DNA of 44,314 nt, taken from Phycisphaerae bacterium. GTDB lineage: Bacteria > Planctomycetota > Phycisphaerae > Sedimentisphaerales > Anaerobacaceae. The notes beneath the pieces were generated by a model, which saw only the letters and a program-made list of their open reading frames with translations, ran no database searches and was not told the DNA's origin. Both the position numbers and the translations under genes were made by a program. Numbering within the stretch: the stretch's first letter is position 1; each line of letters starts with the position of its first letter. Below are positions 1-44,314 of this stretch, in pieces. The DNA lies in the NCBI GenBank assembly GCA_012744475.1, contig JAAYBV010000102.1:1-44314 (forward strand), in the 5' to 3' direction.

Positions 1-43
1 CGAGGCCAGGAAGGGGGCTGTCATCTCGGAGAGCGTGGCGGAT

Positions 44-152
44 GTCATTTCGACTAAGGGCGAAGCCCGCGCGGAGAAATCTGGCCGAGGATAAGGCAAT
101 AGCCCCTTCGCCGCCAGATTCCTCCACTACGCTGCGCTCCGGTCGGAATGAC
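44..152. repeat. Palindromic intergenic repeat with GTCATTYCGAC ends
   Basis: The left end reads GTCATTTCGAC and the right end reads GTCGGAATGAC, its near reverse complement. Inside these lie GGAGAAATCT and AGATTCCTCC, again complementary with one mismatch. The whole stretch can therefore fold into one long imperfect hairpin. It sits between the window edge and the 3' end of the receiver-domain segment. Repeats with such ends are common between genes in environmental bacterial genomes. No transposase is present, so this is a non-autonomous or REP-like element at most. Confidence 0.6.
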
Positions 153-259
153 AAAGTCGATTGCAGCCTCCGTTGAAGGTTTACCTACAAACATCAAGTG
201 CACCCCGTCACGCGGGAAGGCGGCACAGTCAAATCCGCCGGCGACGGATCGAGCGGTCG

Positions 260-789
260 CTATGACGAGTGGCGGATGGCGGCGGCGATCACCTCGGAGG
301 GGCCGGCCTTGGACAGGAAGACCTCGGCGCCGGCCTTGAGCATGCGCTCGCGGGTCGTGTCCTCTTCGAGCATCGACAGCGCCACGACACGCACGTGCGG
401 CCACTGGGCTCTGATCTGGCGCGTGGCCTCCTCTCCGTTGATGATCGGCATGACCACGTCCATGACGACGACATCGGGTTTCAGTTGGCCCGTCAGGGTG
501 ATGGCGTCGCGGCCGTTTCCGGCCTGCCCCACTACCTCGATGTCCGGCTCTTCTTCGAGCAGGGCGGCCAGTCCGTCACGCATGACCTTGTGGTCGTCCA
601 CCAGCAGGATGCGGAAGCGCTGCCTGGCGGCGGGCGTGTCCGTGGCCGGCTGCGCGGCCGGCCGGAACGGGATCGAAAGGATCGGCGCGCCGGTCTTCTG
701 GGCGGCAGCTTCGCCCGGCACATTCAGCGGAATGGTCAGGATGAAACGGCTGCCCCGGTCGGGAACGCTCTGGACGGTCAGCGAGCCCC
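260..789 (-). CDS. Receiver domain and kinase C-terminus, split by frameshift from the upstream histidine kinase
   Basis: This is the 3' part of a hybrid histidine kinase, in the -1 frame relative to the part upstream. It opens with GSLTVQSVPDRGSRFILTIP, the last strands of a HATPase domain. A Pro/Ala-rich linker of about 40 residues follows, then a CheY-like receiver: acidic pair in LLVDDHK, phospho-acceptor Asp in VVVMDVVMP, conserved Lys in LSKAG. It ends just after the receiver (IRHSS, stop TAG at 262-260), so no DNA-binding domain follows. Reading GGC again after the GGG at 789-787 restores FLGGSLTV, the expected kinase sequence. The two parts together would make about 1159 residues. Either one G is missing from the C4/G4 run at 786-789 (mutation or sequencing error) or ribosomes slip back one base. 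No convincing start codon for separate translation was found. Confidence 0.75.
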
Positions 790-3738
790 GAGGAACTGGA
801 CGCGCTCGCGAATGTTGAAAAGGCCGAACCCATTCTGCCCGGCAGCATCCAGACGCTCCGGCTCGAATCCACGCCCTTTGTCCGACACGGTCACGAAGAG
901 GACTCGATTTCGCTGCTGAACCACGACGGCGGCCTGTTTGACGTTGGCGTGTTTGACCACGTTGAAGAGCATCTCGCGTGCGGCCTTGTAGAGGAATGTC
1001 TTGAGCGTCTGGGAAGAGAGGTCCACGCCGGCGCCGATCTTCAGTCGCACCCTCAGCCCGCACGTCGTATGAATCTGCTCGATGAGCCACTGGAGCACTT
1101 CGCGAAGGTCTCCGTGATGCAGGACAGGCGGACTGAGCTCGTGGGACAAGCCGCGAGATTTGTGGATGGACTCGGCGATCAGGCTGGTGGTTTCGTCCAC
1201 GATTTCGCGGAGCTCCGGCGTGCCTTTGAGCCTCCTGGTGAGGATATTGAGCCGCAGTTTGGACCCGACCAGCAGTTGCTGAAGATCATCGTGGAGCAGC
1301 TCGGCCAGTCGCCGGCGCTCTCGATCCTCGGCCTCCGACAGTTCGGCCGTCAGCCTCTGGAGCTGCGACGTTCGTTTCTCCAGCTCTTGCATTGTTTCCT
1401 GGCGGGCCGTCACATCCTGCAAGTTCAGCACGAGGAACCGGACCTCGCCGGCGTCGTCCAGAAGAGGGGTCAGTTGCCAGTTCCAGTAGCTGACCCCGCG
1501 TTCCGGGTGCTCCGGATAGGCGAACGGTTTGGCGAGGGCATGGTACGGTTGTTTCGTCCGGACCACCTGCTCGAAAATCGCCTGGTTCTCCGCGTTCAAA
1601 TACAGGTCGAAGTGGTTCTTGCCGATGAAGTCTTCGGGTTCTCTGTCGTCCACTCTGGCATAGGCATCGTTCACCTGGACGAAGTTGAATTGGCGATCCA
1701 TGAACGCCAGCGGCGTGATGGTGTGTCGGAAGAAACCCTCCAGCAGTCGCGACCGTTCGCGAAGACTCTTCTCCGCCAGCCGGCGCCGCGCCACCTCCTC
1801 CTCCAGCCGGCTCACCGTATTGCCCAGCTCCTCCGTCTGGGCGCGGACCTCTTCGGCCAACTGCTCGTTCAGGCGACGCAGCTCCGCCTCCATCTCCTTC
1901 CGCTGTGTCACGTCGTATAGCACGCCGAGCATGCGAACGCCTCGATTCTGCTCGTCGCGAATGACCCGGCCCCGTGACGTGAGCCAGGCGATCTTCTGGT
2001 CGGGACGGACGATGCGAAACTCCGTCTGGAAGTCACCGGCCGTCGTCAGGATGTCCTGTATCTGCACCTGGAGTCTGTCTCGATCCGCCGGATGTACATA
2101 GTCGAAGAAGAACGTGGCCGCAGGCCGGGTCTGGGGATCGGCGCCGATCAGTTCATATACGCGCTCGTCCCAGAAACCGCACTCGTTCTGAACATCCCAT
2201 TCCCACAAGCCCATCCGCCCGCCTTCGAGGGCCAGGCGCAGCCGCTGCGCGCTCTCTTGCAGAGTCTGCTCGGTTCGTTTGCGCTCGGTGATGTCCTGAA
2301 CGATCCCGAAGCCGCCCAGCACCTCGTCTTCCTCATCCAACTCCAGAGAAGCCCTCGCGCGCACCCATTTAACCTGTCCGCCGACCACAATGCGGTGCTC
2401 GACGTCGTAAGGCTCTCCTCGCAGCGCGAGTTGCCATTTCCTGTCAATGTGCGAACGGTCGTCGGGATGGACGGCCGCCAGAAACGTCTCATAGGTCACG
2501 GGGGTGCCCTGTGGCACGCCGAAGATACGGTAGCTCTCGTCGGACCACGACAGAACGTTCCGCCGCACGTCCATCCGCCAACTGCCGATCTGTCCGACCA
2601 TCTGGGCGCGATCCAGGTCCTCCTGGCTTCGGCGCAGCGCTGTTTCCGTCTCGATGCGCTGCATGGCGACCGCCACAAGATCGGAGACCTCCTTCATCAC
2701 GGCGATGTGTTCGGGCCGGAACCGGGTCCGCGAGCGAGTGCCGAACGACAGGGTTCCGATGAGACGGTCCTGGACCAGGAGGGGATGGCAGCAATAGGCT
2801 TGGATGCCGTACGACTTGATCAGTTCCGTGCGGGAGTCCGCGGTGTTCAGGACATCCTCGACCACGACCCGTGTGCGGTCGCGCGCCGCACAACCGCAGA
2901 CGGCGGCGCCGTAGTCGAGCCACGCGATCCGGCGCGCTTGTTCCTCGGGGATTCCTGCGCAGGCGTTCAGGCGCAGTCTCCCGGCCTGCTCATCGACGAG
3001 GAAGTTGAAGAAGGTGTGACAGTCAAGGAAGTCCATGATCTGCCGACAGAGATCCTCGACGAGCCTCTGGGGATCGCCGCTCTGAAGGAGATGTGCCGCA
3101 GTGTTCGAAAGCAGCTCGTCTCGACGGGCGCTCCACCGGGCGGCCTCTTCGGCGGCCTTGCGGCCCGTGATGTCGTAGCCGTACAGGTTCGCGCATCGTT
3201 CCGAGCCAATGGGCGCCACGGAGAAGGCATAGGTCGTGCGCGCGCATGTCACTTCCATCTCACAGACCTGACCATCTTCCAGGGCCTGCTCAACCTTCTT
3301 CCGGATGGCATCGGGCACCACGCGGCCCGCGTTGCAGTGCCAAAATCGCAGCAAGCGCTTGCTGGCGGCGTTGGCGAACAATAGGATGCCGTCGCGTGAA
3401 ACGCGGAGCACCGGCGAAGGGTTCTGGTCGGGGAACAGCGCCGTCGCCCGCAAGGTCTCCTGCGCCTTCTGGTGTTCGGCCACGGCCTTCTTGAGTTCTT
3501 CATTGGCGTGCTGGAGCTTGACGGTTTGTGCCTGTACGCGCTGCTGCAATTCCTCAGCAGTCGTCTCGACGGGCGCCCGATCGGCGTCACCGGTCGGCAA
3601 AGCATGTGACGTCGAAACGGGTCGCAGCGGCGCGACCGCCGGTGGCGAATGCTGTTTGCGGCGACGGCCGAGCCGGCCGGCGGCGGCCTCCTGTTTCGAA
3701 TCCTCGGTCATCGCGTGGTCTTCTGTGTCCACTTCCAT
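778..3738 (-). CDS. Multi-sensor PAS/GAF histidine kinase (NarL/UhpB-type transmitter), C-terminus frameshifted
   Basis: The protein is a cytoplasmic-looking sensor kinase of 986 residues in this frame with no clear membrane segment. In order: a coiled coil (about 60-95), PAS (100-190), GAF (205-360), two PAS/PAC modules (380-486 and 495-612, each ending DITERK or DVTQRK), a second coiled coil (615-665), a fourth PAS (665-780) and a HisKA_3-type transmitter. The likely phospho-acceptor is His816 in AELLHDDLQQLL. The ATPase shows the N-box around FNVVKHA, DKGRGF and GFGLFNIRERV. The frame then runs out at LGAR-stop, exactly where the ATPase should continue GGSLTV. Start at 3738 was chosen because AGGGGG precedes it by a few bases; an ATG at 3855 lies upstream of the candidate promoter, and one at 3711 is possible. 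HisKA_3 kinases usually signal to NarL-type regulators; here the receiver is probably fused. Confidence 0.85.
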   Translation of the reverse strand: MEVDTEDHAMTEDSKQEAAAGRLGRRRKQHSPPAVAPLRPVSTSHALPTGDADRAPVETTAEELQQRVQAQTVKLQHANEELKKAVAEHQKAQETLRATALFPDQNPSPVLRVSRDGILLFANAASKRLLRFWHCNAGRVVPDAIRKKVEQALEDGQVCEMEVTCARTTYAFSVAPIGSERCANLYGYDITGRKAAEEAARWSARRDELLSNTAAHLLQSGDPQRLVEDLCRQIMDFLDCHTFFNFLVDEQAGRLRLNACAGIPEEQARRIAWLDYGAAVCGCAARDRTRVVVEDVLNTADSRTELIKSYGIQAYCCHPLLVQDRLIGTLSFGTRSRTRFRPEHIAVMKEVSDLVAVAMQRIETETALRRSQEDLDRAQMVGQIGSWRMDVRRNVLSWSDESYRIFGVPQGTPVTYETFLAAVHPDDRSHIDRKWQLALRGEPYDVEHRIVVGGQVKWVRARASLELDEEDEVLGGFGIVQDITERKRTEQTLQESAQRLRLALEGGRMGLWEWDVQNECGFWDERVYELIGADPQTRPAATFFFDYVHPADRDRLQVQIQDILTTAGDFQTEFRIVRPDQKIAWLTSRGRVIRDEQNRGVRMLGVLYDVTQRKEMEAELRRLNEQLAEEVRAQTEELGNTVSRLEEEVARRRLAEKSLRERSRLLEGFFRHTITPLAFMDRQFNFVQVNDAYARVDDREPEDFIGKNHFDLYLNAENQAIFEQVVRTKQPYHALAKPFAYPEHPERGVSYWNWQLTPLLDDAGEVRFLVLNLQDVTARQETMQELEKRTSQLQRLTAELSEAEDRERRRLAELLHDDLQQLLVGSKLRLNILTRRLKGTPELREIVDETTSLIAESIHKSRGLSHELSPPVLHHGDLREVLQWLIEQIHTTCGLRVRLKIGAGVDLSSQTLKTFLYKAAREMLFNVVKHANVKQAAVVVQQRNRVLFVTVSDKGRGFEPERLDAAGQNGFGLFNIRERVQFLGAR

Positions 3739-3783
3739 CTGCCCCCTACGCTCTGCCCCGTCTCCGCCGCAGGCCGAAACACC

Positions 3784-3840
3784 ATCCTGCCGTAGTATAC
3801 GCGACAGCGGCTCTGTCAAGAAGCACAATTGCGGCAGGAT
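3784..3840 (-). promoter_or_regulatory. Candidate promoter of the kinase gene inside a perfect 9-bp inverted repeat
   Basis: On the minus strand TTGACA (3819-3814) and TATACT (3799-3794) lie 14 bases apart, which is shorter than the usual 16-18. They are flanked by ATCCTGCCG (3784-3792) and its exact reverse complement CGGCAGGAT (3832-3840). The repeat could be an operator or a hairpin. The hexamers are convincing but the spacing is not. Confidence 0.35.
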
Positions 3841-3842
3841 CA

Positions 3843-3950
3843 AAGCAAAGATCAAACCGCAAAGTGCAGAAAAGAGGAAGTCATCCGCCGAAGGCGGATG
3901 CCGCTATTTTGATTTTTGCCTCTTGCTTTTTGCTTGGAATCGCCCTTGGT
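3843..3950. repeat. A/T-rich palindromic intergenic element with perfect hairpin
   Basis: The core is CATCCGCC-gaa-GGCGGATG (3882-3900), a perfect 8-bp stem. On both sides lie A-rich and T-rich arms that roughly complement each other (AAAGAGG on the left, CCTCTTGCTTTTTGC on the right). The element sits between the divergent kinase and sigma-factor genes and holds most of the gene-free stretch there. Its base composition (long A and T runs) differs from the G+C-rich genes around it. Confidence 0.45.
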
Positions 3951-4038
3951 TTTCCTGTAAACGCCCGGACACCAGGACGGCTCTATAGGGGTAGAGATCT
4001 CGATCCCGATTTCGCTCGCGTCGTCGGGAGGCCATGGC

Positions 4039-4566
4039 TTGGAAACGATCGTTTTGCAGGACAGAGCGGCTTTGTCTGACAAGAGCTTTGAAAACTTGGT
4101 CCATGAGTACGGCCGGCAGGTGCTCAACACGGCTCTGCGCGTGCTGGGCGATGTGAATCTGGCCAATGATGTCCATCAGGAGGTGTTCTTATCCATCTGG
4201 CGTCGCTGGCCCAGCTACAACGGACAGACCTGCTGGCCTGCGTATCTGTACCGCGCTACGGTGCGAAAGGCTCTGGAGGTTGCGCGGCGGGCCAACGGGT
4301 ACCGCCCGCAAGCTCCGCCGGGGCCGGACCGGGATGACCGCCGGCCCGACGGCGACATGCAGGCCGATGAGCTCCGGCAGAAGCTGGGAGCGGCGCTGGC
4401 GAAGCTGCCGGCCCATCAGGCGGATGCGTTTGTGCTGCTGCGTCTGGAAGGTCTGCCGACAGCTGAGGTGGCCGAGATCCTGGGCTGCTCGGGCCAGACG
4501 GTCCGCGTCCATCTCCATCGTGCGTTGAAGAAGCTCGGTCGCGAGTTGAAGCCCTATCTGGGCTGA
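4039..4566 (+). CDS. ECF-type RNA polymerase sigma factor (pair 1)
   Basis: This 175-residue protein has the two-domain layout of an ECF sigma factor. Region 2 is FENLVHEYGRQVLNTALRVL with the following DVHQEVFLSIW core-binding helix. Region 4 is LPAHQADAFVLLRLEGL, then EVAEILGCSGQTVRVHLHRA, a helix-turn-helix for the -35 element. The start is TTG at 4039, with GGGAGG seven bases upstream (4026-4031). The ATG at 4034 is in another frame. The stop is 14 bases before the anti-sigma gene, so both are probably cotranscribed. The sigma factor is probably held by that membrane protein until a periplasmic signal arrives. The signal is unknown. Confidence 0.9.
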   Translation: METIVLQDRAALSDKSFENLVHEYGRQVLNTALRVLGDVNLANDVHQEVFLSIWRRWPSYNGQTCWPAYLYRATVRKALEVARRANGYRPQAPPGPDRDDRRPDGDMQADELRQKLGAALAKLPAHQADAFVLLRLEGLPTAEVAEILGCSGQTVRVHLHRALKKLGRELKPYLG

Positions 4567-4580
4567 GTGAAAGGTAGTGT

Positions 4581-5912
4581 ATGAATCGCCACAGACAGAT
4601 CAACAGACTCCTTCCGGCGTTCGCGTTGGGCGAACTGGATCCGACGCAGGCTTCGCAGGTGCGCCGCCATGTAGCGGAATGCTCTCGGTGTCGGCAGGAT
4701 CTGGAGCGGCAGGAACGACTGCTGGCGCGCATCGCCTGTCTGGGCGAGCAATCGGTAGATCGGCAAGCGTGCGAGTCGGCGGGGCGCAGAGTCCTGTCGG
4801 CCGCGACCCAGGAACGAATGGAACGACCGCGCCGGGCCGTCGAATCCGGTGGCGCGAGCATATGGAGAATTGTCATGAAGAGTGGAACCACAAAACTTGC
4901 TGTTGCCGCCCTGATCGTTGTGGGCTTGGCCCTCGCTTTGTACACGTTCAGCGGCGCCGGCGCGACCGATGCTTACGCCCAAGTCGTGGACCGGCTGCAC
5001 AACGCCCAAACCCTGACGTACAGCATCGTCAACAAGACGGGCATGGAGACCATGCCGACCGTTCGGACACAGATCGCCTTCAAGGAGCCGGGCTATCTGC
5101 GAACCTCCACGGCCGACGGGTATGTGACTGTCATGCACGCGTCCGAGGCCGGCGTCAGAGGGCTGAATCTCATACCCCTGCAGAAGAAGTACATGACCTT
5201 CGAGTTCACGAACGTGCCGGACACTCCCGACACCGGGCCCTATGTGTCTGTCGAAAAACTGCGCGCCCTTCCGAGCCAGGCCGATGAGGGCCTGGGGCAG
5301 ATGAAGATCGACGGGAGGACCCTGGAGGGCTACCGGGTTCGCGAGGCCGACACGACCACCACGGTATGGGTGGACCCGCGAAGCGGAGAGCCTGCCCGCG
5401 TGGAGATGGAATTCGCTGCGGCGCCGGGCATGGACATGGTCCTCAGCGACTTCCAGTTCGATGTCACGTTGGACGATTCGCTGTTCAGCCTCGAACCGCC
5501 GGCCGGATACGAGCCTATGGGGCTCGATCTCCAGGCCGACATGGACGAGGTCGGCGAAAAGGACCTCATCGCGTTCCTGCGGCTCTGGTCGAGCTGGACC
5601 ACAGACCGGACCTTCCCCCCGACCCTGACGGGTACCGAGATCGGCAAGATCGCCATGCAGATGGGCCAGGAAGGCAAGTTCACCGGCTCCTCGGGGTCCG
5701 ATCGCGATCAGGAAGCGAAGATCATGTACAACGCGATGGTGTTCATGCGCAAGCTGCCCTCGGGCTCATGGCGCTATGCTGGCCAAAATGTCTCCTTCGG
5801 GGACCCGCAGACGCCGATCTTCTGGTACTGTCCGGAAGGTGCAGCGACCTGGCGGGTGATCTACGCGGACCTGAACGTCAAGACCGTTACGCCGGAAATG
5901 CTGCCCAAGTAG
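4581..5912 (+). CDS. Anti-sigma factor with zinc-finger (zf-HC2), one TM helix and LolA-like periplasmic domain (pair 1)
   Basis: The N-terminus carries the zinc anti-sigma motif His30-x3-Cys34-x2-Cys37 (HVAECSRC). One membrane helix lies at about 97-118 (LAVAALIVVGLALALYTF). The roughly 320 residues after it should be periplasmic. They begin AYAQVVDRLHNAQTLTYSI and continue with strands typical of LolA/LppX-like lipoprotein-sorting folds (VWVDPRSGEPARVEME). The last 120 residues form a separate module ending WRVIYADLNVKTVTPEML, which resembles the end of the pair-2 protein at 8756-10198. The ATG at 4581 follows AAAGGTAG. The gene ends 25 bases before a strong terminator. The cytosolic zinc finger probably binds the sigma factor encoded just upstream. 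That link is inferred from gene order. Confidence 0.85.
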   Translation: MNRHRQINRLLPAFALGELDPTQASQVRRHVAECSRCRQDLERQERLLARIACLGEQSVDRQACESAGRRVLSAATQERMERPRRAVESGGASIWRIVMKSGTTKLAVAALIVVGLALALYTFSGAGATDAYAQVVDRLHNAQTLTYSIVNKTGMETMPTVRTQIAFKEPGYLRTSTADGYVTVMHASEAGVRGLNLIPLQKKYMTFEFTNVPDTPDTGPYVSVEKLRALPSQADEGLGQMKIDGRTLEGYRVREADTTTTVWVDPRSGEPARVEMEFAAAPGMDMVLSDFQFDVTLDDSLFSLEPPAGYEPMGLDLQADMDEVGEKDLIAFLRLWSSWTTDRTFPPTLTGTEIGKIAMQMGQEGKFTGSSGSDRDQEAKIMYNAMVFMRKLPSGSWRYAGQNVSFGDPQTPIFWYCPEGAATWRVIYADLNVKTVTPEMLPK

Positions 5913-5937
5913 CCGTCGTGCCGACGTCGAGAAGACA

Positions 5938-5972
5938 GGGGCCGGGTCCCGATGGCTGTCGGGACCGGCCCC
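5938..5972. terminator. Bidirectional hairpin terminator between convergent genes
   Basis: GGGGCCGGGTCCCGA (5938-5952) pairs with TCGGGACCGGCCCC (5959-5972) with one bulged G and a six-base loop. It lies between the plus-strand anti-sigma gene and the minus-strand PKD gene, ending 13 bases before the latter's stop. The downstream T run is short (TT), so it may work as a G+C-rich stem from both sides. Confidence 0.7.
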
Positions 5973-5985
5973 TTCGCGTTGGCCC

Positions 5986-7380
5986 CTACGGGGCGGTTAC
6001 AGTGACCTCCACCGTCATGCTGTTGATGAATCCGTCGTTGTCGATTACGAGGCACGTTACAGTCCCCGAGAATTCGCAGTCCCAGGTGTGGTTGATGGTG
6101 GGCGTCATGGTGTAGTCATCGACGTGCCCGTCGTTGTCCCAGTCCCACGCGTACTGATCGATGTACCCGTCCGGGTCGTGGCACTCGCTGGCATCGAACG
6201 TGATGGGGGTTCCGACGGTGCCCACGTAAGGCCCGATCCCAACCGTGATGGGCACACAGGCGCCCAGTGTTTTGAGCGTTACGGGGACGCTCTTGGTGAC
6301 GCCGGCAGAGCAACTCACGGTGATCGAGCCATTGGCTATGCCCATGAACGCCTTCGGGATGGCGATGCGCGCGTGGACCTCGTGCTGACAGTCGGGCTCG
6401 ACCGTGAAGCCGGTCGAATCGAACGAGACATTCGAACTGGCAATCAGGTTCCCCGGTCCGGTGATGTGGCTGCATTGCAGAGTGACCGACTCCAGCGCGA
6501 CCTTCCCGTACGTTTCGCAGACCTGAAGGGCGACATCGTATACCGCATCCGGTTCCACGGTTAGTGTGACCTGATCCGGCGTGACCGCCAGCCCGGGAAG
6601 GCACGTCAATTCCCCGCACATCATGTCCAGTTGGCCGTTCGGACAGCCCGCGCAGACGTTCAGGGTGACACTCTCGCCCTGGCATACTTCGCCCGCGTGA
6701 ATCTGCTGGACGACGGCTTGCCCGTCGCGGACCGCTGCCACGTTCAACTGAAAGGAATCGTCGGCTGCGCCCACGAGTTTGATCTTGTAGTCGCCCGCCG
6801 CGTAGAGGGGCAGCGCGACCGTCTGTGTCGAAGTCTGTGCGTTCTCCTCGGCGAGGACAACCGTCCGCTGGTAGGACGCCCCCGGGATCTTCTGATCCAC
6901 CGCTCCCGAGGCATAGTTCAGCCCCACGTGTCGGCCCTTCGGGTCATACACGTGCAGGTCGGCAAAGGCCGAGCTCAGGGTGAACGTCAGGATTGTCTCC
7001 GGACCGGTGACGGTGACGCGCGCCGTGTCCCAGGCCATGTTGTCGCCCGGGCCGAACACCTGCATCCACACCTCACCGGCAAAGGCGCTGTGCCAGGTGT
7101 GCGTGCAGATCGGCAAGGTGACACATTCGTAGTTCTTGTCCATGTCCCAATCCCAGTGGTAGCCCTCGATCGTGCTGCCGTCGCCGATATACGAGGTGCT
7201 CGCATTGAACTCGATCGGTACGCCGACCTTGCCATAGTAGGGTCCGCCCGCGTGGGCAAAGAGATAGGGTATGGCGTTCGGATCGTCTTCCGCCAGTGCC
7301 GGATGTAGTCCCACCATGCCGACGCCGATCAGCGCGCCGAGCATGGCCGCCATCCACAGGTTCCTTCTTGTTGTCACCAT
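5986..7380 (-). CDS. Secreted protein with two PKD domains and a cysteine-rich centre
   Basis: The 464-residue product begins with a Sec signal peptide (MVTTRRNLWMAAMLGALIG, cut near HPALA-ED). A PKD domain follows at about 36-120 (PIEFNASTS, GYHWDWDMD), with a second at 380-464 (PITFDASECHDPDG, QYAWDWDNDG, VIDNDG). Between them is a beta-rich region with many Cys residues (VCQGESVTLNVCAGCPNG, MMCGELTC), probably disulfide-bonded outside the cell. No enzyme motif was seen. PKD domains usually mediate surface or protein contacts. The start at 7380 was preferred because AAAGGAG lies ten bases before it and the signal peptide begins there; an in-frame ATG at 7419 lacks this. The gene converges on the anti-sigma gene and shares its terminator. 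Confidence 0.85.
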   Translation of the reverse strand: MVTTRRNLWMAAMLGALIGVGMVGLHPALAEDDPNAIPYLFAHAGGPYYGKVGVPIEFNASTSYIGDGSTIEGYHWDWDMDKNYECVTLPICTHTWHSAFAGEVWMQVFGPGDNMAWDTARVTVTGPETILTFTLSSAFADLHVYDPKGRHVGLNYASGAVDQKIPGASYQRTVVLAEENAQTSTQTVALPLYAAGDYKIKLVGAADDSFQLNVAAVRDGQAVVQQIHAGEVCQGESVTLNVCAGCPNGQLDMMCGELTCLPGLAVTPDQVTLTVEPDAVYDVALQVCETYGKVALESVTLQCSHITGPGNLIASSNVSFDSTGFTVEPDCQHEVHARIAIPKAFMGIANGSITVSCSAGVTKSVPVTLKTLGACVPITVGIGPYVGTVGTPITFDASECHDPDGYIDQYAWDWDNDGHVDDYTMTPTINHTWDCEFSGTVTCLVIDNDGFINSMTVEVTVTAP

Positions 7381-8213
7381 GTTTCGTTGCTCCTTTCGCA
7401 CACTCCGCGCAGAACTCACAGGCGCGAACTCCTCCGCGGGTCCGAGCCATACCGTCCCGACGCAGTTTCAAGTCCATAGGGATTCGATCAACAGAGGTGA
7501 ATGCCACCGCGTGATGATTGCGGCGGGCCACGAATCCGGCGCGAGGTTGTCATACCTGTGCCGTCGCCCACGGCGGGTTCGGCCTCCGGAGCAGGGAAAA
7601 TCGAATCCCGAAGCACGAAATCCGAAACAAGCTCGAATGTCAAAATCCGAAATACCAAACGGTTGTCTCCTGAGGTCACCCTGGCGTCGCAGGGGTTTGG
7701 AGCACTCGGGCTTCGTGCTCTGGATTTGCTTCGGATTCCGAGATTCGTGCTCCGCATTTTAGAGCCGGGGTGGTGAGAAATGCCCTGACGTGAGCGTAGT
7801 GTGGTGCCCACGCATCGGATGCCTGTCGATGTGTTCAGACAAATTGCGCCATCGTGCCACGACATAGACGTCGGTCCCTCTCACGATGTCCGGCAGTTGC
7901 CGTTTCCGGCAATTGCCCGTTGATAGACATACTCCGCGTTGGAAGATCCGCTCCGCGTCTCAGACGGCTGTCCGAATCCCGCGCCGGTGCCGATCTCGCT
8001 GGTGAGCCGCCGTGATGCCGGCCGATTTCTCCACACGCCTTTCCTTCCGATTCCTACCTACTTGACGTTTGAGATCAATGAGCATTTCACTTGATTTCTA
8101 TTTTTTTCTGGGTGGGGGGGGCGGTTTCGCGTCTTTTCGTGTCGCAAGGCGGAAACGAGCCTCACTATATGGTGAAAATGTGGATCGGACTTCGGTCTCT
8201 TGGGGTATTGACG
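7381..8213. other. Long gene-free stretch between PKD gene and sigma pair 2
   Basis: No open frame here resembles a protein. It holds a palindromic repeat (7599-7760), short homopolymer tracts just before the sigma gene (T7 at 8101-8107, G8 at 8114-8121) and TTGACG at 8062-8067, which lacks a good -10 partner. The rest shows nothing I can name. Confidence 0.5.
7599..7760. repeat. Large palindromic repeat of the AATCCGAAGCACGAAATCC type
   Basis: The left arm (7599-7660) reads CCGAAGCACGAAATCCGAAA and ends TACCAAAC. The right arm (7694-7760) reads GTTTGGAGCACTCGGGCTTC, then GGATTTGCTTCGGATT and ATTCGTGCTCCG. The arms are imperfect reverse complements around a central spacer of about 30 bases. 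Repeats of this wording occur in many copies between genes of planctomycetes (recalled, not searched). Confidence 0.6.
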
Positions 8214-8753
8214 ATGGAAATGGAAAAGGACAACTACTACGTGGAACGTTGCCTGGATGGCCATCCAGACGACTTTCGCCATCTGGTGCGGCGGTATCAA
8301 CCGATCCTGCTGGCCCATTTAGCCGGCAAGCTGGGCAGCAGGGACCGCGCCGAGGAGGCCGCCCAGGAGACGCTGGTGAGGGCCTACTTCAACATGAGCA
8401 GGCTCAAGGTGCCCGAGAAGTTCTTCTCCTGGCTGCTGGGCATCGCAGAGCGTGTGGCGATGGAGCAGCAGCGAGCCGAGGGCGTCAGGCGGCAGCGCGA
8501 GTTGGTCCGGACCTCCTCGCAGGAAGTGTCGCCGCCGGAGTTGTCCGAGGATTACGGTCTGGAGGCGGCCGTCGCCGGTCTGGCCGAGCCCTATCGACAG
8601 GTGATCCTGCTGCGTTATTACGGGCAACTGTCCTGTGCCGGGATCGCCGACCAGCTCGACATGCCTCTGGGCACGGTCACCAAGACGCTATCAAGGGCCT
8701 ACGCTCTGCTGCGAGAGGCGATGCAGCGGCGGCGCGAAGTGTATGAGGTGTAA
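8214..8753 (+). CDS. ECF-type RNA polymerase sigma factor (pair 2)
   Basis: About 179 residues. Region 2 is DFRHLVRRYQPILLAHLAGK followed by EEAAQETLVRAYFNM and the FFSWLLGIAERVAME helix. Region 4 is LAEPYRQVILLRYYGQLSCA with GIADQLDMPLGTVTKTLSRA as helix-turn-helix. The start is uncertain. ATG 8214 (MEMEKDNYY) aligns best with family N-termini, but the frame stays open to 8091 through a G8 tract, and ATG 8169 is also possible. The stop TAA (8751-8753) is two bases before the next ATG, which suggests translational coupling to the anti-sigma gene. Confidence 0.88.
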   Translation: MEMEKDNYYVERCLDGHPDDFRHLVRRYQPILLAHLAGKLGSRDRAEEAAQETLVRAYFNMSRLKVPEKFFSWLLGIAERVAMEQQRAEGVRRQRELVRTSSQEVSPPELSEDYGLEAAVAGLAEPYRQVILLRYYGQLSCAGIADQLDMPLGTVTKTLSRAYALLREAMQRRREVYEV

Positions 8754-8755
8754 CC

Positions 8756-10198
8756 ATGAACTGCGCAGAATGTAAAGAGCAGCTCGTTCTCCACATCGAG
8801 CAACTGCTGGACGACGCTCAGGAGCGGCAACTCGCCGAGCATCTGGAGAGTTGTCGATCGTGCCAGGCGGAACTGAGGGAGCTCGAGATCCTTCAGGGGC
8901 GTCTGGTCCGCAACGGCGAGGCCGCGCGAGGCGACCTCGAAGATCAAGTGATGAACCGAATCATTCGCGAACAGAACGTCAGGCTCAAGAGCGCTGCGCA
9001 AGCCAGCGCGGGCCTGCGACTAAGGAGGTTTCTTATGAGAAGTCCCATGACAAGAGTAGCCGCCGCGGCGGTCGTGGCCGTCGCGTGCGTGCTTGCCTTT
9101 TCCATGTGGAGGGACACGACGTCGGTCACCCTGGCCGCGGTCGTTGCCAAGGTCGAGCAGATTCAGGCCTATTTGTACAGGGAAAGTGCCACCACCCACG
9201 ATCAGAGTCAAGGGGACCGTACGCTGGAGGCTACGGTCCTCACGTCGAACGAGTACGGCGTGAGAAGCGAACAGACCACGGTGAATGCCGCCGACGGGCG
9301 CCAGACGCGGTTGCTGTCGTACCTTCTGCCCCGGAAGAAGAGCATCGTGATCCTTAACCTGACTGAGAAACAGTATGGGCGCCGGGAACTGGACGACGCG
9401 ACCCTGGCGAATATGAAGACCGACAATCGCGATCCGCGTGAGATGATCAAGAGATTTCTGGCCTGCGAGTACAGCGAACTCGGAACAGAGGTCATCGACG
9501 GGGTGACGGCGCAGGGGTTCGCGACGACCGATCCGGCCTACCTGGGCAACACCGCCGAGAATCTGTCGGCTCGACTGTGGGTGGACGTCGAGACCTGGCT
9601 GCCGGTGCGATACGAACTGGAGATGGATATTCGCGAGGGCGTACGCATCAGCGTCGTGCAAGAAGGCTATCAGTGGAGCATCCCGGTCGTTGCCGGCGAT
9701 TTCGAGCCGGACATCCCCGCTGACTTCACAACCGACCAGATGGATGGCACGCCCATGCCGTCCTACAGCGATCAGGGTGTGATCGACGCGCTGCGCATCG
9801 CGGCGGACTTCACTGGGCGGTATCCTGAAACCCTCGGTCACGACGCTCTGCAGCAGCTTGTCAAGCAGATGACGGAGGCTCTGAACACGAGCGATCGTCC
9901 GGCTGTCCAACAATTCCGCGAGGAGCTCAAGAGCGCCGGTTCCAGAGAGGCGGCCATGCAGGTCAGCCAGGGGCGTTTCATGAAGCTCATGACGCTGACC
10001 ATGTTCCCCCTGATGCTGGCCGGACAGGGGGCCGAACCGGTCTACCACGGATATGTAGTTACGCCGAGCGATGCGGAGCTGCCGCTGATGCGATGGAAGG
10101 TCTCCGACGGGCAGTACCGCGTGATCTTCGGCGACTTGCACGCCGAGACGGTCACAGCCGAGGTGCTGGCCGAACTCGAAGCGGCCTTGCCGCAGTAA
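8756..10198 (+). CDS. Anti-sigma factor with zinc-finger (zf-HC2), TM helix and large periplasmic domain (pair 2)
   Basis: This 480-residue protein starts MNCAECKEQL and has the zinc anti-sigma motif His29-x3-Cys33-x2-Cys36 (HLESCRSC), with extra Cys3 and Cys6. A helix at about 98-117 (RVAAAAVVAVACVLAFSMW) crosses the membrane. The periplasmic part begins TLAAVVAKVEQIQAYLYRES and contains a LolA-like beta region with LWVDVETWLPVRYELEM. The last 130 residues (from VIDALRIAADF to YRVIFGDLHAETVTAEVLAE) match the end of the pair-1 anti-sigma protein in pattern. The two pairs therefore look like diverged duplicates. It should bind the sigma factor encoded immediately upstream. A hairpin terminator follows 25 bases after the stop. 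Confidence 0.85.
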   Translation: MNCAECKEQLVLHIEQLLDDAQERQLAEHLESCRSCQAELRELEILQGRLVRNGEAARGDLEDQVMNRIIREQNVRLKSAAQASAGLRLRRFLMRSPMTRVAAAAVVAVACVLAFSMWRDTTSVTLAAVVAKVEQIQAYLYRESATTHDQSQGDRTLEATVLTSNEYGVRSEQTTVNAADGRQTRLLSYLLPRKKSIVILNLTEKQYGRRELDDATLANMKTDNRDPREMIKRFLACEYSELGTEVIDGVTAQGFATTDPAYLGNTAENLSARLWVDVETWLPVRYELEMDIREGVRISVVQEGYQWSIPVVAGDFEPDIPADFTTDQMDGTPMPSYSDQGVIDALRIAADFTGRYPETLGHDALQQLVKQMTEALNTSDRPAVQQFREELKSAGSREAAMQVSQGRFMKLMTLTMFPLMLAGQGAEPVYHGYVVTPSDAELPLMRWKVSDGQYRVIFGDLHAETVTAEVLAELEAALPQ

Positions 10199-10223
10199 CC
10201 GGCGCGACTACGCAAGAGAAGGA

Positions 10224-10250
10224 GGCCGAGCTGGAGGGACTCGGCCTTTT
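10224..10250 (+). terminator. Rho-independent terminator after sigma/anti-sigma pair 2
   Basis: GGCCGAG (10224-10230) and CTCGGCC (10240-10246) form a perfect 7-bp stem with a nine-base loop, followed by TTTTCT. Flanking AGAAGG and TTTTCT could extend the stem, making it partly bidirectional. Confidence 0.8.
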
Positions 10251-10338
10251 CTCTACTTTCGCCATATACAGACGCGGACGTCGGGGGTGTAATAGGGCAT
10301 GGAATCGTGATCCGTGGTCTTCCGGCTTCCCGGAGTGA

Positions 10339-11691
10339 ATGATCGGACGACCTGAAATGAGCACTGGGCACATACGAAAACGTCTGGTCGTGGGCTGGTG
10401 TTTCATGATACTGGCGGCGCCCGGCGCCGTGGGGAACTGGCCGGGCTGGCGCGGCGATGGCAGCGGACTGTCGTCCGAGACCGACCTGCCTCTGACATGG
10501 AGCGAGTCCGAAGACGTCAAATGGAAGACGTCTATTCCCGGTGCCGGCCACTCCTCCCCGATCGTGTGGGGCAACCGCGTCTTCGTGACGACCGCGGTCG
10601 CCGACGATCCCAACGTCGAATCGTTTCGCGGCGGCGTCTACATGGGAGGCAACCGCGCCAAGCCCGACGAGTCGGAATACGCCTACTGCGTCCTTTGTCT
10701 CGATGCCGACGGAGGAGCAATCCTGTGGTCGACGACCGTCGCGCAGCAGCGGCCCAAGACGCGACGCCACACGAAGAACACCTATGCCTCCGAAACGCCC
10801 GTTACGGACGGCACACACGTGTTCGCTTCGTTCGGTTCGGCGGGTCTGTACTGCCTCGACTCCGAAGGCCACGTGACCTGGAAGCGCGATCTCGGGCTCC
10901 TGCGCGGCAAGCGAGGTTGGGGAACCGGCGCTTCGCCGATCCTGTTTCAGAACACGGTGATCGTCGCGGGCGACAACGATGACGAGTCGTGCATCACGGC
11001 GTTCGACAAAGCCACGGGCCATCCGGTCTGGCGTACGGCGCGGCAGGAGGGCGCCTCGTGGGGGACGCCGCTTCTGTTCGAAGCGGGCGGTCGCACAACC
11101 GTTGTAACCAACGCGACGCATCGCATGCGAGGCTATGACGCCGGCAACGGGAAGCTGCTGTGGGAGTGTGCCGGCGGATCGATGATCTCGGTTCCCTCGC
11201 CGGTCGCCGCGCAGGGGCTGGTGTTCCTTTCATCCGGGCACAACCTGCTGCGGCCGCAGCCGATCATTGCCGTCCGCGCAGAGGCCTCCGGCGATATCAC
11301 GCCGGCCAAGAACCAGCCTCACACGGAGGGTGTCGCCTGGTGGCGTTCCATGGGCGGCCCGTACGTGACCAGCCCCATTGCCATCGACCGTTACCTTTAT
11401 GTGCCGCTCGACCGGGGAACGCTGACCTGCTATGAGGCCCTGACCGGCCAGGTCGTGTACGAGCGGCAGTCCCTCGGCAGCCGAAATACGATTACCGCAT
11501 CGCCAGTGGCGGCCGACGGCAGGATCTACATCCAGACCGAAGACGGCGAATGCTACGTCGTCAGACAGGGGCCGCAATTCGAGATTCTTGCCGTCAACAA
11601 GCTCGACGAGACCTTCTGCGCCTCTCCGGCCGTGTCCGGAGGCCGGCTCTTCCTTCGGGGGCGCAAACACCTGTACTGCATCGGGAAATAG
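10339..11691 (+). CDS. Secreted PQQ-binding-like beta-propeller protein
   Basis: A 450-residue protein with an N-terminal export signal (HIRKRLVVGWCFMILAAPGA) followed by NWPGWRGDGSG, the typical opening of planctomycete PQQ-like repeat proteins. Blade motifs recur: GHSSPIVWGNRVFVTT, CLDADGGAILW, CLDSEGHVTWK, AFDKATGHPVW, GYDAGNGKLLWE, CYEALTGQVVYE, ASPAVSGGRLFLRG and HLYCIGK. These are the strands of a WD-like eight-bladed propeller. No dehydrogenase active-site motif or haem-binding CxxCH is present, so binding or scaffolding is more likely than redox catalysis. ATG 10339 has GGAG only three bases away; ATG 10357 also gives a good signal peptide. It lies alone between a terminator and a gene-free stretch. 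Confidence 0.82.
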   Translation: MIGRPEMSTGHIRKRLVVGWCFMILAAPGAVGNWPGWRGDGSGLSSETDLPLTWSESEDVKWKTSIPGAGHSSPIVWGNRVFVTTAVADDPNVESFRGGVYMGGNRAKPDESEYAYCVLCLDADGGAILWSTTVAQQRPKTRRHTKNTYASETPVTDGTHVFASFGSAGLYCLDSEGHVTWKRDLGLLRGKRGWGTGASPILFQNTVIVAGDNDDESCITAFDKATGHPVWRTARQEGASWGTPLLFEAGGRTTVVTNATHRMRGYDAGNGKLLWECAGGSMISVPSPVAAQGLVFLSSGHNLLRPQPIIAVRAEASGDITPAKNQPHTEGVAWWRSMGGPYVTSPIAIDRYLYVPLDRGTLTCYEALTGQVVYERQSLGSRNTITASPVAADGRIYIQTEDGECYVVRQGPQFEILAVNKLDETFCASPAVSGGRLFLRGRKHLYCIGK

Positions 11692-11764
11692 CCTCCTGCA
11701 ATCGACCGAATCCCGTCGCCAGGCATTCGGGCTCCCCGGGGGACGAACCCGGCGTGGGTGACGC

Positions 11765-11793
11765 TTGACATGGGCGGGCTGATGGGATAGAAT
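11765..11793 (+). promoter_or_regulatory. Near-consensus sigma-70-type promoter upstream of the LamG gene
   Basis: TTGACA (11765-11770) is separated by exactly 17 bases from TAGAAT (11788-11793), a match of 11 of 12 to the housekeeping consensus. It points toward the LamG-domain gene at 12024 and would give a leader of about 225 bases. Confidence 0.7.
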
Positions 11794-12023
11794 CACTTCA
11801 GTGGTCGGTCTTGGCATGTTCCGCCTCTTCCTGCGAATCGCGTGCGGCGTACAACCGAGGCGGAGCTTGTGAGGCTGTATCCGGTCGGTCGGTCAGACGA
11901 GACACTCCTGAGCGATCCCGGAACGTTGTCGTGCGGACCAGGTGCGGGCGAAGGATCATTCGCCCCTGCGGTCGCCACGCACATACGCTCCGACTATGAC
12001 ACATCAGTTAGAGGAGGACAGAC
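11794..12023 (+). promoter_or_regulatory. Long structured 5' leader of the LamG gene
   Basis: The stretch from the promoter to the start codon can form at least two hairpins. CCGCCTC pairs with GAGGCGG (about 11820-11862). GGGCGAA-ggatca-TTCGCCC is a perfect 7-bp stem at about 11946-11965. It ends with a strong ribosome binding site, AGAGGAGG, nine bases before ATG 12024. I recognise no known riboswitch motif, and I could not recover a GEMM-type core. It may be a regulatory leader or hold a small RNA. Confidence 0.35.
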
Positions 12024-14939
12024 ATGTCGCGCAAACCGATTTTCCTCATGGTATGGCTCCTGGTGGTGGGCATGGCCGCCGGCAGTGCCTTGGCGGAATT
12101 GATCGCCTACTATCCCTTCGAGGAAGGCCAGGGAACGGAGACCGTCGACGCCACCGGCAACGGCAACGACGGCGCCCTCAACAGCGGGGTGCAGTGGGTC
12201 GCCGGCTACAAGGGCGGTGGCGTGCATTTCGACACGGCCGGCGAACGAATCGTGATCGGCCCGATTGATCCTACGGCGGCAAACAACGCCATGACCCTGG
12301 CCGCCTGGATCAACTGGGAGGGGCGCAACCACAGCATCTCCCAGCAGGGCATCATCGGCAAACGTCTCGGCTGGAGCACCACCGGCGCCACGATCAAGTG
12401 GTTCTGGCAGACCAACCCGGCCGGCGATTTTCTGTTTCGGGCTGACTATGACGGAGGCGGTACGAGCTTCGGGTGGGGCAATGCCCTGCTCGTGCCCTAT
12501 GCGAATGAGTGGGTTCACGTGGCTGTGACCTGGGACAACGGCGCCGGGGTGCAGTACATCAATGGCGAGCAGGTTTCAACCGGGAGCGCTACGCTCAGAG
12601 AGTCCGCAAACGCTACGCCTGTGACGATTGGCTGTGTGGATTCCAGCAATGACGAGACCTTTGTCGGCACCATCGACGAAGTGCGGATCTACGACACGGT
12701 TCTGACAGGAATCCAGTTGCAGCAGGTCATGGTGGGTGATTACACCTCCGCCACAGCGCCCGTTCCGGCGGACGGTTCCACGGACATCCCGCAGGATGTG
12801 ATTCTCTCCTGGTCGCCCGGCGAGTCGGCCGCGTCGCACGATGTGTACTTCGGAAGCAGCCTCGAAGACGTCGCGGCGGCCGAACGGAGCAATCCGCTGG
12901 GCGTTCTGGCCAGTCAGGGGCAGACCGGACTGACCTTTGATCCTCCCGGCCTGCTGGACTTCAGTCAGACCTACTACTGGCGGGTCGATGAAGTCAACGG
13001 GGCGCCGGACTTTGGCATCCACAAAGGCGGCGTGTGGAGCTTCACGGTCGAGCCCTATGTTTACCCGATCACGAACATCATAGCTACTGCATCCCTGGCT
13101 GATGCCGATTCTCCCGCACAGAGCACGATCGACGGCTCCGGCCTGAACGCCCAGGACCAGCATGCCACCGAGGCGACGGACATGTGGCTGGCCTCTCCGA
13201 CGGATGCAACGCCCATCTGGATCCAATACGAGTTCGATCAGATCTACCAGCTCTGGGAGATGGAAGTCTGGAACTACAACAGCAGGTTCGAGCTCGTTCT
13301 GGGCTTCGGACTCAAGGACGTAACTATCGAACACTCCATCGACGGCGCCGAGTGGACTGCCTTCGGTGACGTGGAGTTCGCCAAGGCGACCGCCCGGTCG
13401 GATTACGCCGCCAACACGATTCTGGACCTGAGGCAGGTGGCCGCCAGGTATGTCCGGATCACGGTGAAGTCCAACTGGAACATGGGCGTGATGCCGCAGT
13501 ATGGATTGAGCGAAGTGCGCTTCACATACCTGCCCGTCCAGGCGCGCGGGCCTGTGCCGGCGGTGGGGCAGGCGGATGTGCCTCTCGATGTGACGCTCGA
13601 CTGGCGCAACGGTCGGCTGGCCGCAGCGCACGAGCTGTACGTCAGCGCGGACCAGGCGGCCGTGATCGATGGCAGCGCCCTGGTCGACACGCTCGGCGAA
13701 AGCCGTTATGAACTTGGCGGGCTGAACTTCGGCTCGACCTACTACTGGAAAGTCAACGAGGTCAACGAAGCCGGCGCCGGCTTCTGGGAAGGGGACGTCT
13801 GGAGCTTCTCGACGATCGAATACGCAATGGTCGACGATTTTGAGAGCTACACCGACGACCTCGAGACCGGCACGACGATCTTCGACACGTGGATCGATGG
13901 CTGGACCAACGACACCGGCTCGACCGTGGGCTACCTTGACGCTCCGTTCGCCGAGAAGACGATCGTTCATGGCGGCAAGCAGTCGATGCCACTCCAATAC
14001 GACAACTCGGTCTCGCCGTTCTATTCCGAGGCCGAGCGGGAATTCGATTCCGCGCAGGATTGGACGGGCAATGGCGCCGACACGCTGGTGCTCTACGTGC
14101 GGGGCAACGCGCCCGATTTCGTGGAAGCCGCCGATGGAAGCATCCTCATGAGCGCCATCGGCACCGACATCTGGGACACGGCCGATCAGTTCCGCTTTGC
14201 CCACAAGAGCCTCAGCGGCAACGGCTCCATCGTGGTGCGCGTCGACAGTCTGGTGCGCAGCAACGAATGGGCCAAGGCGGGCGTGATGATCCGCGAGACG
14301 CTCGAACCAGGCTCGAAGCACGCGTTCGTGGCGGTGACGCCGGAGGCGTCGCATGGCGTGTCGTTCCAGCGTCGTCCGATTGCCGGCGGGGACAGCGCCA
14401 ACACGGACGTGGCCGATGTCGATATCCCGCATTGGGTGAAGTTGACCCGCACGGGCAACGTCTTTACCGCTCAACGGTCGGCCGACGGCGTCACCTGGAC
14501 GGACATCGTGGTCAGCCCGGCACTGGACATCGTGATGGCCAGCAACGTCTACATCGGGTTGGCGGTGACCAGTCACGATGCCGTGGCTGTGACAGCGGCC
14601 GAGTTTTCGAACGTCTCGACGACCGGCAACGTGACGGGTGCCTGGCAGACAGCGGACATCGGCATCACCCAGCCGGTGGGCAACTCGCCTGAGTCGATGT
14701 ACCTGAGGATCGAAGACAGCGCGGGCAAGACCAAGACGGTCGTGAACGCCGATGCGGGCATCACACAACGTCCGACATGGCAGGAATGGGCGATCCCGTA
14801 CAGCGATCTGAGCGGGGTGAACCTCAGCCGGGTGGAGAAGCTGGTCATTGGCGTCGGCAGTGCGACCAGCCCGAGCGCCGGCGGCACCGGCATTGTCTAC
14901 GTGGACGACATCGCCTATGGCAATCCTGCTACTCGCTGA
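12024..14939 (+). CDS. Large secreted LamG / discoidin / Fn3-like carbohydrate-binding protein
   Basis: The 971-residue product has a signal peptide (MSRKPIFLMVWLLVVGMAAG, cut after ALA). A LamG jelly roll follows (about 25-235: LIAYYPFEEGQGT, MTLAAWINWEG, GTIDEVRIYDTVL). Two copies of a Fn3-like unit lie at about 243-343 and 508-598, both built as VPADG...DVILSWSPG...TYYWRVDEVN...VWSFT. Between them is an F5/8 type C (discoidin) domain (345-505: PIWIQYEFDQIYQLWEMEVW, RYVRITVKSN). From about 602 (VDDFESYTDD) a jelly-roll begins, is interrupted at about 700-866 by a concanavalin/DUF1349-like domain (KAGVMIRETLEPGSKHAFV, HWVKLTRTGNVFTA) and resumes with GAWQTADIGI to VYVDDIAYGN. No glycosidase site is seen. 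It probably binds polysaccharide at the cell surface or outside. A terminator follows at 15043. Confidence 0.88.
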   Translation: MSRKPIFLMVWLLVVGMAAGSALAELIAYYPFEEGQGTETVDATGNGNDGALNSGVQWVAGYKGGGVHFDTAGERIVIGPIDPTAANNAMTLAAWINWEGRNHSISQQGIIGKRLGWSTTGATIKWFWQTNPAGDFLFRADYDGGGTSFGWGNALLVPYANEWVHVAVTWDNGAGVQYINGEQVSTGSATLRESANATPVTIGCVDSSNDETFVGTIDEVRIYDTVLTGIQLQQVMVGDYTSATAPVPADGSTDIPQDVILSWSPGESAASHDVYFGSSLEDVAAAERSNPLGVLASQGQTGLTFDPPGLLDFSQTYYWRVDEVNGAPDFGIHKGGVWSFTVEPYVYPITNIIATASLADADSPAQSTIDGSGLNAQDQHATEATDMWLASPTDATPIWIQYEFDQIYQLWEMEVWNYNSRFELVLGFGLKDVTIEHSIDGAEWTAFGDVEFAKATARSDYAANTILDLRQVAARYVRITVKSNWNMGVMPQYGLSEVRFTYLPVQARGPVPAVGQADVPLDVTLDWRNGRLAAAHELYVSADQAAVIDGSALVDTLGESRYELGGLNFGSTYYWKVNEVNEAGAGFWEGDVWSFSTIEYAMVDDFESYTDDLETGTTIFDTWIDGWTNDTGSTVGYLDAPFAEKTIVHGGKQSMPLQYDNSVSPFYSEAEREFDSAQDWTGNGADTLVLYVRGNAPDFVEAADGSILMSAIGTDIWDTADQFRFAHKSLSGNGSIVVRVDSLVRSNEWAKAGVMIRETLEPGSKHAFVAVTPEASHGVSFQRRPIAGGDSANTDVADVDIPHWVKLTRTGNVFTAQRSADGVTWTDIVVSPALDIVMASNVYIGLAVTSHDAVAVTAAEFSNVSTTGNVTGAWQTADIGITQPVGNSPESMYLRIEDSAGKTKTVVNADAGITQRPTWQEWAIPYSDLSGVNLSRVEKLVIGVGSATSPSAGGTGIVYVDDIAYGNPATR

Positions 14940-14954
14940 CGTTTTGCCGGCGGC

Positions 14955-15022
14955 GTTCGTAGTGCGCCCGTAATGGCATACAAGGCGTAGGGAATAACCC
15001 GCCGGGGCGGGCCACTACAAAC
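14955..15022. repeat. MITE-like element with GTTYGTAGTG inverted ends (copy 1)
   Basis: It starts GTTCGTAGTG and ends CACTACAAAC, inverted repeats matching at 9 of 10 positions. Inside are CGCCCG and CGGGGCGGGC, which extend the pairing. It lies just after the LamG stop. Related ends occur at 16069 and 20143-20234. Confidence 0.65.
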
Positions 15023-15042
15023 CGGATTCAGCAGCGCCATCT

Positions 15043-15077
15043 GGGGCCTGTACCACACAGTACAGGCCCCGTTTGTT
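15043..15077. terminator. Strong hairpin terminator between LamG gene and PEP-CTERM gene
   Basis: GGGGCCTGTAC (15043-15053) and GTACAGGCCCC (15060-15070) form a perfect 11-bp stem with loop CACACA, followed by GTTTGTTT. The two flanking genes converge here, so it may end both transcripts. Confidence 0.85.
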
Positions 15078-15156
15078 TCTGAAACTGCACACCGCCAATC
15101 TGTTTGTCACAGCCGCGCTCGCAACTGAGCCGGTTTCGACCATGACTCGGCGGTTT

Positions 15157-15903
15157 TCACACTCTCTCTTGTCGCCGCAGCCAAACGACAAGACTGCTGC
15201 CGAACAGCCCCAGCACCATCGCGCCGGGCGCAGGGATGGGAACCGTCGCCTTTATAGAACCGCTCCATGGTCCATCGTTGCTCGAAGACGACTCCAGATA
15301 GAGATGCATCTCATACGCGTGGGTCGGATCAACCGAGAAGACCTCGAATGCAAGACCATAATCATATAACCATGATAGGGCGGGCGACGGCTTCGAATAA
15401 TCGGCGGATCCATAGTACTTCTGGTGGCGCTTGTTGTAGTAACACAGTTGTGTGCCAGAGGTGATGTCTGTGAGCTCGATCGTGTATGGGTCGTCAGGCC
15501 AGAGCTTCCGCAAGTCGATATTCAGGTTCAGTGTGTGTCCGTGCGGCCGAAAGACCCACCGGCCTTCTGCCTCGGCCAGAGCAGCCGAGAAATCGCCCAG
15601 TCGCGTATCGCCCTCGCTTGCCACCGCCACGTGGAGGGCGCTGGCGTAGCTCCACGCCCAGACATGCGGATCCGCAAGCACGCCGCCGGACAGGGCCGAG
15701 CCATCCCAAGAACGGACACCGGAATCATAGCCGCTGTCTCCGACAGGGGTTACCGGTTCGCGGTAGTAGGAATAACCACCACTTACATGGCCCCAGACGC
15801 GTTGCTCACCGCTGAGCACGGTGAACCCGGCGAAGCACTCGGGCGCGAGTGCGACGAGGCTGATACAGAGCAACACAGCGCAGCGAATCGCCATCCTTGA
15901 CAT
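15157..15903 (-). CDS. PEP-CTERM sorting-domain protein (PAP variant)
   Basis: The 248-residue product has a Sec signal peptide (AIRCAVLLCISLVALAP, cut near CFAGF) and a C-terminal sorting tail. The tail is the motif IPAPGAM, a hydrophobic helix (VLGLFGSSLVVWL) and a basic end (RRQERV). The motif reads PAP in place of PEP. Such proteins are handled by exosortase; none is encoded in this window. The body is beta-rich and Tyr/Trp/Ser-rich (GHVSGGYSYYREPVTPVG) and shows no enzyme motif. AAAGGAG lies seven bases before the ATG. It has its own promoter (TATAAT at 15994-15989). It is probably an extracellular matrix or surface component. Export and anchoring are known for the family; the exact job is not. 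Confidence 0.82.
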   Translation of the reverse strand: MSRMAIRCAVLLCISLVALAPECFAGFTVLSGEQRVWGHVSGGYSYYREPVTPVGDSGYDSGVRSWDGSALSGGVLADPHVWAWSYASALHVAVASEGDTRLGDFSAALAEAEGRWVFRPHGHTLNLNIDLRKLWPDDPYTIELTDITSGTQLCYYNKRHQKYYGSADYSKPSPALSWLYDYGLAFEVFSVDPTHAYEMHLYLESSSSNDGPWSGSIKATVPIPAPGAMVLGLFGSSLVVWLRRQERV

Positions 15904-15988
15904 GATCTGCTCCTTTCATAGGGATTGCGCGGATGTTCTGGTATTCGCTTTTCAAGGCTACAGTCTCACCTTCTCCATCCGGAAGATC

Positions 15989-16016
15989 ATTATACGGACC
16001 TTGCGTCATTCCGCAA
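15989..16016 (-). promoter_or_regulatory. Candidate promoter of the PEP-CTERM gene
   Basis: On the minus strand TATAAT (15994-15989) is a perfect -10 box and TTGCGG (16016-16011) is a partial -35 box 16 bases upstream. The leader to the start codon would be about 80 bases. Confidence 0.5.
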
Positions 16017-16068
16017 GGGGGATTTCCTGACGCGATTGCCCGTTACCTGGCGGGAGTGGAAATGAGCC

Positions 16069-16254
16069 GTTTGTAGTGTGCCCGTGAGGGCATACTTGTC
16101 TCGGCAAAGGCAACGCCTCATCCCGATATCCATCGGGATCACCAAGAACCAGACCCTGACCCCAAGCCCCAAAGGGGTAATCGCGTCGGATTTCTTCGAG
16201 TGTTGGGCGCGTCGGGGCAGGAGCGCTATTGCGGAGTCGTTGAGGCTGCCACGC
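16069..16254. repeat. Remnants of two dispersed repeat families in a 400-base gene-free stretch
   Basis: GTTTGTAGTG at 16069-16078, followed by GCCCGTGAGGGCATAC, matches the left end of the elements at 14955 and 20143, but no right end is evident. ATCCCGAT-atcc-ATCGGGAT (16120-16139) is a perfect 8-bp hairpin. GTTGAGGCTGCCACGC (16239-16254) is two mismatches from the arm of the element at 23690-23771. The stretch from 15904 to 16308 otherwise holds only the PEP-CTERM promoter. Confidence 0.45.
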
Positions 16255-16308
16255 AGTTGTCCGGCCGGCTTCACACGCGCCATTGAGCAAGCATGATCGG
16301 GCAGCGGT

Positions 16309-17838
16309 CTATCTTGCGGCTCGGCCGTAGACCTCGACTTCGATGTAGTGGTTCAGGTCGCCGCCGGCGTGGCCGTTGCTGTAGAGTCGGACGTAGCGGC
16401 CGCGAATGCCCTGCGTGTCGATGAGCTTGCCCTCGTTCGTCTCGACGTAGTGCAGGTCCGCGCCCCTGCCGAGGCGAGCGGAGTGGTCGATGTCGTTGTT
16501 GAAGACCGTCTTTACGCCGTCGGCGAACTGCGGATCGTCGCAGACCTGCACGACCACATCCAGGTAGACGTGCGGGCGAAGATGGTAATGCCAGACGACG
16601 ATCGCATAGATCTCGTAGCGGTCGCGCAGATCGATGGTGACGTGTTGGACGTCGGGCCCCAGCTCGACGACGCTGCCGTCGGTGGCCTCCTTGTCGCCGT
16701 CGGTGATCATATCGAGGCTTCCCATCGACGGCTCCGAATCGCTTGCGGAGACCGGCTTTCCGGCGGCGACGTTCGTTGTGCCCACCGGCACCAGAAACGG
16801 CGGCCTCGCCCCTCTCCGGGGCCGTTCGAGGTTCGACATCCGTACATCGGCGGGCGTCCCGATGAACATCGGCCGGGGCAGCGGGATTTCCAGCGGCATC
16901 AGGCGGGTGCGGCCGAGGTCCTCCGGCGTGCCGATCGGGCGCGGTTCCTGGGGCGGCGTCCCCGTCGTCTGGCTGGTGCGATTGATGATCCGCGTCGATT
17001 CCGGCACGCCAAGGTCGTAGATGCTCATCGGGCCGGACTGCGGATAGCTCATCACCCATTCCTGGCGGCTGAGCATGGCCCCGCTGTCGCCGAGCTGCTC
17101 GACGTGCGCGCCCACGAGCCGCCGCGTTTCCGGATCGGCCATCAGTTGCATCCGAAGCCTCTCGACGCGCCGGCCGCCGACGGTGACGCCGGGATCGGAC
17201 CTCTCCAGTTCATACATCAGGACCTTCTGGCCTTCGTAGCGGTCGGTCCGTCGTGCGACCGCGATGTCGTTCTTGGCGGCGAAGACCGCGAAGGCGTCGA
17301 CGAGCGTGTACGCCGCATCGGCGCCGAAAAGCCCCTTGCCGGGAAGCTCGCTGATCACCACCGCCTTGACCTGCGGGCTGTACAACAGTTCCCGCCGGCC
17401 CGCCCCGAAGTCGGAGACCACCACGGAGCCGTCGGAAGCCAGAATGTACGCCTTGCGCGAGGCGAAGTCGTTCCACTGCTGATCGGTGTGGACCTTGCCG
17501 TCCCGATACTCTGTGACGACCGCGTGCAGCCAGGCCATCCTCTGCGTGGCCTGCCGGACCTGGCTCAGCGTGGGCGGTCCCCATCCGCGCCGGATCATCT
17601 CCTGGATGCCGACGATGGCGGCTACGATGATGGCCGCCGCGACAGCCACCTTCACCACAGGCAGGAACGTCCCAAAGGCCGATCTCTCGGGCGCCGGGAC
17701 CAGTCGCGGGCCGACCGACCGGTTGACCGCATCGAAGGTCGCCAGCATTTGCTGTCGCAGACGCTCCTTGTGGGCCGGGTTCGGCTCGGTGTCGACCCTC
17801 AGGCCGGCAACGAGTTTCTCGAAATCACGCTCCTTCAT
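16309..17838 (-). CDS. Membrane anti-sigma-type protein with LolA-like and C-terminal discoidin domain (pair 3)
   Basis: About 509 residues. The N-terminus (MKERDFEKLVAGLRVDTEPN, then PAHKERLRQQML) resembles the short cytosolic part of planctomycete proteins paired with ECF sigma factors. It lacks the zf-HC2 Cys/His motif. A TM helix (VVKVAVAAAIIVAAIVGIQ) is followed by a LolA-like region that begins TLSQVRQATQRMAWLHAVVT. A Pro-rich linker (IPLPRPMFIGTPADV) leads to a C-terminal F5/8 type C domain (about 350-509: NVAAGKPVSASDSEPSMGSL, HVTIDLRDRYEIYAIVVWHY, GRYVRLYSNG). The start was set at the second ATG of an ATGATG pair, because GAAGAGG lies six bases before it. It overlaps the sigma gene by 14 bases. 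The discoidin domain may sense a glycan outside the membrane; that is inference. Confidence 0.75.
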   Translation of the reverse strand: MKERDFEKLVAGLRVDTEPNPAHKERLRQQMLATFDAVNRSVGPRLVPAPERSAFGTFLPVVKVAVAAAIIVAAIVGIQEMIRRGWGPPTLSQVRQATQRMAWLHAVVTEYRDGKVHTDQQWNDFASRKAYILASDGSVVVSDFGAGRRELLYSPQVKAVVISELPGKGLFGADAAYTLVDAFAVFAAKNDIAVARRTDRYEGQKVLMYELERSDPGVTVGGRRVERLRMQLMADPETRRLVGAHVEQLGDSGAMLSRQEWVMSYPQSGPMSIYDLGVPESTRIINRTSQTTGTPPQEPRPIGTPEDLGRTRLMPLEIPLPRPMFIGTPADVRMSNLERPRRGARPPFLVPVGTTNVAAGKPVSASDSEPSMGSLDMITDGDKEATDGSVVELGPDVQHVTIDLRDRYEIYAIVVWHYHLRPHVYLDVVVQVCDDPQFADGVKTVFNNDIDHSARLGRGADLHYVETNEGKLIDTQGIRGRYVRLYSNGHAGGDLNHYIEVEVYGRAAR

Positions 17839-18406
17839 CATGCTCCTCTTCACCAAGATCGCTCTGCAGGACCTCCCGGAGCCTCCGGAGGACCCTGTGC
17901 AGCGTGACCCTGATTGTCGCGGGTTTGGCGTCCATCACTCGACCGATCTCATCGAAATCCATGTTCTCGAAAAACCGCAGCGTCAGAAGCGTCTGATGCT
18001 CGGGCTTCAGTTGCAGGATGGCGGTGTACAGCGTCGGCCAATCCATCTGCGACCAGGTGCTCTCCTGCGGCTGGGAAGCCCTTCGCATGGCGACGACATT
18101 TTCCATAAGTCTTCTGCGCCGCGAGGTTTTTCGGATATAGGCATTGGCCTGGTTGGCGGCGATCGTGAAGATCCAGGCCCGGAAATCCTGTTCAGTGCAG
18201 CCTTTGAACTGGCGGATAGCCGCCGCCACCGTCAGAAACACGCCGGAGGTGATGTCCTCGGCTGCCGAACTGCTGTACAGCCGGTGCACACAAAACCTGT
18301 AGATCCGCTCGTAATACAGCTCGTAAAGCTGCGCCAGGGCGCCTGCCTGCGTCTTGGCCTGCATCACGAGATCGTCGTAAGCTGTGTGCTCAACAGGTTT
18401 TGTCAT
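17825..18406 (-). CDS. ECF-type RNA polymerase sigma factor (pair 3)
   Basis: About 193 residues. Region 2 shows ALAQLYELYYERIYRFCVHR and SSAAEDITSGVFLTVAAAIR. The inter-region helices follow as FRAWIFTIAANQANAYIRKT. Region 4 is LKPEHQTLLTLRFFENMDFD, then EIGRVMDAKPATIRVTLHRV. ATG 18406 (MTKPVEHTAYDDL) fits family length, but no clear ribosome binding site is seen; ATG 18424 and ATG 18451 are in-frame alternatives. The 3' end overlaps the following membrane-protein gene by 14 bases, a sign of coupled translation. It probably directs genes answering to that protein's external domain. Confidence 0.85.
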   Translation of the reverse strand: MTKPVEHTAYDDLVMQAKTQAGALAQLYELYYERIYRFCVHRLYSSSAAEDITSGVFLTVAAAIRQFKGCTEQDFRAWIFTIAANQANAYIRKTSRRRRLMENVVAMRRASQPQESTWSQMDWPTLYTAILQLKPEHQTLLTLRFFENMDFDEIGRVMDAKPATIRVTLHRVLRRLREVLQSDLGEEEHDEGA

Positions 18407-18508
18407 AGCACCGACCATCGACATACGTTCAGTTGCGCAGCCGCCGCCCATGTTACAGAGCCTCGCGGCAGAAATCGTGGAAAAACGCGCGCAAACCACC
18501 CCTGAAGC

Positions 18509-18595
18509 GTCTGTGCGGACTTCGCGGCAAGCCCCATTCAGGCGTGGAGAGCCGCGTGTGGCAGCCTCAAGCTCGAAGAGCCTGGGGATGGTTCA
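18509..18595. repeat. REP-like element with GTGTGGCAGC core (copy A)
   Basis: It begins GTCTGTGCGGACTTCGCGGC, then has GTGTGGCAGC (18556-18565) followed by CTCAAGC and GGGGATGG. The same order of blocks occurs at 44191-44314, and the core with its hairpins occurs, inverted, at 23690-23771. It lies between the sigma gene of pair 3 and the POT gene. Confidence 0.6.
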
Positions 18596-18604
18596 GTGCA
18601 TGGG

Positions 18605-19957
18605 TTACCCCTCTTGTGGCGCCTCGTCCTGGATGTACTCCTTGACGGGATAGCGCATGGCGACCGGGATGTACAAGAACGAAGTCACGAGCATGGCGAT
18701 AGCGAAGAACCAGTAGTAGCTGGCGCCGGGCAGCTTGGTGGTGCCGTCGGCGTTCTCAATTGCCAGATTCACAAGGAACGCGAAGATGTTTCCGAGCGCT
18801 ATCGACAGCAGGTTGATGGCCTGGATGATCGATTTCATCTTGTTGGGGGCCTGGGTGTAGGCGAACTCCAAGGCGGTGACGGATACCATGATTTCAGCGG
18901 CTGTCAGAAAGATGTAGGCGAAGAACTGCCAGCCGATGGAGGGTTGCCCACCCTGCTGGATCTGCGTTTCGATCCAGATCGGAACCAAGAAGCTGCCCGC
19001 CGTGACGAAAAGTCCGATGCCGATCTTGCGAAGCTGGCTCATGGGCCAGATCCGGCTGAGGGCGGGATAGACTCCATACGCGAACGCCGGGATCATCACG
19101 AGGACCAACACGGAGTTGGCCGCCTGCATCTGGGCCGGCAGCCACGTGATTCCCAGCCACTTGAGGTTCATCTTCTCGGCCTGGAGCACCCAGGCGGACT
19201 GAGATTGGTAGTATAAGGCGAAGAACATCGAGACGAACAAGAAGATGCACCCAATTCTGGCCAGGTTGCCGCGTTGTTCCCTCTCGAACATTTCGTTCCA
19301 GACTTTGGCGCCTGAGGGCGGGATATGTACTAGGCTGCGACGGCCCAGCCAGTACGCCGTCGTAGCGATGACCATCGAGATAGCCGGGACGCCGAAGCCG
19401 ACCATTGGCCCCCACTTCTCCAACAGGATCGGGCAGAACCACATCGAGACGGCAGCACCCACGTTGATCGAGAAGTAGAACCAACTATAGACTCTTTGGA
19501 TCAGGTGCTTGTTGGAGGGTCCGAACTGGTCTCCAACGTTAGCGGAGACGCACGGCTTGATGATCCCCGAGCCCATGGCGATTAGGATCAACCCGGCGGT
19601 TAAACCCAATCGCGTGTGGTCAATGGCCATGACGAAGAACCCGGCGCAGTACACCAGTGAGAACCAGAGGATGGTCTTGAACTTGCCGAACCATCGGTCG
19701 GAGATCACGGCCCCCACGATCGCCATGAAGTACACGGCCCCCGTGAACAGGTGGAACCACTTGCGGGCGGATTCGTCGGTCATGACACGCAAGACGCCGT
19801 TTGCCCCCATCAAGTTTTGCGTCATGAAGACGACGAGGATGGAACTCATGCCGTAGAAGGCGAAGCGTTCGGCGGCCTCGTTGGTCAGGATGTAGGGAAT
19901 GCCGGCGGGCATCTTCTCGGAGGGCAGCGGGGCGGTCAGGTATTCGCGTTTGGCCAT
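18605..19957 (-). CDS. POT/PTR-family proton-coupled peptide transporter
   Basis: The 450-residue inner-membrane protein has about 12 hydrophobic segments. Helix 1 carries the POT signature ExxER-F-x-F-Y-G (NEAAERFAFYGM), whose residues take part in proton coupling. The region GLILIAMGSGIIKPCVSANV and later VYSWFYFSINVGAAVSMW are POT/PTR2 hallmarks (the FYxxINxG type of motif). Family members import di- and tripeptides with protons. Start 19957 (MAKREYLTAP) has GAGGA five bases upstream; a longer frame to 20047 lacks support. It is divergent from the tricorn-like protease gene, across a 316-base gap with repeats. This suits a shared role in peptide use. Confidence 0.88.
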   Translation of the reverse strand: MAKREYLTAPLPSEKMPAGIPYILTNEAAERFAFYGMSSILVVFMTQNLMGANGVLRVMTDESARKWFHLFTGAVYFMAIVGAVISDRWFGKFKTILWFSLVYCAGFFVMAIDHTRLGLTAGLILIAMGSGIIKPCVSANVGDQFGPSNKHLIQRVYSWFYFSINVGAAVSMWFCPILLEKWGPMVGFGVPAISMVIATTAYWLGRRSLVHIPPSGAKVWNEMFEREQRGNLARIGCIFLFVSMFFALYYQSQSAWVLQAEKMNLKWLGITWLPAQMQAANSVLVLVMIPAFAYGVYPALSRIWPMSQLRKIGIGLFVTAGSFLVPIWIETQIQQGGQPSIGWQFFAYIFLTAAEIMVSVTALEFAYTQAPNKMKSIIQAINLLSIALGNIFAFLVNLAIENADGTTKLPGASYYWFFAIAMLVTSFLYIPVAMRYPVKEYIQDEAPQEG

Positions 19958-19990
19958 AAGAATCCTCGGTTCATCGCCAATTCCATGCAG

Positions 19991-20010
19991 GGGCGAATCC
20001 CGATTCGCCC
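19991..20010. repeat. Perfect short palindrome GGGCGAATC-CC-GATTCGCCC
   Basis: A 9-bp perfect inverted repeat with a two-base centre lies 33 bases upstream of the POT start, within its likely leader. Palindromes of this wording are scattered between planctomycete genes (recalled). It could be a repeat fragment or affect translation of the transporter. Confidence 0.5.
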
Positions 20011-20103
20011 TTGTGCCGCATGGTACAGACCCGCGGCCCGGCCTCAAAGAAGAAATCTCCGGGTGGCGCTGTCAAAGAGCACGCAGATGATTTGGAGGCA
20101 ACC

Positions 20104-20132
20104 TTGATTCGCGGCGGCCCTGCCGGTACGAT
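20104..20132 (+). promoter_or_regulatory. Weak candidate promoter for the tricorn/peptide gene group
   Basis: TTGATT (20104-20109) and TACGAT (20127-20132) are 17 bases apart, each 4 of 6 to consensus. It would place the repeat at 20143-20234 in the leader of the protease mRNA. Confidence 0.25.
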
Positions 20133-20142
20133 GGTCGTCCCG

Positions 20143-20234
20143 GTTTGTAGTGACGCCGTAAGGCGTTACTGTCTCTATAGGAGGTATGCCCCTTCGGCCA
20201 GCTCGGGGCAGGCTCTGACGGGCACACTACGAAC
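20143..20234. repeat. MITE-like element with GTTYGTAGTG inverted ends (copy 2)
   Basis: It starts GTTTGTAGTG and ends CACTACGAAC (inverted, 9 of 10). Next to the left end is ACGCCGTAAGGCGT, a short palindrome. The centre holds CCCCTTCGG and CGGGGCAGG. It has the same end type as 14955-15022 but is longer and differs inside. It is wholly intergenic. Confidence 0.65.
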
Positions 20235-20273
20235 GAGCGCCGAAATGATGTGTCGAGGGGAAAGGTGAAACCG

Positions 20274-23200
20274 ATGAGAATTATAGCCACGTTAGCCTTG
20301 ATTCTGTTGCTGTCGGCCGGCGCGATCGCGGCCGGAATTGATGACCTGACCCATGTTCCCGATGCCCGCATGCTGCGGTTTCCCGACGTCAGCGCCGAGG
20401 CGATTGTCTTTTCGTACGCGGGCGATCTGTGGACCGTCCCCAGGGAAGGCGGCACCGCCCGGCGGCTCAGCTCGCCCAAGGGCAATGAGATGTTCCCCAA
20501 GTTCTCGCCCGACGGCCGACTGATTGCTTTCAGCGGCAACTACGACGGCAACACCGACGTCTACGTCGTCGGCGCCCAGGGAGGCCAGCCCCGCAGGCTG
20601 ACGCACCATTCCGCTACCGACCTCGTGGTCGAGTGGTACCCCGACGGCGAGCACGTACTCTACCGTTCGGGCATGGTCAGCCCCTCGGGGCGCTTCAATC
20701 GCTTCTTCAAGCAGTCCATCGCCGGCGGCCTGCCCCAGACGCTGCCTTTGCCCTATGCGGAGTTGGGCTCGTTCAGCCCCGACGGCAGCCAGATCGTCTA
20801 CCAGTTCATCTCGCGCGAGTTCCGCACGTGGAAACGCTATCGGGGCGGCATGGCCAGCGACCTGTGGCTCTACGATTTCCTCAACAACAGCGCCGAGAAG
20901 CTCACCGATTTCGCCGGCACGGACGCGGTGCCGATGTGGCATGGTGACACGATCTACTTCCTCTCCGATCGCGCCGCCGACCAGAAGCTCAACATCTGGG
21001 CTTATTCCCTGCGGAGCAAGCAGTTCCGGCAGGTGACCGACTTCGCCGAGTACGACGTCAAATGGCCCAGCCTCGGGCCCGATGCCATCGTCTTTGAGAA
21101 CGGCGGCAGTCTTCACCTGCTCGACCTGGCAACGGAGAGATCGCAGCCGATTCAGGTGAAGGTGTCCGACGACCTGCCCCATGTGCGCACCGAGCTGAAG
21201 AGCGTCTCGAACCTGATCCAGAGCTTCTCGCTGTCGCCCACCGGCCAGCGGGCGCTCTTCGAGGCGCGGGGCGAGGTGTTCACCGTGCCCGCTAAGCACG
21301 GCAGCGTCCGCGATCTGACCAACACCTCGGGCGTGGCCGAGCGCTACCCTGCCTGGTCGCCCGACGGCAAGTGGATCGCGTATTTCGCGGATGCGACGGG
21401 CGAGTACGAGCTGTACCTGCACCCCAGCGACGGCAAGGGCCGGCCCCGGCAGGTCACCCAGGGCGGCGCCGCCTTTCGGTACAGCCCCCTCTGGTCGCCA
21501 AACAGCAAGCTGGTCGCCTTCAGCGACAAGACGGGCAGTCTCTACATCACGGATGTCAACGATGGCAAGGTGACGTTCGTCGACAAGGACGAATGGAGCA
21601 ACATGTCGTCCTACACGTGGTCGGCCGACAGCCGCTGGCTCGCCTACGCCAAGAGCGGGGCCAATCGCCACGGCAATATCATGATCTACGACGTCAACGA
21701 CCAGACCAGCCGCCAGGTCACCGGCGACTTCTACGACGACGGCTCGCCTGTTTTCGACGTCGAAGGCAAGTACCTGTTCTTCCGCTCGAACCGCTCGTTC
21801 GATCCGGTCTACAGCGACGTGGACTGGACCTGGATCTATCCGAACTCGACACAGTTGTTCGCGGTGACTCTGACGAAGGACACGCCCAGTCCGCTCGCGC
21901 CGCGCAGCGACGAGGAGGAGATCGAGAAGGACGAGAAGGGCAAGGAGAGTCAGAAGGGTGAGAAAGGTGTGAAGGGTCTGAAGGGTGAGAAGGGGGAAGA
22001 AGAGGGGGGCGACCCGAACGAGGCGGACGAGGCCGAGGGCAAGTCAGAGGATGGGGACAAGGAAGACGAGAAGGACGAGAACGGCAAGGACGACAAGAAG
22101 AAGGACGAGCCCAAGCCGGTGAAGATTGATTTCGAGGGCTTCGAGCGGCGGGTGGTTGCGCTGCCGATCCAGGCGGGCACTTATGGCGGTCTGGCTTCGG
22201 TCAAGGGCAAGCTGCTGTTCATGCGCCGCATGCCGGCCGGAGCGAGGAAGCCCGGCGAGCCGGGCGGGACGCTGCTCTACTACGATCTGAAGGAGCGCGA
22301 GGAGAAGACCGTCATCGACAATATCGATGGCTACGACCTCTCCGCCGACGGTAAGAAGATCCTCTACAAGAGCCGCTCGACGTACGGCATCATCGACGTC
22401 GGCGAGAACAAGAAGGTCGGCGACGGCAAGGTTGACTCCGGCGATCTGAAGGCCTGGATCGACCCGCGGCAGGAGTGGAAGCAGATCTTCACCGAGGCCT
22501 GGCGCGTCCAGCGCGACTACTTCTACGACCCGAACATGCACGGGCTCGACTGGCCCGCGATGAAGCAGCGCTACGGGGCATTGCTGCCCTACCTGGCCAG
22601 CCGGGAGGACCTCAACTACATCATCGGAGAGATGATCGCCGAGCTGAACGCCTCGCACACGTATGTCGGAGGCGGTGACATCGAATCGCCGCCGCGACTT
22701 AACGTCGGTCTGTTGGGCTGCGACTTCGAACTGGACAAGGACAAAAACGCCTACCGCATCGGCAGGATTCACGACGGCGCCCGATGGGACGCGGAGCCGC
22801 GCTCTCCGCTCAGAGCGCCGGGCGTCGACGTCAAAGAGGGCGACTATCTCCTCGCGGTCAACGGCCGGCCCCTGGATACGTCGAAGGACCCGTGGGCGGC
22901 CTTCCAGGGCCTGGCCGGCCAGACCGTGACACTGACGATCGGCGCAACGCCTGACGTCAACGATGCCAACGACGTTCTCGTCGAGCCGATGAGCAGCGAG
23001 TTTCGCCTTCGCAACCTCGCCTGGATCGAGGCGAACCGCGAGAAGGTCGAGGCCGCAACGCAGGGCCGGGTGGGCTACATCTACGTCCCCGACACCGGCC
23101 AGAACGGCCAGAATGAACTGGTCCGGCAGTTTAACGGGCAGTGGACCAAAGACGCGTTGATCATCGACGAACGTTTCAACGGCGGCGGCCAGATTCCCGA

Positions 23201-23675
23201 CCGTTTCATCGAGCTGCTGAATCGCCCGATCTACAACTACTGGGCCCGCCGGGACAACCGCGACTGGCAGACGCCTTTCCTGAGCCACGCCGGCCCGAAG
23301 GTCATGCTCATCAACGGCTGGTCAGGCTCCGGCGGCGATGCCTTTCCCTACTACTTCCGTATGGCGGGCCTGGGGCCGCTCGTGGGCACGCGGACCTGGG
23401 GCGGACTGATCGGCATGAGCGGGAACCCGCGACCGATCGACGGCGGTTCGGTCAGCGCGCCGACCTTCGGCATATACGATACGGACGGCCAGTGGACCGT
23501 GGAAGGTTACGGCGTGGACCCCGACTACGAAGTGGAAAATGTGCCGGATCGCATGGTGGCCGGAGGCGATCCCCAGCTCGAAACGGCCATTGCCGTGGCC
23601 CTGAAGCAGTTGGACAAGCAGCCACCCAAGCGGCCGCAGAAGCCGGCGTACCCGGACCGCTCGGGCCGACAGTGA
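20274..23675 (+). CDS. Secreted tricorn-like serine protease (S41 family) with charged, collagen-like insert
   Basis: The 1133-residue product has a signal peptide (MRIIATLALILLLSAGAIAA). Next come a beta-propeller of WD/TolB-like blades (FPKFSPDGRLIAFSGNYDG, PAWSPDGKWIAYFAD), a highly charged segment at about 544-613, a tricorn C1 region, a PDZ domain (about 815-910: GVDVKEGDYLLAVNGRPLD) and the S41 catalytic domain. By comparison with tricorn the likely active-site residues are His795 (ASHTYVGGGD), Ser1019 (GWSGSGGD) and Glu1077 (TVEGYGVDPD). Classical tricorn is cytosolic and cuts proteasome products to small peptides; this one appears exported. The charged insert includes five Gly-every-third-residue steps (KGEKGVKGLKGEKGE). 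Start 20274 has AAAGGTG six bases upstream and opens the signal peptide; 20250 is in frame but less likely. It heads a run of peptide-related genes. Confidence 0.9.
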   Translation: MRIIATLALILLLSAGAIAAGIDDLTHVPDARMLRFPDVSAEAIVFSYAGDLWTVPREGGTARRLSSPKGNEMFPKFSPDGRLIAFSGNYDGNTDVYVVGAQGGQPRRLTHHSATDLVVEWYPDGEHVLYRSGMVSPSGRFNRFFKQSIAGGLPQTLPLPYAELGSFSPDGSQIVYQFISREFRTWKRYRGGMASDLWLYDFLNNSAEKLTDFAGTDAVPMWHGDTIYFLSDRAADQKLNIWAYSLRSKQFRQVTDFAEYDVKWPSLGPDAIVFENGGSLHLLDLATERSQPIQVKVSDDLPHVRTELKSVSNLIQSFSLSPTGQRALFEARGEVFTVPAKHGSVRDLTNTSGVAERYPAWSPDGKWIAYFADATGEYELYLHPSDGKGRPRQVTQGGAAFRYSPLWSPNSKLVAFSDKTGSLYITDVNDGKVTFVDKDEWSNMSSYTWSADSRWLAYAKSGANRHGNIMIYDVNDQTSRQVTGDFYDDGSPVFDVEGKYLFFRSNRSFDPVYSDVDWTWIYPNSTQLFAVTLTKDTPSPLAPRSDEEEIEKDEKGKESQKGEKGVKGLKGEKGEEEGGDPNEADEAEGKSEDGDKEDEKDENGKDDKKKDEPKPVKIDFEGFERRVVALPIQAGTYGGLASVKGKLLFMRRMPAGARKPGEPGGTLLYYDLKEREEKTVIDNIDGYDLSADGKKILYKSRSTYGIIDVGENKKVGDGKVDSGDLKAWIDPRQEWKQIFTEAWRVQRDYFYDPNMHGLDWPAMKQRYGALLPYLASREDLNYIIGEMIAELNASHTYVGGGDIESPPRLNVGLLGCDFELDKDKNAYRIGRIHDGARWDAEPRSPLRAPGVDVKEGDYLLAVNGRPLDTSKDPWAAFQGLAGQTVTLTIGATPDVNDANDVLVEPMSSEFRLRNLAWIEANREKVEAATQGRVGYIYVPDTGQNGQNELVRQFNGQWTKDALIIDERFNGGGQIPDRFIELLNRPIYNYWARRDNRDWQTPFLSHAGPKVMLINGWSGSGGDAFPYYFRMAGLGPLVGTRTWGGLIGMSGNPRPIDGGSVSAPTFGIYDTDGQWTVEGYGVDPDYEVENVPDRMVAGGDPQLETAIAVALKQLDKQPPKRPQKPAYPDRSGRQ

Positions 23676-23689
23676 CATGGAATGCAAAT

Positions 23690-23771
23690 GTGTGGCAGCC
23701 TCAAGCGCAGCTTGGGGATGGCCCCTCTCTGGGCACCATCCACAAGCCCTGCGGGCTTGAGGCTGCCACAC
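23690..23771. repeat. REP-like element with perfect 17-bp inverted ends (copy B)
   Basis: GTGTGGCAGCCTCAAGC (23690-23706) is exactly complementary to GCTTGAGGCTGCCACAC (23755-23771). Inside, GGGGATGG and CCATCC, plus CAAGCCC and GGGCTTG near the right arm, allow further pairing. It fills the gap between the tricorn-like gene (stop 23675) and the peptidase gene. In mRNA it would form a stable stem that could protect the upstream message or reduce read-through. Confidence 0.8.
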
Positions 23772-23798
23772 GCCGAAATCGCAAGGGAGTGTGCAACG

Positions 23799-25478
23799 AT
23801 GAGGCAATCGTGTAGAACCTGCGTGTGGCTGCTGGTCGGCGTGGCCGTCTGCGGCTGCGGGCCGGACAAGAAGGAGAGAGACTTGCAACTGTTCGTCACC
23901 AACCATGTCGCCAAGATCAAACCGATCGAGAAAGAGGCGGCCCTGGCCTCATGGAACGCCGCAATCACGGGCGACGCCAACGACTACGACCTTTCCAGCG
24001 AGCTGACACTGCAACTCCGCAGGATCTACAGCAACCCCGACGAGTTCGCCTTCCTCAAGGCGCTCAGGGCGTCGGGTGACATCAGAGACCCGATGCTCGC
24101 GCGGCAGCTCGATGTGCTCTACAACAAGTACCTTACCAACCAGATCGAGCCGGCGCTGCTGGAGAAGATTGTGGCGCTCGGTACGGAGATCGAAAAGCGA
24201 TTCAGCACCTTCCGCGGCGTCATCGACGGAGAGGACGTCACCGACAACGAGATCAAGACCATCCTCAAGGAGCAGACCAATCGTGTCGTCAAGAAGCAGG
24301 CTTGGGAGGCGAGCAAGCAGGTCGGCCAGGCGGTGGCGGCCGATCTGATCCGGCTAGTCAAGCTGCGCAACCAGGCGGCACAAGAGCTCGGCTTCGACAA
24401 CTACCACACGCTCGTGCTGGCCACCGGCGAGCAGGACGTCAACGACCTGGACAGGCTCTTCAACGAGCTGTACGAGCTGACTAACGCGCCTTTCGCCCGG
24501 CTCAAGAGCGAGCTGGACCAGATGCTGGCGGCCCGCAGCGGCATCGCGGTCCAGGAGATGATGCCCTGGGACTATCACGACCCGTTCTTCCAGGAAACGC
24601 CGATGGTCTACAGTCTGGACCTCGATGTCTCCTACAAGGACAAGGACGTCAGGGAGTTGGCCAAGGCGTTCTACGCCGGCGTCGGGCTGCCGGTCGACGC
24701 GATCCTGGCGCGGAGCGACCTCTACGAGAAGGAGGGCAAGAACCAGCACGCCTTCTGCACCGACATCGACCGGGAAGGCGACGTCCGCATCCTGTGCAAC
24801 CTGGTGAACAACGAGACGTGGATGGAGACGCTGCTGCACGAATTGGGTCATGGCGTCTACGATCTGTACCATGACCCGGAGGTGCCCTACCTGCTGCGCG
24901 AGCCCGCCCACGCGTTCACCACCGAGGCGATCGCCATGCTGTTCGGCCGGCTCAGCCGCGATCCCGCCTGGATGCAGGCGATGCTGAACCTCTCGGACCG
25001 GCAAAGGGCGGAGATCGCCGCCGTCAGCGACAAGTACGCTCAGCTCAAGCAGTTGATTTTCGCGCGATGGGCCATGGTGATGTACTTCTTCGAGAAGCAG
25101 CTTTACGCCGATCCGGATCAGGACCTCGATGCGCTATGGTGGGACCTGGTCGAGAAGTACCAGCTTGTCCAGCGTCCGCCGCGACGGCACGAGCCGGACT
25201 GGGCCGCCAAAATCCACTTCACCATCGCGCCGTGCTACTACCACAATTACATGCTCGGCGAGCTGGTGGCCTCGCAACTGCACCATCATCTTGTTCACAA
25301 AGTGCTCAAGCTCGATGCCGCAGACACGGTAAGCTACGTGGGCAAGCCGAAGGTGGGCAGGTTCCTCAAGAAGAAGGTCTTCGAGGCCGGTGACGTTTAC
25401 CCGTGGAACACCATGATCGAGCGCGCCACAGGCGAGCCGCTCAGCCCCAGGTATTTTGTCGAACAGTTCGTGAAATAG
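23799..25478 (+). CDS. Lipoprotein zinc metallopeptidase of the M2/M3 (HExxH gluzincin) type
   Basis: The 559-residue product begins with a lipoprotein-type signal (MRQSCRTCVWLLVGVAVCGC), probably lipidated at the Cys in VCGC. The rest is mostly helical, as in peptidyl-dipeptidase A and oligopeptidase F. The zinc site is HELGH (347-351), with Glu376 in FTTEAIAMLFG as likely third ligand 29 residues on. A conserved C-terminal block, FTIAPCYYHNYMLGELVASQ, follows. M2 and M3 cannot be told apart by eye; I lean to an M2-like enzyme. Family members trim oligopeptides, often by removing C-terminal dipeptides. ATG 23799 follows AAGGGAG; an earlier in-frame ATG (23682) would include the repeat and is rejected. 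Next to tricorn and OPT genes, it probably degrades peptides in the periplasm. Confidence 0.82.
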   Translation: MRQSCRTCVWLLVGVAVCGCGPDKKERDLQLFVTNHVAKIKPIEKEAALASWNAAITGDANDYDLSSELTLQLRRIYSNPDEFAFLKALRASGDIRDPMLARQLDVLYNKYLTNQIEPALLEKIVALGTEIEKRFSTFRGVIDGEDVTDNEIKTILKEQTNRVVKKQAWEASKQVGQAVAADLIRLVKLRNQAAQELGFDNYHTLVLATGEQDVNDLDRLFNELYELTNAPFARLKSELDQMLAARSGIAVQEMMPWDYHDPFFQETPMVYSLDLDVSYKDKDVRELAKAFYAGVGLPVDAILARSDLYEKEGKNQHAFCTDIDREGDVRILCNLVNNETWMETLLHELGHGVYDLYHDPEVPYLLREPAHAFTTEAIAMLFGRLSRDPAWMQAMLNLSDRQRAEIAAVSDKYAQLKQLIFARWAMVMYFFEKQLYADPDQDLDALWWDLVEKYQLVQRPPRRHEPDWAAKIHFTIAPCYYHNYMLGELVASQLHHHLVHKVLKLDAADTVSYVGKPKVGRFLKKKVFEAGDVYPWNTMIERATGEPLSPRYFVEQFVK

Positions 25479-25509
25479 GCCCTCTATAGGTTGATTCTCG
25501 GGAGACACG

Positions 25510-27657
25510 ATGAACGACGCCAACAACGCACCAAAGGAATTGACGATCCGGGTCCTTCTCTTCGGCGTGGTGCTGTCGATGGTTCTTTCAGCGGCCAACG
25601 CCTACCTGGGACTGTTCGCCGGGATGACCGTCTCGGCCGCTATTCCCGCGGCGGTGATGGCGCTGGGGATCATGCGGTTCTTCAAGACCAGCACGATCTA
25701 CGAGTGCAACCTGATCGGCACGTGCGCCTCAGCGGGCGAGTCGCTCGCCGCCGGAGTGATCTTCACGCTGCCGGCGCTGCTGTTGATCGGTTTCTGGGAC
25801 CAGTTCAGCTACTTCTGGGTGGCTGTGATTGCCGGCTTCGGCGGTCTGCTGGGCGTGCTGTTCACGATTCCGCTGCGTCGCTCCCTGATCATCGAGCAGA
25901 AGCTCCAATTCCCCGAGGGTGTCGCCACCGCCAAGGTGCTGGAGACCGGGCGCACGGACGCTTCCGGCATCCGGTACATCGTCAACGCGGCCCTGGCGGG
26001 CGGGCTGTTCAAGGTCGGCGCCAACGCCCTGGGCATCTGGCCCGAGATCATGCAGGGCGCCCGGCGGATGGGCGGCTCCATCGCGTACTTCGGCTCGAAC
26101 CTCAGTCCGGCCCTGCTGTCGGTCGGGTACATCGTCGGCCTGAACATCGCCGTGCTGATCTTCGTGGGCGGTGCGCTCAACTGGTTCGTCGCCATCCCGG
26201 TCGTGGCCGCCAAGAGCGAGTGGCCCACGTACCAGCTTCTGAACCAGAGTGTCCCTGCCGGTTGGGATACGTCGAACGCCAGGTATGGAATCATCGATCC
26301 GAACGATGCCGCCGCCTGGGACAGCCGCGCCAGCGAGCCGCGTGTCTGGGATTCGTTCGTGCTCCAGACCAGGGTCGCCGATCCCAATGCGTCGGTCGAA
26401 GACGTCAACGACGTGCGGAAGCACAACGATGCGATCCTGGCCAAACTGGGCCAGCCCGTCACGGCGCTGGAGTACGCGCAGCGGACCTGGTCCAAGCGGA
26501 CTCGCTTCCTCGGCGTCGGAGGCATGCTCGTGGGCGGGCTCTGGACGATATTCCACCTGCGAAAGTCCCTCGTCAGCGGCATGGCCAGCGGATTGCGGGC
26601 CTATAAGAAGATCAAGGAGGGCACAGGCTCCGTGGAGCGAACGGAGAGGGACCTGCCGATGCAATGGATCATCTTCCTGATCATCGCCTCCGTCGTTCCG
26701 TTGTTTATGGTCTACCAGCACTACGTCCAGCAGGTGCACATCTCACTCGTGATGGCGCTGGTCATGCTGGCCACGGGCTTTTTGTTTGCCGCCGTGGCGG
26801 GGTACATGGCCGGCCTGGTCGGTTCATCGAACAATCCCATCTCCGGCGTCACCGTCTCGACGGTGCTGGTCTCATCCCTGCTGCTGGTGCTGCTCATGGG
26901 CAAGGCGGCCGAGAACGGCCCGGCCGCCGCGATCATCGTCGGCGCGGTCATCTGCTGCGCCGCCGCCATCGCCGGCGACGTGATGCAGGACCTCAAGTGC
27001 GGCCGCCTCGTCGGCACCACCCCGTGGAAACAGCAGGTCATGGAGATGGTCGGGACCGTCGCGGGCGCGCTCATCATCGGTCCGGTGCTCATTCTGCTCC
27101 AGGGCGCATATGGCTTCGCAGGCATGAAAGACGCCGGCTCCAAGGCGCTCTCCTCGCCTCAGGCCAATCTGATGGCCTCGGTGGCCAAGGGCGTCTTCGA
27201 GGGAGGACTGCCCTGGGCGTACCTGATCGTGGGGATGGGCATTGCCGTGGGCATCATCATCCTGGATCAATACCTGCAAGCGCGCAAGTACCCGTTCCGG
27301 ACCCCGGTTCTGGCGGTCGCCATCGGGTTCTACCTGCCGTTCCAGTTGTCGGTGCCGATCTTCATCGGCGGCCTTGTCAGCCTGGCGGTCAAGGCATATC
27401 ACAAGCGCAATCGCAGCGACAGCGCCGCGGTCGACGGGTCCGAACGCCGGGGCCTGTTGATGGCCTCCGGCCTGATCACCGGCGAAGCCTTGATGGGCAT
27501 TCTCGTCGCCATTCCTATCGTGATCGCCAAGCAGCGAGGCATTGAAATGCCCCTGTGGGAGGGCATGGTCCCTCTGGGCGGCCTCATCGGCGTGATCCTC
27601 CTGGCGTTCGTCACCATTTGGCTCTACGTGACGACGGTCAGAGAACCACAGAGCTAA
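25510..27657 (+). CDS. OPT-family oligopeptide transporter
   Basis: A 715-residue inner-membrane protein with about 14-16 hydrophobic helices. OPT hallmarks are visible: AANAYLGLFAGMTVSAAIPA at the N-terminus, KTSTIYECNLIGTCASAGES, QKLQFPEGVATAKVLETG, then GSSNNPISGVTVSTVLVSSL and GDVMQDLKCGRLVGTTPWKQ. OPT proteins take up oligopeptides or metal chelates. The neighbours favour peptides. GGGAG lies six bases upstream of ATG 25510. The gene is 31 bases after the peptidase gene and 25 before the M20 dipeptidase gene. All four plus-strand genes (20.3-29.0 kb) are likely one operon. A soluble stretch of about 100 residues between helices (about 230-330: VPAGWDTSNARYGIIDPNDA) may face the periplasm. 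Confidence 0.9.
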   Translation: MNDANNAPKELTIRVLLFGVVLSMVLSAANAYLGLFAGMTVSAAIPAAVMALGIMRFFKTSTIYECNLIGTCASAGESLAAGVIFTLPALLLIGFWDQFSYFWVAVIAGFGGLLGVLFTIPLRRSLIIEQKLQFPEGVATAKVLETGRTDASGIRYIVNAALAGGLFKVGANALGIWPEIMQGARRMGGSIAYFGSNLSPALLSVGYIVGLNIAVLIFVGGALNWFVAIPVVAAKSEWPTYQLLNQSVPAGWDTSNARYGIIDPNDAAAWDSRASEPRVWDSFVLQTRVADPNASVEDVNDVRKHNDAILAKLGQPVTALEYAQRTWSKRTRFLGVGGMLVGGLWTIFHLRKSLVSGMASGLRAYKKIKEGTGSVERTERDLPMQWIIFLIIASVVPLFMVYQHYVQQVHISLVMALVMLATGFLFAAVAGYMAGLVGSSNNPISGVTVSTVLVSSLLLVLLMGKAAENGPAAAIIVGAVICCAAAIAGDVMQDLKCGRLVGTTPWKQQVMEMVGTVAGALIIGPVLILLQGAYGFAGMKDAGSKALSSPQANLMASVAKGVFEGGLPWAYLIVGMGIAVGIIILDQYLQARKYPFRTPVLAVAIGFYLPFQLSVPIFIGGLVSLAVKAYHKRNRSDSAAVDGSERRGLLMASGLITGEALMGILVAIPIVIAKQRGIEMPLWEGMVPLGGLIGVILLAFVTIWLYVTTVREPQS

Positions 27658-27682
27658 CCGATAGCAGAAAGGATTCAGTCCC

Positions 27683-29038
27683 ATGGCAGATCGAGCCGAA
27701 GCGCACATTGACGCGAACCAGTCGCGCTTCATCGAAGAACTCAAGCAGTTCATGCGGTTTCCCTCCGTCAGCGCGCAGCGGGCGCGCGATAAGGACACCC
27801 GCGCGTGCGCCGAGTGGCTGGTGGAGCACTTCCGCAAGCTGGGCCTCGAGGCGCAGCTTATCGACATCGGAGGCCAGCCCATCGTGCGTGCGGCGGCCAA
27901 GGGCAAGAAGTCCCGTCGCGTGCTGATCTACGGGCACTACGACGTGCAGCCGGAGGATCCGCTGGCGGAATGGAAAACGCCGCCGTTCGAGCCGACGATC
28001 CGCGACGGCATCTTGTACGGCCGGGGCGCGACGGACGACAAAGGCCAGGTCTTTGCCCATATCAAGGCGATCGAGAGCCTGCTGGCCACCGAGGGCGAGC
28101 TTCCCTGTGAAGTGATGTTTCTGCTCGAAGGCGAGGAGGAGTCCGGCGGGGATGCGCTGCCGCGCTATGTCAGGCAGGCACGGGAAGAGTTGGCCTGCGA
28201 CGCCGTGGTCATTTCCGACAGCACGATGTACGACGCGAACACGCCGGCCATCACGAACGGCCTGCGAGGCATCTTCACCTTCGAGTTCACCGTCAAAGGA
28301 CCCAGCAGCGACGTCCATTCCGGCGCCTACGGCGGCGCTATCGCCAATCCGGCGATGGTCGTGGCTCAGATCCTGGCGGCCTGCGTGTCGCCCGAGGGCA
28401 AGGTCCTGGTTCCGCATTTCTACGACGACGTCGCGCCGCTGGAAGACTGGGAGCGCGAGAACTTCCGCAAGCTGGGGTTCGACGACCAAGCCTTGGCTCG
28501 CGAGCTGAGTATCCCGCGTCTGCACGGCGAGGCCGGCTACAGCACATTGGAGCGGCTGTGGGCCCGTCCCACGTTCGAGGTCAACGGCGTTCTCGGCGGC
28601 TATCAGGGCCAGGGCGCCAAGACGATCATCCCGGCCAGCGCCACCGCCAAGGTCAGCGTGCGGCTGGTGCCGCATCAGGACCCGGCCAGGATTCGCGATC
28701 TGGTCTTCGAGCACATCCGTGGCGTCTGCCCGGACACGGTCCGCCTGGAGATTCCGGGCTGCGCCATGAGCCCGCCGGTGTTGTTCGACGTGAACACGCC
28801 GGTCATCCGCGCCGCCCAGGAGGCCCTTCGCAAAGGCTTCGGCCGCGAAGCGGTCTTCATCCGTTGCGGCGGGTCCATCCCAGTCGTCAGCACCTTCGTC
28901 GAGCAGTTGCGCTGCCCCGTCGTGCTCATGGGCTTCGGTCTCGACAGCGACCACCCGCACGGCCCCAACGAACATTTCAGCCTCGACAGCTTCATTCGCG
29001 GCGCCAAAGCCGCCGTCCACCTGCTCCGCGCCATTTGA
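27683..29038 (+). CDS. M20-family zinc dipeptidase
   Basis: The 451-residue protein has no export signal, so it should be cytosolic. All M20 metal and catalytic motifs are present: GHYDVQP (first His ligand and catalytic Asp), GRGATDDKG (bridging Asp), LEGEEESGG (catalytic and metal Glu), SDSTMYD and HGPNEHFSLD (last His). The dimerisation domain contains DVHSGAYGG and LGGYQGQGAKTIIPASATAK, as in CNDP/PepV-like dipeptidases. It should hydrolyse di- and short peptides brought in by the OPT or POT transporter. AAAGGA lies nine bases upstream of the ATG. It ends the peptide gene group; no clear terminator was seen. Confidence 0.92.
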   Translation: MADRAEAHIDANQSRFIEELKQFMRFPSVSAQRARDKDTRACAEWLVEHFRKLGLEAQLIDIGGQPIVRAAAKGKKSRRVLIYGHYDVQPEDPLAEWKTPPFEPTIRDGILYGRGATDDKGQVFAHIKAIESLLATEGELPCEVMFLLEGEEESGGDALPRYVRQAREELACDAVVISDSTMYDANTPAITNGLRGIFTFEFTVKGPSSDVHSGAYGGAIANPAMVVAQILAACVSPEGKVLVPHFYDDVAPLEDWERENFRKLGFDDQALARELSIPRLHGEAGYSTLERLWARPTFEVNGVLGGYQGQGAKTIIPASATAKVSVRLVPHQDPARIRDLVFEHIRGVCPDTVRLEIPGCAMSPPVLFDVNTPVIRAAQEALRKGFGREAVFIRCGGSIPVVSTFVEQLRCPVVLMGFGLDSDHPHGPNEHFSLDSFIRGAKAAVHLLRAI

Positions 29039-29536
29039 GAAGAGCCTTGGTGCCAGGCATCTAACGTCGATCATGGGGTGGGGCCGCATCGTGAGGCATG
29101 CATTATCGGAACCTCCGGTGGTGGTCTTGCGCGCGTTTTGCCCCCTGGAGGACCGTCGGCGGCCAATAATCTGTGAACGCGGGACACTGGAACATGAGGC
29201 AGTCGCGGCTTTGTTTGCTATGGTTTATGTGGGGGGAAAGGGGGGCACTTATAGGTGGGCCGAAGCGACGGCTTTCGGACGAGCCGAGGTGCCCCCTGCC
29301 CCTTTCCACCGATTGGCTCACGCCCATCGCGAACACAGTGATTTGTGTGTTGTACCCCATCCGGTTTGCCCCAGCTTGTCAATCTATCCTACCTGCAATC
29401 GGCCCCGCTGAAACCGGGACCATCTCACTCGTGCAGCCGTAACTTTCGCAGAATGCACAGGTTGCAGGGACAGGGGGTGGTTCGGTAGAATACGTGCCGT
29501 GGCTCGTTTGAATCACCGCAAGTTCAGGAGAGACAC
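29039..29536. other. Gene-free stretch with an imperfect palindrome and promoter
   Basis: Open frames here (up to 112 codons) resemble nothing. GGAAAGGGGGGCAC (29235-29248) pairs with GTGCCCCCTGCCCCTTTCC (29289-29307) with a bulge, and CCGAA/TTTCGG pairs inside, giving a 73-base hairpin element. A promoter for the next gene lies at 29462-29491. Nothing else was recognised. Confidence 0.5.
29462..29491 (+). promoter_or_regulatory. Candidate promoter for the DUF362 gene
   Basis: TTGCAG (29462-29467), an 18-base spacer and TAGAAT (29486-29491; 5 of 6) precede ATG 29537, giving a leader of about 40 bases. The -10 hexamer is the same as at 11788. Confidence 0.55.
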
Positions 29537-30610
29537 ATGACGGGGCAGCGGCAAGTCAATCGTCGTCAGATTCTCAGCGGGTTTGGAGCTGGAGCGGTCG
29601 CGGCCGCCCTGGGGCCGTGGGGCGTCAAAGGCCGGGTGGTTCTGGCTCAATCTCAGATCGACCAGGCGCAAGTGGTTGGCGGGAAGTTGTTTGCGCGATC
29701 GGCTCCGCCCGCCAGGATTGGCTTGGTCAAGGGCAACGACCGGCGGGACATCGTCTATCAGGCCCTCAAGCACATTGAGGACGAGGTTCTGGCCTCAATC
29801 GGCGACAAGAAGATCCTGATTAAGCCCAATTTCGTCAGCACGCGTCGCGATCTGTGCGCGACGCACGTCGATGCGGTGCGCGGGATTCTCGATTTTCTCA
29901 CGCCCCATCATAAAGGGCAGATCATGATCGGCGAGTCGACCGCCTTCGGGGGCGGGACGCACGAAGGCTACGTCAACTACGGGTACCTGGCCCTGGAGAA
30001 GGAGTATAACGTCAAGCTGATCGATCTGAACGAGCAGCCGTGGGTGTATCGCTACGTCTTTGGCAAAGGACACAAGCCCACGCCGATCCGCATCATCTCG
30101 ACGTTCCTTGACCGGGACACCTACGTCATTTCGGCCGCCAGGATGAAGACGCACGACCGGGCGGTGACGACGCTGTCGCTCAAGAACGTCCTGCTGGCGG
30201 CGCCGCTGAACGACTACAAGACCAACGACAAATGGCTGACACATGCGGAGTACAACTTCTCACCCAAGGCACTGCTGCACTTCAACATGTTTCACCTGGC
30301 CCAGGAGATCTATCCTGACCTGGGGGTGATCGATGGATTCGTGGCGATGGAGGGCAACGGCCCCGTGGGCGGCACGCCGGTGGACGCGCGGGTGGCGCTG
30401 GCCAGCCTCGACCCGTTGGCGCTCGATGTGCTGACCACGAAACTGATGGGCTTTGACCCCGGCAAGATCATGTACCTGACGTCGCTGGCCGAGGCGGGGA
30501 TGGGACAGGGCGACCTTTCGAAGGTCACGGTCCTGGGCACGCCGGCCGAGGAGTGTCAGTTTCGCTTCAAGCCTCACGAGAGGCTTATCGAGCCTTACGG
30601 CTTGAGCTGA
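29537..30610 (+). CDS. Tat-exported DUF362 domain protein
   Basis: The 357-residue product starts with a twin-arginine signal (VNRRQILSGFGAGAVAAALG), so it is probably folded before export. The body matches DUF362: ARIGLVKGNDRRDIVYQAL, DKKILIKPNFVSTRRDLCAT, MIGESTAFGG, RMKTHDRAVTTLSLKNVL, GVIDGFVAMEGNGPVGG and ALASLDPLALDVLTTKLMGF. DUF362 proteins often carry 4Fe-4S clusters, but no CxxCxxC run is present here. The biochemical function of the family is not settled. AGGAGAG precedes the ATG. The next gene begins 15 bases after the stop, so the two are likely cotranscribed. Confidence 0.85.
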   Translation: MTGQRQVNRRQILSGFGAGAVAAALGPWGVKGRVVLAQSQIDQAQVVGGKLFARSAPPARIGLVKGNDRRDIVYQALKHIEDEVLASIGDKKILIKPNFVSTRRDLCATHVDAVRGILDFLTPHHKGQIMIGESTAFGGGTHEGYVNYGYLALEKEYNVKLIDLNEQPWVYRYVFGKGHKPTPIRIISTFLDRDTYVISAARMKTHDRAVTTLSLKNVLLAAPLNDYKTNDKWLTHAEYNFSPKALLHFNMFHLAQEIYPDLGVIDGFVAMEGNGPVGGTPVDARVALASLDPLALDVLTTKLMGFDPGKIMYLTSLAEAGMGQGDLSKVTVLGTPAEECQFRFKPHERLIEPYGLS

Positions 30611-30625
30611 GCGGAAAGGGCGGTT

Positions 30626-32869
30626 ATGCAGGGGATGGAGGACCGGGGACCGCTGGGACATGACGGCCGGAACCTTGCTCTGCTCATCGTCCTGGCGCTC
30701 GTCCTGGGAATCTACCTGGCGATTGTCAACCCGTGTATCTCCAGAGATGGTGTCCTCTATATCAACATGGCGAGGACCCTCTCGCACGATCCCCTGCGCA
30801 CGGCACAGACGTATCCCGCCGGCTATCCGTTTCTGCTGCATGCCGCCCATTGGGTCGGGGTCCTGTTCGGGGCCGGTGATACGCCCATGGCGTGGGTCAT
30901 TCCATCGCTGGCGGTGACGCTTCTGCTGCGGCTGTTGGCGCTGATACCGCTGTATCTTCTCAGCCGGATGCTGGTGGGCGCGCGAAGGGGTTTCTGGGCT
31001 GTCCTGATCCTGATCGTCTTGCCGTATCCGGCCCACAACGGCAGCGACGTGCTGCGGGAATGGCCGTTTCTGTTCTTCCTGGCCCTGGGTGTCTGGCTCA
31101 CGTTTCTGGCCTTTCGCCGCCGGCAATGGTGGCTGTTCGGGCTGATCGGTCTCGACGCGGGACTGGGGTATCTGATCCGCCCGGAATGTGCCCAACTGGT
31201 TGTCTACGCCCTCATCGGTCTGGCGGTCGTCCTGGTGACACTGCGGTCTCAGTGTCCGCCCGAACCGCGGCTTTGTGCGCGGGCCTTGGTCGGGGCCGCC
31301 GTTCTCCTGCTCCTGGGTTTCGCGATTCCGGCCGCGCCTTATGTAACCTGGGCCGGACTGCCGACCGCTCGGAAGCTGGACCCTCCTGAGTTCAACCGCG
31401 CGCCGGTCATCGCGTCTGTCGGCGGTCGGAGCGTACACTACGAGCCGCTGCAATTCGAGGTTGCCGCCGGAGCGCTTCTTGAAATGCCGATCGAAGCATT
31501 CGATCCCGACGGTAACGCGATGACGTATTCCGTTGTCGCGGCACCGGTCGGCACGCGGCCTGTGTATCGTCTCCGATTGAGCGGAACGGGCGACAGTCTT
31601 TGGACAATCTCTGACCGCCAGAAGAGCCTGCTCTTGACTCGCTACCGCCCGGGCGTGTGGGAGTACGATGGCATCGCCGGTTACGTCTACGCCGAGCCGA
31701 ACGCGACAGAGGGGCTCTTGCCGGTCTATGGTTTCTGGTCGCCGGTGCTCAACAGGCATTTCTACACGCTCTCCGAATCGGAGCGAAAGGCGGTAGTCCA
31801 GGGCGAACCACAGAACCAATGGCAGAGCGAGGGTGTGGCGTTCTACGCCTTCGGCGAGGCCCGCCCGCTGGCCGACGCCATCGCCGTCTATCGGTTCCGC
31901 GATCGAGCAGGTGAGCGCACGTGGGCCATCGAAGGCGACGGGGACCTGGTGCGCGAGGCCTTCGCATGGTACGCCCATGCGGGCTCGGCGCCTCCGGCCG
32001 GGCTGACTGTGGACGGCAATCTCGTTCGGTGGCGTCCGCGACCGGACCAGCGGGGCATCCACCAACTGAACCTCATTGTGGACGACGGACATCTGCAAAG
32101 TGGCCAGTTGGTTCAGATCGAGGTGGGCGATACCCGGCCGATGCACGCGGGTGTGCTGGCGGCAGACGGCCCCGGCCGCCTGGCGGCGTTTGTGCACGTG
32201 GCGAACTTGATCTTTCGCAGTATCAGCGACAACCTGATGCAGTACTTCCTGGCGCCCTTGTGCATAGGCTTCTGGTATCGGCTGCGCCGCGAGGCCGGAG
32301 CGTATGAGCGGGCGTTGATGATCGCCATCGTCTCTGTGAACATCCTGCTGATGCTCGGCCGGTACTTGTGGATCCAGCCGGTCGTGAGCAGCCGCTACAG
32401 CCTCGGACTGGTCGCCCTGACCATCGCCTACGTGCCGGTGGGCCTGGACGTGATCGCCCAATGGCTTGCCAGATTCACCTCGGGCCACGGCGCGCAGGCG
32501 TCGGGCGAGCGAGCGCTGCAACGGCGCTGGTTCTGCCTGCTGCTCGCGATCGGCGTGGGAGTCTGTGTTCCAAAACTCCTGTCACCTGGGGACGACAAAG
32601 ACCGGGCCTTGCTCGCGGCGGCCCGTTGGCTCCGGCACAACACCACGGCCGACGAGGTGATCGCGGCGGCCGACCGCCGTATCGGTTTCTACGCCGAGCG
32701 GACGCAGGTGCCCTACGAACAGTCCGTCGATCTGCGGGAGGTGGATCACATCGTGACGGTGTCGCGTTCCGACGAACCCGACGCCGTGGCGTCGGGTTGG
32801 GTCCCCGTGTTTTCTATCCCGTTCAGATCCGACGGCGAAAGCCGACTGATGATCCTCAGACGCCCGTGA
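30626..32869 (+). CDS. PMT/GT39-like membrane glycosyltransferase with inserted cadherin-like/DUF5648-like periplasmic module
   Basis: The 747-residue product opens with about six to seven membrane helices. Helix 1 is followed by a PMT-like loop (CISRDGVLYINMARTLSHDP, then TYPAGYPFLL), where the acidic residue is expected to be catalytic. A soluble block of about 245 residues (256-501) comes next, then further helices (520-605 and 633-652) and a C-terminal soluble part (TADEVIAAADRRIGFYAERT). The soluble block starts as a cadherin-like Ig domain (FDPDGNAMTYSVVAAP) and finishes as one (APPAGLTVDGNLVRWRP, LNLIVDDGHLQSGQLVQIEV). In between (about 313-452) lie three repeats of the DUF5648 type (VYGFWSPVLNRHFYTLSESE, WQSEGVAFYAF). 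The donor and target are unknown. It may modify exported or surface molecules. It ends only 19 bases from the convergent GT2 gene. Confidence 0.72.
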   Translation: MQGMEDRGPLGHDGRNLALLIVLALVLGIYLAIVNPCISRDGVLYINMARTLSHDPLRTAQTYPAGYPFLLHAAHWVGVLFGAGDTPMAWVIPSLAVTLLLRLLALIPLYLLSRMLVGARRGFWAVLILIVLPYPAHNGSDVLREWPFLFFLALGVWLTFLAFRRRQWWLFGLIGLDAGLGYLIRPECAQLVVYALIGLAVVLVTLRSQCPPEPRLCARALVGAAVLLLLGFAIPAAPYVTWAGLPTARKLDPPEFNRAPVIASVGGRSVHYEPLQFEVAAGALLEMPIEAFDPDGNAMTYSVVAAPVGTRPVYRLRLSGTGDSLWTISDRQKSLLLTRYRPGVWEYDGIAGYVYAEPNATEGLLPVYGFWSPVLNRHFYTLSESERKAVVQGEPQNQWQSEGVAFYAFGEARPLADAIAVYRFRDRAGERTWAIEGDGDLVREAFAWYAHAGSAPPAGLTVDGNLVRWRPRPDQRGIHQLNLIVDDGHLQSGQLVQIEVGDTRPMHAGVLAADGPGRLAAFVHVANLIFRSISDNLMQYFLAPLCIGFWYRLRREAGAYERALMIAIVSVNILLMLGRYLWIQPVVSSRYSLGLVALTIAYVPVGLDVIAQWLARFTSGHGAQASGERALQRRWFCLLLAIGVGVCVPKLLSPGDDKDRALLAAARWLRHNTTADEVIAAADRRIGFYAERTQVPYEQSVDLREVDHIVTVSRSDEPDAVASGWVPVFSIPFRSDGESRLMILRRP

Positions 32870-32888
32870 TGATGCGTTTGCCGGCTCG

Positions 32889-33782
32889 TCACTTGCCGGG
32901 GCCTGGTTTGGCGTTGAAGAGCCAGCGACGCCAGGCGAGCATCGCCGTCAGGAAGATCCCGACGTAGACGACCAGGTTCGTCAGACAGGAGCACTCTCGG
33001 GCGAAGTGCTTTTTGTGGAACAGGACCATCGCCCGGTAGAACTCGTACGTCGTCTTGCGGTTGTTGGTCCGGCAGCCCACGCCCTTGTAGTGGATAATCT
33101 GCGCGTGCGGGTAGTACATCACCTTCCACCCGGCCTTCTTGGCGCGAACGCACCAGTCCATGTCTTCGCCGTAGATGAAGAAATTCTCGTCGAGCACGCC
33201 GATGGCGTCCACGACGCTCTTGCGAATCACGAGGAACGCCCCGGAGACGGCATCGACCTCGTTAGGCTCATTCGGGTCGAGGTAGGTCAGATTGTAACGG
33301 GCCATCGTCTTGCTGTTGGGGAACAGACGGCTCAGGCCGGTGAGGCGATAGAAAGCGACCTTTGGCGTCGGGATGCTTCGCCGGCAGGCCAGTTGGAGCG
33401 AGCCGTCGGCGTTCAGGACACGACAGCCGGAGACGCCGACGTCGGGGTGTTCGTCCATGAACCGGACCATCTTGTCGATCGCGCCGTCCCGGACGACCGT
33501 GTCGGGATTGAGCAGCAGGATGTAGTCGGATGTGCACTGGATGATGGCCTGGTTGTTGGCTTTGGGGAAGCCGACGTTTTGATCGTTCTCGATCAGGTGG
33601 ACGTCCGGGAAGTTCTGTTTGACCATCGCAACGCTGCCGTCGCGGGAATGGTTGTCCACTACCCAGATCTCGAAGGCCGCCTCGGTCGTCTCGCGACAGA
33701 CCGACTCGATGCACTCCTTCAGGAGCGCCTCGACGTTGAAGCTGACGATCACGATGGCAATGGAAGATTGGCCTTGCGGCAT
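32889..33782 (-). CDS. GT2-family glycosyltransferase (rhamnosyltransferase-like)
   Basis: The 297-residue protein has a GT-A fold: IAIVIVSFNVEALLKECIES, VVDNHSRDGS, ENDQNVGFPKANNQAI and the metal-binding LLLNPDTVV. An acceptor-side region follows with SGAFLVIRKSVVDAIG and FFIYGEDMDWCVRAKKAGW. This matches the WbbL/rhamnosyltransferase-like GT2 group. A hydrophobic helix near the C-terminus (LTNLVVYVGIFLTAMLAW) probably anchors it to the inner membrane. It is the last gene of the polysaccharide run. It adds a sugar to the growing repeat unit; which sugar cannot be read from the sequence. Confidence 0.88.
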   Translation of the reverse strand: MPQGQSSIAIVIVSFNVEALLKECIESVCRETTEAAFEIWVVDNHSRDGSVAMVKQNFPDVHLIENDQNVGFPKANNQAIIQCTSDYILLLNPDTVVRDGAIDKMVRFMDEHPDVGVSGCRVLNADGSLQLACRRSIPTPKVAFYRLTGLSRLFPNSKTMARYNLTYLDPNEPNEVDAVSGAFLVIRKSVVDAIGVLDENFFIYGEDMDWCVRAKKAGWKVMYYPHAQIIHYKGVGCRTNNRKTTYEFYRAMVLFHKKHFARECSCLTNLVVYVGIFLTAMLAWRRWLFNAKPGPGK

Positions 33783-33875
33783 AGGTTCCCGGCGTCAGAG
33801 AATCCCTGGTTCATGATACGGCCGTGAGAACATCCCACGACATGCTGCACGGCGTCCCTGGCGATCCAGCTTACC

Positions 33876-34880
33876 TCAGAAGAGCTTGTCCTTCCAGGTG
33901 TCAGGCGTCTTGTCGTTGATGATCTCCAGATCGATGTGGTACTTGAAGGGTCTGGGGCCGCGCTGGCGAATGTGCTCGATGACCGCTGCCAGGCCGTCTC
34001 TAAGCTTGACCTGGGTCTCGTAGTTCAACAGCCTCCTGGCCTTGTCAGCCGAGCAGTTGGCCAGCACGACCTCCTGTGGCCGGCTCCGGACGTACACGGG
34101 CCTGACCTCGAAGCTCAGCAGCTCTGCGATGGTCTCGGCCAGCTCGCGGATCGTGATGAACTCGTCGTCCGGCCCGATGTTGATGACCTCGCCGTTGACC
34201 GACGGCTCGGTGGCCAGCCGCTTGAGAATCTTCACATCGTCCTGGATGAAGCTGAAGCACCGCTTCTGGTTGCCGTCTCCATAGATGATCGGCTGGCGGC
34301 CCTGGAGCATGAGGTTGGCCATGATGCTGGCGACGTTGCGATAGGGATCATCGTACTTCTGCCTGGGACCGATGATGTTGTGCGGGACCGCGATCACGTA
34401 TTCCATCCCATGCACGCCCGCGAGGTTCTCCAGCAGGGCCTCGGAGCTGAGCTTGCCGATGCCGTACGGATCCTGGGGCCGAGGAATCATGTCCTCGGTG
34501 AACGGGACCGTGTCCTGGGTTCCGTAGCGCGCCATGCTCGAACAGAAGATGAACCGCCGCACGTTGTTGGCGATCGCGGCGCTGATCATCGAGACGGAGG
34601 CCTGAACGATGTTCTTGGTGACGAAGAAGGGGCTGAACACGCTCAGGCCCTCGTACGCGCTGGCGGCGCAGTGGTAGACGACGTCGCAGTTCCGGGTGAT
34701 CTTGACCATCGAATTGTGGTACGTGCAGTCGTACTGGTGGAACTCGACTCCGGTCGGGACGTTGTCGAGATAGCCGCCCGTGAGATTGTCGCATCCGACG
34801 ACCTCGTGGCCCTCGGCCAGAAAGGCATCGGCCAGATGACTGCCCAGAAAACCAGCGACGCCGCTGATAAAGACCTTCAT
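33876..34880 (-). CDS. NAD-dependent epimerase/dehydratase (extended SDR) for nucleotide sugars
   Basis: The 334-residue protein has the Rossmann motif GVAGFLGSHLADAFLAEGHE, with an acidic residue (VGCDN) suited to NAD. The active site shows SSMARYG and the YxxxK pair in DPYGIGKLSSE. The substrate part reads PHNIIGPRQKYDDPYRNVAS and RCFSFIQDDV. Relatives include UDP-glucose 4-epimerase and UDP-glucuronate decarboxylase; the exact reaction is not settled. GGAGG lies five bases before the ATG. It follows the GT4 gene after 193 bases and precedes the GT2 gene by 93 bases. It probably makes a sugar nucleotide for the neighbouring transferases. Confidence 0.85.
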   Translation of the reverse strand: MKVFISGVAGFLGSHLADAFLAEGHEVVGCDNLTGGYLDNVPTGVEFHQYDCTYHNSMVKITRNCDVVYHCAASAYEGLSVFSPFFVTKNIVQASVSMISAAIANNVRRFIFCSSMARYGTQDTVPFTEDMIPRPQDPYGIGKLSSEALLENLAGVHGMEYVIAVPHNIIGPRQKYDDPYRNVASIMANLMLQGRQPIIYGDGNQKRCFSFIQDDVKILKRLATEPSVNGEVINIGPDDEFITIRELAETIAELLSFEVRPVYVRSRPQEVVLANCSADKARRLLNYETQVKLRDGLAAVIEHIRQRGPRPFKYHIDLEIINDKTPDTWKDKLF

Positions 34881-35073
34881 TCATGCCTCCGACGGATGAA
34901 TACGCCGACATCGTGCTCCCGATCCACGACGGCCGGCATCGTGATGAGGAAGCTCTGTACGAGATCCTCCTCAGATACCGCTTGGCATGGACCGGGCTCG
35001 TACGCACAAGCCGACCGACGCTGAATCGAGCGCAACAGTATACCGCCAGCGACGGGTCGCGTAAATAGCGGCC

Positions 35074-36288
35074 TCAGTCGTTTTCGGCATCCCGCCGGTG
35101 GTCATTTTGCCGGTGTGCCCGACGTCGGTCGAGCGTGGCATAAAGCTCCTGCTGCCGCCGCGCGATCCGGTCCAGGGAGAATTCCGTCTGGACGCGCCGG
35201 CGGGCCGCGCCGGTCATGGCTTCGACCTGTTCCGGCGTTTTCGCCAGGTGATCGAGCACCGCCCGGGCGATCGCCTCGGGGTCGTGTGGCGGCACGACGG
35301 TTCCAGTCAGGCCGTCGGCGACCAGCTCCGAGACGGCGCCGACGTCGGTGGCCACCACGGGCACCTTCATGGCCATCGCTTCGAGCACCGCGTTCGGGCA
35401 GGATTCCCGGATCGACGCCAGGACAAAGACGTCCAGCGCCGCCAGCATCGATGGAATGTCGTCGCAAAACCCCGTACAGATCACGTCGCGTTCGAGGCCC
35501 AGGGCGGCAGTCAGTTGTTGCAAGCGCTCCCAGTAGCCGGGGGCGGTCGTCAATCTTCGTCCGACCACGATGAACCTGGCGTCCGGGGTCCGCTCCTTGA
35601 TCCGGGCGGCGGCCTTGAGGAAGTCCTCATGTCCCTTGAAGGGGTTCAGGTTGCCGATGATGCCTATGAGCGGGCCGCCCGGCGGGATGTGCCACTGCTC
35701 TCGTACGCGGCGCCGGGCCTCGGCGTCATAGCGATCCGGATCGAACACCGTCGTATCGACGCCGGTGTGGAGCACCGTGGCCTTCTGCTGCAACAGCGGG
35801 TGCGAAGCTGTGCGGGCCTGGCGAAGGCACTCGCCCTGGATGACGATCCGCGTCGCAAGCCGGGCCACCAGGGGTAGGAGCATGAGCTTGACCGTCCCGG
35901 GCAGATGGTCGTTGTAACACCACAGAACCGGAACGCGGCACAGCCAGGCCGTCAGGGCGGGCGGCACGTTCAACACGCCGTCCACGTCGACGACGTCGAT
36001 CTGCCTGGATCGGATGGTCCTTCGGATGCGCAAGAGGTTCCACGGAAGCCAGAGCAGGAAGGCGAGCAGGTTGAGGATCGGGCGCCGACGGCGGAGAAAC
36101 AGCAGATGCCTCAGATGGACATGCTCGAAGGGACAGGCCGGTCCCGATTCATCCGTCTCGGGGCCGAACAGGAAGATCGTCTCTATGCCCTCGGCTTGCA
36201 GGCGTTCCGCGATCGCGAAGCTCAGACGGTGCGGCCCGCCGAAACGCGGGTCCGCGATGCACTTCAATATCCTCAGTCGGACATTCAT
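35074..36288 (-). CDS. GT4-family glycosyltransferase
   Basis: The 404-residue protein has a two-domain GT-B layout. The N-terminal domain has FGGPHRLSFAIAERLQAEGI, the glycine-rich acceptor loop. The C-terminal domain has IGIIGNLNPFKGHEDFLKAA, then RFIVVGRRL and the donor-site run SIRESCPNAVLEAMAMKVPV, followed by ATDVGAVSELV, with the usual E-x7-E pair. It probably transfers a nucleotide sugar with retention to a lipid-linked oligosaccharide on the inner face of the membrane. It starts six bases after the polymerase stop without a clear ribosome binding site, suggesting coupled translation. Confidence 0.88.
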   Translation of the reverse strand: MNVRLRILKCIADPRFGGPHRLSFAIAERLQAEGIETIFLFGPETDESGPACPFEHVHLRHLLFLRRRRPILNLLAFLLWLPWNLLRIRRTIRSRQIDVVDVDGVLNVPPALTAWLCRVPVLWCYNDHLPGTVKLMLLPLVARLATRIVIQGECLRQARTASHPLLQQKATVLHTGVDTTVFDPDRYDAEARRRVREQWHIPPGGPLIGIIGNLNPFKGHEDFLKAAARIKERTPDARFIVVGRRLTTAPGYWERLQQLTAALGLERDVICTGFCDDIPSMLAALDVFVLASIRESCPNAVLEAMAMKVPVVATDVGAVSELVADGLTGTVVPPHDPEAIARAVLDHLAKTPEQVEAMTGAARRRVQTEFSLDRIARRQQELYATLDRRRAHRQNDHRRDAEND

Positions 36289-36294
36289 CGAGCG

Positions 36295-37548
36295 CTATAG
36301 GCCGTCAGCCCCCGTCTCCGGAAGCCGGGAGCGGAAGAGAAGATATCCGAAGAACGCCTGCAAGTAGTACTGGTTGGATATCAGCAGATGATCGTAGAAC
36401 GAGAAGACAATCACGATCAGAACGATCAGATAGAAATTCAGATAGGGGACAGACTGTCCGGCCCGCGCCCGCAAAGCCGCCGACAGAAGCCCCAGCAGAT
36501 ACGGGAGGACCGCCAGACCGACAAAACCGAAATCCTCGTAAATGTTCCGCAGGTAGGTGTACACGTTCGCCATGTACGGAATGTAGATCTTCTCCATGTG
36601 CATGATGCTCATGGCGTCGGGCGGAGGGACCAGATGAGCCCGGGCCAGCCACTTGTAGATGGGCAGAAACACGCTCTCTCCGAGACGCCAGTTGCCGTCG
36701 TGCGTCTTGAGAAACTCGCTGAACGCCGCCACCGGAGAGGCGATGTACCAGTAGATCGAAAGGAGGAATCCCCTCAAGCGGTGGGCGGGATCGTAATTGG
36801 CGCCTTTCTGGAGCAGAATGTCGACCAGCAGGAACAGGATGACCAGAGCCACGGCCGGAACCACCAGATGCATGGCCACCTCCCGGGTCCGCCGGCTGCG
36901 GTAATGCTGATGCATGAACAGATAGGACAGCACCAGGAACGCCAGATTGATCGTGACTTCCTTCCGGGCGAGGCTGAGCAGGCCCACGCCCAGCGCGGTC
37001 AGCAGGAACAGCGTCACCGTCCCGTATCGCCACCGGTCGCGGCCGAGATAGAGCAGGATGCCGAGCAGGACGAAGCCGATGGAAAAGATGCTGCAAGTCA
37101 CCGTGATGGCGATGGTGCAGGCCCGCATGCCGATCATGTCGGGAGTGATCGGGCGCGTGACGGTCTCCCGCCACAGGATGGAATCGGTGACGAGGCGCAG
37201 CAGATCGATTTCGTGTGTTCTGGCCAGGACCACCACGCGGAGGGCGCAGAATGCCACGGCCAGCAGGCCGAAAACGAGCGTGATGCGCAAATAGCGTCGG
37301 AGCGACTTGGCGCTCAGCACAGGAGCGGCGGACCAATAGAGTCTATCGGGGTCGGTCTTTGTGCGTCGTATGAGGTTCCATGTCAGGTATCCCAATACGA
37401 AGGTCGCGACGCTCAGACCTACCGCCCAGTAGACCCGAGGGGTCGGTGCAGGGAAGAACGCCTTGTTCACTCCGGCCACATACGAGACCGTGACCGAGAC
37501 CCATATGGCCAGGTAGAGGAACAGCGGATTCACGAGATATCGAGCCAT
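36295..37548 (-). CDS. O-antigen/oligosaccharide repeat-unit polymerase (Wzy-like)
   Basis: The 417-residue protein has about 10-11 membrane helices (for example LFLYLAIWVSVTVSYVAGV, ITVTCSIFSIGFVLLGILLY, NFYLIVLIVIVFSFYDHLLI) and a large periplasmic loop after helix 8 (AFSEFLKTHDGNWRLGESVF to YTYLRNIYEDFGFVGLAVLP). This layout, with Tyr/Arg-rich loops and low sequence conservation, is typical of Wzy-type polymerases. The neighbouring flippase and transferases support the call. ATG 37548 was chosen because it begins the first helix; a longer frame to 37686 would run far into the upstream gene. It overlaps the GT2 gene upstream by 19 bases. Confidence 0.75.
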   Translation of the reverse strand: MARYLVNPLFLYLAIWVSVTVSYVAGVNKAFFPAPTPRVYWAVGLSVATFVLGYLTWNLIRRTKTDPDRLYWSAAPVLSAKSLRRYLRITLVFGLLAVAFCALRVVVLARTHEIDLLRLVTDSILWRETVTRPITPDMIGMRACTIAITVTCSIFSIGFVLLGILLYLGRDRWRYGTVTLFLLTALGVGLLSLARKEVTINLAFLVLSYLFMHQHYRSRRTREVAMHLVVPAVALVILFLLVDILLQKGANYDPAHRLRGFLLSIYWYIASPVAAFSEFLKTHDGNWRLGESVFLPIYKWLARAHLVPPPDAMSIMHMEKIYIPYMANVYTYLRNIYEDFGFVGLAVLPYLLGLLSAALRARAGQSVPYLNFYLIVLIVIVFSFYDHLLISNQYYLQAFFGYLLFRSRLPETGADGL

Positions 37549-38543
37549 GTGTGTACCTGTTCTCTCCTGCCGAGGCGGCCGGAGAGCCCATCGGCAATCG
37601 CGCGGACGACCAGGGCCGTCCCGCGCCGGCCATGCCGCAGCCCGAGCGCCAGACTCAGGACAATCAACTTGAGATTCCTCAGCCATCGGAAGTTGAAATG
37701 GCCATTAACGACCAGCATATTGCGGATGTGATAGTACTGTTTCCAGTCGAAGGCGTCAACGCGCGGCCGCGGATGGTACGCCTTGCTGTCGACGACGGTA
37801 TACAGTTCGAGCCGTCCGGCGGCGCGCCAGAGGAAGTCCTTCTCGTCGCCTCGGATGAAGAACTCCTTGTTGGGCAGGCCGATCTCTCCGAGCGCGCGGG
37901 CGGGAACGAGTGTCCCATTGAACGGACAGGCCCAGCGGTAGACTCCATCGCGCACCTTGTCGGTCACGTCCGACAGGCGCCAGTGGTAGACGCCGAGTCG
38001 GGGATGGCCCTTCCTGGTGATCTCCTGAAGCGGAAAGGCCAGCGTGTCACCGTCCGCGTGGTCCTGCGACAGGACGGTGCAGTTCAGCAGGAAGGGCCGG
38101 GTCGAGGTCTTCGTCAGAATGTCTTTCCTGGCGACCAGGGCTTCCAGTGCATCGCAGGAAGGTAGCAGGTCGTCGTCCATCAACCACAGCCAGTCGAAGC
38201 CTGCCGCAGCGCTGCGCTTCATCCCCTCGTGAAAGCCGCCCGCACCTCCGGTGTTCTCGGGCATTTTCACATAGTGGATCTCGACACACCCACTTTTCAA
38301 TGACGGTGGTTCGACGGTCGTGACCTGTTCGTGTGCTTCTTCGGTGCGGGTCCCATTCGGCGTGATCATTCCCCTGTCCCGCAGCGCCTCGCAGGTCCCG
38401 TCCGTGGAGTCGTTGTCGATGATGTAGATGGCGTCGAGTCGACGGCTTTGCCCCAGCAGCGCTTCGAGGCACCGCAGCAACAGGATCTTCCTGTTGTACG
38501 TGACCACAATCGCCGCGATTCGTTCTCGTCGTCTCTCAGCCAT
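37530..38543 (-). CDS. GT2-family glycosyltransferase, galactofuranosyltransferase-like
   Basis: The 337-residue protein has a GT-A fold: RIAAIVVTYNRKILLLRCLE, IIDNDSTDGT, the nucleotide-binding NTGGAGGFHEGMKRS and metal site WLWLMDDDLLP, followed by FIRGDEKDFLWRA. The N-x-GG-x-GGF motif and the DDD triad are those of GlfT1-like enzymes, which use UDP-galactofuranose. The gene overlaps glf by eight bases, so donor synthesis and transfer are probably coupled in translation. A hydrophobic stretch near the end (LRNLKLIVLSLALGL) may touch the membrane. The galactofuranose donor is an inference from motif and neighbour. Confidence 0.82.
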   Translation of the reverse strand: MAERRRERIAAIVVTYNRKILLLRCLEALLGQSRRLDAIYIIDNDSTDGTCEALRDRGMITPNGTRTEEAHEQVTTVEPPSLKSGCVEIHYVKMPENTGGAGGFHEGMKRSAAAGFDWLWLMDDDLLPSCDALEALVARKDILTKTSTRPFLLNCTVLSQDHADGDTLAFPLQEITRKGHPRLGVYHWRLSDVTDKVRDGVYRWACPFNGTLVPARALGEIGLPNKEFFIRGDEKDFLWRAAGRLELYTVVDSKAYHPRPRVDAFDWKQYYHIRNMLVVNGHFNFRWLRNLKLIVLSLALGLRHGRRGTALVVRAIADGLSGRLGRREQVHTWLDIS

Positions 38544-39633
38544 CGGTTCGGATCTCTTCGTACAGAGCCAGGGCGCGCTCGACGACCTGATCCATGTTCA
38601 GATACTCGTACTGAGCCAGTCGGCCGACGAAGTGAACACGCTCCAGCTCATCGGCTCTGGCCTTGTACCGCTCGCACAGCTGGCGGTTGGCCTCGGTCAG
38701 GACAGGATAGCATGGACGCCCCTCGGCCGCTCCATATTCGTAGCAGATCGTTGTCTTGGGATGCTTCTGTAGCGTCAGGTGTTTGAACTCCGTGATGCGG
38801 ATGTAGTCCTGTTCGCCTGGATAGTTGACCACGCCGGCGTCCTGGAATCGCTCCACGTCGAGTGTCTCGAATCGGAACGCAAGGCTCCGGTAAGGCAGGC
38901 GGCCGTAGGTGTAATCAAAGTACTCGTCGATCGGCCCCGTATAGATGAGCCGGCCGAATCGCTCCGACGTCGCGACGGATCGATAGTCCGTGCCGAGGCG
39001 AACAGTGATGTCGGGCGACGCGATCATGCGTTCGAACATGGGTGTGAAGCCGTCCTTGGGAACGCCCTGGCACGGATCGTCAAAATAGCGTGTGTCCCTG
39101 TCGAAGCGGATGGGCACCCGCCGGGTGACCTGGGGCGCCAGGTCGTGGGGGTAGAGGCCCCATAGTTTCTTCGTGTAGTTCTCGTAGAACAGCTCATACA
39201 ACTCCTGGCCGATCTGGGAGACCACAACGTCGCGCGCGTTCTCGATCTTCTCGATCGGCACGCGGCGTTCGGCGTAGAACGCGCGAGCCTGCTCGGCCGT
39301 GAACGGGCGGCCATACAATCGTTCCAGCGTGTCGAGATTGATCGGCAGACAGACTACCCGGTCTGCGACCTGCGCCAGGACGCGATGGACGTACCCGTTC
39401 CAGTCCGTGAACCGGCTGACATAGTCCCACACCGGTCTGAGGCGGGTGTGGAAGATGTGCGGACCGTACTTCTGAACGACGAGGCCGTGTGCGTCGACGA
39501 AATCGTGGGCATTGCCCCCGATGTGATTGCTGCGTTCGACGAGCAAGACCTTCTGCCCGAGCCCGTTGGCCAGTCTTTCGGCCAGGACGCACCCTGCCCA
39601 GCCGGCGCCGACGATCAGGCAATCATAGACCAT
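38536..39633 (-). CDS. glf: UDP-galactopyranose mutase
   Basis: The 365-residue flavoprotein starts with the FAD-binding motif DCLIVGAGWAGCVLAERLA. Family signatures follow: ERSNHIGGNAHDF, KYGPHIFHT, FTDWNGYVHRVLAQV, PINLDTLERLYG, ENYTKKLWGLYPHDLAPQVT, RVPIRFDRDTRYFDD, PKDGFTPMFERM and YTGPIDEYFDYTYGRLPYRS. Arg residues in the last blocks contact the substrate in characterised enzymes. It interconverts UDP-galactopyranose and UDP-galactofuranose. Length is normal for the bacterial family. GGAG lies eight bases before the ATG. It overlaps the flippase gene by 11 bases and the galactofuranosyltransferase-like gene by eight. This makes galactofuranose a likely part of the surface glycan. Confidence 0.95.
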   Translation of the reverse strand: MVYDCLIVGAGWAGCVLAERLANGLGQKVLLVERSNHIGGNAHDFVDAHGLVVQKYGPHIFHTRLRPVWDYVSRFTDWNGYVHRVLAQVADRVVCLPINLDTLERLYGRPFTAEQARAFYAERRVPIEKIENARDVVVSQIGQELYELFYENYTKKLWGLYPHDLAPQVTRRVPIRFDRDTRYFDDPCQGVPKDGFTPMFERMIASPDITVRLGTDYRSVATSERFGRLIYTGPIDEYFDYTYGRLPYRSLAFRFETLDVERFQDAGVVNYPGEQDYIRITEFKHLTLQKHPKTTICYEYGAAEGRPCYPVLTEANRQLCERYKARADELERVHFVGRLAQYEYLNMDQVVERALALYEEIRTDG

Positions 39634-40927
39634 GCTCTGGCTCCGCAGTTCGGTGACGTCGAAAGACGTCCAGCCCGTTCCGTTGCAGGGCGACGTACGT
39701 CGCGATCATGATCGCAACCTCCGTCAGCAGCACGGCGATGCTGACGCCGATATGGCGCAGCGGAACAACCAGGGCGAAGACCAGAACGACATTCACCACG
39801 CCCGCGACGGCGAGGATCCTGGTCAGGGTCTTCTTCAGTCCGAAGTTGATCATGATCTGCACGCCGAAGATGTTGCTCAGGCTGCACACGAACGGCAGCG
39901 GCGAGAGAATCCGTATCACGGCCACGCTGGCGCCGAACTGCTCGCCCAGGATCAGCCGGCTGAGCGGTCCGGCCGCGAAGAACAGCCCCACCGACAGGAC
40001 CAGCGTGACGACGCCCACGATCTCGGTCATGCGCGCCGTGAACGCCAGGGCCGCCTCTTTCGATTCGGACGCCAGCTTGCCGACATACGGGTACACCGCC
40101 TGCGAAAGGGGCAACTGGAGTCCCTGGATCGCTCGCACGATCTTCTCGCCGGCGACATAGTACGCGACGAACGTGTTGTTCGTGAACAGCCCCAGGATGA
40201 CGATGTTGCTCGTGGTGTACAGCGTGATCGACATCTTGGAGACGAACAAATGCCAGCCCTCGGCAAGCTCCTGTCTCAGGAGGGCTCGCGACGGCAGGGC
40301 AAAGCGAACGGGGAACTCGCGCAGGGCCACGAGCAGCCCGGCGACGCCCATGGCGATTGTCCCGACGGACTGTACTACCGGAACGTAGACGTAATGATCG
40401 CTCTGTCGGATGAACGCGAAGATCGCGACGGTGATCGCCAGCTTCGAGAGAATCGTCAGGATGGCGGTGTACTTCATCCGTTCGAGGCCCTGAAACAGCC
40501 AGATCGGGAACAGGCACTGCCCGATGACGGTGCCGAACGTCAGCAGGTAGACCGGCCAGTCGCCTCGCAGTCGGGGCACGGCGAGGACCGCCGCCACCAG
40601 GGCGAAGAAGCTCGCGACGGTCAGCAGCAGCTTCAGGAGCATCACCGCCGAGAAGATCTCCGACAGCCTCCTCGGATCGTTCCGGCACAAGGAGATCTCC
40701 CGCGTCGCGGACAGATTGAATCCGTAGTCGGTCAGGATGACCAGATACACGGCGATGGCATGGGCCAGCTCGACCAGTCCGAAACGCGACGGGCCCAGGA
40801 CGCGGACGAGGTACGGCAGCGTGATCAGCGGCGCCAGATACGTCGCTACCTGAAGGACGCTCAGCGAGAAGAAGTTGCCCAGGATCGTCTGGTGCTTTTG
40901 CCACGTCGCTCTGAGCGCCTTTGACAT
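39623..40927 (-). CDS. Polysaccharide flippase (Wzx-like, MOP superfamily)
   Basis: The 434-residue protein has about 12 membrane helices and the Wzx N-terminus: GNFFSLSVLQVATYLAPLIT, LPYLVRVLGPSRFGLVELAH, then DYGFNLSATREIS. These are typical of MATE-like exporters that turn lipid-linked repeat units across the inner membrane. It is the first gene of the minus-strand polysaccharide run. ATG 40927 was chosen because it lies downstream of the promoter at 41037-41009 and begins the family-like part; a longer frame to 41104 crosses that promoter. No strong ribosome binding site is visible. Confidence 0.86.
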   Translation of the reverse strand: MSKALRATWQKHQTILGNFFSLSVLQVATYLAPLITLPYLVRVLGPSRFGLVELAHAIAVYLVILTDYGFNLSATREISLCRNDPRRLSEIFSAVMLLKLLLTVASFFALVAAVLAVPRLRGDWPVYLLTFGTVIGQCLFPIWLFQGLERMKYTAILTILSKLAITVAIFAFIRQSDHYVYVPVVQSVGTIAMGVAGLLVALREFPVRFALPSRALLRQELAEGWHLFVSKMSITLYTTSNIVILGLFTNNTFVAYYVAGEKIVRAIQGLQLPLSQAVYPYVGKLASESKEAALAFTARMTEIVGVVTLVLSVGLFFAAGPLSRLILGEQFGASVAVIRILSPLPFVCSLSNIFGVQIMINFGLKKTLTRILAVAGVVNVVLVFALVVPLRHIGVSIAVLLTEVAIMIATYVALQRNGLDVFRRHRTAEPEHGL

Positions 40928-41008
40928 CTTGGGGGGCAGCCCTTCTGTGCAGGTCGGCCAGCCAACAGGGCATCCGTCGTCGGCGCTGCGGCCGTGGCCA
41001 AAGGCGCA

Positions 41009-41037
41009 AGTATAGGTCTGCAAAAGGCCTATGTCAA
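41009..41037 (-). promoter_or_regulatory. Near-consensus promoter of the polysaccharide operon
   Basis: On the minus strand TTGACA (41037-41032), a 17-base spacer and TATACT (41014-41009) match 11 of 12 consensus bases. The leader to the flippase ATG would be about 75 bases. The divergent LptC-like gene starts 147 bases to the right. Confidence 0.75.
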
Positions 41038-41184
41038 GAGCACCGCAGCCGGAATGCAGCAGACGCGGCCATTCTGACCAAGTTGCCCTGAATTTCTTGG
41101 CCAAAATCCTGAGCTTGCCCAGATTACCTCAATTAACACAGGCGGATTAACCGATACAGACGGAAGAACGATAGGAGCAGATCC

Positions 41185-42024
41185 ATGGATTGGAAAATGA
41201 CTCTGGGCGGAACATTTTCGGACTTCCTGAGCAGGCGAAACGTGGTGCGGCTGCTGCTGTTCTGGCTGGCTGGCGTTGTCCTCGTCGGTGCCTACGCAGG
41301 CGTGTTGAAGCGATCGGACAGCGAGGCGGTTCCCGTGGACTACGCCACTGCGTGCGGACGCAATGAGACGGGCGCTGTGGCCGCATGGCGGAAAGACTCC
41401 TCGTCCGCCTCTGCGCCCGCTTACCGGATCGCCTTCGACAACCTCCGCGCCGAAAACGCCAGTTTGGGTGTTTTCAAGACCGCTTGCGTCAAGGTTGTGC
41501 ACGTCGAGAATGTTCGAGTAGTGTTCTTTGCAGACGGTATGGCGTCTTGCGATCTTGGCGCTCTGCTGGCTCCACGCGAGCAGGGTGCGTCGGGTGCCAA
41601 TCCGCTGGGTTTGTTCAACGAGCCGGAGGAATCGGACACCGCGTGGTCGAAGCCGGTCGACCTGGCGAACACGACCGAGGTCCGGATTCGGCGACTGGAT
41701 TGGAGAATCTGCCGGGCCGACCGCACGGTGTTTCACGTTCGGTGCCAGCATGCCACTCTGCGTTCTGACACGTCTCGGATGGTGCTGCGGGGGCATGTCA
41801 CAATGACGACGCCCGACGCAGTCCTGGAGAGCAATTGTGTACAGATCGACGTGGGGGACGAATCCATCGTTGCCCCCGGGCGATATTCGCTGAGTTGCGA
41901 CGGGACCGTACGCGTGGGACAGGCGGCGCGCTTCAACATGATGCTCGAGCCGACCTGTGGAAACTCCTCGGAAATGGAAGGGGACCAGGGATGGGCAAAC
42001 GGACTTTGGCTTGGATCGTTCTGA
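41185..42024 (+). CDS. Membrane-anchored protein, possibly LptC/OstA-like
   Basis: The 279-residue product has a single N-terminal helix (VVRLLLFWLAGVVLVGAYAG) with a basic cytosolic flank, then a periplasmic beta-rich part. The strand pattern near the C-terminus (HATLRSDTSRMVLRGHVTMT, then TPDAVLESNCVQIDVGD) is like that of the OstA fold shared by LptA and LptC, which carry lipopolysaccharide between membranes. LptC is usually about 190 residues, so this is longer. TAGGAG lies eight bases before ATG 41185. It stands divergent from the polysaccharide operon, which suits a role in export of surface glycolipid. I hold this call loosely. Confidence 0.5.
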   Translation: MDWKMTLGGTFSDFLSRRNVVRLLLFWLAGVVLVGAYAGVLKRSDSEAVPVDYATACGRNETGAVAAWRKDSSSASAPAYRIAFDNLRAENASLGVFKTACVKVVHVENVRVVFFADGMASCDLGALLAPREQGASGANPLGLFNEPEESDTAWSKPVDLANTTEVRIRRLDWRICRADRTVFHVRCQHATLRSDTSRMVLRGHVTMTTPDAVLESNCVQIDVGDESIVAPGRYSLSCDGTVRVGQAARFNMMLEPTCGNSSEMEGDQGWANGLWLGSF

Positions 42025-43295
42025 CCTTCTGCGGCCTGCCCGCTGTGGCGTCCGCCCTCTCGGCGGACGACTACGCCTTGGCCGGCCGCATGCACATGTG
42101 CCAGGGGACGGCTACGGGTCTGGCCGATGCCTACGACATCTTCGATGCTGGAATCGAGGACCCCAACTGCCCCGATTGCCGGACGGACCGCGAGTTGGTC
42201 CTGCTGCGGGCGATGACTGAGGCCGCCATACTGTTCCTCGACCACGGCGATGTCCTGGCGGTCGACGATCTTCTGGATCTGGCCGACGGGTTTGGAGTCG
42301 GCGTGGCCGTCAGGGCGTTTGACGGCGTCCGGTCGAGGAATCTGCATGAGCCGATCGGCCCGGAGCCGCTGCCGCGCGAAGCGGACCCGAACCATGTGCG
42401 TCGGGTGCTTGATGACTCGATCCTGCCTCGGTTGGAGTCGATCATCGCGGAACTGGACTCCATCGAGGACGCGCCCGCGCCGTTCGTGATGTACATGTCC
42501 CCCGAAGAAACGGGACTGACCGGCGATCTGGAGATCGATTACGGCGACGTGCTGATCCTCAGAGGTCTGTTCCTGGCTTACAGGGGCTTGCTGGAGGCGC
42601 AGATCGCCTGCGACGGAAAGCCCTATGTCTACGAAGGCATCCCGGACAGATTCAGCTTTCGCGAGACAGTCCCGGAGGGCAACCTTCTGATCGAATGGGC
42701 CCGGCGTCTGGCAGGGCGGCGGGTGGAGGAGACGGACGCCTATCTGACGTCAATCCGGCAGGCCCGACAGGATTGGATCGACGCGATCACGTGCTACATG
42801 GATGCCCTCGAATACATCGCCCTGGAGGACAACCCGGCGGGGACGGATCCCCAGGAAGACGAACTGACGTACATCGATGCGACGAACCTGCCGCACCTCG
42901 ATGTTTACGTGAACGTGCTCGTGACGCTGCGCGGCTACCTTCAGCGGGACATGGCAGGTTCGGAACCGAGCGTTACGACGCGGACCTACGACGTCCATGA
43001 CAGCGAGGCAGCGCCCCTCGGTGAATTGGTTCTCCTCTTTGACGGTGCCCGTTTCGAGGGCCGTCGCGGCGTGCTGAAACTGGCCGACGGCAGCGTGATG
43101 GAGGTCGACTGGTTTGGCATGCTCGACTCCGACAGCATCGGAATCAGCCTGTTCTCTGCCGATCGCCAAATCGAGGCTTGGCTGGAAGGCGCGATTGACA
43201 GCGACCGCGCCGTCATCGCGAACGGCACACTGGACTTCTGGGGTGCCGAGCTACAGGCCGACGCTTCGTCCACGGTCTCTTTCGCCGTGAGGTGA
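41991..43295 (+). CDS. Secreted protein of unknown function overlapping the LptC-like gene
   Basis: The 434-residue product has a Sec signal (MGKRTLAWIVLTFCGLPAVA, cut near SALSA). The N-terminal 60 residues hold Cys pairs (HMCQGT, PNCPDC). The middle is helical, with long acidic helices (LDDSILPRLESIIAELDSIE, IDYGDVLILRGLFLAYRGLL, LTSIRQARQDWIDAITCYMD), and the last 120 residues look beta-rich. The helical middle resembles tetratricopeptide-like or solenoid proteins, but no repeat is clear. I recognise no family. ATG 41991 has GGAAGGGG seven bases upstream and lies inside the upstream gene, overlapping it by 34 bases, so the two are translated together. It is presumably periplasmic or exported. 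Confidence 0.7.
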   Translation: MGKRTLAWIVLTFCGLPAVASALSADDYALAGRMHMCQGTATGLADAYDIFDAGIEDPNCPDCRTDRELVLLRAMTEAAILFLDHGDVLAVDDLLDLADGFGVGVAVRAFDGVRSRNLHEPIGPEPLPREADPNHVRRVLDDSILPRLESIIAELDSIEDAPAPFVMYMSPEETGLTGDLEIDYGDVLILRGLFLAYRGLLEAQIACDGKPYVYEGIPDRFSFRETVPEGNLLIEWARRLAGRRVEETDAYLTSIRQARQDWIDAITCYMDALEYIALEDNPAGTDPQEDELTYIDATNLPHLDVYVNVLVTLRGYLQRDMAGSEPSVTTRTYDVHDSEAAPLGELVLLFDGARFEGRRGVLKLADGSVMEVDWFGMLDSDSIGISLFSADRQIEAWLEGAIDSDRAVIANGTLDFWGAELQADASSTVSFAVR

Positions 43296-43325
43296 AAACG
43301 GAAGGCGCCTCCGGCGGGGGACGGG

Positions 43326-44045
43326 TCACGTCGCTTCGTTCACCGTCTTGGCGGCTTCCGGCGTGGCGTTGTCCCGTTCCTGGACCCGCTTCGGCGCCAG
43401 CAGATCGGCCGGAGAAACGATCCCGCCGGAGATGATCATCTTGAACCCATCTTCAATCGGAACGTCAGTGACGATGATCGTCTCGGCTGGGAAGAGTTCC
43501 AGAAAGCCTGTCGTCGGGTTCGGGGTCGTCGGGATCAGGACTTTGGCGAATCGACGGCCCGCGGGGTCGTCCACGTACCCTGTGAGAAAGCCGACGGCCT
43601 TCAGACCCGGATAGGGGAAATCCACGACAACGACCGACTTGAACGCCGCGCCCTGCGGCTGGGACAAGGCTTCCATCACCTGCTTCGTGGCCGCGTAAAC
43701 GCTCCGGGCCAGCGGGATCTTCAGCCAGATGGCCTCCCAGGCCGCGATCAGCCGCCGGCTAATGAGGTGCTGGCCTAATCCTCCAATGAAGTACAGCAGC
43801 ACCAGCAGCAGCAGTATGGCAAACAGCGAAACGTACAAGTCTGCCTTGCCTTCGGGCAACGCTTGAATCCAGTGGTGTTGCTCCATTTGTCTCGTCGCAT
43901 AGCTGACGACCGGTCGCAGTAGGCCGGCGGCCAGCCGAAACAGCCACCCGATGACCAGAAGTGTGACGCCAAGCGGCACGATGACCAGCATACCCGACGC
44001 CAACCGCCGACTGAGCCATTTCTTGAACGTGACCCAAATCTTCAT
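43326..44045 (-). CDS. DUF502 family membrane protein
   Basis: The 239-residue protein has two membrane regions: RRLASGMLVIVPLGVTLLVI near the start and LYVSLFAILLLLVLLYFIGG at about 70-90. The family core follows: RSVYAATKQVMEALSQPQGA, FKSVVVVDFPYPGLKAVGFL, VLIPTTPNPTTGFLELFPAE and DGFKMIISGGIVSP. This pattern is DUF502, whose function is unknown in bacteria; distant plant homologues (COV-like) are membrane trafficking-related. AGGGA precedes the ATG. It converges on the secreted-protein gene with a gap of 30 bases and has its own promoter candidate. No link to the polysaccharide genes is evident. Confidence 0.88.
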   Translation of the reverse strand: MKIWVTFKKWLSRRLASGMLVIVPLGVTLLVIGWLFRLAAGLLRPVVSYATRQMEQHHWIQALPEGKADLYVSLFAILLLLVLLYFIGGLGQHLISRRLIAAWEAIWLKIPLARSVYAATKQVMEALSQPQGAAFKSVVVVDFPYPGLKAVGFLTGYVDDPAGRRFAKVLIPTTPNPTTGFLELFPAETIIVTDVPIEDGFKMIISGGIVSPADLLAPKRVQERDNATPEAAKTVNEAT

Positions 44046-44091
44046 CGTTGTCGTCCCTACACTTGTGGCGCTTGTCTGACCACTGCCGGAA

Positions 44092-44161
44092 CCGGCACGT
44101 GAGATTCTCCGCTACAGAAGATCCCAGTGACGTTTGTACCGGAAACGTGCCGGCTCTGCAA
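44092..44161 (-). promoter_or_regulatory. Candidate promoter of the DUF502 gene with perfect 9-bp inverted repeat
   Basis: On the minus strand TTGCAG (44161-44156), a 17-base spacer and TACAAA (44138-44133) form a weak promoter. CCGGCACGT (44092-44100) and ACGTGCCGG (44145-44153) are exact inverted repeats; one arm lies in the spacer and the other downstream of the start site. This could be an operator. Confidence 0.35.
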
Positions 44162-44190
44162 GCGTTTCGCACTACCCGACAATGGGAGGT

Positions 44191-44314
44191 GTCTGTGCGA
44201 ATTTCGCGGCAAGGCCCGTTTTCCACCACGGAGCGCCCTGTGTGGCAGCGGCAAACGGAGCAAGGCGGAGTTTGCCGATGGCTTCGACGGCATGCGTATC
44301 ACCATCGGCAAGCC
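44191..44314. repeat. REP-like element with GTGTGGCAGC core (copy C), cut by the window end
   Basis: It begins GTCTGTGCGAATTTCGCGGC, has GTGTGGCAGC at 44240-44249, then a hairpin (GGCAAAC and GTTTGCC) and GATGG...CCATC. The block order is that of 18509-18595. The element runs out of the window on the right. Confidence 0.6.

Follow-up and report, generated by a model that had tools for sequence, protein, structure and literature searches.

A DUF5648 repeat domain set within a putative split Ig-like domain in the TM7-TM8 outer loop of a planctomycete PMT_2/GT-C-like membrane protein

How a polytopic membrane protein comes to carry a large soluble block among its helices, and what such a block might do there, is the question raised by a 747-residue reading frame on contig JAAYBV010000102.1 of a Phycisphaerae bacterium (assembly GCA_012744475.1). 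The 44,314-nucleotide stretch analysed here, referred to as the window, had been given a preliminary description that placed DUF5648-like repeats inside a cadherin-like domain inside a PMT-like membrane protein. The frame and its coordinates proved correct, and the three-level nesting is borne out at the level of sequence by Pfam matches, scans of joined flanks and topology: a DUF5648 domain of three repeats lies inside what is most likely one Ig/cadherin-like domain, itself set in the outer loop between TM7 and TM8 (Table 1). An antisense frame at 30260-32521 (753 aa) is assumed to be a by-product of a GC-rich gene.

Table 1. Features of the nested protein, its surroundings in the window, and polytopic proteins of other loci that carry DUF5648 C-terminally (coordinates of the latter are those of the locus)
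Feature	Coordinates	Strand	Basis
PMT_2/GT-C-like polytopic membrane protein with nested insert, 747 aa (whole gene)	30626-32869	+	ORF list, Pfam
Seven-TM half, residues 1-246; TM centres ~25, 104, 124, 155, 176, 196, 229	30626-31363	+	hydropathy
D41 in outer loop 1, D141/E145 in outer loop 2 (residues 1-246 part)			alignment of 51 rows
N-terminal half of Ig/cadherin-like domain, residues 252-308, Big_9 profile ~1-43	31379-31549	+	profile scans
DUF5648 domain, three repeats, residues 309-452	31550-31981	+	Pfam, alignment
DUF5648 repeat 1, residues about 309-363	31550-31714	+	boundaries by eye
DUF5648 repeat 2, residues about 364-417	31715-31876	+	boundaries by eye
DUF5648 repeat 3, degenerate, residues about 418-452	31877-31981	+	boundaries by eye
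C-terminal half of Ig/cadherin-like domain, residues 453-505, Big_9 profile ~46-84	31982-32140	+	profile scans
Unconserved linker, residues 506-520	32141-32185	+	13% mean identity to 11 homologues
TM8-TM11, residues 521-655; centres ~545, 571, 603, 644	32186-32590	+	hydropathy
C-terminal soluble part, residues 656-747, outer side by topology	32591-32866	+	hydropathy
DUF362 protein, Tat-like signal, 15 bases upstream of the transferase	29537-30610	+	Pfam
Convergent polysaccharide cluster	32889-41104	-	Pfam, hydropathy
GT2	32889-33782	-	cluster
Epimerase	33876-34880	-	cluster
GT4	35074-36288	-	cluster
Polytopic candidate polysaccharide polymerase	36295-37686	-	7 hydrophobic peaks; recurs in cluster
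GT2	37530-38543	-	cluster
UDP-galactopyranose mutase	38536-39633	-	cluster
Wzx-type flippase	39623-41104	-	cluster
Polytopic protein, C-terminal DUF5648, PMT_2 31.5 bits (over cut-off)	L045:3438-5594	-	Pfam
Polytopic protein, C-terminal DUF5648, PMT_2 18.6 bits (below cut-off)	L118:3461-5608	-	Pfam
Polytopic protein, DUF5648 only	L134:128-2722	+	Pfam
Polytopic protein, DUF5648 only	L148:929-3619	+	Pfam
Polytopic protein, DUF5648 only	L112:3367-4740	-	Pfam

The enclosing protein matches PMT_2 at residues 97-203 (2e-7, 31.7 bits against a cut-off of 26.1; Pfam, E up to 1), and the same family is found at 33.3 bits in an inserted homologue (L014) and at 32.9 bits in an insert-less one (L023). Besides PMT_2 and DUF5648, the intact protein gave two more Pfam matches at E up to 1, both below cut-off. 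Mean hydropathy over 46 rows, five distant or partial rows being left out, has 12 peaks, of which that at position 74 in outer loop 1 is weak; the remaining 11 correspond to TM1-TM7 ahead of the insert and TM8-TM11 behind it, and with the PMT_2 score they uphold the earlier view of a PMT-like membrane protein. Lysine plus arginine per residue is 0.20-0.41 in the predicted inner loops and 0.02-0.17 in the outer loops, with the exception of the three residues between TM5 and TM6, which include the conserved R185 and reach 0.33. The TM count and the K/R-rich inner loops thus place the insert in the outer loop between TM7 and TM8, and the soluble block that had been described between membrane helices lies outside.

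Position 41 is D in all 51 rows of the transferase alignment and position 145 is E or D in all of them, while 49 of 51 have E at position 187, and at position 141 there are 45 rows with D and four with E. The conservation of positions 41, 145 and 187 indicates that the acidic residues of GT-C type are intact beside the insert, and the frame probably encodes an extracytoplasmic membrane enzyme that attaches sugars outside the cell. The PMT family itself (PF02366) scores 11.1 bits on the 747-aa protein, below its cut-off of 22.7, and MIR has no match in it (Pfam, E up to 1), the TM7-TM8 loop being occupied by Ig and DUF5648; on these two results PMT proper (GT39) was set aside as the identity of the protein, and membership of GT39 proper is not indicated. 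No solved GT-C structure in the PDB was matched by sequence with a profile of five insert-less homologues.

The two ends of the block had been proposed to be halves of one cadherin-like domain. In the intact window protein no Ig domain is matched (Pfam, E up to 1), nor does either half alone match at E up to 10; when residues 252-308 are joined to 453-505, Big_9 (PF17963) reaches 22.0 bits (cut-off 23.6) and He_PIG 15.5. Six of the 13 complete joined flanks were scanned, the window included, and all six match Big_9, four over the cut-off (24.4, 24.7, 31.1 and 24.9) and two under it (the window at 22.0 and another at 22.9); the contig-cut L020 was left out of the joined-flank profile. Single halves of three homologues give sub-cut-off matches at most (best He_PIG 20.2 against a cut-off of 24), and any homologue matches to Big_9 or He_PIG place N halves in the first part of the profile and C halves in its later part. 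Joining the halves in swapped order lowered the Big_9 score in four of four cases (22.0 to 14.1, 24.4 to 16.7, 24.7 to 18.8 and 31.1 to 23.5, the last just 0.1 under the cut-off), with no more than a single half in the best-scoring stretch (N half ~1-43, C half ~46-84). Indeed, intact L014 carries weak sub-cut-off matches on both flanks (E 0.025-0.042, 15.2-15.5 bits), with Cadherin_4 and the first part of Big_9 at 243-299 and He_PIG 29-95 at 426-489. The complementary profile halves and the swapped-order control rule out chance resemblance to an Ig domain, and the earlier proposal is supported: the flanks are most likely parts of one domain of Big_9 type, cut near profile position 44, close to its middle. 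AlphaFold2 models from alignments only three rows deep have a pLDDT of 35.7 for the whole protein and 40.2 for the block, and searching the block against the PDB by sequence gave one chance-level match (E 0.08).

Between these flanks, DUF5648 (PF18885) is matched at residues 307-409 (1e-19, 71.5 bits against a cut-off of 25, profile positions 42-134 of 134). The three repeats of the preliminary description are all present by alignment, although the third is degenerate. DUF5648 has been described as a three-bladed propeller and suspected O-antigen binder (PMC12853789), and as a (beta3alpha)3 domain with aromatic grooves in GH70 enzymes (PMC11299179); a GH25-DUF5648 endolysin is also described (PMC13379245). 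In the window protein one groove may be lost with the degenerate third repeat. The earlier statement that the domain is not known from glycosyltransferases has to be amended: GH70 glucanotransferases are reported to carry it (PMC11299179), and this clade has five other polytopic proteins with DUF5648, two of them with PMT_2 matches (one over cut-off). In these open-licence PMC papers, the DUF5648 passages do not describe a GT-C enzyme with the domain.

The search for further GT39-like proteins with this insert, proposed in the preliminary description, returned the same arrangement in 14 of the 161 genomes of the order when the best 16 candidates per genome were scored with a profile of the block. 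Nested blocks score 277-419 bits in these genomes and the other listed matches 120 or less, and the arrangement persists in homologues as distant as about 40% identity. Across 392 genomes sampled evenly from the phylum, the block profile (E 1e-15, best six candidates per genome) matched only the window's own. The nearest relatives by best segment lie in a Planctomycetota MAG (JAAYBA010000403.1, 73%) and a Phycisphaerales MAG (LVBB01000144.1, 70%), which are loci L010 (genome G003) and L011 (G002) and were counted once. An assembly artefact is ruled out, since 14 genomes share the arrangement, and homologues organised as separate fused genes, which the preliminary description had considered, appear neither in the loci nor in the transferase trees.

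A family-level search of 89 genomes found some match in 50, those to DUF5648 alone included. Thirty loci were taken, 14 with an Ig half and DUF5648 at one site and 16 without the insert. The second Ig half is complete in 13 of the 14; in the remaining one (locus L020, genome G073) the contig ends within it. Insert-less PMT_2 proteins of the same family, order and class (~510 aa) have the same transferase with the same conserved acidic residues; in most of them the stretch that matches residues 241-536 is 49-68 aa, as against 296 in the window protein, the exceptions being one of 100 aa and one cut off at 22. L029, of the insert-less set, is cut off at the loop and was not counted. An Ig domain without DUF5648 was not seen in the examined transferase loci.

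A transferase tree built without the insert columns separates 12 inserted from 14 insert-less rows (26 rows, support 100/100), and with 25 class-level rows added, the 12 inserted rows are still set apart from 39 insert-less ones by one branch (100/99). The contig-cut or partial L020, L021, L029 and L034 were left out of these trees, whose root is a midpoint used for drawing only and is not inferred. The insert is therefore one change on the enzyme tree. Since the rows without the insert span several families of the order and class, gain is the simpler direction, and a single gain in the ancestor of three genera is the natural reading; loss in the insert-less rows is a possible alternative. Some outgroup branches are long, which leaves the exact sister of the inserted clade unsure.

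Several neighbouring cases can be added. Two genomes of the same genus, G001 and G004, have four and nine DUF5648 matches and no full nested block by the block profile; in G004 a frame of 813 aa contains a short transferase match (residues 7-133), which may be a broken copy or result from assembly errors. In the insert-less transferase L035:1145-3208 (+), a Laminin_G_3 domain lies within the C-terminal soluble part; its sister in the tree, L180 (93/80), has a similar-looking stretch at the same place; these may represent another accessory-domain insertion in the transferase family, the L180 stretch being judged by look. Viral contigs, scanned to deepen the alignment, yielded no relative and one DUF5648 locus, L161:1401-2000 on IMGVR_UViG_3300005647_000002, a DUF5648 protein with a hydrophobic start. 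An alignment that included it was discarded, as one L161 repeat fell on the Ig flank. Four records of Listeria phages have DUF5648 matches too, at 34% identity.

Comparing the window with its two near relatives gave dN/dS values (Nei-Gojobori) of 0.15-0.18 in DUF5648, 0.22-0.26 in the Ig halves and 0.19-0.21 in residues 1-246; for the pair of relatives the corresponding values are 0.25, 0.16-0.18 and 0.23. Across these three pairs, with the values compared as such, purifying selection acts on the insert as it does on the catalytic part. Nested DUF5648 copies also share invariant W, H and Y positions in eight conserved blocks, and W371, H378, Y380, W448 and H451 are conserved residues of the block. 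These observations bear on the idea that the insert binds no ligand and is there as a structural spacer or for dimerisation, to which the degenerate repeat would lend itself; an insert with dN/dS as low as that of residues 1-246, with such invariant positions and beside a linker of just 13% identity, makes this idea improbable.

The genomic surroundings point towards polysaccharides in part of the clade. The cluster's GT2 and GT4 lie downstream in seven of the 11 inserted loci examined (G000, G002, G003, G005, G037, G078 and G079), four of them from the window's genus, and DUF362 lies upstream within ~1.4 kb in six of the 11, the window included. Neither cluster nor DUF362 was found in the stretch read in G075, G077, G072 and G073, the downstream side being readable in the first three and off the contig in G073; the 11 loci leave out G074, G076 and G080. 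Among insert-less regions the cluster occurs in none of four, two of which have weak GT hits. In the window, ORFs 36295-37686 (-) and 8756-10198 (+) have no Pfam match. DUF5648 itself recurs close to some nested transferases: L048:2219-3886 (+) in G075 encodes a DUF5648 and metallophosphatase protein with a hydrophobic N terminus ~1.2 kb upstream, with an opposite ORF between, and DUF5648 ORFs also lie within ~1.3 kb in G073:C79 and G076:C173.

PMT_2 covers many lipid and polysaccharide transferases, and this, together with the polysaccharide genes at seven of 11 loci, counts against a protein glycosyltransferase whose block recognises protein acceptors, perhaps the same cell's DUF5648 or Ig-like proteins. 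We regard such an enzyme as unlikely, although the PMT_2 match itself, the further DUF5648 proteins in the same genomes and the MIR-type position, which in PMTs serves protein O-mannosylation (PMC7759382, PMC12705809), speak for it. From its position, domain kind, selection and gene neighbourhood, the insert would most likely read the acceptor or product glycan, by analogy with CBM-bearing GT-C enzymes.

How DUF5648 is used elsewhere in the clade offers a further alternative. At E up to 1e-8, 18 of the order's 161 genomes have PF18885 matches, the richest having 19, and each of the 14 nested-enzyme genomes has at least five, the enzyme's own counted; the window's genome (5.75 Mb) has eight, including the nested one. 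The 109 distinct DUF5648 ORFs in the fetched loci, a subset of the places found, comprise the 14 nested enzymes, five other polytopic proteins with C-terminal DUF5648 and 90 that are not polytopic, of which 70 have one or two hydrophobic peaks. Of 77 near-full copies outside the nested enzyme, 49 have the domain's end no more than 15 aa from that of the ORF. These patterns would suit a general surface-retention domain, which on the enzyme would tether the transferase to the envelope polymer holding secreted DUF5648 proteins, with no part in the choice of substrate. Against this stand the placement of the insert in a loop bordering the active site rather than at a terminus, the conserved residues proper to the nested copies, and their separate grouping in a quick DUF5648 tree of few columns (10 rows, SH-aLRT 99); on balance, simple retention seems a minority prospect, if a somewhat better one than a protein acceptor.

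In the same tree, the C-terminal polytopic copies form another group (4 rows, SH-aLRT 82); rows spanning fewer than 110 profile positions were dropped, which keeps 10 of the 14 nested and four of the five C-terminal polytopic copies. All five of the latter proteins belong to one genus (g40). The two groups suggest that DUF5648 was joined on two occasions, with weaker support for the second, which would be a joining to another GT-C-like protein of the clade. A profile of the joined Ig domain matched none of the 109 fetched ORFs apart from the 14 nested enzymes; with the single match among the best candidates of the 392 phylum genomes, this lends no support to a nested module that spreads widely as a mobile unit.

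Taken as a whole, the explanation we favour, to which we give about an even chance, is a GT-C enzyme whose nested insert binds the acceptor or product glycan. An extracytoplasmic GT-C of PMT_2 kind would take sugar from a polyprenyl-linked donor, and its TM7-TM8 outer loop would have acquired an Ig/cadherin-like domain interrupted by DUF5648 with its three blades. The former may serve as a stalk with both ends returning to the membrane, holding DUF5648 above the active site, where it could bind the acceptor or the freshly modified glycan, most likely the surface polysaccharide from the neighbouring cluster. DUF5648 would then keep the chain close for repeated transfer, so that the enzyme might be processive. 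On the donor side, the GtrA family has no match in the window's genome, which counts against this explanation. So do the degenerate third repeat, the four of 11 loci in which the cluster was not found, the lack of a sequence match to a solved GT-C structure, and the GT136 case, whose CBM binds but is not essential (PMC11127046).

A broader proposition, which we put forward tentatively and with less than even confidence, is that bacteria evolved their own MIR-like device, in which a threefold-repeat glycan-binding module, brought over a GT-C active site by insertion into an Ig domain of the TM7-TM8 loop, holds the polysaccharide product, and that DUF5648 joined a second GT-C-like family separately. 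If so, the pairing of enzyme and glycan reader would be a repeatable solution. GT-C enzymes with sugar-binding accessory domains are already known; what this protein would add is an unrelated repeat domain, inside an Ig domain, in the very loop that eukaryotic PMTs use for MIR. Triple nesting, the MIR parallel and a second joining of DUF5648 to a GT-C-like protein were not met in searches of open-licence PMC papers. The case offers a clean test of whether acceptor-reading modules generally dock in the TM7-TM8 loop, the close relatives without the insert serving as natural controls. Knowing what the soluble block binds would help in finding a function for DUF5648 and for the envelope glycans of planctomycetes, which are little studied.

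Among known systems, the protein would work like MIR- or CBM-bearing GT-C enzymes rather than as a new kind of system. In GT-C enzymes the TM7-TM8 loop borders the acceptor and donor sites (PMC7801869), and in the PMTs of yeast and human (GT39), which are 11-TM GT-C enzymes, MIR is likewise a threefold-repeat extra domain in the outer loop between TM7 and TM8, with sugar sites reported (PMC7759382, PMC12705809). MIR is a beta-trefoil, whereas the window protein has DUF5648 inside an Ig-like domain, and as Pfam finds no MIR in it, the likeness is a parallel and homology is not shown. EmbA/B/C and AftD, named as further CBM-bearing GT-C cases beside GT136 ORF12, similarly carry an accessory extracytoplasmic domain, and acceptor polysaccharide binding is reported for EmbC, AftD and ORF12 (PMC11127046). 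The CBM of ORF12 binds unmodified O-antigen yet is not essential, and it differs in place, lying at residues 503-652 outside the TM7-TM8 loop (PMC11127046), while EmbB has its periplasmic domains between TM1 and TM2 and at the C terminus (PMC7305291). The DUF5648 domains of BSAP-2/3 and GH70 enzymes belong to the same Pfam family, PF18885, and in predicted models form a three-bladed beta-alpha propeller with suspected glycan recognition (PMC12853789, PMC11299179). Those domains are accessories of secreted proteins, C-terminal in the BSAPs, whereas the DUF5648 of the window protein is inserted inside another domain of a membrane enzyme.
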